From NCBI RefSeq assembly GCF_018324685.1, contig NZ_AP023354.1:5332001-5396000 (forward strand): a stretch of DNA of 64,000 nt, read 5' to 3'. The notes below the pieces were generated by a model that saw only the letters and a program-made list of their open reading frames with translations, searched no databases and was not told the origin of the DNA. Both the position numbers and the translations under genes were made by a program. Of this stretch, positions 1 through 64,000 are shown piece after piece. The first letter of the stretch is position 1. Each line of letters opens with the position of its first letter. Origin of the DNA: Actinocatenispora sera. Lineage in GTDB: Bacteria > Actinomycetota > Actinomycetes > Mycobacteriales > Micromonosporaceae.

Positions 1-211
1 CCGAACGGTCGGCACCCGACGTCCAGGCGTCGTCCCCTGGCCGGGAGTCGTCATCCGGTCGAGAGCCGTCCTCTGGCCAGGGGTACTCCTCCGGTCGGGA
101 GCCGTCCTCTGACCGGGGACAGTCCTCCGGTGGGGGGTCGGCCGGGGACGGCTGGCCGGTCAGGCGGCGGTGGTACTCGGCCCACGAGATCGGCGGATTG
201 TGCCACCCCAT
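1..211 (-). CDS. dnaE2: Error-prone DNA polymerase DnaE2, N-terminal fragment (cut by window edge)
   Basis: Only the first 70 codons lie in the window. The start ATG at 211-209 follows a GAGG ribosome binding site and opens with MGWHNPPISWAEYHRRLTG, which matches the typical beginning of actinobacterial DnaE2, the alpha-subunit-like polymerase that does SOS translesion synthesis. After this comes an acidic, Pro/Ser/Arg-rich stretch with repeated EDGSRP and DDSRP units that looks like an expanded linker before the PHP domain. It lies 51 bp downstream of imuB on the same strand, the standard order of the ImuA'-ImuB-DnaE2 mutasome. The polymerase domains are off the window, so the call rests on the N-terminus and the context. 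Confidence 0.85.
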   Translation of the reverse strand, partial: MGWHNPPISWAEYHRRLTGQPSPADPPPEDCPRSEDGSRPEEYPWPEDGSRPDDDSRPGDDAWTSGADRS

Positions 212-262
212 CAGCAAACCTCGTTCCCGGCGCACGCCCCTTGGTCCACTGTGGACAGATGA

Positions 263-1801
263 TCAGTCATAGCTCGCCTCCACCCGCCAGTGCCCGTCCG
301 AACGAGCCAGCAGCAGGGCCCGGCCGTCCGCCAGCGACACCTGGATGCGGGCCAGTCGCTGCGCCTCCCCGGGCTGCCACCAGCGCTCCTCCGCCGGCCA
401 CGGCCCGGCCCAGGACAGCACCGCCGCCGGCGCACCGGTGCCGACCGCCACCGTCGCCGGCGACGCGGTGATCTGGTGCCGGCCGGTCACCCCGACCGGC
501 ACTCCGTCGGCGGCCAGCACGGTGGCGCCGGCCACCGCGACGTCCGCCGGCGCCGGCGTCGGCAGCCGCCCGGGCCACGGCGCCGGTGGCAACGCCGGTA
601 CCCGCTCGTCGCCGAACGGCACCTGCCGCGGCAGCTCGGTCGGCGACCGGCCACCGCCGAGCACCGCGGCCAGCACCCCGGCCGGCCCCAGCAACCCCTG
701 TACGTGCGTGATCGACCGGCGCGCGTCGGCGCCCTCGTCGCCCGGCTCGCCCCACAGCCGGCGCTGGAAGCCGGCGTGTTCGGCCAGCCCGTCCGGGACC
801 AGGCACAGCGTCGTGACACCGGCGGTCGGCCGGTCCGCGCGGGTCAGCCACCCCTCCAGCTGCCAGCGGAGACGGTCGGCGAGCTCCCCCGGCCCGAGCA
901 GACCGTCGTGCCGCCAGGTGCGTTCCAGCTGCTCACCGTTGCCGGTACCGGCGATGATGGTCAGCCGGGTGGCACCCAGGCCGTGCGCGGCCAGCCGCTC
1001 GTGCAACCGCTCGGCCAGCGACCGGGCCAGGAACGCGGCGGTGTCCACCCGTGCCACCGGGTCGTCGAACTCCTCGCGTACCGACAGCTCCGGCGGCACC
1101 GACCGCGGCGCGAGCAGCCGCTGCTCCCGGCCGCTGGCGAGCCGGTGCGCCACCGCCGCATCGAAGCCGAACCGGGCCAGCACGTCCCCGGCCGGCAGCG
1201 CGGCGAACGCCCCGAGAGTGCGGATGCCGAGCCGGCGCAGCAGCCCCACCAGTTCCGGCCGGGCCAGCACCCGCACGTCCAGCTCGGCCAGGAACGCGGG
1301 CGTGTCCCCCGGCTCGACCAGCACGCCGGCCCGGGCGGCCAGCGTCGCCGCGAACACCCCGTCCGCGATGCCGACCTGGGCCTCCGCCTCGCAGCTGGTG
1401 GCGACGTGATCGACCAGTCGCTCCGCCGCGGTCGCCTCGCCACCGAAATAGCCGGCCGGACCCCGGGCGGCGAGCGCGGCCACGCCGGGCCGTACCACCT
1501 CGACGCCGGCGGCGAGCTCGGCGACCGCATCGGCCACCGGCTCGAACACCCGCACGTCGCGTACCGGGTCGTGCGGTACCACGATCAGCTCCGGGCAGCA
1601 GGCCTGAGCGTCGCGCCGCCGCTGGCCGCGCCGGACCCCCTCGGCGCGGGCCAGCTGCGAGCAGGCGATCACGGTACCGGCGTCGACGACCGCCACCGGC
1701 CGGTGTTCGGCCAGCTCGATCCCGGCATCGCGGTGGTCGGTGAAGGCGGCGGCGACCGGCCAGTCCGGACACCAGAGCACCAGCGTGCGGATCGGATCCA
1801 C
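263..1801 (-). CDS. imuB: ImuB, catalytically dead Y-family polymerase of the SOS mutasome
   Basis: About 512 residues. The GTG start at 1801 sits one base after the imuA' stop and gives VDPIRTLVLWCPDWPV, the family's usual opening; a longer ATG frame would overlap imuA'. The fold is Y-family polymerase, but the catalytic acidic motifs are replaced: LVLWCPDWP at residues 7-15 where active enzymes have DxDxFF, and VVRPGVAAL near 102-110 where they have SxDE. It is therefore an adaptor rather than a polymerase. QRRLWG at residues 346-351 corresponds to the beta-clamp binding motif (QLPLWG in mycobacteria). In the family, ImuB bridges the sliding clamp, ImuA' and DnaE2. It is presumably co-transcribed with its neighbours under LexA. 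Confidence 0.9.
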   Translation of the reverse strand: MDPIRTLVLWCPDWPVAAAFTDHRDAGIELAEHRPVAVVDAGTVIACSQLARAEGVRRGQRRRDAQACCPELIVVPHDPVRDVRVFEPVADAVAELAAGVEVVRPGVAALAARGPAGYFGGEATAAERLVDHVATSCEAEAQVGIADGVFAATLAARAGVLVEPGDTPAFLAELDVRVLARPELVGLLRRLGIRTLGAFAALPAGDVLARFGFDAAVAHRLASGREQRLLAPRSVPPELSVREEFDDPVARVDTAAFLARSLAERLHERLAAHGLGATRLTIIAGTGNGEQLERTWRHDGLLGPGELADRLRWQLEGWLTRADRPTAGVTTLCLVPDGLAEHAGFQRRLWGEPGDEGADARRSITHVQGLLGPAGVLAAVLGGGRSPTELPRQVPFGDERVPALPPAPWPGRLPTPAPADVAVAGATVLAADGVPVGVTGRHQITASPATVAVGTGAPAAVLSWAGPWPAEERWWQPGEAQRLARIQVSLADGRALLLARSDGHWRVEASYD

Positions 1802-1802
1802 G

Positions 1803-2645
1803 TCAGCCCACCGCCTCGGTGCCGGTAGGCGTCCCGGCACCGGCCGTCACGCTGATACCGGCCGTCGCGCCGGCACCGGCCGTCACGCTGATACCGGCCG
1901 TCGCGCCGATACCGGCCGTCGCGCTGGTGTCCGTGGTGGCGTTCGCTACCACGGACACCGGCGCGACCGCGGCCGCGCCGAGCCGGCCCGCCGGCAGCAG
2001 CAGCCGGGCCGAGCGCGGCCGGGTCGCGGCACCCCGGCCGGTAGCCTGCACCGTCAGGGCGCGCCGCCGGAGCCGGCCATGCCCGTCGGACAGCCCTTCC
2101 CAGACCGGATCGGTGCAGCGCAGCGACACGTCGGCGGCCGGCCAGTCGCCGTGCACCACCAGCACGGCGCCGCGCTGCCGGGCCCGGGCCGCGAGCCGAC
2201 GTGCCTGCCCCGCCGCCACCGCCCCGGCCGGCCGCGCCACCACCAGCCCGAACCCGTCCAGCAACGCACCGACCACCGGCCACCAGTGGTGTCCGGGGTT
2301 CGGCACCAGGGCGAGGCGTTCGGGGGCCACCCCGAACTCGGCGGCGCTGGCCACGCCGACGTTCGGCAGCCCCACCATGGCGCACCACTCGCCCTGCTGG
2401 GACGCCGCGCCCAGCAGCGCGAACATCAGGGAGGTGCCACCGACCGCGGCGGCCACCGACAGCACGCTGCCGCGCCGCAGCCCGCCGTCGGGCAGCAGCG
2501 GCCGCAGTGGCGGGTACACCGGAAGGACCCGACCGATGCGGTGGTGGATCGTGGCGGCCGAACGAACGGCGCCGGAGCGCAGCAGCTGCGCCGGCGCGGG
2601 CCTGCCTACCGCACCGCCGGCGGGCCGGACGGCCTCGCCCTTCAT
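1803..2645 (-). CDS. imuA': ImuA'-like protein, RecA-related mutasome partner
   Basis: 280 residues. The ATG at 2645 follows a GGGGGAAA ribosome binding site. The sequence RPLLPDGGLRRGSVLSVAA near residues 46-64 and the hydrophobic LMFALLGAASQQGEWCAMVG strand resemble the RecA-like fold of actinobacterial ImuA' proteins. No intact Walker A motif is visible, as usual for the family. The gene is directly upstream of imuB with a 1-bp gap, indicating translational coupling. The last 45 or so residues are an in-frame repeat of GIGATAGISVTAGA-type units not expected in the family. In mycobacteria ImuA' binds ImuB and is needed for damage-induced mutagenesis; the same role is inferred here from order and similarity. 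Confidence 0.8.
   Translation of the reverse strand: MKGEAVRPAGGAVGRPAPAQLLRSGAVRSAATIHHRIGRVLPVYPPLRPLLPDGGLRRGSVLSVAAAVGGTSLMFALLGAASQQGEWCAMVGLPNVGVASAAEFGVAPERLALVPNPGHHWWPVVGALLDGFGLVVARPAGAVAAGQARRLAARARQRGAVLVVHGDWPAADVSLRCTDPVWEGLSDGHGRLRRRALTVQATGRGAATRPRSARLLLPAGRLGAAAVAPVSVVANATTDTSATAGIGATAGISVTAGAGATAGISVTAGAGTPTGTEAVG
1828..1930. repeat. 36-bp in-frame tandem repeat at the imuA' 3' end
   Basis: Two near-identical 36-bp units starting about 1846 and 1882, each made of two similar 18-bp halves (GTCRCGCTGATACCGGCC type), with degenerate flanking half units. The period is a multiple of three, so imuA' stays open and gains a Gly/Ala/Thr/Ile/Val tail. Copy number is likely to vary between strains. 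Confidence 0.8.
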
Positions 2646-3117
2646 CTGTTTCCCCCGTTACGTGCTACCCGCGGTCCTGCTCACCGTGCGGCACTGGCGA
2701 TCCGTCGTCCCGAACCCGGTCGCACCGAAGCCGTCATGTCAGGTCGAGCAGGGACGATCGACCGCGGAACCGCGGCCCGGCACTGCGACCGAACGGCAGC
2801 GCCACCCGACGGCCGGCGCCACCCCGACAGGCCGCACCACCCCAAGCAGCCGGCGCCACCCGACAGGCAGCGCGACCCGACGGGCGGCCCGACCGGACGG
2901 GCGGCTCGACCCAACGGGCGCGGCGCGACCGGACGGGCGGCCCGGCCGGACGGCTACGGATGAGACCGGCGGCGCGGCACGACCCGAGCCCCCACACGGG
3001 ATCGACCGACGCTTCCCCACCGGCACCGTCCTGGTTTCCGGGCAGGCCACCGGTGGTGGCCCGTCCCGGGCGAGGCGGTGCCGGTCAGCGACCGGAAGAA
3101 GGCCGTGCCGCCGGTGG
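2646..3117. other. Intergenic region without a recognisable gene
   Basis: 472 bp between the HEPN gene and imuA'. It is rich in short direct repeats around CGACGGGCGG and CGACAGGC, and no frame shows a ribosome binding site with plausible coding content. The HEPN gene, imuA' and imuB point the same way, so the transcript probably runs through it. No terminator hairpin was seen. Confidence 0.5.
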
Positions 3118-3609
3118 TCAGCTCGCCCTGGCGGTGATCAGCGGCTGGTGCGGCAGACCGAGCGACAGCTCGACCACCGCGACGAACCGTTCGGCGTCGG
3201 CGCGCAGATCGTCGGCCTCGACCGCGCTGACCACCCGCAGGATCCCCGCCTCGGCGGCGGATCTCTTGGCGGCACCGGCGGCGAACCGGTCCGCCCACTG
3301 CGACAGCTCCGGCGCCACGGCCGAGAGCAGTGCCCACACATTGGTGGGCCGGCGGCGCCGGGCGGGGGTGGGTCTGGCCCGGGACACCAGCACGGCCGCG
3401 GCGGCGCGCAGCGCGGCGAGATGGGCGGTGGCGTATCGCTGTCCGTCGGAGCGGGTCTCCGCCGCCTCGATCAGCCCGCGCCGGGCCAGCGCCAGCAACT
3501 CATGGGCGGACCGGTGCGGCATCACGTGGGCGGGGATCGTCGGCAGCTCCGCGGTGGCGCGCTCCGCAACGATCGGCGCCACGGAACCGGGCTTGTGCAT
3601 TCTTGCCAT
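3118..3609 (-). CDS. SAV_6107-type HEPN domain protein
   Basis: 163 residues from ATG 3609, preceded by AAGGGGAA; the frame stays open upstream but is low-complexity there. The body (residues about 25-160) is all-helical, with SAHELLALARRGLIEAAETR and RYATAHLAALRAAAAVLVSR segments typical of the small HEPN proteins of the SAV_6107 group. The canonical HEPN RNase motif R-x4-6-H is not obvious, so RNase activity cannot be claimed. Its place between the SOS box and imuA' suggests damage-inducible expression with the mutasome. What it does there is unknown to me; membership of the cassette is inferred from direction and context. Confidence 0.75.
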   Translation of the reverse strand: MARMHKPGSVAPIVAERATAELPTIPAHVMPHRSAHELLALARRGLIEAAETRSDGQRYATAHLAALRAAAAVLVSRARPTPARRRRPTNVWALLSAVAPELSQWADRFAAGAAKRSAAEAGILRVVSAVEADDLRADAERFVAVVELSLGLPHQPLITARAS

Positions 3610-4122
3610 GTCGGTTGTTCCCCTTCGCTCGCGATCGGTCCGGCAGTGAGCCGGCCGCCGACGCAGCCGGCGGAACCGGCTCGACGACGCAGCCGGCAAA
3701 ACCGGCCGAGCCGGCGCAGCCGACCCGAGCCGGCCGCGACAGCGCTGCATGCCGCGGTGGCGGACCACCGACCCGAGCCGCAGGGGAAGTGCGGCGCCGG
3801 GCACCGGCCGGGCGGGCGGGATGCTTCCCCTCACCTCGCCCGGCCGACCGGCCGGCCACGGGCCCCGCCCACCCACCTGGGGGTCTGGTCGGCAGGCAGG
3901 ACGGAGACCGCGCCTCTCGGATCGGTGCCGCGATTCACCTCACCGAGAGCGTTCGAACACCTGTTCGAACACCGCTCCAGTAAAGCGCGTTTGTCGGCGG
4001 AGCGCAACAACCGGCCCCCTCCTCGCGGCGGGTCACGACTCGTCGTCTGGAAGATCCGTTTCCGACACCTGATGTGGCTAGCCTTGTTCGGACACATCGG
4101 CCGTTCGGAGGAGGTACCGCCC
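3610..4122. other. Divergent intergenic region between the SOS cassette and the P450
   Basis: 513 bp. Apart from the LexA box at 3953-3968 and the P450 ribosome binding site GGAGGAGG at 4107-4114, I see no gene. The SOS box is about 344 bp upstream of the HEPN start and 155 bp upstream of the P450, so the leftward leader would be long unless a further start is used. Confidence 0.6.
3953..3968. promoter_or_regulatory. LexA/SOS box (TCGAAC-N4-GTTCGA)
   Basis: The sequence TCGAACACCTGTTCGA is a perfect palindrome in both half sites and matches the actinobacterial LexA operator consensus. It lies upstream of the leftward HEPN-imuA'-imuB-dnaE2 cluster, a classical SOS target. The rightward P450 starts 155 bp away, so an effect on it cannot be excluded. 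Confidence 0.9.
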
Positions 4123-5454
4123 ATGACCACGCCCCGGCCCGCCCGGTCCAGCACCGACACCACCGGCGAGCCGGCCGGGGACATTGCCGGCGAGCCGGCC
4201 GGGGACATTGCCGGCGAGCCGGCCGGGGACATTGCCGGCGAGCCGGATGGGGCTGCAGCCGGCGGGGTGGGAGCCGGGGGCGATTGTCCGCACGTGCCGG
4301 AGATCCCGTTTCCGGGCAGCTTCCGGTTCGATCCCGATCCGGTCTGGGGGCGGCTGCGCGAGCAGCAGCCGATCACCCGGGTACGCACCATCGCCGGTTC
4401 GGTGGTCTGGCTGGTCACCCGGTACGACGACGTGCGTACGGTGCTCACCGATCCGCGCTTCTCCCGGGCCGGCACGGTGGCGCCGGGGGCGCCGCGGGTG
4501 GCGGTGTCCTCGCCGCTGCCCGGCACGCTGCCGACCACCGATCCGCCGGAGCACACCCGGCTGCGCGGCCTGGTGTCGGGGGTGTTCTCCCGCCGGCGGA
4601 TCGAGCAACGCCGGGACTGGATCGCCGGCCTGGCCGGAGAGCTGGTGGACCGGATGGTCGCCGCCGGCGCGCCGGGTGACCTGCGGGCGGCGCTCGCCCT
4701 GCCGCTGCCGATCCAGGTGATCTGCGAGCTGCTGGGCGTGCCGTACGACGATCGGGACCGGTTCCGGGCGTGGACGGAGCTGGCGTACAGCCTGGTCCCG
4801 GCGGAGGCCCAGCGGGTGCGGGCGGCGATGGCCGCGCTGACCGACTACCTGGCCGAGCTGGTGGCGGACAACCCGGGTGTCGGCGACGACATCCTGACCG
4901 AGCTGGCCGGCGACGACGCGCTCGGTACCGACGAGCTGGTCGCGTTCGGGATGAACCTGCTGGTCGCCGGGCACGAGACGACGGCGAACCAGATCGCGAG
5001 CTTCGTCGCCACCCTGCTGCGCGAGCCGGCGCACTGGGACCGGCTGGTCGCCGAACCCGAGCTGGTCGAGACCGCGGTGGAGGAGCTGTTGCGGCACACC
5101 CGGCTCAGCGAGGTCGGCCAGCTGCGCGTGGCCACCACCGACGTACCGCTGGCCGGGGTCACGGTGCGCGCCGGGGACGGGGTGATGGCCGCGATCGCCG
5201 CCGCCAACCGGGATCCGCGCGCGTTCGACCGGCCGGACGAGGTGGTACTGGACCGCGAGCCGGGCCGGCATCTCGCGTTCGGCATCGGCCCGCACTTCTG
5301 TCTCGGCGCGCACCTGGCCCGGGTGGAGCTGCAGGAGGCGCTGCGGGCGTTGACGGCGCGCTGCCCGCGGCTGCGGCTGGCCGTACCGGCGGAGCAGCTG
5401 CGCTGGCGGCACGTCCTGGTCAGCGGCGTCGAAGCCCTCCCGGTGACCTGGTGA
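4123..5454 (+). CDS. Cytochrome P450 monooxygenase
   Basis: 443 residues from ATG 4123 with GGAGGAGG upstream. All P450 landmarks are present: I-helix oxygen-binding AGHETTAN near residues 282-289, the ExxR motif in EELLR near 320, and the heme loop FGIGPHFCLG with the thiolate Cys near 393. PTTDPPEHTRLR is also typical of bacterial class I CYPs such as the CYP105/107 groups. The protein is soluble and would need ferredoxin partners, none of which is encoded nearby. The first 45 residues carry three perfect GEPAGDIA repeats, an unusual extension ahead of the conserved PEIPFPG start. The substrate cannot be predicted. It stands alone between divergent and convergent neighbours. Confidence 0.95.
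   Translation: MTTPRPARSSTDTTGEPAGDIAGEPAGDIAGEPAGDIAGEPDGAAAGGVGAGGDCPHVPEIPFPGSFRFDPDPVWGRLREQQPITRVRTIAGSVVWLVTRYDDVRTVLTDPRFSRAGTVAPGAPRVAVSSPLPGTLPTTDPPEHTRLRGLVSGVFSRRRIEQRRDWIAGLAGELVDRMVAAGAPGDLRAALALPLPIQVICELLGVPYDDRDRFRAWTELAYSLVPAEAQRVRAAMAALTDYLAELVADNPGVGDDILTELAGDDALGTDELVAFGMNLLVAGHETTANQIASFVATLLREPAHWDRLVAEPELVETAVEELLRHTRLSEVGQLRVATTDVPLAGVTVRAGDGVMAAIAAANRDPRAFDRPDEVVLDREPGRHLAFGIGPHFCLGAHLARVELQEALRALTARCPRLRLAVPAEQLRWRHVLVSGVEALPVTW
4165..4236. repeat. 24-bp x3 perfect in-frame tandem repeat in the P450 N-terminus
   Basis: Three identical 24-bp units (4165, 4189, 4213) plus a partial fourth encode eight-residue GEPAGDIA repeats. The units are identical at the DNA level, including silent positions, which implies recent expansion by slippage. 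Confidence 0.95.
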
Positions 5455-5485
5455 GCCGGCGGCATCGCCGCCGGCTCACCCCGGG

Positions 5486-7432
<1,947 letters not shown>

Positions 7433-7558
7433 TCGAGCACGGTAGCGTGCCGGCCGCCGGCGATCCGGATGTGTGCTCGCACCGCGTTTCGGGACGGACA
7501 CCGGGCGCCGCTGCTGCCAGAATGGGCCGGTACTGCCGCCACGAGGGCAGGGGACGCG

Positions 7559-7945
7559 ATGCGGCTGAAGGTGGAGCCCAATTCGGCGCTGCCGCCGTAC
7601 GAGCAGTTGCGCCGGCAGGTCGCGCAGCTGGCCGGCAGCGGTGAGCTGCCCGCCGGCACCAGGCTGCCGACGGTGCGCGCGCTCGCCGGCGAGCTGGGGC
7701 TGGCCGCGAACACGGTGGCCCGCGCCTACCGGGAGCTGGAGACCTCGGGCATCGTCGAGACGCGCGGCCGGGGCGGCACCTACGTCGCCGCCGGCGGCAA
7801 CCACACCGCGCAGCGGGCCCGCGAGCTGGCCGACGCCTACGCGGTGCAGACCAGCCGGCTCGGGCTGACCGCCGAGCAGTCCCTGCGGTACGTGCGGGCC
7901 GCGCTCGGATTGATCGACGTGCAGGCCGATCGGCACGCCGAGTGA
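7559..7945 (+). CDS. Short GntR-family regulator (YtrA type)
   Basis: 128 residues from ATG 7559, with an AGGGG ribosome binding site. The N-terminal winged helix (residues about 10-75: [30 protein letters not shown] and NTVARAYRELE) is followed by only about 50 residues, so there is no effector-binding domain. That architecture is the YtrA subfamily, whose members usually sit upstream of ABC transporter genes. Here the next genes are a GNAT enzyme and a membrane protein in the same direction, so the usual partner is missing and the target is unknown. Confidence 0.9.
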   Translation: MRLKVEPNSALPPYEQLRRQVAQLAGSGELPAGTRLPTVRALAGELGLAANTVARAYRELETSGIVETRGRGGTYVAAGGNHTAQRARELADAYAVQTSRLGLTAEQSLRYVRAALGLIDVQADRHAE

Positions 7946-8046
7946 GGCGCGCGGCAGCGGTCCGTGGTTGACCCCGCCAAGGTACCGTCAGCACACAGCC
8001 GCGCCGGCGGCACACCGCGATCCACCGGAAGGAACGGCCTGCCGCC

Positions 8047-8589
8047 ATGACCCTCGTGCACTGGGCGCCGGAGGACCTGCTCGCCCGCATCGACGACGTC
8101 CTCACGGTGTACGCGGAGGCCATGGACTACCCACCGGACCTGGTGGCGGCTCGGCGCGGTTTCGTCGCCGCGCACACCCACTACCGCGGCTTCCGGGCGG
8201 TGGCCAGCCTGGACAACGACGACCGGCTGCTGGGGTTCGGGTACGGCTACCGGTCCGGGACCGGGCAGTGGTGGCACGAGCAGGTCGCCTCGGGGCTGCC
8301 GGCGGAGGCGGCGAAGTTCTGGCTGACGGACTGCTTCGAGCTGGTCGAGCTGCACGTCCGGCCGGACGCGCAGGGCCACGGCCGGGGGTACGCGCAGCTG
8401 ACCGCGCTGCTCGACGGCGCCACCGAGGCGACGGTGCTGCTGTCCACGCCGGAGGCACCGTACGAGTCGTCCCGGGCCTGGCGGCTCTACCGGCGCACCG
8501 GATTCGTCGACGTGCTGCGCCACTTCCGGTTCCCGGGCGACGAACGACCGTTCGCGGTGCTGGGCCGCCGGCTGCCGCTGGAGGTGTGA
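8047..8589 (+). CDS. GNAT family N-acetyltransferase
   Basis: 180 residues from ATG 8047, preceded by GGAAGGAA. The acetyl-CoA loop is visible in FELVELHVRPDAQGHGRGYA (residues about 98-117), a match to Q/RxxGxG/A. A late RAWRLYRRTGFVDVLRHF segment is the usual GNAT strand beta6 to helix region. The substrate is unknown. It lies 101 bp after the GntR gene on the same strand, which may indicate co-transcription. Confidence 0.9.
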   Translation: MTLVHWAPEDLLARIDDVLTVYAEAMDYPPDLVAARRGFVAAHTHYRGFRAVASLDNDDRLLGFGYGYRSGTGQWWHEQVASGLPAEAAKFWLTDCFELVELHVRPDAQGHGRGYAQLTALLDGATEATVLLSTPEAPYESSRAWRLYRRTGFVDVLRHFRFPGDERPFAVLGRRLPLEV

Positions 8590-8694
8590 ATCTGACCGTT
8601 CCCTCCGACCGGAGCCGTCCTCGACGGTAAGAACAGCCCCATGGCAGATGCATGCGGTGGTCGGCGCCGACCCGGAACGGGTGGGTGAGCGGGG

Positions 8695-9558
8695 ATGGGG
8701 CGCTGGTTCCACGACTCGATCGTCGAAACCGGGCGACTGCCGCTGTTCTGCTTCTTCTGCGGTTTCGTGGTCGGATTCCTGTTCATCCGGTTCAGCGTGC
8801 GGATGATCCGGGCCCAGGTGCGGTGGTGGCCGGGCAACGTGACGCCCGGCGGTACGCACATCCACCACGCCGTGTTCGGAGTGGTGTTCATGCTGCTGGG
8901 CGGCGTCATCGGGCTGGCGCTGCCGGACAACCTGGTCGGCTGGCGGGCCGGGTTCGCGGCGCTGTTCGGGATCGGTGCGGCGCTGGTGCTCGACGAGTTC
9001 GCGCTGATCCTGCACCTGGACGACGTGTACTGGGCGAAGGCCGGCCGGACCTCCATCGACGCGGTGTTCGCCGCGATCGCGGTGACCGGCCTGATCCTGT
9101 TGCGGGTCACCCCGATCGGGGTCAGTGACGTCAGCGACGCCCGCGCCCTGTACCCGGGCCTCGGCGGCTGGCTGATCGGCGCCGGCTACACCCTGTTCAA
9201 CCTGGCGCTGGTGGTGATCACCCTGCTCAAGGGCAAGATCTGGACCGGCCTGGTGGGTATCTTCATCCCGCTGCTGACGATCATCGGGGCGATCCGGCTC
9301 AGCCGCCCGGACGCACCGTGGGCCCGCTGGCGGTACGGCAAGCGGCCGCGCAAGCAGCGGCGGGCCCGGCGCCGGGAGGAACGCATCCGCAAGCCGCTGA
9401 TCCGGGCCAAGATCGCGGTCCAGGAGTTCGTCAGCGGCAAGCCCGACGCGGACCCGCCCGAGCCCGAACCGGCCGCCGAACCCGCTGCCGAACCCGCTGC
9501 CGAGGCGGCGCCGCCGCCCGGCGCGGAGGCCGAGCCGGAGCGGCCGCACGACCGCTGA
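8695..9558 (+). CDS. Polytopic membrane protein with charged C-terminal tail, function unknown
   Basis: 287 residues from ATG 8695. About six hydrophobic segments span residues 15-200 (for example LPLFCFFCGFVVGFLFIRF, AVFGVVFMLLGGVIGLALP, FNLALVVITLLKG). HIHHAVFG and ALVLDEFALILHLDDVYW put conserved His, Asp and Glu residues near the membrane face, which might bind a metal. A strongly basic stretch (KRPRKQRRARRREER) follows the last segment, then a Pro/Glu/Ala tail with repeated EPAAEPAAE. The basic segment should be cytoplasmic. I recognise this as a conserved actinobacterial integral membrane protein but know no assigned role. Confidence 0.75.
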   Translation: MGRWFHDSIVETGRLPLFCFFCGFVVGFLFIRFSVRMIRAQVRWWPGNVTPGGTHIHHAVFGVVFMLLGGVIGLALPDNLVGWRAGFAALFGIGAALVLDEFALILHLDDVYWAKAGRTSIDAVFAAIAVTGLILLRVTPIGVSDVSDARALYPGLGGWLIGAGYTLFNLALVVITLLKGKIWTGLVGIFIPLLTIIGAIRLSRPDAPWARWRYGKRPRKQRRARRREERIRKPLIRAKIAVQEFVSGKPDADPPEPEPAAEPAAEPAAEAAPPPGAEAEPERPHDR

Positions 9559-9624
9559 CCCGGCCGAGACCGAGCCGGAGCGGCCACACGACCTGACCCG
9601 GCCGAGGCCGAGCCGGAGCGGACG

Positions 9625-10275
9625 TCAGGTGCCGGCCGGCGCCGCCAGCGCGTCGGCCAGCCCGGCGCCGAGCAGGGCGAAGGCACGGTCGGCGGCCTGC
9701 ACCGCGACCGGGTACCGGTCGTCCGCGCTGGTTCCGGCGACCACCGCCCGGTGGTTGCGCTCGGCGAGGGTCAGCTGCACCGCGTTGATCGCGGCGGCGG
9801 CGATCGCGGCGGTGACCTCCTCGACCCCGGCGGTACGCACCAGCGCATCGGCCAGCGCCCGCTCGCTGCGCGCGGCGTACCGCAGCAGGTGCGCGGCGAG
9901 GCTCGGGGTGCCGTAGATGATCTCGCGCAACCGCACCGAGTCCGGCTCGTCGCACAGCCCGGTGACCGGGTCGCGGGCGTCCAGCAGCGCCCGGTGGTGT
10001 GCGTGCAGCGCGGCCAGCGGCGGCCGGTCGCCGCGCTGCGCCACCACCCGGGCCGCCTCCTCCCGATGGTCGTCGATCCGGTCGAGGACCAGGTCCTCCT
10101 TGGTCGGGAAGTACGCGAACAGGGTCGGCTTGGAGATCTCGGCGGCGGCGGCGATGTCGGCGACCGACACCTTGTCGAAGCCGCGGTCGAGGATCAGCGC
10201 GATCGCGGCGTCCGAGATCGCCTGCCGGGTGCGCCGCTTCTTGCGCGCTCGCAGCCCCTCGGTGTCCGTGTCCAT
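9625..10275 (-). CDS. TetR/AcrR family transcriptional repressor
   Basis: 216 residues from ATG 10275. The N-terminal helix-turn-helix covers residues about 14-60 (TRQAISDAAIALILDRGFDKVSVADIAAAAEISKPTLFAYFPTKEDL). The C-terminal part is a variable, Ala-rich ligand domain. The gene is divergent from an FAD monooxygenase, and a perfect 18-bp palindrome at 10330-10347 lies between them. The natural reading is a repressor of the monooxygenase that responds to its substrate; the ligand is unknown. Confidence 0.93.
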   Translation of the reverse strand: MDTDTEGLRARKKRRTRQAISDAAIALILDRGFDKVSVADIAAAAEISKPTLFAYFPTKEDLVLDRIDDHREEAARVVAQRGDRPPLAALHAHHRALLDARDPVTGLCDEPDSVRLREIIYGTPSLAAHLLRYAARSERALADALVRTAGVEEVTAAIAAAAINAVQLTLAERNHRAVVAGTSADDRYPVAVQAADRAFALLGAGLADALAAPAGT

Positions 10276-10329
10276 GGCGCGATCATATCCCGTACGTGAC
10301 TGAGGAAGAAAACTACCTTGGACAAAAAT

Positions 10330-10347
10330 TTGACTTGGTAAAGTCAA
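10330..10347. promoter_or_regulatory. Probable TetR operator
   Basis: TTGACTT-GGTA-AAGTCAA is a perfect inverted repeat with 7-bp arms inside an AT-rich island in otherwise very GC-rich DNA. It lies 54 bp upstream of the TetR start and 60 bp upstream of the monooxygenase start, overlapping a TTGAC-like -35 element. Size and position fit a TetR dimer site controlling both genes. Confidence 0.75.
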
Positions 10348-10407
10348 TGAGTCACGATGGGACTCGCGGTCGCAGGGGCCGCAGCCGAAACGTGGGGGAC
10401 GCGCGAC

Positions 10408-11931
10408 ATGATCGATATCGAGGGCAACGACGCCGAGGTGGTCGTGGTGGGGGCCGGGCCCACCGGGCTGATGCTCGCCGGCGAGCTGGGCCGTGCCGGG
10501 GTGCGCACCCTGGTGCTCGACGCCGCCACCGAACGCAGCCGGCAGTCCCGCGCCGGCTCCATCCAGCCGCGTACCGCCGAGGTGCTCGACGCGCGCGGGC
10601 TGCTCGAACCGCTGCTGGCCGGCCGGCCGCCCGCCGGCACCGTCGGCGGACACCTCGCCGGCCTGCCGGTGCCGCTGGACTACCGGCCCTGGCAGACCCG
10701 GCGGCCGCACCCGGTGACGGTGCCGCAGTACGTCCTGGAGGTGTTCCTGGCCGAGCGGCTCGCGGCGCTGCCGACGGTGCGGCTGCGCACCGGTTGCGCG
10801 CTCGCCGACCTCGCGGCCGACGACGCCGGGGTCACTGCCGTGCTGTCCGACGGCACCCGGCTCCGCGCCGCGTACCTGGTGGGCTGCGACGGCGGGCACA
10901 GCCGGGTCCGGGCCGCGACCGGCGTCGCGTTCCCGGGCCGCTCCGGGCGGTACGGGATGGTCGCGAGCGACATCACGCTGACCGGCCCGGACCTCGCCGG
11001 GCTGCCCCACCGGCTGGAGCACTTCAGCCAGGCGGTCCGCGCCAGCGGCGAGCAGCAGGCGCTGCTGTCGCCGCTGGCCGACGGGGTCTGGCGGTTCATG
11101 TTCGGCGGCCCGGACCAGCAGGGGGTGTCCCGGGACGCGCCGGTCACCGAGGCCGAGATCGCGAAAGCGCTGCAGATCGCCTGCGGCGACGGGTTGACCC
11201 TGACCGGGGTGCGCTACGCGTCGCGGTTCTCCGACGCCTCCCGCCAGGTCGACCGGTACCGGCTGGGCCGGGTGCTGCTCGCCGGCGACGCCGCGCACAT
11301 CCACCTGCCCGCCGGCGGTCAGGGCATCAACCTCGGCATCCAGGACGCGATGAACCTCGGCTGGAAGCTCGCCGCCCACCTGCGCGGCGACGGCACGGGC
11401 GCGTTGCTGGACAGCTACCACGACGAACGCCATCCGGTGGCCGCCCGGGTACTCGCCAACACCCGCGCCCAGGGCGTCCTGATGAACCCGGCCGACCCGG
11501 ACGTCGCCGACGTCCGGGACCTGCTCACCGACCTGCTGCGGCTGCCCGCCGCGAACCGGCGGGTGGCCGGGATGATCTCCGGCCTGGACGTCCGGTACGG
11601 GCCGGTCGACGCCGCCGAACCGCTGCTCGGCGCCCGGCTGCCGGACGTGGCGCTGCACACCGGCACCGGGCCGACCCGGGTGGCCGAGCTGCTGCGCCGC
11701 GGCCGGGGGCTGCTGCTGGAGTTCGGCGAACCGGGTCGGGTGCCCGCCGGCTGGGTCGACCGCGTCGACACCGTCGCCGCGCTCCCCCGACCCGACGACG
11801 GGTTGTCCGGCGACCCGGTCGAGCTCCCCGGCGCGGCCCTGGTCCGGCCGGACGGGCACGTCTGCTGGACCGACCGCACCAGCGCCGACCGGAGCGACGC
11901 GCTGACCCGCTGGTTCGGCCCCGCCCGCTGA
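10408..11931 (+). CDS. FAD-dependent aromatic monooxygenase (group A flavoprotein, Rox/TetX-like)
   Basis: 507 residues from ATG 10408, chosen because GGGGG sits about 10 bp upstream. Three FAD signatures are present: GAGPTGLMLAGELG near residue 14, the DG motif in YLVGCDGGHSRVRAATG near 157-173, and the GD motif in RVLLAGDAAHIHLPAGGQG near 287-305. The C-terminal 110 residues resemble the thioredoxin-like domain of phenol-hydroxylase and rifampicin-monooxygenase relatives. Expected reaction: NAD(P)H-dependent hydroxylation of an aromatic substrate. The paired TetR gene suggests induction by a xenobiotic or antibiotic-like compound, which is inference. Confidence 0.92.
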   Translation: MIDIEGNDAEVVVVGAGPTGLMLAGELGRAGVRTLVLDAATERSRQSRAGSIQPRTAEVLDARGLLEPLLAGRPPAGTVGGHLAGLPVPLDYRPWQTRRPHPVTVPQYVLEVFLAERLAALPTVRLRTGCALADLAADDAGVTAVLSDGTRLRAAYLVGCDGGHSRVRAATGVAFPGRSGRYGMVASDITLTGPDLAGLPHRLEHFSQAVRASGEQQALLSPLADGVWRFMFGGPDQQGVSRDAPVTEAEIAKALQIACGDGLTLTGVRYASRFSDASRQVDRYRLGRVLLAGDAAHIHLPAGGQGINLGIQDAMNLGWKLAAHLRGDGTGALLDSYHDERHPVAARVLANTRAQGVLMNPADPDVADVRDLLTDLLRLPAANRRVAGMISGLDVRYGPVDAAEPLLGARLPDVALHTGTGPTRVAELLRRGRGLLLEFGEPGRVPAGWVDRVDTVAALPRPDDGLSGDPVELPGAALVRPDGHVCWTDRTSADRSDALTRWFGPAR

Positions 11932-11971
11932 CCGTCACCGGACGGCCCACCCGGGCCCCGTCGCCGGCCGG

Positions 11972-12661
11972 TCAGCCCAGGTCGCGGCCGACCGCGGCGA
12001 ACAGCTGAATGAACCCAACGACGCCGAGCAGCAGCCAGATCGAGACCGCCACGGTGCCGGCGCCGGCGGCGAGGGTGTCCGACAGCCCGCCGGACACCCC
12101 GACCAGCGCCAGCCCGAGCGCGCTGACCAGTACCCGGACCGGCCGCTCGGCGAGGCTCGTGCCGGCGTGACCGGACAGCCCGGCGGCGGTGGCGCGGGCC
12201 CGCAGGTACTCGTGCAGCAGGGCCAGGCAGGCGGTCAGCGCGACCAGCCAGCCGGGCACCCCGGCCAGCCAGAACGCCACCAGCCAGGCGGTCTCGCCGA
12301 GCCGGTCGAGGACCGCGTCGTACACGTAGCCGAACCGGGTGACGCGGCGCGCCACCACGGCGACCGCGCCGTCCAGGCTGTCCAGTACGCCGGCGAGCGC
12401 GACCAGGCCGCCGGCCACCACCGGCCACCGGCCGTGCTGTGCCGCCACCGCCGGGACGAACAGGCAGCAGACCAGGCCGACCACCGTCACCGTGGCGGGA
12501 CTGACGCCGACCCGGGCAAGCCCGCGGGCCGAGTGGTAGGTGAGGTAGAACCAGCCGCGCACCGGGAACGCGGCGGCCTGCGGGTCGTAGCCGCCGTGCA
12601 GCGCCTTCCACCGGGTCGCGTAGCCGACCCAGTCGGTCTGGACTCCCCCGCCGGCCACCAT
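11972..12661 (-). CDS. CDP-alcohol phosphatidyltransferase family membrane protein
   Basis: 229 residues from ATG 12661. The family motif is DSLDGAVAV...G...D...D around residues 92-117, with all four Asp residues and both Gly residues in the right spacing. The Arg of the canonical DGxxAR is Val here. Six or so transmembrane segments follow (VGVSPATVTVVGLVCCLFVP, LVAFWLAGVPGWLVAL, WLLLGVVGFIQLF). The family transfers a phosphoalcohol from a CDP-alcohol to an acceptor in phospholipid synthesis. The acceptor cannot be told, and the altered motif leaves activity slightly open. It ends 25 bp upstream (in window order) of metF, both leftward. Confidence 0.85.
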   Translation of the reverse strand: MVAGGGVQTDWVGYATRWKALHGGYDPQAAAFPVRGWFYLTYHSARGLARVGVSPATVTVVGLVCCLFVPAVAAQHGRWPVVAGGLVALAGVLDSLDGAVAVVARRVTRFGYVYDAVLDRLGETAWLVAFWLAGVPGWLVALTACLALLHEYLRARATAAGLSGHAGTSLAERPVRVLVSALGLALVGVSGGLSDTLAAGAGTVAVSIWLLLGVVGFIQLFAAVGRDLG

Positions 12662-12686
12662 CGCGGCCGCTACCGGTCCATCGCCA

Positions 12687-13613
12687 TCAGCCGCCGGCGG
12701 CGACGGTCGGCAGCGCCAGGTTGTGCCACACCTCGCGGGTCGCGGTGGACCGGTTCAGCGTGTAGAAGTGGATGCCCGGCGCGCCGCCGGCGAGCAGCCG
12801 CTCGCACAGCCGGCTGGCCTGCTCGACCCCCAGCTGCCGCACCGCCTCCGGGTCGTCGGCGACCCGCTCGAACTCGGCCGCGAGGGCCGGCGGGAACGGC
12901 GCACCGGACATCTGCTCGGAACGCTCCACCGTGCTCATCCGGGTCACCGGCATGATGCCGGCGAGGATCGGCACGTCGCAACCGGCCGCGGCGACCCGGT
13001 CGCGCAGCCGGAAGTAGTCGTCGGCGTCGAAGAACATCTGGGTGATCGCGAAGTCGGCACCGGCCCGGCACTTGTCGATGAAGTACTCGGTGTCGCTGGC
13101 CACGTCCGGCGAGCGTGGGTGCCGGTACGGGAAGGCGGCCACGCCGACCGAGAAGTCACCGGCCTCGCGGATCAGCCGGACCAGGTCGGCCGCGTAGTCG
13201 ACGCCCTGCGGATGCCGGACCCACTCCCCCATCGGGTCGCCCGGCGGGTCGCCGCGCAGCGCGAGCAGGTTGCGCACCCCGGCCTCGGCCAGCCGGCCGA
13301 CCAGGTTGCGCAGCTCGGCGACGGAGTGGTTGACCGCCGTCAGGTGCGCCATCGGGGTCAGCGTCGTCTCGGTGGCGATGCGTTCGGTGATCTCCACGGT
13401 GCGGCCACGGGTCGACCCGCCAGCGCCGTAGGTGACCGACACGAACGACGGGTGCAGCGGCTCCAGCTCGCGGATCGCCTGCCAGAGCAGCTCGTTGCCG
13501 CGTTCGGTCTTGGGCGGGAAGAACTCGAACGAGAACGTCGGTGCCGCCACACGCACCAACCGCCCGATGGCGGGATCGCCACCGGGCATCACCGAAGGGG
13601 TACCGAGTGCCAC
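12687..13613 (-). CDS. metF: 5,10-methylenetetrahydrofolate reductase
   Basis: 308 residues from GTG 13613. That start gives V-ALGTPS, which matches the MALGTPS opening of Streptomyces MetF; an internal ATG at 13589 is the alternative. FSFEFFPPKTERG (catalytic Glu in the EFFPPK strand), SVTYGAGGSTRG, NLLALRGDPPGD and FAITQMFFDADDYFRL are MetF hallmarks, and the TIM-barrel flavoprotein length fits. It reduces methylene-THF to methyl-THF for methionine synthesis. A divergent polyprenyl synthase gene starts 248 bp away. No riboswitch was recognised upstream. Confidence 0.95.
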   Translation of the reverse strand: MALGTPSVMPGGDPAIGRLVRVAAPTFSFEFFPPKTERGNELLWQAIRELEPLHPSFVSVTYGAGGSTRGRTVEITERIATETTLTPMAHLTAVNHSVAELRNLVGRLAEAGVRNLLALRGDPPGDPMGEWVRHPQGVDYAADLVRLIREAGDFSVGVAAFPYRHPRSPDVASDTEYFIDKCRAGADFAITQMFFDADDYFRLRDRVAAAGCDVPILAGIMPVTRMSTVERSEQMSGAPFPPALAAEFERVADDPEAVRQLGVEQASRLCERLLAGGAPGIHFYTLNRSTATREVWHNLALPTVAAGG

Positions 13614-13861
13614 CTGGTCACTGTACCGGCCGGCGTACCCGCCGCGCGGCCGTTGCCGTCGGACATGTCGCCGACGCCGGCGCGCACCGCTCGATCGGAG
13701 CGGGACGGTCAGGCGGCGCACCGGCTCGATCACGTCGTCGGGCCGGCCGGCGACCGCGGGCCGGTCCCGGTCGGGATACCGTGCACCCAGGCGACCGCCG
13801 GTTGCGGCCGCCGTACCAGCAACCGGCGGCTCGGGCCGCCGACGATCGGGGAGCAGCCCAG

Positions 13862-14938
13862 GTGCCCACGGTGCCCGCCACCACCTCGGCCGCGCTGCGC
13901 GCACGCATCGAGGCGGCGCTGCGCGACTTCCTCGCCGCCCAACGCGGGCGCCTCACCACGATCGATCCGCAGCTCGACGACATCTGCGCGGCGGTCGAGG
14001 CGTTCGTGCTCGGCGGCGGCAAGCGGCTGCGGCCCACCTTCGCGTACTGGGGCTACCGCGGTGCCGGCGGCGCCGACGACGGCGCGGCGGTCACCGCGTT
14101 CGCGTCGCTGGAGCTGCTGCAGGCGTGCGCGCTGATGCACGACGACGTGATGGACTCCTCCGACACCCGGCGCGGCGAGCCGGCCGTGCACCGCCGGTTC
14201 GCCACGCTGCACGCCGAGCGCGGGTGGTCCGGTGCGGCGGAAGGTTTCGGTACCGCGGCCGCGATCCTGCTCGGCGATCTGTGCCTGGGCTGGTCGGCCG
14301 AGATGTACGACGGGTCCGGGGTGCCGGCGCCGCGGCTGGCCGCCGGCCGCGAGGCGTACCACCTGATGCGTACCGAGGTGATGGCCGGGCAGTACCTGGA
14401 CGTGCTGGCGCAGGCGGACGTGGCGCACTCGTCCCGGGACCGTGCCGAGCGGGTCGCGCGGTACAAGTCGGCGAAGTACACGGTGGAGCGGCCGCTGCTG
14501 CTCGGTGGCCGGCTGGCCGGTGCCGGGTCCGCCACGCTCGCCGCGTACTCGGCGTACGGGCTGCCGCTGGGTGCGGCGTTCCAGCTGCGCGACGACGTGC
14601 TCGGGGTGTTCGGCGATCCCGCGCGGACGGGCAAGCCGGCCGGCGACGACCTGCGCGAGGGCAAGCGCACCTACCTGGTGGCCGCCGCGTACGAGGCGAC
14701 CACCCCGGCCGGCCGCGCGGTGCTCGACGCCCGGCTCGGTGCCGCCGACCTGGACGCCGACGGGGTGGCGCAGCTGCGCGCGCTGATCGTCGAGACCGGT
14801 GCGCTGGCCGACACCGAACGCCGCATCGATCAACTCACCGCGGCGGCCCTGGGCTCTCTCGCCGACGCGCCGATCGCGCCGTACCCGGCCGGAGTGCTCG
14901 CCGATCTCGCCACCGCCGCCACCGCCCGTACCCGCTGA
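13862..14938 (+). CDS. Polyprenyl (geranylgeranyl-type) diphosphate synthase
   Basis: 358 residues from GTG 13862, preceded by GGGGAGC. The first Asp-rich motif is LMHDDVMDSSDTRRG (residues about 91-105) and the second is QLRDDVLGVFGD (about 241-252); GGGKRLRP near residue 48 binds the diphosphate. It condenses isopentenyl diphosphate onto an allylic primer. The bulky residues before the first motif that fix chain length suggest a C15-C20 product, but this is not decisive. No terpene cyclase or phytoene synthase is adjacent, so it may serve quinone or general isoprenoid supply. Confidence 0.92.
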   Translation: MPTVPATTSAALRARIEAALRDFLAAQRGRLTTIDPQLDDICAAVEAFVLGGGKRLRPTFAYWGYRGAGGADDGAAVTAFASLELLQACALMHDDVMDSSDTRRGEPAVHRRFATLHAERGWSGAAEGFGTAAAILLGDLCLGWSAEMYDGSGVPAPRLAAGREAYHLMRTEVMAGQYLDVLAQADVAHSSRDRAERVARYKSAKYTVERPLLLGGRLAGAGSATLAAYSAYGLPLGAAFQLRDDVLGVFGDPARTGKPAGDDLREGKRTYLVAAAYEATTPAGRAVLDARLGAADLDADGVAQLRALIVETGALADTERRIDQLTAAALGSLADAPIAPYPAGVLADLATAATARTR

Positions 14939-15078
14939 CCCCGGCCACACACGGCCGACCGCCGGTCCGCGCCGCCACCATCCACATCGTGCATCGACCG
15001 CTCCCGCCCCGGACAACGCCGAGCGGCCCGCCGGCCGGACGGTGCCCACCCGGCGAGCGCCGCGGGTGAGCGGTGGGC

Positions 15079-15657
15079 TCAGTCGGCCGCGGCGGCGCGG
15101 CGGGCCCGCAGCGCCCGGACCCGGCCGCGGCTGGCGCAGGACGGGGCCGGGCACCACCGGCGGCGCCCGACCGGATCGGCGAACACCGCCTGGCAGTCGT
15201 GTTCGGCGCAGATCGACAAGGCGTGCCGGGCCGGACCGGTGAGCTGGTCGGCGGCCTGGTGGGCGATCCGGGCCAGCGCCTCGGTGGTACTGGCCGGCGG
15301 CTGCCGGCGCAGCCGGTCGGCCAGGTCCAGCCGGACCCGGTCGGGGTGGCGGTGCAGGAACTCGGCCAGCTCGTCGACCGCCTCGGGGGCCGGTGCGGTG
15401 CCGCGCACGGTGGCCAGCGCCAGCGTCCGCAACGTCTCCCGGAGCCGGCATGCCCGGTCGAGGTCTCGCTCGGTGGGCGGCCGGGCCGGGGTCAGTTCGG
15501 TACGCGCGAGCCAGTCGGCCAGCCGCGCCACGCTGTCGAGCCGCTCGACGGGGTGTGCGCCGAACGTCTGCCCCGTCGTTGCCAGCAGGTCCAGCCAGGT
15601 CGCTCCCCAGCCGAACCGGAACTCCCGCCGATCCGCCACGCCGCCAGCGTAACGCAT
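15079..15657 (-). CDS. ABATE/CGNR zinc-finger family regulator
   Basis: 192 residues from ATG 15657 (alternative GTG at 15639, which would free the operator from the coding region). Residues 1-140 are the ABATE-type domain (FRFGWGATWLDLLATTG, RLDSVARLADWLART). The C-terminal finger has the pattern C-x4-C ... WCPAPSC, but the eponymous CGNR is CASR here. The basic tail RGRVRALRARR should contact DNA. It is divergent from the decarboxylase/PTE pair, with two matching palindromes in the 50-bp gap, so it likely controls that operon and itself. Confidence 0.85.
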   Translation of the reverse strand: MRYAGGVADRREFRFGWGATWLDLLATTGQTFGAHPVERLDSVARLADWLARTELTPARPPTERDLDRACRLRETLRTLALATVRGTAPAPEAVDELAEFLHRHPDRVRLDLADRLRRQPPASTTEALARIAHQAADQLTGPARHALSICAEHDCQAVFADPVGRRRWCPAPSCASRGRVRALRARRAAAAD

Positions 15658-15667
15658 CAGCCATTAC
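15649..15667. promoter_or_regulatory. Operator copy 1 (GTAACG-N7-CATTAC)
   Basis: An inverted repeat with one mismatch to the perfect second copy at 15678. It overlaps the ATG of the CGNR regulator, which fits autorepression or points to the later GTG start. The spacer CATCAG is identical in both copies. Confidence 0.75.
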
Positions 15668-15677
15668 CTGCTAGCGT

Positions 15678-15696
15678 GTAACGCATCAGACGTTAC
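15678..15696. promoter_or_regulatory. Operator copy 2 (GTAACG-N7-CGTTAC)
   Basis: A perfect inverted repeat 29 bp from copy 1, close to three helical turns, ending 11 bp before the ATG of the decarboxylase gene and abutting its AAGGAGG ribosome binding site. The two copies together look like a cooperative binding site for the divergent regulator. Confidence 0.8.
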
Positions 15697-15707
15697 AAGG
15701 AGGAACG

Positions 15708-16124
15708 ATGGCAGCCAGCTTGCGTCCCGCGATGATCGACCGGGACCGGGGACACCGCCTGTGGGAGGTGCTCCAGGACCCGCCGACCCAGCAGGCGGTG
15801 CGCGGACTCGACGACCTGGTCCCCGGCTTCGCCGACTGGATCGTCACCAGCCTGTTCGGCGGCACGTACCAGCGAAGCGAGCTGAGCCTGCGCGACCGGC
15901 AGCTGATCAACCTCGCCGCGCTGGCCACGCTCGGCGACGTCGACCCGCAGCTGGCCGGGCACGTCCGGACCGGGCTGCGGGTGGGGCTGACCCGGGAACA
16001 GATCGTCGAGGTCTTCGTGCACCTCGCGCCCTACATCGGGGTGCCGCGCGCGCTGGCCGCGCTGCGCGTCGTCGGCGCCACCCTCGCCTCGGACGCCGTA
16101 CCGGCGCGGGACGGCGACCGGTGA
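15708..16124 (+). CDS. Carboxymuconolactone decarboxylase family protein
   Basis: 138 residues from ATG 15708 with AAGGAGG. The conserved core ELSLRDRQLINLAALATLGD followed by LAGHVRTGLRVGLTREQIVEVFVHLAPYIGVPRALAAL (residues about 50-120) is typical of this all-helical family. There is no CxxC, so it is not an AhpD-type peroxidase. It may act on a lactone or be a related decarboxylase/hydrolase. The stop overlaps the GTG of the next gene (GTGA), so the two are co-translated. Confidence 0.9.
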   Translation: MAASLRPAMIDRDRGHRLWEVLQDPPTQQAVRGLDDLVPGFADWIVTSLFGGTYQRSELSLRDRQLINLAALATLGDVDPQLAGHVRTGLRVGLTREQIVEVFVHLAPYIGVPRALAALRVVGATLASDAVPARDGDR

Positions 16125-17059
16125 CCACGGTGCGTACGGTGCTCGGCGACGTCGATCCGGCCCGGCTCGGCACCTGCGACGCGCACGACCACCTGTTCTT
16201 CCACAGCCCCGCGCTGCCCGGCCAGGAACTGACCGATCCGGCCGCCGCCGCGGCCGAGCTGCGCGCGTTCGCCGCGGCCGGCGGCGGCTCGGTCGTCCAG
16301 TGGTCACCGGTGGGTACCGGCCGCCGGGCCGACGCGCTGATCCGGCTTTCCCGCCGGACCGGGGTGCAGGTGATCGCCGCGACCGGGCTGCACCAGGCCG
16401 CGCACACCGACCCCGCCGTGCTCGACCGGGTACGCGGCCGATTGACCGAACTGTTCGTCGCCGAGCTGACCGAGGGCATCCGCGCCGGCGACGACCCGGA
16501 CGCTGCGCCGCTGCCGGCTCGGGCCGGGTTGATCAAGGTGGCCGGTGACTTCCACGCGCTGGCCGCGCACGCCCGGGCCTCGATGACCGCCGCCGCCGAG
16601 GCGCACCACGCCACCGGTGCCCCGATCGCGGTGCACCACGAGGCCGGTACCGCCGCGCCGGAGGTGCTCGACCTGCTGTGCGGGCGGCTGGGCGTACCGG
16701 CCGACCGGGTCGTGCTCGGCCACCTCAACCGCTGTCCGGACCTGCGGATGCAGCGCGACGTGGCCGCCTCCGGGGCGTATCTCGCGTTCGACGGGCCCTC
16801 CCGGGCCCAGCAGGCCACCGACTGGCGGCTGCTGGACACGCTGACCGAGCTCGCCGCCGCCGGCCACGCCCGGCAGCTACTGGTGGGCGGCGACACCACC
16901 ACCGCGGCGGCGCGGGCCAGCACCGGCGGCGGGCCGGGCATGCCCTTCCTGCTGCGGGTGTTGCGGCCGCGCATCGAGCACGCGCTCGGCGCGGCGGTCA
17001 CCGCGGACATCTTCGTCGCCAACCCGGCCCGCGCGTACGCCGTCGACTGGCGGCGGTGA
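16121..17059 (+). CDS. Phosphotriesterase-family metal hydrolase
   Basis: 312 residues from GTG 16121. The metal-binding set of the amidohydrolase/PTE barrel is in order: HxH in DAHDHLFFHS, the bridging Lys in GLIKVAGDF, His in IAVHHEAG, His in VVLGHLNRCPD and the catalytic Asp in LLVGGDTTT. Members hydrolyse lactones or phosphotriesters; many bacterial ones are lactonases. Coupling to a carboxymuconolactone decarboxylase family gene and a dedicated regulator suggests a small lactone or aromatic-breakdown pathway. That is inference, and no transporter is nearby. Confidence 0.88.
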   Translation: MTTVRTVLGDVDPARLGTCDAHDHLFFHSPALPGQELTDPAAAAAELRAFAAAGGGSVVQWSPVGTGRRADALIRLSRRTGVQVIAATGLHQAAHTDPAVLDRVRGRLTELFVAELTEGIRAGDDPDAAPLPARAGLIKVAGDFHALAAHARASMTAAAEAHHATGAPIAVHHEAGTAAPEVLDLLCGRLGVPADRVVLGHLNRCPDLRMQRDVAASGAYLAFDGPSRAQQATDWRLLDTLTELAAAGHARQLLVGGDTTTAAARASTGGGPGMPFLLRVLRPRIEHALGAAVTADIFVANPARAYAVDWRR

Positions 17060-17150
17060 CCGCACCGCGGCCGACCCGGTGACCGGGCACGCTGCCGGCC
17101 GGCGGCAGTGCCGGGTACACCGGCGCGCAGCCCACGCCCGGCGGTGGTAC

Positions 17151-17255
17151 CACGAGGGCCGCCCTCGGCAGCACCACGAGGGCCGCTCCCGGCGGCGGCG
17201 CTACGAGGGCCGCTCCCGGCGGCGGCGCTACGAGGGCCGCTCCCGGCGGCGGTGG
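17151..17255. repeat. 27-bp tandem repeat between the PTE gene and miaB
   Basis: Units beginning ACGAGGGCCGCTCCCGG start at 17175, 17202 and 17229, preceded by a diverged 24-bp unit at 17151. The array fills the gap between the two convergent stops and ends one base before the miaB stop codon. It could act as a bidirectional GC-rich structure, but no clean terminator stem was seen. Confidence 0.85.
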
Positions 17256-17256
17256 G

Positions 17257-18738
17257 TCAGCGGGCGGCGGGGGCGCCGATCGTGGGCATGCCGAGCAGCA
17301 CGCCCGGGGTGCTCGGGGTGCGGCCGGCCTCGGCGGCGTCGCCCGCGGCGGTACGCCGGTGCGAGGTCACCGGGCCGTCGGCGACCAGGTGGTGGGGCGC
17401 GCCGTAGCTGATGGTGGTGGTGACCACATCGCCGGGCCGGATCCCGTCGGCGCCGGTGAAGTGCACCAGCCGGCCGTCCCGGGCACGCCCGGACAGCCGC
17501 CCGGTGGCCTGGTCCTTGCGGCCCTCGCCGACCGCGACCAGCACCTCGACCTCGCGCCCCTCCAGCTTGCGGTTCTCCGCCCAGGAGATCTCGTCCTGCA
17601 GCGCGACGAGCCGCTCGTACCGCTCCTGGACGACCGGCTTCGGCACCTGGTCGGCCATCGTCGCGGCCGGGGTGCCGGGCCGGATCGAGTACTGGAAGGT
17701 GAACGCGGAGGCGAACCGGGCCTCGGCGACCACGTCGAGGGTGGCCTGGAAGTCCTCCTCGGTCTCGCCGGGGAAGCCGACGATGATGTCGGTGGTGATC
17801 GCCGCGTCCGGCATCGCCTCCCGCACCCGGCGCAGGATGTCGAGGTAGCGGCCGGACCGGTAGGAGCGGCGCATCGCCTTGAGCACCGCGTCGGACCCGG
17901 ACTGCAGCGGCATGTGCAGCTGGTGGCAGACGTTCGGCGTCTCGGCCATCGCGGCGATCACGTCGTCGGTGAAGTCGCGCGGGTGCGGGCTGGTGAACCG
18001 GACCCGCTCCAGCCCGTCGATGTCGCCGCAGGCGCGCAGCAGCTTGCCGAACGCCTGCCGGTCGCCGAACTCCACCCCGTAGGAGTTGACGTTCTGGCCG
18101 AGCAGCGTCACCTCCAGCACGCCCTGCTCGACCAGCGCTCGTACCTCGGCGAGCACGTCACCGGGCCGGCGGTCGGTCTCCTTGCCGCGCAGCGACGGCA
18201 CGATGCAGAAGGTGCAGGTGTTGTTGCAGCCGACCGAGATCGACACCCAGCCGGCGTAGGCCGACTCGCGCCTGGCCGGCAGGGTGGAGGGGAACACCTC
18301 CAGTGACTCGAGGATCTCCACCTCGGCCGCCTCGTTGTGCCGGGCCCGCTCCAGCAGCGCCGGAAGCGACCCGACGTTGTGGGTACCGAAGACGACGTCG
18401 ACCCACGGAGCCCGCCGGACGATCTCGCCGCGGTCCTTCTGCGCCAGGCAGCCGCCGACCGCGATCTGCATGCCGGGGTGCGCGTCCTTGGTCGGCCGCA
18501 GGTGGCCGAGGTTGCCGTACAGCCGGTTGTCGGCGTTCTCCCGCACCGCGCAGGTGTTGAACACGACCAGGTCCGGCGTGTCCTCGGCCGGCGCCTGGAC
18601 GTACCCGGCGGATTCCAGCAGGCCGGCGATCCGCTCGGAGTCGTGCACGTTCATCTGGCAGCCGTACGTGCGGACCTGGTACGTGCGGGCGGCGGCTGGG
18701 GTGTCCACGGCGATACTCATCTCGACTGCAGCACTCAT
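17257..18738 (-). CDS. miaB: tRNA-2-methylthio-N6-dimethylallyladenosine synthase MiaB
   Basis: About 493 residues from ATG 18738 (an ATG at 18720 is equally possible; neither has a strong ribosome binding site). The N-terminal methylthiotransferase domain starts with [19 protein letters not shown], with further cluster cysteines in [13 protein letters not shown] and VGGCLAQK. The radical-SAM motif is [27 protein letters not shown] and a C-terminal TRAM domain complete the family architecture. It adds a methylthio group to i6A37 of tRNAs reading UNN codons. The usual neighbour miaA does not follow; a rightward PTE gene does, so synteny is broken here. Confidence 0.95.
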
Positions 18739-19049
18739 CTCAATCGACCAGGGTAGCCGCGCGCGGTGCCGCCGATCCCGGCACGTCCACGGCGGCCCGC
18801 CAGGATCGAGCGCCGTCGCCCGACAGCGACGGAAAGGGATCATCTGATCACGGAAGGCGACATCGCTCGCCGGACTGCCCCTTTTTGCCCGGTCACCTGA
18901 CCACAAACAGCGCTCGTTACCTCGCCGTGACACCAGTCACCGCGTGCCGTGTCGGTCGGTACCGTTACAGTTGCCGCCACGGTGCAAGGCAAGCAGACGG
19001 AAAACGCCACCCGGGATCGCCGAACCCCCGCACGATTGAGGACGAAGCA
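18739..19049. other. Upstream region of the glutamate ABC operon and miaB
   Basis: 311 bp between the divergent miaB and transporter genes. It is less GC-rich near 18880-18990. A possible -10 element lies in GGTACCGTTACAGTTG near 18957-18972, but no convincing -35 accompanies it. I see no coding frame and no recognised riboswitch. Confidence 0.4.
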
Positions 19050-19841
19050 GTGGACACCCAGACCGAGGCCACCACTCCCGAGCCGACCGAGCCGCCGCAC
19101 ACCGGTGAGCCGCTGGTCGTGCTGGACGGCGTCAACAAGTGGTTCGGCCCTCTGCATGTGCTTCAGGACATCAACCTGACGGTGCACACCGGCGAGGTCG
19201 TCGTGGTGATCGGCCCGTCCGGTTCGGGCAAGTCGACGCTGTGCCGGGCGATCAACCGGCTGGAGCCGATCGACTCCGGCACGATCACCGTCGACGGCTC
19301 GGTGTTGCCGGAGGAGGGCAAGGCGCTCGCCCGGCTGCGCAGCGAGGTCGGCATGGTCTTCCAGTCCTTCAACCTGTTCGCGCACAAGACGATCCTGGAG
19401 AACGTCACGCTCGGCCCGGTGAAGGTGCGCCGGGAGAAGTCCGACCTCGTGCGTGAGCGGGCGATGGGCCTGCTGGAGCGGGTCGGCGTCGCCAACCAGG
19501 CGGAGAAGTACCCCGCCCAGCTGTCCGGTGGCCAGCAGCAGCGGGTGGCGATCGCCCGGGCGCTGGCCATGCAGCCCAAGGTGATGCTGTTCGACGAGCC
19601 CACCAGCGCGCTCGACCCGGAAATGATCAACGAGGTGCTGGACGTGATGACCTCGCTGGCGCGCGAGGGCATGACGATGATCGTGGTCACCCACGAGATG
19701 GGCTTCGCCCGCCGGGCGGCGAACCGGGTCGTGTTCATGGCCGACGGCCAGATCGTCGAGCAGGCCACCCCGGACGAGTTCTTCACCAACCCGCAGTCCG
19801 AGCGGGCCCGCGACTTCCTGTCGAAGATCCTGACGCACTGA
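19050..19841 (+). CDS. gluA: Glutamate/polar amino acid ABC transporter ATPase
   Basis: 263 residues from GTG 19050, with GAGGAC upstream. It has Walker [11 protein letters not shown]-loop [11 protein letters not shown], signature LSGGQQQR, Walker [13 protein letters not shown] and switch His in VVTHEMGFA. The PAAT-family wording [16 protein letters not shown] and HEMGFAR is typical of glutamate/glutamine importers (GluA/GlnQ). It is the first gene of a four-gene operon with a lipoprotein and two permeases. Gene naming follows the Corynebacterium gluABCD arrangement; the exact substrate is inferred. Confidence 0.93.
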
Positions 19842-19941
19842 CGGCGTCGTGGTCGGCGGGGCGACGCACCCGCCGACGGTTCCCGTGACGGTGCGCGACG
19901 GCCATGCCGTCGCGCACCTCCCCCATCCAAGAGAGGCACTG

Positions 19942-20859
19942 ATGAAACTGAAGCGACTCCTCGCGGTCGCCGTCATCGGCTCGCTCGCGCTCGGCACCGT
20001 CGCCGCGTGCGGTGGCAGCAAGCTCGACGAGAAGACCAAGAAGGACAAGGCCGCCTCCGGGGCCTACACCATCGTCAAGGACCCGAAGTTCCCCGCGGGC
20101 TCGACGATGGACAAGATCCACAAGGCCAAGCACATCAAGATCGGCGTCAAGTTCGACCAGCCGGGCATCGGCTACAAGAACCCGACCTCCGGCAAGGTCG
20201 AGGGCTACGACATCGAGATCGGCAAGATGATCGCCGGTCAGCTGGGCCTGGACTACAACGACAACAAGCAGGTCGAGTTCGTCGAGACGGTGTCCAAGAA
20301 CCGGGAGACGTTCCTGGAGAACGGCACCGTCGACCTGGTGATCGCGTCGTACTCGATCACCGACGAGCGCAAGCAGCTGGTCGGGTTCGCCGGTCCGTAC
20401 TACGAGACCGGTCAGGACATGCTGATCCGCAAGGCGGACAAGGACAAGATCAAGACGCCGGACGACCTGGCCGGTAAGAAGGTCTGCTCGGTGACCGGCT
20501 CCACCCCGCTGGCCAACATTGAGAAGAACTACCCGAAGGCCAAGCCGGTCGCGCTGGCGCAGTACTCCGACTGCGTGACCCAGCTGCAGAACTCCACCGT
20601 CGACGTGCTGACCACCGACGGTGCGATCCTGCTCGGCTACGCCGCCCAGGACCCCGACCACCTGATGGTCGTGGGCAAGCCGTTCTCCACCGAGAAGTAC
20701 GGCATCGGCATGAACAAGGACCGCACCGACCTGCGGAAGTGGATCGACGACCGGCTGGACGCGTCCTTCTCCGACGGCAGCTGGAAGAAGGCCTACGACC
20801 TGACGCTCGGCAAGTCCGGCTCCGAGGCGCCGAACCCGCCGACCCTCGACCGCTACTGA
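19942..20859 (+). CDS. gluB: Glutamate-type ABC transporter substrate-binding lipoprotein
   Basis: 305 residues from ATG 19942 behind AGAGAGG. The signal peptide ends in a lipobox (LGTVAAC, Cys near residue 24), so the protein should be membrane-anchored. The bilobed SBP_bac_3 domain shows KIGVKFDQPGIGYKNP, YDIEIGKMIAGQLG, VIASYSITDERKQLVGFAGPYY and GKKVCSVTGSTPL. It captures an acidic or polar amino acid for the permease pair that follows. The spacing of 100 bp after gluA is the widest in the operon. Confidence 0.93.
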   Translation: MKLKRLLAVAVIGSLALGTVAACGGSKLDEKTKKDKAASGAYTIVKDPKFPAGSTMDKIHKAKHIKIGVKFDQPGIGYKNPTSGKVEGYDIEIGKMIAGQLGLDYNDNKQVEFVETVSKNRETFLENGTVDLVIASYSITDERKQLVGFAGPYYETGQDMLIRKADKDKIKTPDDLAGKKVCSVTGSTPLANIEKNYPKAKPVALAQYSDCVTQLQNSTVDVLTTDGAILLGYAAQDPDHLMVVGKPFSTEKYGIGMNKDRTDLRKWIDDRLDASFSDGSWKKAYDLTLGKSGSEAPNPPTLDRY

Positions 20860-20925
20860 CCGATCGCGGACCGGGCCGGCGCCATGGCGCCGGCCCGGTC
20901 CGCGCCACCGTCCCGTGGAGGACAC

Positions 20926-21639
20926 GTGGTTCTCGCCGAAACCGCCGGTGCGTCCACCGGCGGCCTGGAATTCCTGTGGCAACAGCGCGGGGCGTTCTTC
21001 AGCGGCCTGCTCGGCACCGTCGAGCTGTCGGTCGTCGCCGGCATCCTCGCCACCATCATCGGGCTGATCGTCGCCGCCATGCGGGTGTCGCCCATCGCGG
21101 CGCTGCGGGTGGCCGGTACCGCGTGGTCCGGCTTCTTCCGCAACACCCCGCTGACGCTGGTGTTCCTCGCGACCTCGGTGGTACTGCCGCTGGTCGGCAT
21201 CCGGTTCGCCTGGGCCGACGCGATCGGCGTCGACACGTTCTTCATCTTCGCCGTGATCGCGCTGTCCACCTACACCTCCTGCTTCGTCGCCGATGCGATC
21301 CGGTCCGGCTTCAACGCGGTACCGGTCGGACAGGCCGAGGCGGCCCGCGCGGTGGGCATGACGTTCGGCCAGACGCTGCGGCTGGTGGTGCTGCCGCAGG
21401 CGCTGCGGTCCGTGCTGCCGCCCCTGGCCAGCATGTACATCGCGATGATCAAGAACTCCGCGATCGCCGAGTTCTTCAACGTCAGCGAGCTGACCAAGTT
21501 CTTCGACGACCAGGTCCGGGACCATCCCGAGCATCTCTACGCCGAGTTCATCGCGGTGGCGGTCGGCTACATCGTGCTGACCCTGCTGGTGTCCGGAGCG
21601 TTCAACCTGGCCGAACGGCGACTGGCGGTGTCTCGATGA
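20926..21639 (+). CDS. gluC: Glutamate-type ABC transporter permease 1
   Basis: 237 residues from GTG 20926, selected for the GTGGAGG site 5 bp upstream. Five hydrophobic segments and the EAA loop (GQAEAARAVGMTFGQTLRLVVLPQALR, residues about 137-163) identify a HisM-type amino acid permease. The FFRNTPLTLVFL segment matches the FxRGTPLLVQ consensus. The stop overlaps the ATG of the second permease by four bases, showing translational coupling. Confidence 0.93.
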   Translation: MVLAETAGASTGGLEFLWQQRGAFFSGLLGTVELSVVAGILATIIGLIVAAMRVSPIAALRVAGTAWSGFFRNTPLTLVFLATSVVLPLVGIRFAWADAIGVDTFFIFAVIALSTYTSCFVADAIRSGFNAVPVGQAEAARAVGMTFGQTLRLVVLPQALRSVLPPLASMYIAMIKNSAIAEFFNVSELTKFFDDQVRDHPEHLYAEFIAVAVGYIVLTLLVSGAFNLAERRLAVSR

Positions 21640-22571
21640 CGAGCGTGCTGTACGACAACCCCGGGCCGGCCGCGCGCCGCCGGATCCGGTTCTGGACCGC
21701 GGTGAGCATCGTGGCGCTGGCCGCGGTCGTCGCGTTCGTGATCTGGCAGGTGGCCCGCAAGGGCCAGCTGTCCGCCGCCATGTGGAGCCCGTTCGTCGAC
21801 TCCGGGCTGTGGCGGCAGCTGTTCGAGTCGCTGTTCGCGACGATCAAGGCGGCGCTGCTGTCGATCGTGCTCGCGCTGGTGCTGGGGGCCATCCTCGCCA
21901 CCGGCCGACTGTCCGACCGGGGCTGGCTGCGCTGGCCGGCGTTCGTGGTGATCGAGTTCTTCCGCGCCGTGCCGCTGCTGCTGCTGATCCTGTTCGGCCT
22001 GTTCACCTGGGGCCCGCCGCTGTCGTTCATCGGTACCGCGATCGGCGCCACCCCGCCGGACGCGTTCGCCGCGCTGGTGGTCGGTCTGACCCTGTACAAC
22101 GGGTCGGTGCTCGCCGAGGTGTTCCGCGCCGGCATCAACGCGGTACCGCGGGGCCAGTCCGAGGCGGCCTACGCGATCGGCATGCGCAAGACCGCGGTGA
22201 TGCGGATGATCCTGGCGCCGCAGGCGATCCGGATGATGCTGCCGGCGATCGTCGCGCAGTGCGTGGTGGCGCTGAAGGACTCCGCGCTCGGTTTCATCGT
22301 CGGCTACCAGGAGCTGCTGAGCTTCGGCAAGCGGATCTACCAGGGCGGCGCCGACATCTGGGAGCTGCCGCAGCCGCCGGTGGTCACCACGCTGATCGTG
22401 GTCGTCGCCATCTACATCGTGATCAACCTGCTGCTGTCCTGGCTGGCCTCCTGGCTGGAGCGGCGGATGTCGCGCTCCCGCAAGCTCGCCGCCGCGCCGC
22501 TGACCGCGATGCAGACCGGCGAGGAGCCGGTGGCCGCCGGCCCGCTCGGTGGCGGCGAAGCACCGAAGTAG
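21636..22571 (+). CDS. gluD: Glutamate-type ABC transporter permease 2
   Basis: 311 residues from ATG 21636. It has an additional N-terminal membrane segment (TAVSIVALAAVVAFVIWQV) before the core, then FFRAVPLLLLILFGLF and the EAA loop GQSEAAYAIGMRKTAVMRMILAPQAIR. The C-terminus carries a hydrophilic tail of about 35 residues. With gluC it should form a heterodimeric channel energised by gluA. A strong hairpin at 22595-22621 follows and probably ends the operon. Confidence 0.93.
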   Translation: MTSVLYDNPGPAARRRIRFWTAVSIVALAAVVAFVIWQVARKGQLSAAMWSPFVDSGLWRQLFESLFATIKAALLSIVLALVLGAILATGRLSDRGWLRWPAFVVIEFFRAVPLLLLILFGLFTWGPPLSFIGTAIGATPPDAFAALVVGLTLYNGSVLAEVFRAGINAVPRGQSEAAYAIGMRKTAVMRMILAPQAIRMMLPAIVAQCVVALKDSALGFIVGYQELLSFGKRIYQGGADIWELPQPPVVTTLIVVVAIYIVINLLLSWLASWLERRMSRSRKLAAAPLTAMQTGEEPVAAGPLGGGEAPK

Positions 22572-22594
22572 CACCACACCGCTGCGTACGACTC

Positions 22595-22621
22595 GGCGCC
22601 CCTGTCACCGACAGGGGCGCC
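22595..22621. terminator. Hairpin terminator after gluABCD
   Basis: A perfect 12-bp stem (GGCGCCCCTGTC / GACAGGGGCGCC) with a 3-nt loop, 24 bp after the gluD stop and between convergent genes. There is no T-tract, as is common in actinobacteria, so it could terminate in both directions. Confidence 0.8.
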
Positions 22622-22698
22622 AAGTGCCGTCCGGCCCCGGGCCGGGTTGCCGCCGGGCCGGGTCACCGCCGGCCCGGGTGCCGCCGGGCCGGTCGCGG

Positions 22699-24942
22699 TC
22701 AGGCTGCCAGCGCCGGCTCGGCCACCCGCTCGCCGAGCACCTGGGCGTAGATCTCCTCGTACCGCCGCAGGGTCGCCGGCACGGCGTGCTGCTCGACCCG
22801 GCGCCGGCCCGCCGCACCCATCCGTACCCGCAGCTGCGGATCGGCGGCGAGCATCCCGAGCCGGGACGCCAGCCCCGCCACGTCGCCCGGCTGGTACAGC
22901 CAGCCGTTGTCGCCGTTGCGCACCAGGTGCGGCAGCGCCATCGCATCGGCGGCGACCACCGGGCGACCGGCCGCCATCGCCTCCATCGTCACCAGGCTCT
23001 GCAGCTCGGCGATGCCCGGGATGCAGAAGATGTCGGCCCGCTCGTACGCGGCCGGCAGCTCGTCGTCCGGCACGAACCCGCTGAACCGGACCCGGTCGCC
23101 GACACCCAGGTCGGCGGCGAGCCGCTGCCACTCGTCCCGGCGCGAGCCGGTACCCACCAGCTCGACGTCGAGCGGCAGCGCCGCCGGCAGCAGCGCGAGT
23201 GCCCGGATCAGCTCGTCGACCCGCTTCTCGGCGTCCAGCCGGCCGACGAACAGCACCGTCGGCACTTCCGCGTCCGGCGCCCGGCGGGCCTCGAACCGGT
23301 CCAGGTCGATCCCGCAGGAGACCGCCTCGGCGTGCTCGATCCCGTTCTCCTGCAACAGCTCCACCGCCCGCTGGGTCGGCGCGGTGACCGCCACCGCCCG
23401 GTGGAACACCCTGGCCGCATCCCGCCAGGCCGCCGACCGGGCCGCATCGTGCAGCACGCCGGGCAGCCGCAGGTAGCCGAACAGGTTCTCCGGCATGAAG
23501 TGGTTGGTCGCCACCAGCGGCACCCGGTGCCGGTTCGCGGCCACCGACAACGCCCGGCCGATCAGCATGTGCGACTGGATGTGCACCACGTCCGGCGCCA
23601 GCTCCGCGAGCAGGTCGTCGGCCGCGGCGGACGCCTGCCACGGTGGGCAGAACCGGAACGTCGGGTGGAACGGCGTGCGCCGCGCCCGCACCCGGTGCAC
23701 GAACACACCCTCCATCATGGACACTCCAGCGGCCCCGTCCGGAGACGGCGCCAGCACGTGCACCTCGTGCCCGCGGGCCGCCAACCCCGTCGCCAGCCGG
23801 TACGAGAACCGCGCCGCACCGTTGACGTCCGGTACGAACGTGTCCGCACCCACCACGATGCGCCGAGCCGCACTGTCGCCACCGTTCACCGTCTGCTCCC
23901 TCGTCCGTGACGGCGCCGTCGCCGTCGTTCGTGATCCGTTCGATCCGCCTGCTCCCGGCACCCCCGCCGGGAGCCCGTGCCCTGCCTTGTCCCCGCGGCT
24001 CACCGCGTTCTCGCCTCCGGCCGGCGCCCGATCCCCGGTCGGCGCGGGCGACTGCGACCCGCCCGGCAGCGCGGCCGGCTCTCCGCCGTCGCGCGCCGGT
24101 CGCGGGGCCGCATCCGGGTGGAACCTGGCCAGCAGCACCACGCCGCCCGCCGCCACCAGCGCCAACGCCACCTGACCGGCCACCGTCGCCGGCGACATCG
24201 CGGCACCCTCGCCCAGCAGCACCGCACCGACCAGTACCGCGAAGAACGGGTCGGCCATGGTCAGGCACGCCACCACCACCGTCGGTGGCCCCGAGGCGTA
24301 CCCGAGCTGGATCAGCGCGCCGCCGACCAGCAGCGCCACCACCAGCCCGACCAGGACCAGCACCGGTACCGCGCCGATGCCGCCGACCAGCAACCGCTGC
24401 ACCACCACCCGGGTCGACACCGACACGAACCCGTACGCCAGGCCGCCCGCCGTGGCGAGCGCGAGGCACCGCGCCCGCCCCCGTACCAGCGGCGCCAACG
24501 CACCGAGCACCGCGACACCCGCCGCGGCGAGCAGTGCGGTGCGGCCGATGGCCACGTCCGAGATCACGGTGTCCCGGGCCTGCCCCGAGGTGAGCAGGAC
24601 GAACCCGCCCACCGCCGCGGTCGTCGCACCGATCGCGGTCAACGTCACCCCGCCCGGCCAGCGCCGGGCCGTGACCGCCGACAGCGCCGCAACCAGTACC
24701 ACCGCGAGCACGCCCAGCGGCTGCACCACGCTCAGCGGCGCCAGCCCCAGCGCGGCCGAGTGCAAACCGGCGCCGACCCCGATCAGCAGCAAGCCGCCGA
24801 ACCAGCGGCGCTGCCGTACCAACCGGGCGAGCCGGCCGCGGCCCGGGGCGCACGCGGTGCGCACCGCGGCGTGCTGCACGTGCGCGGCCAACGCGTACGC
24901 CACCGCGCCGGCCAGCGCGAGCACGATCGCCACCGCGGTCAT
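22699..24942 (-). CDS. DMT-family membrane protein fused in frame to a GT4 glycosyltransferase
   Basis: One open frame of 747 codons from ATG 24942. Residues about 1-275 are a nine- to ten-helix DMT/NIPA-like transporter (MTAVAIVLALAGAVAYALAA, LGLAPLSVVQPLGVLAVVLV, GPPTVVVACLTMADPFFAVL). A 75-residue Gly/Pro/Ala linker follows, then a GT-B glycosyltransferase with DTFVPDVNGAARFSYRLATG, VPTVLFVGRLDAEKRVDELI and the E-x7-E motif in ELQSLVTME. The GT part resembles phosphatidylinositol mannosyltransferase relatives. A GTG at 23889, seven bases after GAGGGAG, could start the GT alone (396 residues), so two proteins may be made. The ATG overlaps the DUF998 stop (ATGA). The substrate is unknown. 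Confidence 0.85.
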   Translation of the reverse strand: MTAVAIVLALAGAVAYALAAHVQHAAVRTACAPGRGRLARLVRQRRWFGGLLLIGVGAGLHSAALGLAPLSVVQPLGVLAVVLVAALSAVTARRWPGGVTLTAIGATTAAVGGFVLLTSGQARDTVISDVAIGRTALLAAAGVAVLGALAPLVRGRARCLALATAGGLAYGFVSVSTRVVVQRLLVGGIGAVPVLVLVGLVVALLVGGALIQLGYASGPPTVVVACLTMADPFFAVLVGAVLLGEGAAMSPATVAGQVALALVAAGGVVLLARFHPDAAPRPARDGGEPAALPGGSQSPAPTGDRAPAGGENAVSRGDKAGHGLPAGVPGAGGSNGSRTTATAPSRTREQTVNGGDSAARRIVVGADTFVPDVNGAARFSYRLATGLAARGHEVHVLAPSPDGAAGVSMMEGVFVHRVRARRTPFHPTFRFCPPWQASAAADDLLAELAPDVVHIQSHMLIGRALSVAANRHRVPLVATNHFMPENLFGYLRLPGVLHDAARSAAWRDAARVFHRAVAVTAPTQRAVELLQENGIEHAEAVSCGIDLDRFEARRAPDAEVPTVLFVGRLDAEKRVDELIRALALLPAALPLDVELVGTGSRRDEWQRLAADLGVGDRVRFSGFVPDDELPAAYERADIFCIPGIAELQSLVTMEAMAAGRPVVAADAMALPHLVRNGDNGWLYQPGDVAGLASRLGMLAADPQLRVRMGAAGRRRVEQHAVPATLRRYEEIYAQVLGERVAEPALAA

Positions 24943-25628
24943 CGCGCCACCTCCGCCCCGGCCGGGGCGACCGCAGCCGCCGCCGGCACCGGCGTGGCGG
25001 GAAGCCCGGTACGGATCAGCCGGGCTGCCACGACGACCACCAGCGCCAGCTCCGGCGCGAGTACCAGCCGCTCGAGCAGTCCCTGGGCCCCCACCAGCAC
25101 CTCGCCGCCCGGGAACGGCATCCCGAACAGCGGCAGGTAGCTGGTCAGGAACCCGGCGAACAGCCCGATCGACAGCCACGCCAGCCACCGCAGCGGGCGA
25201 CCCACCGCCCGCCACCGGTCCCGCCGCGAGCCCGCCACCAGGGTCAGCACCGCGACCGGTACCGCACCGAACAGCAGGCCGCCGGCGAGCTTGTGCACCA
25301 GGCCGGTCGTGGTCACCGGCGCACCCGTCACGTCGGCCGGGAACAACCCGATCAGCGCCGAACCCAGCGCCGCGGCCGCGACCAGTACCCCGGTCCACCG
25401 GCCGGCGGCGCCCGCCACGAGCAACGCCCGTCGCAGCACCATCAGCCCGGCGGCGAGCACCAGCACCGCGACCGGCAGCAGCACCGACCCGAGCGGCGTG
25501 AACACGTAGTCGCTGACCATGCCGTGCACCGGGTCCACCCCGGCCGCGGCGTGCAGGTACCCGATCAGCAGGAGGGCGAGCCCCACCAGCGACAGGGACA
25601 GCACCGCGGCACCAGGTACCGATCGCAC
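24939..25628 (-). CDS. DUF998-type integral membrane protein
   Basis: 229 residues from GTG 25628, which has GGGGGTGA just upstream. Six hydrophobic segments are visible (VLSLSLVGLALLLIGYLHAA, VLLPVAVLVLAAGLMVLRRA, LVAAAALGSALIGLFPAD, LSIGLFAGFLTSYLPLFGM). The conserved loop FPADVTGAPVTTTGLVHKLAGGLLFG is typical of DUF998 proteins. The frame is also open upstream to 26006 through a repeat-coded ARQAGALP stretch; that extension would be unusual and I do not include it. Its stop overlaps the start of the transporter-glycosyltransferase gene, so the two form an operon. Function is unknown. Confidence 0.8.
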   Translation of the reverse strand: MRSVPGAAVLSLSLVGLALLLIGYLHAAAGVDPVHGMVSDYVFTPLGSVLLPVAVLVLAAGLMVLRRALLVAGAAGRWTGVLVAAAALGSALIGLFPADVTGAPVTTTGLVHKLAGGLLFGAVPVAVLTLVAGSRRDRWRAVGRPLRWLAWLSIGLFAGFLTSYLPLFGMPFPGGEVLVGAQGLLERLVLAPELALVVVVAARLIRTGLPATPVPAAAAVAPAGAEVAR

Positions 25629-25846
25629 CGTCTCACCCCCGGCCGTGTCCACCGCGGTACCGGCCGCTCCGGCACCGCCAGGTACACGGTCACATCCCGG
25701 ATCGGCAGGCACACTGCCGCAAGCACCTGAATCGGACCTGGCGGCAGCCGCAGCCGCGGGGTAGGGCTGACCACAGTGCGGGGACTCGACCCCAGCCGGA
25801 AGTACGGGTCCGGCGCCGGCCCGGCGCGAACCCACGGCGCCGTCCC

Positions 25847-25942
25847 GGCGTGCGGGCAGAACGCCGGCCTGGCGTGCGGGCAGAACGCCGGCCTGGCGTG
25901 CGGGCAGGGCGCCGGCCTGGCGTGCGGGCAGGGCGCCGGCCT
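25847..25942. repeat. 24-bp x4 tandem repeat upstream of DUF998
   Basis: Four units of GGCGTGCGGGCAGAACGCCG type start at 25847, 25871, 25895 and 25919; two read GCAGAACG and two GCAGGGCG. On the minus strand they would encode eight-residue ARQAGALP units in an N-terminal extension of the DUF998 frame, if that extension were translated. Confidence 0.9.
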
Positions 25943-26099
25943 GGCGCGGCGCGAGGAGATCGTCTGGCATACCTACGACCCTCGCGGGCGGGGAGCTTCG
26001 GCACATCCGGGGCGCTGCCCCGGTTACCCCCGGTGCCCGACCCCGGAGTGGCGATCCGGGTCATCCCCGATGCCGGCATCGCCGAGACGACCGGCGTCG

Positions 26100-26280
26100 G
26101 CGCCCGCCCCGTTCGAGCGGTCCATGGCCCGCCCGGGACCGGCGTCCGCGCCCGCTCCGTTCGAGCCGTCGATGGCCCGCCCGGGACCGGCGTCCGCGCC
26201 CGCTCCGTTCGAGCCGTCGATGGCCCGCCCGGGACCGGCGTCCGCGCCCACTCCGTTCGAGCCGTCGATGGCCCGCCCGG
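26100..26280. repeat. 48-bp x3.8 tandem repeat downstream of rny
   Basis: Units start at 26100, 26148, 26196 and 26244 (last partial). The second and third are identical and the first differs at a few sites. In the leftward frame 26296-26024 the array would encode a 16-residue GPGRAIDGSNGAGADA repeat. No ribosome binding site precedes that frame, so I treat the array as noncoding. Confidence 0.9.
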
Positions 26281-26317
26281 GGGACCGTGCCGCCACGGCG
26301 GCAGCCGGCTGGAAGGA

Positions 26318-28057
26318 TCAGCGGGCGATCTCGGTGGCCCGCGACTCGCGCACCACGGTGACCCGGATCTGACCCGGATAGGTCAGCTCCTCCTCGATCT
26401 GCTTCGCCACGTCCCGCGCCAGGACCGCGGAGCCGATCTCGTCGACCTCGTCCGGGCGCACCATCACCCGGATCTCCCGGCCGGCCTGCATCGCGAAGAC
26501 CTTCTCCACGCCGGCCTTGCCGCCGGCGATCTCCTCGATGCGTTCCAACCGCTTCACGTACGCCTCGAGGCTCTCCCGGCGGGCGCCGGGCCGGCCACCG
26601 GAGCACGCGTCGGCGGCCTGGGTCAGGACCGCCTCGATGGTCTGCGGTGCCACCTCGTTGTGGTGCGCCTCGATCGCGTGCACCACCACGTCGGCCTCGC
26701 CGTACTTGCGGGCCAGGTCGGCGCCGATCAGGGCGTGGCTGCCCTCCACCTCGTGGGTGAGCGCCTTGCCGATGTCGTGCAGGAACGCGCACCGCTTGAT
26801 CACGCTCGGGTCCAACCGCAGCTCGGCGGCCATGATGCCGGCGATGTGCGCGGTCTCCACCAGGTGCTTCAACACGTTCTGCCCGTAGCTGGTGCGGTAG
26901 CGCAGCCGGCCCAGGTGCGCCACCAGCTCCGGATGCAGCTCGGTGATCCCCACCTCGACCAGTGCGTCCTCCGCCGCCCGCAGGCACAGCCGCTCGACCT
27001 CCTGGCGGGCGGCGTCGTGCACCTCCTCGATCCGGTGCGGGTGGATCCGACCGTCCAGTACCAGCTTCTCCAGCGTCAACCGGCCGATCTCCCGGCGCAC
27101 CGGATCGAAGCAGGACAGCAGTACCGCCTCGGGGGTGTCGTCGATGATCAGGTTCACTCCGGTCACCGACTCGAACGCGCGGATGTTGCGGCCCTCGCGG
27201 CCGATGATGCGGCCCTTCATCTCGTCCGACGGCAGGTGCAGCACGCTGACCACGCTCTCCGCGGTCTGCTCGCTCGCCACCCGCTGGATCGCGTCGACCA
27301 CCAGCGCACGAGCCCGCAGCTCCGCGGTCGAGCGGGCGTCCGCCTCGATGTCGCGGACCAGGATGGCCGCCTCCCGCTTGGCGGCGGTCTCGATCGACTC
27401 GACCAGCTCGCCCTTCGCCGCCTCCGCGGTCAACCCGGCGACCCGCTCCAGCTCCCGTCGGCGTTCCTGGTCGACCTCGGCCACCGCGGCGGACCGCTCC
27501 GCAAGTTCGGTCTCGCCGGCGGCCAGCCGGCGGTCGCGCTCGGCGAGCCGCTCGACCTCCTCGTCCAGCCGGCGTTCCCGCTCGTCGAGCCGCTGCTCCC
27601 GCCGCTCCAGCTCGGCCAGCCGCTCCCTGGCCTCGCTCAGCACCCGCTGCTGCTCCTGCTCGCCGGTACGCCGGGCCTGGGCCAACGCCTGCTCGGCATC
27701 CTGGTCGGCCTGCCGGCGCGCGCGCTGGCGCAGCTGGTCGGCCTCCTCGCGGGCGGCGACCCGCACCCGCTCGGCCTCGGTACGTGCCGCCGTCGCTTCG
27801 GCCTGAGCCGCCACGGTCTGCGCCCGCGCCCGCTCGAGCTCGACGGTCGCCTCGTCGACCGCCACCCGGGCGGAGCGCAGCGCCGCCTCGTGCCGCTCAC
27901 GCTCCGCGACGACGGCCGGATCCTCCTCCGGCAACACCGCCGGGGGCTGCGGTGCGGCCTGGATCCGTCGCACCAGAACCACGGCCACGACGACCACGAC
28001 CACCGCCACCACGACGAGCACCAGCGCCACCAGCACCAGCAGGTCGCTCGCGGTCAT
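26318..28057 (-). CDS. rny: Ribonuclease Y
   Basis: 579 residues from ATG 28057 with AGGAGGGAGG upstream. An N-terminal membrane anchor (LLVLVALVLVVVAVVVVVVA, residues 6-25) is followed by a long Arg/Glu/Ala coiled coil (about 45-240), a KH domain (MKGRIIGREGRNIRAFE) and an HD domain with the metal ligands in FLHDIGKA near residue 427 and IEAHHNE. This is the full RNase Y architecture, a membrane-bound endoribonuclease that starts mRNA decay. It lies downstream of recX in the same direction. Length exceeds the Bacillus enzyme because the coiled coil is expanded. Confidence 0.95.
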   Translation of the reverse strand: MTASDLLVLVALVLVVVAVVVVVVAVVLVRRIQAAPQPPAVLPEEDPAVVAERERHEAALRSARVAVDEATVELERARAQTVAAQAEATAARTEAERVRVAAREEADQLRQRARRQADQDAEQALAQARRTGEQEQQRVLSEARERLAELERREQRLDERERRLDEEVERLAERDRRLAAGETELAERSAAVAEVDQERRRELERVAGLTAEAAKGELVESIETAAKREAAILVRDIEADARSTAELRARALVVDAIQRVASEQTAESVVSVLHLPSDEMKGRIIGREGRNIRAFESVTGVNLIIDDTPEAVLLSCFDPVRREIGRLTLEKLVLDGRIHPHRIEEVHDAARQEVERLCLRAAEDALVEVGITELHPELVAHLGRLRYRTSYGQNVLKHLVETAHIAGIMAAELRLDPSVIKRCAFLHDIGKALTHEVEGSHALIGADLARKYGEADVVVHAIEAHHNEVAPQTIEAVLTQAADACSGGRPGARRESLEAYVKRLERIEEIAGGKAGVEKVFAMQAGREIRVMVRPDEVDEIGSAVLARDVAKQIEEELTYPGQIRVTVVRESRATEIAR

Positions 28058-28638
28058 GGCCGCCTCCCTCCTTCGCGGCCGTGCGAACGCACGGCACCCG
28101 GAAAGGAGAGCCCGGCGGCGAGCATGCACGAACGCCAGCGGCGCATCACTGCACCTGCTGGACCCCAGCCAGGACCGGCAGCGCCGGTCACCTGCGTTGC
28201 TCCTCGCTCTTGCGACGGTGTGACTTCTCGCCGCCCACGACGGCGTGGCGCTGTCACTCTCGCGACGATATGGCGTTGTGTCGTGCACGCTATGTGCGGG
28301 CCCACTGCCCGCGTGGTTCGGACTGCTCCTTTGGTACGGCTGAGGCTAAGTCGCGCCGCGACCCCGGTCAAGGATCCCCACCCGCGCGCTGGGCACGGCA
28401 GCCGGCACCTCGGCCGAAGCGACGTCACCGGTGCGGACCGAACCGCAGGTCCCACCGAGAATCGGCGGTTCGCCCGAGGCACCAAGCCGCGACACATCGG
28501 GCAGCCGCGACACGCCGATGTCACCCGATCGAGTCGGCCACACACCGGTCACTATCGCCCACCAGCGCCTTCGCCACCCGAGTCATCCGTCGGTCACGGC
28601 ATCACCGTCACCGACCGCGGGCATCACGATCCGGTTCG
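28058..28638. other. Long leader between recX and rny, no gene seen
   Basis: 581 bp with noticeably lower GC and more mixed composition than the surroundings (for example GATATGGCGTTGTGTCGTGC near 28267). It contains the rny ribosome binding site and presumably its promoter. I found no frame with a convincing start and no obvious riboswitch fold by eye. Confidence 0.5.
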
Positions 28639-29346
28639 TCACCGACCGCGCGCGGCACGCTCCGAGCCGTCGCCGCCGGCAAGGGTGTCCCCGCCGACAC
28701 TGTCGGCCAAAGCGTCGTTGCCGACACTGTCGGCCAAAGCGTCGTTGCCGACACTGTCGGCCAAAGCGTCGATGTCCACGCCGTCGGAGAAGTCGTCGGC
28801 GTCGGGCCGGTCGGCCAGCGCATCGCGCACGGTGCGCACCGCGAGACCGGACGAGTAGCCCTTACGGGCGAGCATGCCGACCAGTCGCCGGAAGGCGACC
28901 TCGGCCGGAACCCCGGCCATGGCACGAAGCCGACGGTCGACCAGCGCCCGCGCCGTGGTCGCCTCGGTGTCACCGTCCAGCTCGGTCAGCGCCGAGCCGA
29001 TCGCCGACGAGTCGACGCCACGTTGACGAAGCTCGCGGGCCAGCGCGCCGCGGGCCAGCCCGCGACCGGTGTGCCGCGAGGTCACCCACGCCTTCGCGAA
29101 GGCCTCGTCGTCGATCATGCCGACCTCGCCGTACCGCTCCAGCACGGCGGTCGCATCCTCGTCCGGGATGCCGCGCCGGTGCAGTGCGGTGGCGAGCTCG
29201 GCTCGGGTGCGGGGACGCACCGCGAGCAGTCGCAGACAGATGTTTCGCGCCTGCTGTCGCGGATCGGCCGGCGGGGTGGATGCGGCAGCGCCGCGCTCCC
29301 CCGCCGTCCGCCGTCGGCGGCCCCGCCCGGGCTGCCGTTCGGTCAT
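28639..29346 (-). CDS. recX: Regulatory protein RecX
   Basis: 235 residues from ATG 29346, four bases after the recA stop. After a basic N-terminal tail, the three-helix RecX repeats appear: RNICLRLLAVRPRTRAELATAL, DEDATAVLERYGEVGMIDDEAFAKAWVTSR and RGLARGALARELRQRGVD. RecX caps RecA filaments and inhibits RecA, and its position right behind recA is the family norm. The C-terminal 40 residues contain three copies of NDALADSVG coded by perfect 27-bp repeats, an acidic tail not needed for the fold. Confidence 0.95.
   Translation of the reverse strand: MTERQPGRGRRRRTAGERGAAASTPPADPRQQARNICLRLLAVRPRTRAELATALHRRGIPDEDATAVLERYGEVGMIDDEAFAKAWVTSRHTGRGLARGALARELRQRGVDSSAIGSALTELDGDTEATTARALVDRRLRAMAGVPAEVAFRRLVGMLARKGYSSGLAVRTVRDALADRPDADDFSDGVDIDALADSVGNDALADSVGNDALADSVGGDTLAGGDGSERAARGR
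28694..28774. repeat. 27-bp x3 in-frame tandem repeat in the recX 3' end
   Basis: Units start at 28694, 28721 and 28748 and are identical but for one base in the last. Each encodes the nine-residue unit NDALADSVG near the RecX C-terminus. Confidence 0.95.
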
Positions 29347-29350
29347 CGGC

Positions 29351-30409
<1,059 letters not shown>

Positions 30410-30506
30410 GCCTGCCACCCCTACTGCCGCCTTAGCGTTCGATCGCTTGGTCACGGCTGACACGCTAGGCGCCCGGTCTGACAGAAACGACCCGGCGCAC
30501 CGCGTC

Positions 30507-30534
30507 TGTGGACAACGACCTACCCTGTGGACAG
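30507..30534. promoter_or_regulatory. Two DnaA-box-like 9-mers upstream of recA
   Basis: TGTGGACAA at 30507-30515 is the exact complement of the consensus DnaA box TTGTCCACA. TGTGGACAG at 30526-30534 differs at one base. They are 19 bp apart in the same orientation, only 4 bp from the SOS box, within the recA leader region. Whether DnaA binds is not known. Confidence 0.5.
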
Positions 30535-30537
30535 TAC

Positions 30538-30553
30538 CCGAACGTCTGTTCGA
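30538..30553. promoter_or_regulatory. LexA/SOS box of recA-recX
   Basis: CCGAACGTCTGTTCGA has the right half site perfect (GTTCGA) and one mismatch in the left (CCGAAC against TCGAAC). It lies between the DUF3046 gene and recA, the expected place for a LexA operator. Confidence 0.88.
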
Positions 30554-30579
30554 ATGCTGCGCGACACGCCCCGCCGAGG

Positions 30580-30780
30580 TCAGCGAAGCGTGCCGGGCAC
30601 CCGATCGGCGTACGCCTGGCAGACGGCACGCCACACCGCGGCCGTCTCCTCGCCGCCGGCGAACGCCTGCTCGACGGTGCGCCCGTCGAGTTGTGGCAGC
30701 ACCTGGTCGGCGGCCACGCTGCGGGCGTAGGCCGAGCCGAAGACGTGCTCCATCCGACGCCAGAAGTCGGTTCGCCGCAC
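30580..30780 (-). CDS. DUF3046 protein
   Basis: 66 residues from GTG 30780, supported by GGAGGAC five bases upstream. The sequence [20 protein letters not shown] and the ending [14 protein letters not shown] match the small DUF3046 family found just upstream of recA in actinobacteria. It is probably a helical cytoplasmic protein. Its function is not known, though its constant association with recA suggests a link to DNA repair or to recA expression. Confidence 0.88.
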
Positions 30781-30941
30781 CGTGTCCTCCGCAAACGGGT
30801 CGTGCCGGGTGGTGGTGGCCTCGACGGTATCCCGCGACACCGGTGGGCTCCCACTCCGCGTCGCGCCACGGCGACCGCCGAGACGCCCACCACTCCGGCG
30901 CGGCGCCCCGTCGGGCTCCGACGCCGATCCGACGGCACGGG

Positions 30942-32288
30942 TCAGGCACCGTACCCGACGGGGCGGTCGGCGACCGCGGCGGCGATCGCGCCGGCCAGCG
31001 CGCCGACCTCCGCGACCTCGACACCGCTGATCGTGACCCGCAGCCCGGGCGTGCTGCGCAGCCGGAACGCGGCACCGGGCGCCACCACCCAGCCGGCGTC
31101 TCGCAACCGGGTCAGCGGCACGGTCTCGTCGGCCACCGGTACCCACACGTTGATGCCGCTGCGGCCGTGCGCGGTGATGCCGCGGTCGGCCAGCGCGGCG
31201 ACGAGGCCGTCGCGGCGACGCGCGTACTCGGTACGGGCGGCGGCGACCTGCGCGCCGACCTGCGGGTCGCGCCACAGTTCGAGCACCAGTTGCTGCAGCA
31301 CGGTGGACACCCAGCCGGCGCCGACCCGCTGCCGGCCGCGCAACCGCCCCACCGTACGGGCGTCGCCGGCGAGCACGGCGAGCCGCAGGTCCGGCCCGTA
31401 CGGCTTGGAGACCGAGCGCAGGAACGCCCAGCGGTCGGTGGCGCCGGTCAGCGTGGCGAGCGGCGTCTCGGACAGCTCGGCGGCGTGGTCGTCCTCGACC
31501 ACGAGCACGTCGCCGCGATTCACCAGCAGCGACCGGAGCCGGTCGGCGCGGTCGGCGGTGAGGGTGGCGCCGGTGGGGTTCTGCGCCCGGTTGGTGACCA
31601 GCACCGCGCGTACCCCGGCGGCCAGGGCGGCGCGCAGCCCGGCCTCGGTGGGGCCGTCGTCATCGACCGGTACCGGGACCGGCTCCAGCCGCAGCGCGGC
31701 GAGCAGGTCGATCAGGTTGGCCCAGCCGGGGTCCTCGACGGCGACCCGGTCGCCGGGGGTGAGCTGGGCGGTGAGAGTGCGTTCGATGCCGTCGAGGGCG
31801 CCGCCGGTGACGGCCAGCGCGTCCGCGGGCACCCCGTCGGCGGTCAGCCGGGCGGCGGCGTGGTCGAGCAGGTCGGCCAGCGGCCCGGCGGTGTCGTACC
31901 CGTGCCCGGTGCGCCAGGCGGGCTGGTCGGCGAGGCGGGCCAGCGGGGCGGCGAGGGCCGGGAGCAGCCGCGCGTCCGGACCACCGCCGGACAGGTCGCG
32001 GGCGCCCGCCGGCAGGTCCAGCCGGTACGCCATCCGGCCGGGCCGGGGTGCGCCGACGGCGGGGCGGGCCCGGACCCGGGTGCCGGCCCGGCCGGCCGTC
32101 TCGATCACCGCCCGTTGCCGCAGCTCCCGGTACGCCGCGGCGACGGTGGCCGGGCTGACCTGCAGCTGCGTGGCGAGCGCCCGCACGGTGGGCAACGCGT
32201 CGCCGGGCGCGAGCTCGCCGCTGGTGACGGAGCTCTCGATGCTCGCGGCGATGTCCACCGAGGTACTGCCGTGATATTGTGCTGTCAC
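30942..32288 (-). CDS. MocR-type GntR regulator with aminotransferase domain
   Basis: 448 residues from GTG 32288 (a TTG at 32294 is in frame). The N-terminal winged helix ([47 protein letters not shown]) joins an aminotransferase class I fold with TNRAQNPTG and the PLP-lysine region [14 protein letters not shown]. The Asp/Tyr cofactor contacts appear intact. MocR proteins sense PLP or amino compounds; several are PdxR-like. The adjacent divergent gene has a pyridoxamine-phosphate-oxidase-like domain, supporting a B6-related role. Palindromic and direct ATTGT repeats overlap its start, and a TACAAT -10 nine bases upstream suggests a nearly leaderless transcript. Confidence 0.9.
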
Positions 32289-32303
32289 AATCAAGAGATT
32301 GTA
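32276..32303. promoter_or_regulatory. Probable MocR operator/divergent promoter
   Basis: ATTGTG-CTGT-CACAAT at 32276-32291 is a perfect palindrome. A further ATTGTA begins at 32298, giving direct repeats 22 bp (two turns) apart, a spacing typical of MocR/PdxR sites. Read leftward, the second copy is TACAAT, a good -10 element for the MocR gene. Confidence 0.7.
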
Positions 32304-32338
32304 CTAGAACAAAATCGGGAACGCATCGAGGGCGCGCC

Positions 32339-33586
32339 ATGACCTACCCCGCCAGCACGACCACCACCCCCCGCCGGTACCCGGACCGGATGCATCGAGA
32401 CCACGAGACGGTCCACCAGATCCTCGACGAGGCGCTGCACTGCCACCTCGGCTACGTGGTCGACGGGCTGCCGCGGGTCGTGCCGACCGTGCACGTACGC
32501 ATCGGGGAGACCGTCTACCTGCACGCCTCCAGCGGTGCCAGCAGCTCGCTCGCGGCCCGCGACGGCGGGCTGCCGGTCACGGTCGCCGCGACGATCCTGG
32601 ACGGGCTGGTGTTCGCCCGCGCGCAGGCGCACCACTCGGCGCCGTACCGGTCGGTCGTCGCGCACGGGCTGGCCCGGCTGGTGACCGACGAGCGGACCAA
32701 GCTCGCGGTGTCCGCGGCGCTGGTCGACAAGCTCGCCGCCGGACGCTCCGCCGAATCGCGGCCGCCCAACCGCCGGGAGCTGGCCAGCGTCGGCATGCTG
32801 GCGCTGCCGCTGACCGAGGTCGCGGCGAAGATCCGGCCGGCCACCGTGGGCGACGACGAGGAGGACCTCGGCCTGCCGTACTGGGCGGGAGTACTGCCGC
32901 TACGCACCGTCGCCGAGGCCCCGGTGCCGGTCAACGACCGCCCGCTCCCCGCCTACCTGGTCGGCTGGCAGCGCGGCGCCGAGCCGGCCCGGTCACCGTG
33001 GCTGACCGCCGAGCCGATCACCGGCGAGCGGGTGCGGCTCGAACCGCTGTCGCTCGACCACGTCGACGACCTGTTCGAGGCGAGTCGCGACCCGCAGGTG
33101 TGGCGCTGGCTGACCGCGCCGCAGCCGACCACCCCGGCCGAGATGGCGCGCGAGATCACCCGTGCCCTGACCGCGGCAGCGGCCGGCGACCGGGTGCCGT
33201 GGGCGCAGATCGACCTCGCCACCGGCCGGGCGGTCGGCGTGACCAGCTACTATGAGGTGGTGCCGGCGCACCGGCGGCTGGAGATCGGCCACACCTGGCT
33301 CGGCTCGGCGTACTGGCGTTCCGGACTGAACACCGAGTCGAAGCTGCTGCTGCTGACCCGGGCGTTCGAGGCGCTCGGGGCACGCCGGGTCGCCTGGCGT
33401 ACCGACATCGGCAACGAGCGATCCCAGCGGGCCATCGAGCGGCTCGGCGCCACCCGGGAGGGGGTCCTCCGGGCGCACCAGGAGCGGGTCGACGGCAGCC
33501 TGCGCGACACCGTGTACTACGCGATGACCGCCGACGAGTGGCCGGCCGCCCGCGACCGGCTCCGCGCCCGCCTCTCCCGGGGCTGA
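32339..33586 (+). CDS. Pyridoxamine-phosphate-oxidase-like/GNAT bifunctional protein
   Basis: 415 residues from ATG 32339. Residues about 20-200 form a split-barrel flavin-binding domain (HQILDEALHCHLGYVVDGLPRVVPTVHV, YLHASSGASSS). Residues about 220-410 form a GNAT domain of the RimJ/RimL kind (ERVRLEPLSLDHVDDLFEAS, LEIGHTWLGSAYWRSGLNTESK, NERSQRAIERLGATREGVL). Such fusions occur in actinobacteria. The flavin domain lacks features needed to assign true PdxH activity. It is divergent from a MocR gene, and the shared operator suggests regulation by PLP status or an amino compound. Confidence 0.88.
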   Translation: MTYPASTTTTPRRYPDRMHRDHETVHQILDEALHCHLGYVVDGLPRVVPTVHVRIGETVYLHASSGASSSLAARDGGLPVTVAATILDGLVFARAQAHHSAPYRSVVAHGLARLVTDERTKLAVSAALVDKLAAGRSAESRPPNRRELASVGMLALPLTEVAAKIRPATVGDDEEDLGLPYWAGVLPLRTVAEAPVPVNDRPLPAYLVGWQRGAEPARSPWLTAEPITGERVRLEPLSLDHVDDLFEASRDPQVWRWLTAPQPTTPAEMAREITRALTAAAAGDRVPWAQIDLATGRAVGVTSYYEVVPAHRRLEIGHTWLGSAYWRSGLNTESKLLLLTRAFEALGARRVAWRTDIGNERSQRAIERLGATREGVLRAHQERVDGSLRDTVYYAMTADEWPAARDRLRARLSRG

Positions 33587-33692
33587 CCCGGCCGCAACCG
33601 CCCAGGCCGCCGCATTCGGCCCGGACCATGCGGTACGGGGCGATGCCGGCGGGGTGGGCGGGAGCGTCACACCGCCGCGGCAGGATGAAGGG

Positions 33693-38414
<4,722 letters not shown>

Positions 38415-38429
38415 ACCGCACCCGATCAA

Positions 38430-38499
38430 GTAACCAGTGAAATCGCTATACCGGTTGCACGCACTCGAACGCAACCGGCATACTGCGTTCACTGGTTAC
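38430..38499. repeat. 70-bp nested inverted repeat after lhr
   Basis: Outer arms GTAACCAGTGAA (38430-38441) and TTCACTGGTTAC (38488-38499) are perfect. Inner arms CCGGTTGC (38451-38458) and GCAACCGG (38471-38478) are also perfect. Both outer-to-inner spacers are 9 bp, and the central loop is 12 bp. GC content is clearly below its surroundings. It starts 16 bp after the lhr stop. It could be a terminator-like structure, a protein-binding cruciform or a miniature mobile element; I cannot decide which. Confidence 0.85.
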
Positions 38500-38621
38500 C
38501 AGCGTGAACCGTCGACCGGTTCGACACGCTGTCCCGCGCACACGTCCACACTGCCGCCGGGCGCAGCGCGCCACCGGCAGAACGCCAGTTCTCCACCCGA
38601 CGCACGAGGAGGCCCCACGCC

Positions 38622-38990
38622 ATGACCGGCATCGCCCGACTCACCACGATCGTGCTCGACTGCCCCGATCCGCGGGCGCTCGCCGCGTTCTACGCCGAGC
38701 TCACCGGCTGGCCGGTCACCGAGACCGACGACGAGTGGGTCGACCTCGCCGACGACGGCGCCGGCGTACGGCTGGCGTTCCAGCGGGTCGACGACTACCG
38801 GCCGCCGCAGTGGCCCGGCCAGGACCAGCCGCAGCAGTTCCACCTCGACCTGCACATCGAGCCGGCCGAGGTGCAGGCCGCGCAGGACAAGGTGCTCGGC
38901 CTCGGCGCGACGCTGGCCGACACACAGCCCGGCACCAGGTTCCGGGTCTTCCTCGACCCGGCCGGTCACCCGTTCTGCTTCTGCTGGTGA
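38622..38990 (+). CDS. VOC-family (glyoxalase/bleomycin-resistance-like) protein
   Basis: 122 residues from ATG 38622. Two beta-alpha-beta-beta-beta modules are visible: LTTIVLDCPDPRALAAFYAELTGW and the second around FHLDLHIEPAEVQAAQDKVLGLGA, ending DPAGHPFCFCW. The pattern is typical of small actinobacterial VOC proteins of unknown substrate. Putative metal ligands are the His in HLDLHI and an acidic residue near the end. There is no partner gene; the next gene converges. Confidence 0.9.
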   Translation: MTGIARLTTIVLDCPDPRALAAFYAELTGWPVTETDDEWVDLADDGAGVRLAFQRVDDYRPPQWPGQDQPQQFHLDLHIEPAEVQAAQDKVLGLGATLADTQPGTRFRVFLDPAGHPFCFCW

Positions 38991-39215
38991 CGCCGCCGAG
39001 GCTTCGGTCGCCCGGCCGGTGACCCGAGCGACGCCGGCAACGACGTCCCGGCGGTCGGCCGGCGGTGACGGCGATCCCGCCACGGCCCCGCTCGGGACGG
39101 CAGCTGGTGTGCCGGGGAACAGCCGCAGCCGATGCCGGCGGACCACCCGGTACCGGCGACGCCGCGGTCGACGTCGACCCGGCTCACGTCGTACGGGAGC
39201 CGGGCCGGTGGCGGC

Positions 39216-40148
39216 TCACAACTTCGCGACCTGTGGCATGACCTCGGCCGCCACCAGGTCCAGATGGTCCAGATCGGACAGGTCGAGCGTCTGCAGGTAC
39301 ATCCGGCTGGCGCCGCGCTCGGCGAACGCGCCGAGCTTGTCGACCAGCTCGTCCGGAGTGCCGGCCAGGCCGTTGGCGCGCAGCTCGGGCAACTCGCGAC
39401 CGATCGCGGCAGCCCGCTCGCGCAGCTGCGCCTCGGTCCGGCCACAGCACAGCACCTGCGCCGCCGAGTACCGCATCGAGTCCGGGTCGCGGCCGGCCCG
39501 CTCGCACGCCGCCCGTACCCCCGCGAACAGCCGGGCGGTGTCGTCCACCCCGGCGAACGGCACGTTGAACTCGTCGGCATAGCGGGCCGCGAGCCGCGGC
39601 GTGCGCTTGGCCCCGGAACCGCCGATCAGGACCGGCGGGCGCGGCGACTGGGCCGGCCGGACCAGCGGCGGCGCCTCGGTGAGCTGGTAGTACTCCCCGT
39701 CGTAGGAGAACGTCTCGGTGGCCTCCCACAGCCCGGTGATGATCGCGAGCTGCTCGGTGTACCGGTCGAAGCGCTCACGCAGCGACCCGAAGCCCATCCC
39801 GTACGCGGTGTGCTCCCGCTCGTACCAGCCGCTGCCCAGGCCCAGCTCGACCCGCCCGCCGGACATCTGGTCCACCTGCGCCACCGCGATCGCGAGCGGC
39901 CCGGGCAGCCGGAACGTGGCCGCCGACATCAGCGTGCCGAGCCGGATCGTGGACGTCTCCCGGGCCAGGCCGGCGAGCGTGATCCAGGCGTCGGTCGGCC
40001 CCGGCTCCCCCGACACGTCGCCCATCTTCAGGTAGTGGTCGGAACGGAAGAACGCGTCGTAGCCACACTCCTCGGCCCGCTGCGCCACCCGCAGCAGCTC
40101 GTCGTAGCTGGCACCCTGCTGGGGCTCGGTGAACACCCGAAGCTGCAT
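39216..40148 (-). CDS. LLM-class F420-dependent oxidoreductase
   Basis: 310 residues from ATG 40148. The luciferase-like TIM barrel is clear: FRSDHYLKMGD, RLGTLMSAATFRLPGPLAIAVAQVDQMSGGRVELGLGSGWYEREH and VLIGGSGAKRTPRLAARYADEFN. The GRVELGLGSGW and SGAKRT segments are characteristic of the F420-using branch common in actinobacteria. The substrate is unknown. It lies between the convergent VOC gene and a divergent SAM hydrolase gene. Confidence 0.92.
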   Translation of the reverse strand: MQLRVFTEPQQGASYDELLRVAQRAEECGYDAFFRSDHYLKMGDVSGEPGPTDAWITLAGLARETSTIRLGTLMSAATFRLPGPLAIAVAQVDQMSGGRVELGLGSGWYEREHTAYGMGFGSLRERFDRYTEQLAIITGLWEATETFSYDGEYYQLTEAPPLVRPAQSPRPPVLIGGSGAKRTPRLAARYADEFNVPFAGVDDTARLFAGVRAACERAGRDPDSMRYSAAQVLCCGRTEAQLRERAAAIGRELPELRANGLAGTPDELVDKLGAFAERGASRMYLQTLDLSDLDHLDLVAAEVMPQVAKL

Positions 40149-40429
40149 GACCCACCCGTCCGTACGGCATCGCAGACCAGCACGACGCTACCCCGAGCGG
40201 GTGCCCGGTCGTTGCGGCGTGGTTCACGACGACCGCGCGCCGTATCCTGCGCCCGACGCGAGTCCCCGCGCTGTCCTCGGCCGACGCGACCCGGCACGGG
40301 AGGGCGAGCGCCGGCGGCGCCAGCCGAGCATCCCGGCGACCGGCGAGAACGGCATCGCCCTGCACGACGAGATCCGGCTGGAAGGGCAGGTCAGCGCGGC
40401 AGGCGACCGGCATCGGTAGGCTGACCGGC

Positions 40430-41242
40430 GTGACCGACACGGGCGGGTACAGGTGGATCAGCCTCACCACCGACTACGGCACCGTCGACGGATTCGTCGC
40501 GGCCTGCAAGGGCGTCGTGGCGACCATCGCACCGGACGTCTCGATACTGGACGTCACCCACCACGTGCCCCCCGGTGACGTGCGCCGCGGCGCTCTGGTG
40601 CTCGCGCAGACCCTGCCGTTCCTGCCGCCCGCCGTGCACGTCGGCGTCGTCGACCCCGGCGTCGGTACCGCCCGGCGCGCGGTGGCGATCCGGGTCGGCG
40701 GCAGCGTGCTGGTCGGCCCGGACAACGGCCTACTGCCCTGGGCGGCGACGGAGCTGGGCGGCGCCGACCGGGTCGTCGTGCTGGACCGACCCGACTGGCA
40801 CCTCACCGCGGTGCGGGCCACCTTCCACGGCCGCGACATCTTCGCCCCGGTCGCCGCGCATCTCGCGACCGGCCGCCCGTTCGAGCAGGCCGGTACCCCG
40901 ATCGACCCGGCGGAGCTGGTCACCCTCACCGACCCGGTCGTGCGCGCCGGCCACGGGTACGTCGAGGTCGAGGTGCTCACCGTGGACCGGTTCGGCAACG
41001 TGCAGTTGGCGGCCGGGCCGGAGGTTCTCGCCGAGCTGGGGCCGAAGGTCGCGGTCGCCGTCGCGGCCGGCGCCGCCGCGTTCCAGGTGCGTACCGGCGA
41101 CACGTTCGGCTCGGTGCCGCCCGGGGTACTGCTGCTCTACCTCGACTCGGCCGACCACGTGACCCTGGCGGTCAACGGCGGCTCGGCGGTGGAGCGGCTC
41201 GCGCTCGCCCCCGGCGACGTGATCCGGCTGTCCCCGGCCTGA
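40430..41242 (+). CDS. SAM hydroxide adenosyltransferase (DUF62 family)
   Basis: 270 residues from GTG 40430. ISLTTDYGTVDGFVAACKGVV, ILDVTHHVPPGDVRRGALVLAQ, VGVVDPGVGTARRAVAI, FHGRDIFAPVAAHLA and VDRFGNVQL are the family signatures. This family includes both SAM hydrolases (SAM plus water to adenosine and methionine) and the chlorinase/fluorinase enzymes. The halogenase-specific loop is not seen, and the conserved Asp/Arg/His set fits the hydrolase. The 3' end overlaps the convergent rhomboid-like gene by about 106 bp. Confidence 0.92.
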   Translation: MTDTGGYRWISLTTDYGTVDGFVAACKGVVATIAPDVSILDVTHHVPPGDVRRGALVLAQTLPFLPPAVHVGVVDPGVGTARRAVAIRVGGSVLVGPDNGLLPWAATELGGADRVVVLDRPDWHLTAVRATFHGRDIFAPVAAHLATGRPFEQAGTPIDPAELVTLTDPVVRAGHGYVEVEVLTVDRFGNVQLAAGPEVLAELGPKVAVAVAAGAAAFQVRTGDTFGSVPPGVLLLYLDSADHVTLAVNGGSAVERLALAPGDVIRLSPA

Positions 41243-42114
41243 CCCACCGCTCGGTGCCTCCCGGCCGGGAGGGTCGGCCGGCGCCACGCGCGGCCGGCCG
41301 TCGCGGCCCGGGCCGGGCCGTCGCGGCGTGCGGCCCGCCCCGCCTCGCGCCGTTCGGCGACCGCGCCGTGCCGGCCGGGCACGAACCGCCGGGTGGCCAG
41401 CGGATGCGGGGCGAGCTGGCGGGTGCCGAGCCGTGCGGCCGGTGTCCAGGGCAGCCGGCCCGGCCAGAGGGTGCCGACCAGGCCTCGGCGGGCCAGCACC
41501 GGCCAGAACCCGACGCCGACGAACAGGCAGAGCAGGTGGCCGAGCGAGGTGAGGTCCGCGGCCACGGCCAGCGCGCCGCCCGCCGCGGCAGCGGCGAGGC
41601 CGAGTATCGGCCAGCGCAGCGTCCGGGGCAGCAGCCCGAGCACCGCGCCGAGGGCGGTCAGCAGCAGGTAGCTCGCTCCGACGTCCAGCCGGCTCAGCGC
41701 GGCCGCCGGCATCGCCCCGGTGTGCACCGCGACGGCCACCCCGGCCTCGGTCGCCAGGCTGACCCCGACGTGACCGCCGCCGACCAGCGCCAGCGCCCGC
41801 AGCCCGCCGAGCCGGCGCTCCAGCGGAGCGAGCGTCACCGCGAACCCCACCGCGTACGGGAGCCAGGCGCCGTCGGGCAGCCACACGGCCGAACCGATCA
41901 GCGCCCGCACCGGATGGCTGGTCAGCTCCACCACGTTGGTACTGGAGGCGGCCAGCAGCCGCGTCGCGTCGTCGGCGCTGAGCGCCCGGAGCAGGATGAC
42001 GCCCGCCAGCAGCGCCAGCAGGTAGCCGACGGTGACCGGGGTCTCGCGCGGTCCGGGCAGGGCACGCCGCATGGTGCGGATCACCCGGGCCCAGCGTGGG
42101 GGGTTCTGCGGCAC
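41137..42114 (-). CDS. Rhomboid-like membrane protein
   Basis: 325 residues from GTG 42114, chosen for the GGGAGGT site five bases upstream. Six or seven hydrophobic segments span residues about 25-200. SRLDVGASYLLLTALGAVLG resembles the rhomboid GxSx serine helix and TSLGHLLCLFVGVGFWP the late catalytic His helix, so Ser and His of a rhomboid dyad may both be present. The last 120 residues are Arg/Ala-rich and probably disordered, and overlap the SAM hydrolase gene on the other strand. Protease activity is plausible but unproven. Confidence 0.75.
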   Translation of the reverse strand: MPQNPPRWARVIRTMRRALPGPRETPVTVGYLLALLAGVILLRALSADDATRLLAASSTNVVELTSHPVRALIGSAVWLPDGAWLPYAVGFAVTLAPLERRLGGLRALALVGGGHVGVSLATEAGVAVAVHTGAMPAAALSRLDVGASYLLLTALGAVLGLLPRTLRWPILGLAAAAAGGALAVAADLTSLGHLLCLFVGVGFWPVLARRGLVGTLWPGRLPWTPAARLGTRQLAPHPLATRRFVPGRHGAVAERREAGRAARRDGPARAATAGRAWRRPTLPAGRHRAVGQAGDSRITSPGASASRSTAEPPLTARVTWSAESR

Positions 42115-42314
42115 TGCCACCTCCCGGTGCAGCACGCCTCGGCTGCGACGCACCGACCTGGGAGACGCGGGGCCAGGGGGCGCGGCGGCCGGTGCGCCCG
42201 GCCACCGCAACGACTGTCGCCGAGAACCGGACGGGGCGCCAAGTCACGACCCGGACAGCGCGGAACACACCACGCGTGAATCCGGCCACTTCCGGCCGGC
42301 GCGAGGCGGGGAGG

Positions 42315-43076
42315 TCAGCTGGCGGGCTCGCGCAGCTCGGCGAGGCCCGCGGCGAACGCGGCCATCCGATCCGCCGCCTCGGTCAACCGGTACTGCGCGC
42401 CGGTGTCCGTGCCTGCGCCACTGGCGGCCGCGGCGGCCGTCGCGGCCGCCAGCCGTTCGTAGGTGGACACACCGTCCGCGAGCTGGCCGGACAGCGTCTG
42501 CTTCGCCGCGGCCAGCGTGGGCGCGGCATCCGGGCCGGCAAACCGGGACGCCTTCTCCACCGTGAGCAGCCGATGCGCCAGGTCGCGCAGCGCGCGCTCG
42601 CCGTCGGCGGCCTCGGCGAGCGCCTCGTCCACGTACTCGCTGCGGGTGCCGGCGCGGACGTCGTCGAGGGTGCGCACCGCGGTGCCCAGCCGCGCCATCG
42701 GGGCCGCCGCGGCCGTCCCGCCGTACTTGCGTCGCTCGGCTCGCCGGCCGACCTCGTCCACCGCGGCCCGTGCGAGCGGGTTGGCCGTGAGCGCCGCTCG
42801 CATGGCCTGCCGCACCGCCTCGCCGGCACCGACCTGCGGCCGTTCCGGCGGCAGGGGCTCCGCGGCGAGCGCGTGGTAGTCGCGCCAGCGGAACACCGCG
42901 AGCGCCACCGAGACGCCCGCCCCGGCCGCCCAGGCGGCGTCCGGCAGCCCGATCCCCGCGTACGGCGTGAGGACGGCCGCAGCGCCGGTCAGCCCGGCGC
43001 CGAGCACCACCCAGCGCCGAAAGGCGCGCCGCAACCTGCCCAGCCGGCGCAGCCGCTGCTCCCGCGTCTCGGCCAT
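42315..43076 (-). CDS. pspM: Phage shock envelope-stress protein PspM
   Basis: 253 residues from ATG 43076. A basic N-terminus (MAETREQRLRRLGRLRRAFRRW) leads into two hydrophobic segments (VVLGAGLTGAAAVLTPYAGIG and AAWAAGAGVSVALAVF), followed by a helical cytoplasmic domain. This matches PspM, the membrane partner of the actinobacterial ClgR-PspA-PspM(-PspN) system. It is 90 bp downstream of pspA in the same direction. No PspN gene follows before the next, rightward-oriented SAM hydrolase region. Confidence 0.85.
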   Translation of the reverse strand: MAETREQRLRRLGRLRRAFRRWVVLGAGLTGAAAVLTPYAGIGLPDAAWAAGAGVSVALAVFRWRDYHALAAEPLPPERPQVGAGEAVRQAMRAALTANPLARAAVDEVGRRAERRKYGGTAAAAPMARLGTAVRTLDDVRAGTRSEYVDEALAEAADGERALRDLAHRLLTVEKASRFAGPDAAPTLAAAKQTLSGQLADGVSTYERLAAATAAAAASGAGTDTGAQYRLTEAADRMAAFAAGLAELREPAS

Positions 43077-43166
43077 CCGGTGCCCTCCCCGACCGGCGTA
43101 CGCCGCGGGCGACCAGCCCGCCCCGACGTCGGGCGATCTACCGCCCGGGCGTCGCTTCGCGGGCGG

Positions 43167-44036
43167 TCAGCCCGCCGAGGCGTCCTGGCTGCCGTTCTTG
43201 TTCATGTTGGCGCGCAGCTGCTCCAGCCGGGCCACGCCGGCGGTCTGCTCGGCGTCGGCGGCCTGCGTCGAACCGGACTCGACCGCCTTCTGCGCGGGTG
43301 CACTGGTCAGCTGCTCGCCGGCCATGCTGGCCCGGATCTGCTCCAGCCGAGCGTTGCCGGCCATGTCCAGGCTGGACTTCTGCACCTCGAGCATCCGGCC
43401 CTCGACCGAGTTCTGCGCGAGCTCGGCACGGCCCATCGCGTTGGCGTAGCGGCGCTCGATCTTGTCCCGCACCTCGTCCAGCGACGGGGTGTTGCCCGGC
43501 GCGGCGAGGTCGGACATGCTCTGCAGCGAGTTGGCCACCTGCTCCTGCATCTTGGCCTGCTCGAGCTGACTGAGCAGCTTGGTGCGCTCGGCGAGCTTCT
43601 GCTTGAGCATCATCGCGTTGTCGTCGACCGCCTTGCGGGCCTGCTGGGCCGCCGCGATCGACTGGTCGTGCAGCGTCTTCAGGTCTTCCATCGACTGCTC
43701 GGCGGAGACGAGCTGGGTGGCGAGCACCTGCGCGGTCTGCTCGAACTGCTGCGCCTTGGTCTCGTCGCCGTCGGCGCGCGCCTTGTCGGCCATCACCAGT
43801 GCCTGCTTGGCCTGCCCCTGGAACTGCTCGACCTGCGACATCTGCCGGGACAGCTTCATCTCCAGCTGCCGCTGGTTGCCGATGACCGCCGCAGCCTGCT
43901 GCGTGAGCGCCTGGTGCTGGTGCTGCGCGTCTTCGATCGCCTGCTGGATCTGCACCTTCGGATCGGCGTACTCGTCGATCTTGGCGCCGAACAGCGCCAT
44001 CAGGTATCGCCAGCCCTTGACGAACGGGTTCGCCAT
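43167..44036 (-). CDS. pspA: PspA/IM30 envelope-stress protein
   Basis: 289 residues from ATG 44036 ([38 protein letters not shown]). Almost the whole protein is a long coiled coil rich in Gln, Ala and Lys, as expected of ESCRT-III-like PspA. The initial amphipathic helix should bind membranes. The C-terminal 50 residues ([33 protein letters not shown]) contain a short internal repeat. In mycobacteria ClgR activates this operon and PspA restrains ClgR; the same circuit is inferred here. Confidence 0.93.
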
Positions 44037-44351
44037 TGTTCGCGGTCCTCTCTGCGGCTCTAGCAGCGCCGGCCTCGACGCGTTCGTCCCATCGTGTCAG
44101 GCGAGTGCGACCGTCGTCACGCCGCCCCCGGCGGGCGATCGCGGAATCCTCGGTAGGAAACCGCCGAAACACCACGATGTCCCCGGTGCCGAAGCGCCCG
44201 GACCTCGCTTGCCCTGCGGCACGCCGACCCGACTCCACGCCAACCCGCGCACCAGATCAAGTGTGCCTGAACTCGCCGGCAAGTGAGAGACCCGAAGCCG
44301 CTTTATCCGCAATGCCCGGGACACTTCAGGGGCGCCCCTGAGACCGGCGGC
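44037..44351. other. clgR-pspA intergenic region with a 16-bp palindrome
   Basis: 315 bp without a gene. The perfect palindrome TCAGGGGCGCCCCTGA at 44326-44341 lies 10 bp beyond the clgR stop and may form a short hairpin or bind protein. The pspA promoter must lie in the remainder if pspA is also transcribed independently. I could not identify a confident ClgR site. Confidence 0.55.
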
Positions 44352-44801
44352 TCAGGCCGCGCACACCACTTCACGTGCCGGGCGCCGCGGCGCCGGACCG
44401 ACCGAGCGAGCCAGCGTGGGCCGCCCACGCATCGCCACCGAGTTGGTCACCGCGCCCGGCGGCACCGCACCGGCGGGCACCGCACCCGCCGGGACCGGCT
44501 CGGCGGGCGCCGGATCGGCCGTTCCGGGCTGGTCGGCACCGACCGGGGCAAGCACCCCGGCCATCTCCTCGGCCAGCGCGACCGTGTCGCTCACCTCGCG
44601 CAGCACGTCGGACAGTTGCACTCCGAGTGCCTCGCAGATCGAGCCCAACAGCTCGCTGGAGGCCTCTTTCTGACCGCGTTCCAGCTCGGACAGGTAACCC
44701 AGGCTCACCTTGGCCTCGGTCGACACGTCCCGAAGCGTGCGGCGCTGGTCCAACCGCCGTTCACGCAGCGTGTCACCCAGGACCCTGCGCAGCAGGACCA
44801 T
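44352..44801 (-). CDS. clgR: ClgR-type XRE transcriptional activator
   Basis: 149 residues from ATG 44801, preceded by GGAGGAGG seven bases upstream. The helix-turn-helix domain [45 protein letters not shown] matches ClgR, the activator of clp protease and psp genes in actinobacteria. The C-terminal half is a Pro/Ala/Gly-rich tail with GAVPAGAVP repeats and ends REVVCAA; an Ala-Ala end like this makes ClgR itself a Clp substrate in known species. It lies upstream of pspA-pspM on the same strand. Confidence 0.93.
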
Positions 44802-44981
44802 CGCACACCTCCTCCGGCGACCGACACCACTCGGCCCGACCGTGGCCCGAGGGCGTCGCACCCGGACCGGGATGTTCGCCACGGTACCGCGCCGAGCCGA
44901 CACCGACACCGTGCCCCACGACGTGATGCAACACAGTACCGCGGGATGATCTTCCCGAACGAGGTACGCAACCGGGCCGGA

Positions 44982-45452
44982 TCACGCTGCCGGCAGCGAC
45001 CGCAGCAGCAGATCCAGCGCGGCGGCGACGGTCCCGGAACGCACGGCGGCCCGATCACCAGGCAGGGCGAGCCGCTCGGCCAGCAGCACCTCCGGGCCGG
45101 CCAGGCCGACGTAGACGGTGCCCGCCGGCTGCCCGCCGTGCGGCTGTGGCCCGGCCACGCCGGTGGTCGCCAACGCCCAGGTGGCGCCGCAGCGCTCGCG
45201 AGCGCCGCGGGCGAGCTGCCGGGCCACCTCGGGGTGCACCGGGCCGTGTTCGGCCAGCAGCCGCTCGTCCACGCCGGCGAGCGACGCCTTCAGGTCCACC
45301 GCGTACACGATCAGGCCGCCACGCAGCACCGCACTGGCGCCCGGCACGTCGGCGACCGTACCGGCGAGCTGGCCGGCGGTCAGCGACTCGGCCGTGGCGA
45401 GCGTCTCACCTCGCCGGGCCAGCTCGGTGACCACCTCCGCCGGTGCGGTCAC
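44982..45452 (-). CDS. cinA: CinA C-terminal-type nicotinamide-nucleotide amidohydrolase
   Basis: 156 residues from GTG 45452, overlapping the pgsA stop (GTGA). ETLATAESLTAGQLAGTVADVPGASAVLRGGLIVYA and TTGVAGPQPHGGQPAGTVYVGLAGP are the PncC/CinA C-terminal signatures, with the catalytic Ser/Lys region at the front. The N-terminal CinA domain is absent, as in most actinobacterial copies. It deamidates NMN in pyridine-nucleotide salvage. The order rimO-pgsA-cinA with overlaps indicates one transcript. Confidence 0.93.
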   Translation of the reverse strand: MTAPAEVVTELARRGETLATAESLTAGQLAGTVADVPGASAVLRGGLIVYAVDLKASLAGVDERLLAEHGPVHPEVARQLARGARERCGATWALATTGVAGPQPHGGQPAGTVYVGLAGPEVLLAERLALPGDRAAVRSGTVAAALDLLLRSLPAA

Positions 45453-46087
45453 GACCGGTCGGCGGCGCCGCGACGTAGCGCGAGCGCGCGGAACAGGTAG
45501 TCGATGCCGGTGCCGACGGTGACCAGCAGCGCGGCCAGCATGATCCAGAAGCCGACGGCCGACACCGGATCGGGCCACGGGGCGAGATACCAGGCGATAC
45601 CGAGGATCTGCAGTACCGTCTTGAGCTTGCCGCCCCGGCTGGCTGCGATCACGCCGTGCCGCAGCACCCAGAACCGCAGGAGGGTGACCCCGGCCTCCCG
45701 GAACAGGATCAGCCCGGTCATCCACCACGGCAGCCCCGCGTACACCGACAGCACCAGCAGCGCGGTACCGGTCAGTGCCTTGTCCGCGATCGGGTCGGCG
45801 ACCTTGCCGAACGGGGTGACGAGATTGCGCGCGCGGGCCAGCCAGCCGTCCGCGAAGTCGGTCACCGAGGCGACGCAGAACACCACGCAGGCGAGGATCC
45901 GCCAGTCGGCGGCGATCAGGCCGGAGGAGACCGAGATCCATACGAACACCGGCACGAGCACCAGCCGCAGCGCGGTCAGCGCGTTGGCCGGGTTCACCAG
46001 CGGTGCGGTGGGTGGCGGCGGCTCCCGCCGGGCCGGTGGTACGGCCCGGCCGGGCGCGCTCGATGCGGCCTCAGTCACGGCCACCAC
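45449..46087 (-). CDS. pgsA: CDP-diacylglycerol-glycerol-3-phosphate 3-phosphatidyltransferase
   Basis: 212 residues from GTG 46087 (three in-frame GTGs follow GGAGGG; the first or second fits best). The complete motif D-x2-DG-x2-AR-x8-G-x3-D-x3-D is seen in [20 protein letters not shown] and on to [26 protein letters not shown] begins the first membrane segment, preceded by a Pro-rich tail. It makes phosphatidylglycerol phosphate for anionic lipids. The start overlaps the rimO stop. Confidence 0.93.
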
Positions 46088-47540
46088 TCTGCCCTCCGGC
46101 GGCCGCCGGGTCGAGTACCCGCTCGACCACCGCGGTCAGATCGACCCCGATGGTGCCGGTCACCCGGGCCCGGACGAGATCACCGGGACGCAGCGTCGCG
46201 GGGTCCACGGAGCCGCCCGCCAGCAGCGCGGTGCTCCCGTCGACCTCCGGCGCCTGGTGCGCCGCCCGGCCCTCGACCTCGTCGCCGTCGGTGCGGTCGA
46301 CCAGCACCTCGACCACGCTGTCGAGCCGGTCCTCGGCGCGCTGCGCGACCAGTTCGTCGACCAGCGCGGAGATCCGGTTGACCCGGGCGTCCACCTCGTC
46401 GGTGGGCACCTTGTCGGGCAGCCCGACCGCCTCGGTGCCCTCCTCGTCGCTGTAGCCGAACACCCCGATCGCGTCCAGGTCCGCGCCGGTCAGGAACCGC
46501 TCCAGCTCGGCGACGTCGGCCTCGGTCTCCCCCGGGAACCCGACGATCACGTTGGTTCGGGCGCCCAGCTCGGGCGCGATCTTGCGGGCCGAGGCGAGCA
46601 GGTCCCAGAACCGCTCGGTGGAGCCGAACCGGCGCATCCGGCGCAGCAGCGGCTCGCTCGCGTGCTGGAACGACAGGTCGAAGTAGGGCGCGACGCCGGG
46701 CGTGCCGGCGAGCACCTCGACCAGGCCGGGACGCATCTCGGCCGGCTGCAGGTAGCTGGCCCGCACCCGCACGATGCCCGGCACCGCGGCGAGCTGCGGC
46801 AGCAGCTTCTCCAGGGCCCGCGGATCGCCGAGATCCTTGCCGTACGACGAGGAGTTCTCGCTGACCAGCACCAGCTCCCGGACGCCCTGCCCGGCCAACC
46901 ATTCCGCCTCGGCCAGCACCTCGTCCGGGGTACGCGACAGGTACGCGCCGCGAAACGACGGGATGGCGCAGAACGCGCAGCGCCGGTCGCAGCCGGAGGC
47001 GAGCTTCAGCGAGGCGACCGGGCCGTCGTCGAGCCGGAAGCGCAGCACCTTCAGGTGCGCCGGGGCGTGCTCGTCGACGTCACCGTGGCCGGGCACCGGC
47101 GCCGGATGCGCGTGCCGCTCGACCGGGGTGATGGGCAGCAGGGTGCGCCGGTCCCGGGGCTCGTGCGCGGTCAGCGAACCGCCGGCGAGCACGGTGCGCA
47201 GTCGGTCGGAGATGTCCGGATAGTCGTCGAAGCCGAGCACCGCGTCGGCCTCGGGCAGGCTGTCCGCAAGCTGCTTCCCGTACCGCTCGGCCATGCAGCC
47301 GGCGGCCACCACCTTGGCGCCGTTCTCCCCCGCGTCCAGCAGCGTCTCGATCGAGTCCTGCTTGGCCTGTTCGATGAAGCCGCAGGTGTTGACGAGGACC
47401 ACGTCGGCGTCGGCGCTGTCGCCGGTCACCTGCCAGCCGTCCGCGGCGAGGCGGGCGGCGAGCTCCTCGGAGTCGACCTCGTTACGGGCGCACCCGAGGG
47501 TGAGCATGGCGACACGGCGGGGGGATTCGGCGGCTGACAC
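46071..47540 (-). CDS. rimO: Ribosomal protein S12 methylthiotransferase RimO
   Basis: 489 residues from GTG 47540, giving [31 protein letters not shown]. Cluster cysteines lie in [16 protein letters not shown] and AAGCMAERY; the radical-SAM motif is [17 protein letters not shown], and a C-terminal TRAM domain follows [10 protein letters not shown]. The protein methylthiolates Asp of S12. It is the second methylthiotransferase in this window besides miaB. It heads the rimO-pgsA-cinA operon; no ribosome binding site was obvious. Confidence 0.95.
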
Positions 47541-47737
47541 GTACCGAGCGTACCGACCGATCCTGGGTGCCAGCGCAGACACCGCCCCGCGGCGGCGGCA
47601 GGTCGGTGAAGTTTGCCACCGATGATCGTCGCCTCGACGACACACGGCTAGCCTGGGCGACGAACGGTGGATCTGCCACCGGTCCCGGACGAGCAGCGCG
47701 ACGTACCCGGCCCAGCAAAGACGCCGCGCCACCTACC

Positions 47738-48025
47738 ATGACCGACATTTTGCAGATCGTGGGCGCTGTTCTGGTGCTCGCCGGATTCTTCGCCAGCCAG
47801 ATCGGCGCCGTCGACGCCCGCTCACTGGCCTACCTGATCGTCAACGCGCTCGGCTCCGGAGTGCTCGCCGTGCTCGCACTGCTGGGGCACGAATGGGGCT
47901 TCCTGCTGCTCGAGGGCGTCTGGTGCCTGGTCGCGCTCGCCTCCCTGCTCGGGGTGCTCGGCCGGGCCCGACGGCAGCGCCCGCACCTGCTGCGGGCCGG
48001 ACACCGCTCCGCACCCACCGACTGA
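47738..48025 (+). CDS. Small CBU_0592-type membrane protein
   Basis: 95 residues from ATG 47738. Three hydrophobic helices are visible (LQIVGAVLVLAGFFASQIG, SLAYLIVNALGSGVLAVLALL, GFLLLEGVWCLVALASLLGVL), then a basic tail. SLAYLIVNALGSG and WGFLLLEGVWCLV fit the CBU_0592 family of small membrane proteins of unknown role. It is divergent from rimO and converges with the Mce-associated-like gene. Confidence 0.8.
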   Translation: MTDILQIVGAVLVLAGFFASQIGAVDARSLAYLIVNALGSGVLAVLALLGHEWGFLLLEGVWCLVALASLLGVLGRARRQRPHLLRAGHRSAPTD

Positions 48026-48090
48026 GCCGGCGCGGCCGGGCGGTCGACGGTCCGGATCTCCGGGTCGTCGGCGGGCTCCGGCCTCGCGGC

Positions 48091-48597
48091 TCATTCGATG
48101 TTCAGCGCCGACACCAGCCACCGATCGTGCGGCCGTACCAGCGAGAGTCGGATCCGGTAGTGCACCGTCCTACCCTTCGGTGTGCTGGTGTTGCGCACCG
48201 TGGCATCGGCCGCGACCAGAACGGTTGCCGCCGTCGAACCGGCCTGCGTCGGCGCGACGCCGAGCACCTTCCCGGTCTGTTGCACGTGGTTCTGCACGAT
48301 CCCGCTGCGCAACTGCGTCCGGCGCGCCTGGTACTGCGCGCGGAACTTCCCGGTGCTCAGGTCGAGCATCCGCTTCAGGTCGGCGTCGACGTGATCCGCG
48401 CTCACGTTCAGGAACACCAGCGTCGCGGTACGGGCGGCCTTCGTCGCCGCCGGCACGTACGCGGCGCGGCCGGCGGCGGTGCGCGTCCCGGCGAGGCCCA
48501 CGAGTAGGGCGAGGGTCAGCAACAACGCCAACCCCAGCGCGCCGATCGCGATCAACCAGCCGACCGGGCGCCGGTGGGGCGCGGGCACGGTGGTCAC
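48091..48597 (-). CDS. Single-pass membrane protein with Mce-associated/NTF2-like domain
   Basis: 168 residues from GTG 48597, overlapping the stop of the Hsp70-like gene (GTGA). A single hydrophobic helix (WLIAIGALGLALLLTLALLVGL, residues about 14-35) is followed by an outside domain with the pattern LKRMLDLSTGKFRAQYQARR...VVQQTGKVLGV...TAATVLVAADATVRNTS type seen in Mce-associated proteins. Its C-terminal domain looks like that of the preceding gene, so the two are likely paralogous partners. No Mce operon is in the window. Confidence 0.75.
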   Translation of the reverse strand: MTTVPAPHRRPVGWLIAIGALGLALLLTLALLVGLAGTRTAAGRAAYVPAATKAARTATLVFLNVSADHVDADLKRMLDLSTGKFRAQYQARRTQLRSGIVQNHVQQTGKVLGVAPTQAGSTAATVLVAADATVRNTSTPKGRTVHYRIRLSLVRPHDRWLVSALNIE

Positions 48598-50384
48598 AGC
48601 GACTCCAGCTTCTCGATCCGCCAACCGTCGCCGGTACGGCGCATGACCAGCCGAACCCGGATCTGATCGAGCCTGGCTTCGGTACTGGTGCGGTTGGTGC
48701 TGTGCAGGTCCACGTAGGCCAGCAACGTCACGGTGTCGGTAGCGGACGACACGACGCCGATCTCCTTCGCCTGGGCGGAGACCATCGCGTGCCGCTCGGA
48801 GATGTCCTTGCGCAGCCTCGTCATGGTCTTGGTGTAGTTCGCCCGCATCGACCCGGTGCACCACTTGCGGGCGGCCGCCACGTCGGCGTCGAGCGACCGG
48901 TAGTCGTAGCCGAGTACTGCCGGGACCGCCTTGCTCGCCGTGGCGGTGGCGGCCTGCACCGAAGCGTCCGGCCAGCTGGTGGGCGGCGACGAGGTCAACC
49001 GGTCGACCCCGAGCACCGCGGTCGTGCCGCCGGCCGCCAGCAGCAGCACGGCCAGCACCAGCACGGCCATCAGGTACCCGATCCGGCGTCTGGCCGCCGG
49101 CGGGGCCGCACCCCACGCCGGTGGTTGCGGTGGCAACGCGCCGGCCGGCGGCGGCGGTACCCGCAGCGCACCCTCGGCGACCACCAGCTCCGGTTGCTCC
49201 AACACCACCGGGGCGATGCCGAGCCGCTCGTGCAGCAGGGCGGCGAGCATCGGCACCCGGCTGGCCCCGCCGACCAGGAAGACACCGGTCAGCTGCGGTG
49301 CCGACAGGCCCGCGTCGGCGATCGAGCCAGCCAGCAGTTCGACCACCCGGTCGAGCCGGGGCCGCGCCACCTCTTCGAACTCGCCGCGGGTCAGGTGCAG
49401 CGCCGCTGCACCGGGCACGTGCACCGGCGCCGACGACAGCCGGGACAGCGCCTCCTTCGCGCCGCGCACGTCGTCCCAGAACAACCAGCGGTCCCGGTGG
49501 TCCTCCGGCGAGGACGGCTCGGTCAGCCTCATCCACGGCGCCGCGCCTTCGACGACCGCGGGCCGATCGTCGGAGGCGGCCCCTTCGGTGGACCCGGTCG
49601 GCGGCCCGGACGCCGGCGTGCCGGTCCGGTCGGCCTCGACCGGCGCCAGCGCGTCGGCCTCGACCGGTGCCGGCGCGTCGGCGTCGACCGGTGCCGGCGC
49701 GTCGGCGTCGACCGGTGCCGGCGCGTCGGGCAGCATCGTGCCGATCCGGTCGACCAGCGCGGCATCCAGGTCGAGACCGCCGAGGTCGGCCAGACCGGCC
49801 GTGGCGAGCACCTGGTAACCGCCCGGAGCCAGCCGGACCAGCGCGGCGTCGGTGGTGCCCGCGCCGACGTCGAGCACGGCGAGAACGCCATCCGCGGGCA
49901 GGGTCGACGCGAGCACCGCGGTGAAGTACGCGGCGGCGGCCACCGGCTCCGGCAGCAGCGCGGCGACCGTCAAGCCGGCCCGCGCGGCCGCCGTGGCGAG
50001 CCGGTCGCGGCGGGGCGCGCCCCAGTCGGCCGGATGGGTCAGTACGACCGGCGGCAGTTCGCCGGCCACCCGGACCGCTTCGTCGGCCACCCGGCGCAGC
50101 ACGGCGGCGAGCAACTCGACCACCGGCACCGAAACGCCGAGCAGCACCGTCTCCTCGTCGATGCGGCGCTTGGGATTCGGTTCGTACCGCCCGGGATCGG
50201 CGCGGCCGGCGCGCACCGCGTCGCGACCGACCGAGGGCACGCCGGCGGCGTCGACGAACGCCGCGGACGGCAGCAACTCGGCGCCGTCGAACAGCAGTGG
50301 CCGGGTGTGGCCGTCCGGCCATCGCAACACCGCGACAGTGTTCGAGGTGCCCAGATCCACCCCGAGTAGGAACGCGCCCGCCAT
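48594..50384 (-). CDS. Hsp70-like ATPase fused to a membrane helix and extracytoplasmic domain
   Basis: 596 residues from ATG 50384 with AGGGAGGG. The N-terminal actin-like ATPase has phosphate-1 LGVDLGTSNTVAV (7-19), phosphate-2 LDVGAGTTDAA (171-181) and adenosine motif VFLVGGASRVP (368-378). There is no Hsp70 peptide-binding domain. Instead there is a Pro-rich link, one transmembrane helix (about 436-458) and a 135-residue outer domain resembling Mce-associated proteins. An insertion at 220-253 contains four APAPVDAD repeats. It is co-translated with a second protein of the same outer-domain type. It may couple cytoplasmic ATPase state to the envelope; function is not established. Confidence 0.82.
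   Translation of the reverse strand: MAGAFLLGVDLGTSNTVAVLRWPDGHTRPLLFDGAELLPSAAFVDAAGVPSVGRDAVRAGRADPGRYEPNPKRRIDEETVLLGVSVPVVELLAAVLRRVADEAVRVAGELPPVVLTHPADWGAPRRDRLATAAARAGLTVAALLPEPVAAAAYFTAVLASTLPADGVLAVLDVGAGTTDAALVRLAPGGYQVLATAGLADLGGLDLDAALVDRIGTMLPDAPAPVDADAPAPVDADAPAPVEADALAPVEADRTGTPASGPPTGSTEGAASDDRPAVVEGAAPWMRLTEPSSPEDHRDRWLFWDDVRGAKEALSRLSSAPVHVPGAAALHLTRGEFEEVARPRLDRVVELLAGSIADAGLSAPQLTGVFLVGGASRVPMLAALLHERLGIAPVVLEQPELVVAEGALRVPPPPAGALPPQPPAWGAAPPAARRRIGYLMAVLVLAVLLLAAGGTTAVLGVDRLTSSPPTSWPDASVQAATATASKAVPAVLGYDYRSLDADVAAARKWCTGSMRANYTKTMTRLRKDISERHAMVSAQAKEIGVVSSATDTVTLLAYVDLHSTNRTSTEARLDQIRVRLVMRRTGDGWRIEKLESL
49620..49728. repeat. 24-bp in-frame tandem repeat in the Hsp70-like gene
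   Basis: About four units of TCGACCGGTGCCGGCGCGTC type encode APAPVDAD/APAPVEAD within the ATPase domain. The period and eight-residue coding unit match the P450 repeat in kind but not in sequence. Confidence 0.9.
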
Positions 50385-50418
50385 GTCCCTCCCTGTGCCG
50401 CAATCCGGCACAGCCTAG

Positions 50419-54450
<4,032 letters not shown>

Positions 54451-54461
54451 CCCTGAGCCAA

Positions 54462-54545
54462 TCGCCGCGCAGCCCTGCGCCATTTGGCGCGCAGCGCTGA
54501 GCCCATCTGGCGCGCAGCGCTGAGCCCATCTGGCGCGCAGCGCGG
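54462..54545. repeat. 23-bp imperfect tandem repeat after asd
   Basis: Units of TGGCGCGCAGCGCTGAGCCC type begin at 54485, 54508 and 54531, preceded by a diverged copy. Unlike the other arrays, the period is not a multiple of three, in keeping with a noncoding place. Confidence 0.85.
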
Positions 54546-54558
54546 GGCGGCTCGGTGC

Positions 54559-54604
54559 GGCACGAAACAGGCCCCGGCCGGGTGGCCGGGGCCTGTTTCG
54601 TGCC
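54559..54604. terminator. Strong hairpin terminator between asd and the SnoaL gene
   Basis: A perfect 21-bp stem with the four-base loop GGGT. The inner arm contains GGCCCCGGCC and the outer arm GGCACGAAACA. It isolates asd from the following operator-controlled unit. Confidence 0.93.
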
Positions 54605-54613
54605 ACCCTGTGA

Positions 54614-54626
54614 CTTACATCGTAAG
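54614..54626. promoter_or_regulatory. Operator copy 1 (CTTAC-ATC-GTAAG)
   Basis: A perfect 13-bp palindrome upstream of the SnoaL-like gene, preceded by GCCACCCTGT. The same flank precedes copy 2, 49 bp away. It is probably bound by the TetR protein encoded at 55423. Confidence 0.75.
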
Positions 54627-54662
54627 GTATTGCCGCCGCAGCCGAGGCCGGCCACCCTGTTC

Positions 54663-54675
54663 CTTACGGCGTAAG
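54663..54675. promoter_or_regulatory. Operator copy 2 (CTTAC-GGC-GTAAG)
   Basis: A second perfect palindrome, 19 bp ahead of the SnoaL-like ATG, likely overlapping the transcription start. The paired sites suggest cooperative repression. Confidence 0.75.
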
Positions 54676-54694
54676 TCAGATCAGGGAGGCCCTC

Positions 54695-55405
54695 ATGACC
54701 AGCACCGAACAGCTCGCCCGCCGCTTCGTCGAGACGATCAACGAGCGCGACTTCGACGCGCTCGACGCGTTGCTGTCCCCCGACCTCGTCGCACCGCCGC
54801 TGGTGGTGGACGCGCCGGCCGAGTCGTTTCGGACCGGGCTGGAGATGGCCGTCGCGTCGTTCCCCGACGTGCGGCTCGACCTCGACGACCTGCTCGTCGC
54901 CGGCGACCGGGCCGCGCTGCTGCTGCGCATCTCGGCGACCAACACCGGCCCGTACCGGCGGGGCGCGGCCACCGGTCAGCGGGCCAGCTGGCCGGCGGTG
55001 TTCGTGCTCCGGTTCGCTGGCGGGCAGCTCACCGAGCTGGGCGGGGTCTCCGAACGGTTCGGCTGCCTACAGCAGTTCGGGCTGATCGGCTCCGACGACG
55101 AGATCGCCGCGGCCGCACCGGACGACCCGAACGCCGGGCGCTACCTGGTGGTCGACTCGGTCGCGCTGGACGCTGCCGCCGACCCGGACCGGGCGCTCGA
55201 GCTGTTGCGGCACCGGCGGACCGGCCCGGCCGGCGCGCGCGTGTACACCGCCCGGCACGTCGACGACCCGCGCCGGCTGATCCGGTACGCACACCTCGCC
55301 GGTTCGCGCGAGCAGGTGTCGGCCCGGGTCGCCGCCGCCGGGCCCGCAGCCACCGGTACTAGCATCGCCACCTACCGGGTGGTCGCCATCGACGACCTGC
55401 CCTGA
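54695..55405 (+). CDS. SnoaL-like protein with an extra C-terminal domain
   Basis: 236 residues from ATG 54695 with GGGAGG upstream. Residues 1-125 are a SnoaL/NTF2-like barrel (EQLARRFVETINERDFDALDALLSPDLVA, ATNTGPYRRGAATGQRASWPAVFVLRFAGGQLTE). The remaining 110 residues (YLVVDSVALDAAADPDRALELLR onward) form a second alpha/beta piece I do not recognise. The family ranges from polyketide cyclases to small-molecule isomerases. It is followed 17 bp later by a TetR gene and preceded by paired operators. Confidence 0.82.
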   Translation: MTSTEQLARRFVETINERDFDALDALLSPDLVAPPLVVDAPAESFRTGLEMAVASFPDVRLDLDDLLVAGDRAALLLRISATNTGPYRRGAATGQRASWPAVFVLRFAGGQLTELGGVSERFGCLQQFGLIGSDDEIAAAAPDDPNAGRYLVVDSVALDAAADPDRALELLRHRRTGPAGARVYTARHVDDPRRLIRYAHLAGSREQVSARVAAAGPAATGTSIATYRVVAIDDLP

Positions 55406-55422
55406 GCGACGAGGAGCATGGC

Positions 55423-56094
55423 GTGGCCGGTAGTGCGTCCCGTCGGCGCGCCGGGCTGAGCCGCGACCGGGTGTTCGAGGCCGCGCTGCGGATCGCCGAC
55501 GCCGAAGGCGTCGAGGCGCTGTCGATGCGCCGGCTCGGCCGGGAACTCGGCGTCGAGGCGATGTCGCTGTACCACCACGTGCCGGACAAGGCAGCCATCG
55601 TCGCCGGGCTGGCCGGCCGGGTGTTCGCGGAGGTCACCGTCCCGACTGCCGATCCGGCGGCGGACTGGCGCACGGTGCTCGGCCGCCTGCTGTGGTCGCT
55701 GCGCGGCACGCTGCTGCGGCACCCCGGCGCGCTGCCGGCCGTGGCCACCCACGAGGTGACGGCCGGCCCGGGGCTTGCGCTGTACGAGGCGGCGATGCGG
55801 CTGCTACACGACGCCGGGTTCGACCTGGCGCGGGCCAACTACGCGCTGAACAACCTGGTCACCTACACGATCGGGCACTGCCTGGCGATGGCCGGGCGAC
55901 CGCCGCTCGGGGTTGCCGAACCGACCGCGGCGCAGCGACGCGAGACCGCCGCCGCGCTGGATCCCGACCGGTACCCGACCGTGGCCGCGTGGCTCGCACA
56001 GCTCGGCGACACCGGCTACGACGCGGACGCGCTGTACGAGCAGGGCCTGACCGCGCTGCTCGACGGTCTCGCCGAGCCGCACGGCCACGGCTGA
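55423..56094 (+). CDS. TetR family regulator (TetR_C domain)
   Basis: 223 residues from GTG 55423, with GAGGAG six bases upstream. The helix-turn-helix is RVFEAALRIADAEGVEALSMRRLGRELGVEAMSLYHHVPDKAAI (residues about 16-60). The SMRRLGRELGVEAMSLYHHV wording and the helical C-terminal half (LRGTLLRHPGALPAVATHE) belong to the TetR_C group. It is co-transcribed with the SnoaL-like gene and most likely binds the CTTAC-N3-GTAAG pair. Confidence 0.92.
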   Translation: MAGSASRRRAGLSRDRVFEAALRIADAEGVEALSMRRLGRELGVEAMSLYHHVPDKAAIVAGLAGRVFAEVTVPTADPAADWRTVLGRLLWSLRGTLLRHPGALPAVATHEVTAGPGLALYEAAMRLLHDAGFDLARANYALNNLVTYTIGHCLAMAGRPPLGVAEPTAAQRRETAAALDPDRYPTVAAWLAQLGDTGYDADALYEQGLTALLDGLAEPHGHG

Positions 56095-56124
56095 GGCCCG
56101 CGGTGTCGCGGTCCCGCCGCCCGG

Positions 56125-56880
56125 TCAGTGCCGGCGGCGGTGCCGCAGGTCGACCGCCGCCGCGGCCAGCACGGCGACACCGGTCAGCGCGAACGGCAGT
56201 ACCCCGGCGGCCAGCCGGGCGGTCGTCACCAGCAGCGCGGACACCGCCGCCCCGGCCAGCATCGCCGCCACCAGCAACACCAGCCGGGGCAGCCCCCGGC
56301 CCGCTGCGCCACCGGTGATCCGGCTGACCACCGTGGTCAGCGTGCTGGTCAGGTAGGTGGTGGACCCGGCCGGCAGGGCGAGCGCCTGCACCGCGCGGGC
56401 CTGGAAGCCCATCGCCACCGCGGACACCGCGACGAGCACCCCCGCGCCGATCCCGGTGGGCCGGCCGTCGGCGACCAGCCAGCCGACGAACAGCAGCAGT
56501 TGCAACACCGCCTGCACGCCGAGCGCGTGCGTGACCCGTACCGGCCAGGGGTCGAGGTCGGTGGCCCTGGTGCGACCGAGAAACCGGGTGCACACCGCCA
56601 CGCCGACCACGTACCCCGCGAGCGACACCACCGAGCGCACCGCGGCGGCGCCGGAGCCGGTACCGGCCGCGATGCCCAGCAGCGCCAGGTTGCCGGTCAT
56701 CACCGCGGTGAACACGTGCCCCAACGCCAGGTAGCTCAGCGCGTCGGTGGCGCCGGCGCCGGCGGCGAGCACCAGCAGCAGCGCGTCCGGGATCACGCGC
56801 AGGGCCGGCGGCCCCACGCGTTCCTGTTCGTCCTCGGACCGCTCGGCAGACATCGCTGTGAGCATCGCATCCGTGACCAT
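56125..56880 (-). CDS. YoaK/DUF1275 family membrane protein
   Basis: 251 residues from the 56880 start; ATGs at 56865 and 56853 are alternatives and none has a good ribosome binding site. Six hydrophobic segments are seen, with the family's LLLVLAAGAGATDALSYLALGHVFTAVMTGNLALLG at the front and QARAVQALALPAGSTTYLTSTLTTV in the middle. The function of DUF1275 is not established. It ends 30 bp from the convergent TetR gene and is divergent from nothing; rnj lies upstream in the same direction. Confidence 0.88.
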   Translation of the reverse strand: MVTDAMLTAMSAERSEDEQERVGPPALRVIPDALLLVLAAGAGATDALSYLALGHVFTAVMTGNLALLGIAAGTGSGAAAVRSVVSLAGYVVGVAVCTRFLGRTRATDLDPWPVRVTHALGVQAVLQLLLFVGWLVADGRPTGIGAGVLVAVSAVAMGFQARAVQALALPAGSTTYLTSTLTTVVSRITGGAAGRGLPRLVLLVAAMLAGAAVSALLVTTARLAAGVLPFALTGVAVLAAAAVDLRHRRRH

Positions 56881-56924
56881 TGGTACGGGTCGGAACCGCG
56901 ATGCTCACCACGCGACGTGCCGGA

Positions 56925-58613
56925 TCACACCTCGACGACGTTGGGCACGATCATCGGGCGGCGCCGGTACGTGTCGTTGACCCACCGGCCGACCGAGCGC
57001 CGGACCAGCTGCTGCAGCTGGTGCGGATCGGACACGCCGTCCTTCGCCGCCCTGTCCAGCACCTCGGTGATCAACGGCACCACCGGGTCGAAGGCGGCCG
57101 GGTCCTCCGAGAACCCCTTCGCCGACACGGTCGGCCCGCCGACCACCTTGCCGGTCACCGAGTCGACCACCACCGTCGCCGCGATGAACCCGCCGTCGCC
57201 GAGGATGCGCCGCTCGGTCAGCGCGCTCTCCCCCACGTCCCCGACCGCGAGGCCGTCGACGTAGACGTACCGGTTGGGCAGGTGGCCGACCAGCCGGGCC
57301 CGGCCGTCGACCAGGTCGACCACGTCGCCGTCCTCGCACAGCACGACGCCCTCGGCCGGTACCCCGGACTCGGCCGCCAGCCGGGCGTGCGCCCGCAGGT
57401 GCCGCCACTCGCCGTGGATCGGCAGGAAGTTGCTCGGCCGCACCACGTTGAGCAGGTACAGCAGCTCGCCGGCCGGCGCGTGCCCGGAGACGTGCACCCG
57501 GGCCACGTCCTTGTGGATCACCGTGGCGCCGGCCCGAGACAGCGCGTTGATCACCCGGTACACCGAGGTCTCGTTGCCCGGCACGAGCGAGGACGCCAGT
57601 ACGACCGTGTCGCCCGGCTCGATCTTGACGTGCCGGTGGTCGCCGGAGGCCATCCGGCCCAGCGCGCTCATCGGCTCGCCCTGCGAGCCGGTCGACATGA
57701 ACACGATCTCGTCCGCCGGCAGGTTCGTCGCCTCCTCCAGCGACACCACCAGACCGGCCGCGATGTGCAGCAGCCCCAGATCGCGGGCGATGCCCATGTT
57801 GCGCACCATGGACCGGCCGATCAACGCCACCTTGCGGCCATGCTCGGCCGCCGAGTCGAGCACCTGCTGGACCCGGTGCACGTGCGAGGCGAACGAGGCG
57901 ACGATGATCCGGCCGCGCGCGCGGCGGAAGATGCCGTCGATGACCGGCCGGATCTCCTGTTCGGAGGTGACGAACCCGGGGATCTCGGCGTTGGTCGAGT
58001 CGGACAGCAGCAGGTCGACGCCCTCGCCGCCCAACCGGGCGAAGCCGGCCAGGTCGGTGACCCGGCCGTCCAGCGGCAGCTGATCCATCTTGAAGTCGCC
58101 GGTGTGCAGCACCGTCCCGGCGCCGGTGCGCACCGCCACCGCCATCGCGTCCGGGATCGAGTGGTTGACCGCGAAGAACTCGCAGCTGAACGGACCGAGC
58201 TGCTCGATGCCGCCCTCCCGGACGGTCAGCGAGTACGGCGTGATCCGCCGCTCGGCGAGCTTCGCCTCCACCAGCGCCAGGGTGAACTGCGAGCCCACCA
58301 GCGGGATGTCCGGCTTGCGCGCCAGCAGGTAGGGCACCGCGCCGATGTGATCCTCGTGCCCGTGCGTGAGCACGATCGCCTCGACGTCGTCGAGCCGGTC
58401 GGCGATCGGCGAGAAGTCCGGCAGGATGACGTCGACGCCCGGTTGGTCCACATCCGGGAACAGCACGCCGCAGTCGACGACGAGCAGCCGCCCCTCGTAC
58501 TCGTAGACGGTCATGTTGCGGCCGATCGCGCCGAGGCCACCCAGCGGAATGACCCGCAGGCTGTGCGCGGCGAGCGGCGGTGGTGGGGCCAGCTCCGGAT
58601 GTGCCTGGCTCAC
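56925..58613 (-). CDS. rnj: Ribonuclease J
   Basis: 562 residues from ATG 58613. The metallo-beta-lactamase motif HGHEDH is at residues 84-89; DGVLLTHTGDFKMDQ-like, the beta-CASP segment SFASHVHRVQQVLD and the late HVSGHAPAGEL are present. It processes and degrades RNA from the 5' end. With rny, the window supplies both RNA decay nucleases. It lies 128 bp downstream of dapA, the common dapA-rnj order of actinobacteria. Confidence 0.96.
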   Translation of the reverse strand: MSQAHPELAPPPPLAAHSLRVIPLGGLGAIGRNMTVYEYEGRLLVVDCGVLFPDVDQPGVDVILPDFSPIADRLDDVEAIVLTHGHEDHIGAVPYLLARKPDIPLVGSQFTLALVEAKLAERRITPYSLTVREGGIEQLGPFSCEFFAVNHSIPDAMAVAVRTGAGTVLHTGDFKMDQLPLDGRVTDLAGFARLGGEGVDLLLSDSTNAEIPGFVTSEQEIRPVIDGIFRRARGRIIVASFASHVHRVQQVLDSAAEHGRKVALIGRSMVRNMGIARDLGLLHIAAGLVVSLEEATNLPADEIVFMSTGSQGEPMSALGRMASGDHRHVKIEPGDTVVLASSLVPGNETSVYRVINALSRAGATVIHKDVARVHVSGHAPAGELLYLLNVVRPSNFLPIHGEWRHLRAHARLAAESGVPAEGVVLCEDGDVVDLVDGRARLVGHLPNRYVYVDGLAVGDVGESALTERRILGDGGFIAATVVVDSVTGKVVGGPTVSAKGFSEDPAAFDPVVPLITEVLDRAAKDGVSDPHQLQQLVRRSVGRWVNDTYRRRPMIVPNVVEV

Positions 58614-58740
58614 TGAGCTCTCCTATTCACTTCGTACAGTCTTCTGGTACCGGCGGTCCGGCGCCGGCGTCGCGGCCCCGCCGGCCGCGACGCGGCACGA
58701 GGAGCGCCTGTCGTTCGCATCGTGCGCGCGGCCGCAACGG

Positions 58741-59637
58741 TCAGAGTTCGATACCGGCCCGCTCGCAATCGGCGCACAGCTGGCGGATCTCCGCCTCGGT
58801 GGCGTCCACCAGCGGTGAGCGGACCGGGCCGGCCGGCAAGCCACGCAGCCGCATCGCGGCCTTCACCAGGATCACGCCCTGGGTGCGGAAGAAGCCGGTG
58901 AACACCGGCAGCAGCCGGTGGTGCAACGCGAGCGCGCCGGCATGGTCGCCGGCCTCGAACGCCTCGATCATCTGCCTGGTCTCCCGGCCGGCCACGTGCG
59001 TCGGGGTACCGACCACGCCGACCGCGCCGACCGCCAGCAGCGGCAGGGTGAGCTTGTCCTCGCCGGAGTAGACGGCGACCCCGCCGTGCCCGGTGACCGC
59101 CGAGGTCGCGGCGGGGTCGCCCTTGGCGTCCTTGACCGCGGCGATGTTGCGATGATCGGCCAGCCGCAGCAGCGTGTCGGTGGCGATCGGGGTCGCCGTC
59201 CGGCCGGGTATGTCGTACAGCATCACCGGCAGGTCGGTCGCCTCGGCGACGGTGGTGAAGTGCGCGAGCAACCCGGCCTGCGGCGGCTTGGAGTAGTACG
59301 GAGTGACCACGAGCAGGCCGTGCGCGCCGGCCTTGGCCGCGGTGTGGGCGAGCTCAACGCTGTGCGCGGTGTCGAACGTACCGACGCCGGCCACGATCCG
59401 GGCCCGGTCACCGACCGCCTCGACCACGGCGCGCAGCAACGTCTCCTTCTCCGCGTCGGAGGTGGTCGGCGCCTCGCCGGTGGTCCCGCTGATCACCAGC
59501 GCGTCGTTGCCCTGCACGTCGACCAGGTACTCGGCCAGTTTCTGCGCACCGGCGACGTCGAGCGAGCCGTCGGCGGCGAACGGAGTGACCATCGCGGTCA
59601 GCAGCCGACCAAACGGTCGGCGCGGGTCGTGCGTCAT
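58741..59637 (-). CDS. dapA: 4-hydroxy-tetrahydrodipicolinate synthase
   Basis: 298 residues from ATG 59637. FGRLLTAMVTPFAADGSLD, SGTTGEAPTTSDAEK, VVTPYYSKPPQAGLLAHF (catalytic Tyr) and NIAAVKDAKGDP (Schiff-base Lys) are intact. It condenses pyruvate with aspartate semialdehyde in the diaminopimelate/lysine pathway, using the product of asd at 53.4 kb. It lies between thyX and rnj, all leftward. Confidence 0.96.
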   Translation of the reverse strand: MTHDPRRPFGRLLTAMVTPFAADGSLDVAGAQKLAEYLVDVQGNDALVISGTTGEAPTTSDAEKETLLRAVVEAVGDRARIVAGVGTFDTAHSVELAHTAAKAGAHGLLVVTPYYSKPPQAGLLAHFTTVAEATDLPVMLYDIPGRTATPIATDTLLRLADHRNIAAVKDAKGDPAATSAVTGHGGVAVYSGEDKLTLPLLAVGAVGVVGTPTHVAGRETRQMIEAFEAGDHAGALALHHRLLPVFTGFFRTQGVILVKAAMRLRGLPAGPVRSPLVDATEAEIRQLCADCERAGIEL

Positions 59638-59722
59638 GCCACCAACCTATCGGACCGACCGGCGGGCACGGGCGGATCATCCGGTGAGACGTCCGTCCCC
59701 CGGAGGGCTGACTCCACCCGGC

Positions 59723-60475
59723 TCAGCCCTCCGTGACGAACGGGCTGGCCGCGATCTCGGTCCCGTCGTCCAGCGCCGAGATGGTGAAGTCGCCGAACAC
59801 GTTCGGCGCCACCTGCTGCAGCTGCCGCAGGCAGGCGATCGCCAGCGCCCGGATCTCGACGTCCGCGTGCTCGGAGGCCCGCATCGCGACGAAGTGCCGC
59901 CAGGCGCGGTAGTTGCCGGTGACCACGATGCGCGTCTCGGTCGCGTTCGGCAGTACCGCCCGGGCGGCCTGCCGGGCCTGCTTGCGGCGCAACGTCGCGT
60001 TCGGCACGTCGGCGAACTTCTTCTCCAGGCCTTCCAGCAGCTCGGTGTAGAGCTTGACGGCGGCCTCGGCGCCCTCGACGAACTTGGCGTGCAGCTCCGG
60101 GTCCTCGGCGATCACGTCCGGCTCGACCATCGCCGCGTTGCGCTCCGGCACGTACCGCTGGGACAGCTGGGAGTAGGAGAAGTGCCGGTGCCGGATCAGC
60201 TCGTGGGTCAGCGAGCGCGAGATGCCGGTGAGGTAGAACGTCACGCTGCCGTGTTCGAGCACCGACAGGTGGCCCACCTCGAGGATGTGCCGCAGGTAGC
60301 CGGCGTTGGTCGCGGTGGCCGGGTTCGGCTTCTTCCACGACTGGTAGCAGGCCCGGCCGGCGAACTCGGCGAGCGCCTGGCCACCGTCCGCGTCGGTGCT
60401 CCAGGGCACGTCCGCGGGCGGCGCGAACTGGGTCCAGGCGATGGGCTGCACGGTGGGCGGAACGATCTCGGGCAC
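59723..60475 (-). CDS. thyX: Flavin-dependent thymidylate synthase ThyX
   Basis: 250 residues from GTG 60475, with GAGGGGGA in front. The ThyX signature [11 protein letters not shown] lies at residues 95-105 and is followed by QRYVPER. ACYQSW and [22 protein letters not shown] are further family marks. It methylates dUMP using methylene-THF and FADH2, the same folate pool as metF. thyX-dapA-rnj is a conserved actinobacterial order, although dapB does not precede it here. Confidence 0.96.
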
Positions 60476-60655
60476 GGCATCCCCCTCGAAGTCTGGCGAC
60501 GCGGCGAGCCGGTCCCCTGCGCCACTGCCGCGCCTCGAATTTACCGGCAGCCCCGATGCCTGCCGGAACCGGCTGGTTGCGGGCTCGGTGGGCGGTTCGC
60601 GGTCCATCCGGCCGCTGCGGCGACCGGAGACGGCACGCTAGACGGCAATCAGGCA

Positions 60656-60694
60656 TTGACTGGCGTCGAAAGTGATGTCATGATGGCGTCATGA
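60656..60694 (+). promoter_or_regulatory. Promoter with paired TCATGA sites
   Basis: TTGACT at 60656-60661, a 17-bp spacer and CATGAT at 60679-60684. Two GTCATGA repeats at 60677 and 60688 (palindromic core TCATGA) are 11 bp apart, one helical turn, the geometry of ribbon-helix-helix repressor sites. Confidence 0.6.
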
Positions 60695-60975
60695 ACGCAT
60701 CAGCACTGGAACTGGAACTGGTCCGCCGAGACCTGAACACCCACCGCGGGGCCATCGACCACGAGCCGGCCACCCGCCGCACCGGAGACCACCGGTGGGA
60801 CGGCTGGCTGTACCGGAAGGGCACGGGCACCGGGCTCGAGTCGGAGAACGGGAGCCGGGATCGGTACGCCGACCGCGGCGGCAGACCCACGCCACGGCGA
60901 CGTCCTCGGCATCGACGGGCGCGCCCCCGCTTGGTTGACATCACCCGTGCTGTCAGGATAGTGCCATGGACCTGA
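60691..60975 (+). CDS. Small ORF upstream of the HicB-like gene, possible degenerate copy
   Basis: 94 codons from ATG 60691. A TTGACT-N17-CATGAT promoter (60656-60684) puts transcription start at or near the ATG, suggesting a leaderless message. The first 20 residues, MNASALELELVRRDLNTHRG, resemble the start of the next gene (MDLNPYLETLRRDLEAS). Codon usage fits this genome for about 65 codons and then decays into Arg-rich sequence. The stop overlaps the next ATG. Either a real leader protein or the remains of a duplicated HicB-like gene. Confidence 0.4.
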   Translation: MNASALELELVRRDLNTHRGAIDHEPATRRTGDHRWDGWLYRKGTGTGLESENGSRDRYADRGGRPTPRRRPRHRRARPRLVDITRAVRIVPWT

Positions 60976-61448
60976 ACCCGTACCTGGAAACGTTGCGCCG
61001 CGACCTGGAGGCCAGCGCGGCCCCCGGCGACGACGACGTCCGGCGGGCGGCCGGGCTGCTTTCCGGCTCGCTGGAGGCCGCCGCGCGGCTCAGCCTGCTG
61101 GAGGCGCTGTCCGACGCCGCGGCCGAGATCACCACGAAGCTGGACAACGCCTCGGTCGAGGTACGGCTCCGCGGCCGGGCGGCCGACCTGGTCGTCAACG
61201 AGACCGCGCCACCCGGCCCGCCGGAGCCGCCGCCCGCCACCGAAGCCGAGTCCGGCGACGTCGCCCGGATCACGCTGCGGCTGCCCGAGGGCCTCAAGTC
61301 TCAGGTCGAACGGGCCGCGTCGACCGAGGGCATCTCCGTCAACGCCTGGCTGGTCCGGGCCATCGGTGCCGCCGTCCGCGGCGGCAGCGGCGGCCCGACC
61401 ACCCGGACCCGCCTCGGCCGCCGGGTCACCGGCTACGCCCAGGCCTGA
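60966..61448 (+). CDS. HicB-like ribbon-helix-helix protein
   Basis: 160 residues from ATG 60966. The C-terminal ribbon-helix-helix is ARITLRLPEGLKSQVERAASTEGISVNAWLVRAI (residues about 97-130), and the N-terminal half is a helical extension. It is annotated in relatives as a HicB-family antitoxin, but no hicA toxin lies nearby. Instead it sits upstream of a DUF4097 gene, a pairing common in actinobacteria, so a regulatory role for that gene is more likely. A TTGACA at 60935 may give it its own promoter. Confidence 0.82.
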   Translation: MDLNPYLETLRRDLEASAAPGDDDVRRAAGLLSGSLEAAARLSLLEALSDAAAEITTKLDNASVEVRLRGRAADLVVNETAPPGPPEPPPATEAESGDVARITLRLPEGLKSQVERAASTEGISVNAWLVRAIGAAVRGGSGGPTTRTRLGRRVTGYAQA

Positions 61449-61619
61449 CCCGCCGCGGTCGACCCGCACCGCGCCACCCGACCGCACCGGTCGACCCGCA
61501 CCCGCGACGGCCGCACCGGCCGGCCGCGGGGCCACCCGCACCCTCAGCGGGCACCCCTGTCCTTCGCACCGTCAGGCGAGCGCGCGGCCGACGCCGTGCG
61601 CCGACATTCAGGAGCAGAC

Positions 61620-62438
61620 ATGTACGAGTTCGCGACCGACACCCCGGTCAGCATCGACCTGCGTGTCGCGGCCGGCCGTTGCGAGCTGACCGCCGAGCCG
61701 CGCGACACCGCGACGGTCGAGGTGGAACCGCTCAACCCCGGCGACGACCGGGCCGTCCAGGCCGCCGCCGACACGATCGTCCAGCTGTCCGGCGGGCAGC
61801 TGACCGTCAAGACGCCGGACACCAGCGGCGTCGGCTGGCTGTTCGGCCGGCGTACCGCGAAGCTGCGGATCACGATCGCCGTGCCGACCGGCTCCTCGCT
61901 GGAGTCCAAGGTCGCCTCCGCCGATCTGGTGTGCACCGGCACCCTGGCCACCGTCAGCGTCAACAACGCCTCCGGGGACGTCCAGCTGGACCAGGTCACC
62001 GGTGACGTCTCGATGAACTCCGCCTCCGGCGACGTGCGCGTCGCGTACGTCGGCGGCAACCTGAAGGCCAACTCGGCATCCGGCGACATCGACGCCGGTC
62101 GGGTCGACGGCGACGTGGCCCACAACTCCGCCAGCGGCGACACCCGGATCGGCGAGACGCACGGCACCGTCAAGGTGCACAGCGCCTCCGGCGACGTGCG
62201 GATCGACGCGGTGGTCGCCGGATCGGTCCGGGCCAACACCGCCTCCGGCGACCTGATCTTCGGCGTACCGGCCGGGACCGGGGTGTGGATGGACCTCAAC
62301 ACCGCGTCCGGCAGCACCTCCAGCGACCTGTCCATCGGCGGCGAGCGCCCGCTGGCCGGTCACGACGTGGAGCTGCGCGGCAGCACCGCCTCCGGCGACA
62401 TCGAGATCCGCCGGGTACCGGCACCGGCGGCGTCCTGA
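61620..62438 (+). CDS. DUF4097 beta-strand repeat protein
   Basis: 272 residues from ATG 61620 with CAGGAG nine bases upstream. Residues about 115-255 contain at least six copies of the motif NSASGDV/VRxxxVxG (for example VNNASGDVQLDQVTGDV, MNSASGDVRVAYVGG), each forming a beta-helix turn. There is no signal peptide, so it is probably cytoplasmic. The function of the family is unknown; neighbours are often membrane stress genes. Here the ABC transporter that often follows is replaced by a convergent DUF2752 gene. Confidence 0.9.
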   Translation: MYEFATDTPVSIDLRVAAGRCELTAEPRDTATVEVEPLNPGDDRAVQAAADTIVQLSGGQLTVKTPDTSGVGWLFGRRTAKLRITIAVPTGSSLESKVASADLVCTGTLATVSVNNASGDVQLDQVTGDVSMNSASGDVRVAYVGGNLKANSASGDIDAGRVDGDVAHNSASGDTRIGETHGTVKVHSASGDVRIDAVVAGSVRANTASGDLIFGVPAGTGVWMDLNTASGSTSSDLSIGGERPLAGHDVELRGSTASGDIEIRRVPAPAAS

Positions 62439-62503
62439 CGGCGCCGCGTCGCCGAGGGTGTCGGTGTCGGCCGGCACCCCTGCGACAGGACCGGCCGACG
62501 GCC

Positions 62504-63148
62504 TCAGACGTACAGGAAGGTGAACGGCGCCCAGGGCAGGTTGCGCATGATGAAGAAGGCCGCCCAGGCGCCGGCGAACAGGGCGAACGCGACCGGCGGG
62601 ACGCGCAGCCGCGGCATGGCGATGCCGAAGACCCGGCGCAGCGCCCAGGCAAGGTAGGCGTACACCACGAACGGCGCGGCGAACACCGCGAGCACGTGGT
62701 TGCGGGCCGCCTCCGGCAGGTTGCCGTGCAGCAGGTACCAGAAGGCGCGGGTGCCGCCGCAGCCCGGGCAGTCGAGCCCGGTGAGCGCCTTGAACGCGCA
62801 GCCACCGGTGGGCCCCTCCTCGCCGGTGGTGGGGTTGAAGTGCTCGACGTAGACCACCGACATGCCGAAGCAGGCCAGCAGCGCGAGCGGCGCCAACCAG
62901 GTCTGTCGCACGAACAGGAACTGGATGAGGCGCCCGACCGGCGTTCGCGGCCGCCGCGGCGACGCCTGCTCGGCCCCGGTCGGGCCAGGGTAGGCGTAGC
63001 CGGCCGCGGAGACCGGGTAGCCATAACCGGGCGGCGGGGTCCGCGGGCCGTCGTCGACCGGCTCCCCGATGCCGGTGGCCGGGATCGCCGCAACCGCTCC
63101 CCCGGACATCACTTGCTGCGCGCTGCCGATGTCGCTCACCGACGCCAT
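62504..63148 (-). CDS. DUF2752 membrane protein
   Basis: 214 residues from ATG 63148, preceded by AGGGGAGG. A Pro/Gly/Tyr-rich N-terminus of about 80 residues leads to three hydrophobic segments. The motif TGLDCPGCGGTRAFWYLLHGNLPEA is the hallmark of DUF2752, with two cysteines in CPGCGGTRA. The role is unknown. It is convergent with the DUF4097 gene. Confidence 0.9.
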   Translation of the reverse strand: MASVSDIGSAQQVMSGGAVAAIPATGIGEPVDDGPRTPPPGYGYPVSAAGYAYPGPTGAEQASPRRPRTPVGRLIQFLFVRQTWLAPLALLACFGMSVVYVEHFNPTTGEEGPTGGCAFKALTGLDCPGCGGTRAFWYLLHGNLPEAARNHVLAVFAAPFVVYAYLAWALRRVFGIAMPRLRVPPVAFALFAGAWAAFFIMRNLPWAPFTFLYV

Positions 63149-63212
63149 GGCCTCCCCTTCGCCGAACCTCCTCACCGTACCGGACCGGCGCCCGTGGCCG
63201 CGCCGACGCCGG

Positions 63213-64000
63213 TCACCGTTCCAGCGCGGCCGCGAGCGGGCCGGCAAGATCACCCTGCTGCGGCCGGGCGACGTCGGTCAGGCCCAGCCAGCCCGCCATC
63301 GTGCGCAGCTCCGCGGCGAGCTCACCCGCGACCCGGTCGATGCCGCCGGGTGGCCGCGGCTCGATCCACGCCGCCGGCACCCGCAGCAGCCCGGCGGCCC
63401 GGTCCGCCTTCAGGTCGACCCGGGCCACCAGCGCGTCGTCGAGCAGGAACGGCAGCACGTAGTAGCCGTGCACCCGGCGGTGCGGCGGCACGTAGATCTC
63501 GATCCGGTAGCTGAACCCGAACAGCCGCTCCGCCCGTGATCGCAGCCAGATCAACGGATCGAACGGGCTGATCAGGGTGCGGGCGGCGATCCGCCGCGGC
63601 CGGCGCGCGCCCGGATCGAGGTAGGCCGGTGCCGGCCAGCCGTCCACCTCGACCTCGATCAGCTCACCGGCCGCGACCAGCGCTGCCACCGCCGGCCGGC
63701 TCGCCGCGGCCGGCAGCCGGAAGTAGTCGCGCAGATCGGGCTCGGTGGCCACGCCGAGCGCGGTCGCGGCGGTGCGGACCAGCTGCTGGTACGCCTGGGC
63801 GGGCGCGGGAGTCGGGGTGGCCAGCACCTCGGCCGGCAGCACCCGCTCGGGCAGGTCGTAGAGCCGCTCGAAGGTGGGTAGCCGGGCCGCCGAGGTGACC
63901 TCGCCGCAGTAGAACAGCCATTCCAGGCTGGTCTTGACCGCGGACCAGTTCCAACCCCAGTCGCTGCGATCCCGGACCGTGTCGTCCTGGATCTCGCGGG
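63213..64000 (-). CDS. Winged-helix DNA-binding protein of the YcaQ/DUF1006 type, cut by the window edge
   Basis: About 262 residues of the C-terminal part; the start lies beyond 64000. WGWNWSAVKTSLEWLFYCGEV, RLPTFERLYDLPERVLP, RTLISPFDPLIWLRSRAERLFGF and HGYYVLPFLLDDALVARVDLKADR follow the pattern of the YcaQ family, whose E. coli member is an interstrand-crosslink DNA glycosylase. Whether this one has glycosylase activity cannot be judged here. Confidence 0.87.
   Translation of the reverse strand, partial: REIQDDTVRDRSDWGWNWSAVKTSLEWLFYCGEVTSAARLPTFERLYDLPERVLPAEVLATPTPAPAQAYQQLVRTAATALGVATEPDLRDYFRLPAAASRPAVAALVAAGELIEVEVDGWPAPAYLDPGARRPRRIAARTLISPFDPLIWLRSRAERLFGFSYRIEIYVPPHRRVHGYYVLPFLLDDALVARVDLKADRAAGLLRVPAAWIEPRPPGGIDRVAGELAAELRTMAGWLGLTDVARPQQGDLAGPLAAALER

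Follow-up and report, generated by a model that had tools for sequence, protein, structure and literature searches.

Sequence comparisons and models point to an orphan Mas pair in Actinocatenispora with an Hsp70-type ATPase fused to its type-B partner

Introduction

What would an Hsp70-type ATPase do on the cytoplasmic end of a single-pass membrane protein whose outer part resembles the Mce-associated proteins? This question is raised by two overlapping genes at positions 48091–50384 of the stretch of DNA analysed here (the window: 64,000 nucleotides of Actinocatenispora sera, contig NZ_AP023354.1, positions 5,332,001 to 5,396,000). A first-pass annotation had described them as a membrane-tethered Hsp70-like ATPase with a paralogous partner, and had proposed an uncharacterised ATP-driven module for envelope signalling or transport, a proposal that is plausible. 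Judged from sequence comparisons, trees and predicted structures, the locus is an orphan pair of Mas (Mce-associated, Mam/Omam-type) proteins, the type-B partner of which has gained an Hsp70-type ATPase. Mas pairs and orphan Mas proteins are known, and the new element is the Hsp70-type ATPase as the cytoplasmic domain of a Mas protein. The wider question is the role that Mas, Mam and Omam proteins have for the Mce importers, and a fusion of such narrow distribution gives a handle on it.

Results

Both genes lie on the minus strand, exactly where the first-pass annotation had placed its two open reading frames. Gene 1 (48594–50384, 596 aa) runs from an ATG at 50384 to a stop at 48594, while gene 2 (P0002; 48091–48597, 168 aa) starts with a GTG at 48597, in a 4-nt overlap (GTGA) with the end of gene 1, and ends at 48091. 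An identical 4-nt overlap is present in A. rupis (7914-9698 / 9695-10201 of L072), and in A. comari the overlap is available, with a GTG at L010:1501 and the end of gene 1 at 1498; the codon-usage gene caller placed the start of the A. comari gene 2 at 50 nt downstream of this GTG. The caller was trained on six window genes, gene 1 included, and picked both genes, which means that its pick of gene 1 is no independent check. Gene calls outside the window are those of the codon-usage caller, with uncertain start sites, and membrane helices are throughout predictions from hydropathy or structure models. Both genes are intact as frames in two further species and have dN/dS values below 1, and the pair is therefore more than a product of chance. 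A scan for promoters and terminators at the locus gave nothing useful.

According to Pfam, the ten nearest genes in the window encode PspA, HTH, CinA, CDP-alcohol phosphatidyltransferase, radical SAM/TRAM, one unmatched protein, FtsK, DUF2784, SnoaL and TetR, and no mce gene is among them. The ftsK gene had been singled out before as the neighbour of the pair, and it is indeed nearby, but the adjacency looks incidental. Namely, in A. rupis the two genes are found together at another site and ftsK is followed, in the gene calls, directly by rimO, and in a fourth Actinocatenispora genome (G050) the ftsK–rimO stretch is intact and lacks the fused pair. A functional coupling to ftsK was rejected on these grounds.

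The first part of gene 1 is an Hsp70 nucleotide-binding domain (NBD; about residues 5–408, 49161–50372), which is interrupted by an insert. It matches PF00012 with E 9.8e-27, while no NCBIfam model reaches its cut-off for gene 1, and the nearest solved folds found with Foldseek are DnaK/Hsp70 chains (TM-score 0.82 of the target for chain 6w6e_I). Over the first 450 residues, 95 of the 356 aligned positions are identical to the DnaK of the same genome. Sixteen catalytic positions were checked, which we take to be the phosphate-1, K70-, E171-, phosphate-2 and adenosine residues, and 14 of them are the same as in DnaK, a count that also holds for A. comari and A. rupis. In the alignment, D10, K72 and E146 of gene 1 stand opposite D8, K70 and E171 of DnaK. 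The T12-like position is Ser in gene 1, as it is in six of the seven other NBDs of this genome that were aligned, and the G197-like position is Ala, as in three of the seven. The peptide-binding domain is absent, the phmmer match to DnaK stopping at residue 406, so that peptide binding in the manner of a chaperone is not expected of gene 1. The earlier description as an Hsp70/actin-fold ATPase domain without a peptide-binding domain thus holds.

In the structure model of gene 1 (86 sequences, mean pLDDT 84.7), the NBD with its disordered insert is followed by a helix at residues 431–451 and an outer domain with three helices and four strands. The insert (about residues 215–284, 49533–49742) is rich in Ala, Pro and Asp and is mostly unstructured, with pLDDT below 50 at residues 230–232, 237–271 and 273–278. 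A 24-bp tandem repeat of 4.2 copies is found in it at 49629–49729, and in A. rupis the insert is mostly missing. A Pro-rich linker with basic residues at its end (about residues 409–430, 49095–49160) leads to the predicted membrane helix (49032–49094), around which the model is of low to middling confidence, the pLDDT being below 50 at residues 424–434 and 452–471. The basic residues ahead of the helix suggest that the N-terminus is inside. The C-terminal part of the protein is modelled as this helix and a Mas domain of type B (residues 472–596, 48597–48971), in agreement with the single helix and Mce-associated-type outer domain that had been claimed for it. In gene 2, the predicted membrane helix (about residues 13–36, 48490–48561; helix 13–44 in the model) is also preceded by basic residues, and the outer Mas domain, of type A, comprises residues 45–168 (48094–48465).

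The two outer domains are homologous, with 25 of 97 positions identical (26%; BLAST E 3e-10), which together with the 4-nt overlap bears out the description of gene 2 as an overlapping, paralogous single-pass partner. Pfam has no family for P0002, and NCBIfam gives a chance-level match only (E 0.083). The model of gene 2 (mean pLDDT 93.7) has, over the whole protein, the order four helices, four strands, which is the Mas-domain consensus in the portions of Casali & Riley 2007 (PMC1810536) that define it. In the models, the membrane helix also lies 140–180 aa from the C-terminus, as in that definition. The folds matched by gene 2 in Foldseek are DotI/IcmL, TraM, VirB8 and the inter-membrane domains of ARC6/PARC6, with E from 3.6e-5 and TM-scores of up to 0.75 of the target for the DotI/VirB8-like matches, values at which they count as the same fold.

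Compared with the mas genes of 12 mce-operon regions, P0002 has E values from 3e-31 to 3e-21 and the outer domain of gene 1 from 1e-22 to 7e-18. The A and B labels were assigned by the better-scoring query or model, and the grouping was then tested by trees. In a tree of 31 rows, the two Mas types are split with 100/100, with P0002 in clade A and the outer domain of gene 1 in clade B. Clade A contains the first members, and clade B the second members, of the mas pairs located after mce operons. By this placement, the locus encodes an orphan Mas pair in which MasB is fused to the Hsp70 ATPase. The outer domains are thus of the Mce-associated type, as had been said, and more precisely they represent the two known types, A and B, of the partly studied Mas/Mam family.

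Among 354 genomes of the family, relatives of P0002 are found in 100 and the outer domain of gene 1 (profile A1) in 101. An mce operon with the order yrbEA-yrbEB-mceA-F is present in 12 of the 18 stretches fetched first, some of which are cut by a stretch or contig end, and these operons are followed by two single-pass genes, the P0002 type first and the gene-1 type second. The operon of the present genome has eight genes (Pfam MlaE in two, MlaD plus Mce4_CUP1 in six), and resemblance to these eight served to identify the mce genes elsewhere. All loci read gave 185 distinct pairs, identical ones being counted once and weak-scoring first genes (for example in L149 and L304) being left untyped. 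The A-to-B order is found in 182 of the 185, and for 170 of these the stretch read shows an mce gene immediately before the pair. Of the 12 A-to-B pairs without an upstream mce gene, some are truncated where the contig or the stretch ends. One pair was typed as B-B (L318). Two pairs, those of A. comari and A. rupis, have the order B+NBD-to-A, and the pair of the window is the third. With all three fused pairs in this order against 182 in the other, the fused pair has a reversed order.

Each of the four Actinocatenispora genomes has one mce operon with a mas pair of its own, the copy in A. rupis being cut by a contig end. The fused pair is not located downstream of an mce operon and is an orphan in this sense: no mce genes stand beside it in any of the three genomes that carry the fusion, and none was recognised in the stretches L071 and L072 by similarity to the mce genes of the present genome. 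In the survey part of PMC1810536, the location downstream of an mce operon is usual, not obligatory (43 of 66), and Mas genes are paired in 58 of 66 cases, for which heterodimers are proposed.

The location away from mce genes favours another explanation, in which gene 1 is a general transmembrane sensor, one of an actinobacterial set of Hsp70-ATPase/helix/variable-C-terminus proteins built like receptor Ser/Thr kinases. The Mas pair would then be the ligand-binding outer part, signalling inward, and Mce would have no part in it. This genome has eight other non-DnaK Hsp70-like genes, and in six of these the NBD is followed by predicted membrane helices and by varied C-terminal parts other than Mas; related NBDs are found in 125 of 150 family genomes, and Mas has a fold of the NTF2/VirB8 type. 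Since the NBDs are promiscuous in this genome (6/8), a Mas fusion may carry little information about Mce. However, the partner of gene 1 is the cognate Mas type, A with B, just as in the 182 other pairs, 170 of them directly after an mce gene, and we regard a general sensor as doubtful.

The intact fusion is present in three of the four Actinocatenispora genomes, namely this one, A. comari (G070, contig NZ_BOPO01000015.1) and A. rupis (G012, contig NZ_BOMB01000032.1). It was not found in G050, which has two Mas matches only, both of its mce operon. With an mce operon present and the fused pair absent, the module is dispensable in that genome. Among 388 genomes of the class, with up to six candidates scored in each, the end of the NBD, the helix and the outer domain are spanned only in this genome among the best matches listed. 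Among the 80 of 82 relatives listed from a genome collection, a match running from the NBD through to the outer domain is seen for A. comari and A. rupis alone, the scan being based on two short patterns that diverged fusions may escape and possibly excluding records of the window genome. Conservation of the pair, on which the earlier reading depended, is thus seen in three of four genomes, but inside one genus only.

Relative to A. comari and A. rupis, the dN/dS of gene 1 is 0.37–0.39, with 0.21–0.27 for the NBD and 0.48–0.68 for the helix and outer domain, and that of gene 2 is 0.56–0.77 (three comparisons). The ATPase is constrained, and the outside part changes faster. The mce-linked mas genes are also fast-evolving. 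Between this genome and A. comari, the pair has dS values of 0.41 and 0.46, compared to 0.07–0.23 in 11 neighbouring genes on both sides. This island of divergence, the patchy presence and the other site in A. rupis suggest that the pair was exchanged horizontally within the genus. We have also considered the fused MasB as a recent duplicate of the mce-linked MasB of the genus, which was rejected because the fused outer domains form a separate clade, of uncertain placement.

The same island, the patchy presence and the change of site would fit an envelope module that is passed on horizontally and serves in conflict or in adaptation to a niche (phage, competitor or surface), with the fast outer domains as its variable part, and Hsp70s without a peptide-binding domain occur in some predicted conflict neighbourhoods, according to the relevant section of PMC7159879. 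We nevertheless consider this improbable, as dN/dS is below 1 in every comparison made, no effector domain was recognised, and the mce-linked mas genes evolve fast too. Furthermore, the PADLOC match is short and weak (E 1.4e-4 over 46 residues), which also led us to reject the reading as a catalogued defence protein.

A further NBD–MasB fusion was found in G046, of genus g5 in the same family (L075:8081-9310). In a tree of outer domains, for which 18 of 110 rows had been removed as near-identical, the Mas domain of this fusion falls with the mce-linked MasB of the same genome and genus (100/99). Since the Mas domain belongs to the mce-linked lineage of its own genus, the gene was ruled out as an orthologue. 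The G046 NBD stands apart from the Actinocatenispora NBDs, on a long branch of unsure place, in a tree that left out L001 (DnaK), L014 and L037. With the Mas domain going with its own genus and the NBD not going with those of Actinocatenispora, an Hsp70-type NBD and a MasB were apparently fused twice, independently. The G046 NBD scores below the Pfam cut-off; the K and the E are lost in it, as is most of phosphate-2, and there is no MasA beside the fusion. The ATPase residues, whose loss in homologues would have spoken against the earlier reading, are thus kept in the three Actinocatenispora genomes but lost in this separate fusion.

That loss, the absence from one of four genomes of the genus and the fast evolution of the outer domains could be taken to mean that the pair is a degenerating orphan duplicate with no function of its own. 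With frames and catalytic residues intact in three species, a coupled start seen in two of them and available in the third, and a dN/dS in the NBD as low as that given above, we consider this more improbable still than a conflict module.

Another tie to the Hsp70 system was found in the family f29, where the MasB of the mce operon starts with a J-like domain in 14 of the 21 genomes read; 33 f29 genomes were matched, and the loci were picked partly for long open frames, so that 14/21 is not a random-sample fraction. The Pfam DnaJ cut-off is exceeded by 13 of the 14 domains, the one below it being L306, in which the called start is inside the domain, and upstream of 11 of the 14, both a MasA gene and an mce gene could be identified. 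All 14 lack the HPD motif and are in this sense degenerate, and a stimulation of DnaK can therefore not be assumed. The NBD profile has no match among the Mas genes of 40 loci examined. The f29 domains are in line with the fusion, but they do not prove the link, since fusions of NBDs and of J domains are both widespread. In the open-licence literature, we found no paper on Mce-associated proteins together with DnaJ, and we make no claim that the fusion is undescribed.

Discussion

As the most likely function of the fused Mas pair, we put forward a control, through the bound nucleotide, over how an Mce lipid transporter is assembled or regulated, and we consider the case for it to be evenly balanced. 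In this mechanism, the MasA–MasB heterodimer would touch the Mce lipid-import complex outside the membrane, and ATP binding and hydrolysis in the cytoplasm would change the state of the single-pass helices. The switched helices could then aid the assembly, stability or gating of the Mce complex, as reported for mycobacterial orphan Mam proteins. In the pertinent part of PMC9947336, Omam proteins and LucA are reported to stabilise Mce transporters. A precedent for an enzymatic cytoplasmic domain on a Mas protein is MSMEG0879, listed as a Ser/Thr-kinase–Mas protein in a section of Casali & Riley 2007 (PMC1810536).

The Mce mechanism is favoured by the A/B split of the trees (100/100), the many A-to-B pairs directly after mce genes, the retention of the ATPase residues in all three Actinocatenispora genomes that carry the fusion, the low dN/dS of the NBD, the apparently double origin of the NBD–MasB fusion and the J-like domains of f29. 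Against it stand the lack of adjacent mce genes, the absence of the pair from G050, the G046 fusion without ATPase residues or MasA, the missing HPD motif of the f29 domains, the promiscuity of the NBDs, and the outer-domain tree, which sets the fused MasB apart from the mce-linked MasB found in the genus. It also counts against it that, in the portion of PMC10517005 dealing with the purification of YrbE1B from M. smegmatis, none of Mam1A–D, OmamA/B and LucA co-purified. In a pull-down plot of PMC9882608, on the other hand, the MCE-related proteins that are marked include orphaned Mce-associated membrane proteins.

A broader extension, which we hold to be speculative and at least as doubtful as the general sensor, is that MasB proteins have, in their cytoplasmic tails, points for docking or switching that couple Mce transporters to the Hsp70 ATPase cycle. 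In f29 this would be done by the J-like domain within the mce operon, and in Actinocatenispora by the built-in Hsp70 ATPase, which without a peptide-binding domain would be no chaperone but a transmembrane switch, driven by ATP, that acts on the Mas heterodimer. If MasB was joined to an ATPase twice, as it appears, and to a J-like domain in f29, conformational work driven by nucleotides at the inner face of the membrane may be passed on to the Mas pair, and the fusion makes this Mas/Hsp70 question testable.

Comparison with Known Systems

Gene 1 shares the NBD fold and the catalytic residues with DnaK/Hsp70, but differs from it in having no peptide-binding domain and in being, by prediction, membrane-bound. 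OmamA and OmamB of mycobacteria are, like the fused pair, Mas proteins away from mce operons. To our knowledge, they have no ATPase domain, unlike gene 1. DotI/VirB8 and ARC6/PARC6 are the best fold matches of the Mas model, at 7–19% identity among the matches listed; regarding VirB8/DotI, the ten nearest genes here include, by Pfam, no gene of the secretion or plastid-division type except ftsK.

The closest resemblance is to the Mas/Mam proteins of mce operons, as far as these are described in the corresponding part of PMC1810536. The outer domains are homologous by sequence, tree and predicted fold, and both systems have a single helix, a C-terminus predicted to be outside, and A and B in tandem, whereas the fused pair is away from mce genes, has the order B then A, and has a MasB with an Hsp70-type ATPase. 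Finally, MSMEG0879, according to its entry in the same paper, has an ATP-using enzymatic domain in the cytoplasm ahead of the Mas part, as gene 1 is predicted to have; this domain is a protein kinase in MSMEG0879 and an Hsp70-type ATPase in gene 1.

Divergence and surroundings of the pair

When A. sera is compared with A. comari, the pair stands out as locally more diverged than the genes around it. Its dS (window 48091-50384 against L071, the A. comari stretch) is 0.41-0.46, while that of 11 neighbours, lying on both sides of it, is 0.07-0.23. Convergent with the pair is a gene for a small membrane protein with three predicted helices (window 47738-48025, plus strand), for which Pfam gives no match. 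This gene has the same place in A. comari and in the fourth Actinocatenispora genome (G050), and a counterpart was not called in A. rupis. Some 4 kb away from the pair there is a PspA/IM30 family gene (window 43167-44036, minus strand; PF04012, E 1.8e-39), encoding a protein of the envelope-stress type; this gene is retained beside rimO even in genomes that have no pair at that site.

Related Hsp70-like and MasB architectures

The A. sera genome contains eight more non-DnaK Hsp70-like genes (L293-L300), and in six of these a membrane helix is predicted after the NBD. The C-terminal parts are varied, one of the six having a PQQ_2 beta-propeller match under the cut-off. Another Hsp70-NBD-MasB fusion, found in G046 of the same family (L075:8081-9310, plus strand), has lost the ATPase residues and is possibly a pseudo-ATPase; it apparently arose independently.

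In the mce-linked MasB of Actinocatenispora (L059:10583-11803, plus strand; L068, L069, L070), ca 227-250 residues precede the membrane helix and form a predicted long cytoplasmic tail. At three other loci (L151:2662-3414, plus; L308:2529-3299, minus; L311:3101-3907, minus), the MasB of an mce operon opens with a zinc-ribbon-like motif of paired cysteines, the Pfam matches being under the cut-off.

In mce operons of family f29, 14 MasB genes start with a J-like domain lacking HPD (L144:1842-2681, minus; L146:2666-3586, plus; further loci L147, L148, L149, L152, L158, L103, L301, L302, L304, L306, L307, L317), and 13 of the 14 exceed the Pfam DnaJ cut-off. This build, a J-like domain followed by a membrane helix and an outer domain of the ARC6-type fold, recalls the plastid division protein ARC6, which is reported to have a J-like domain (PMC3196505).
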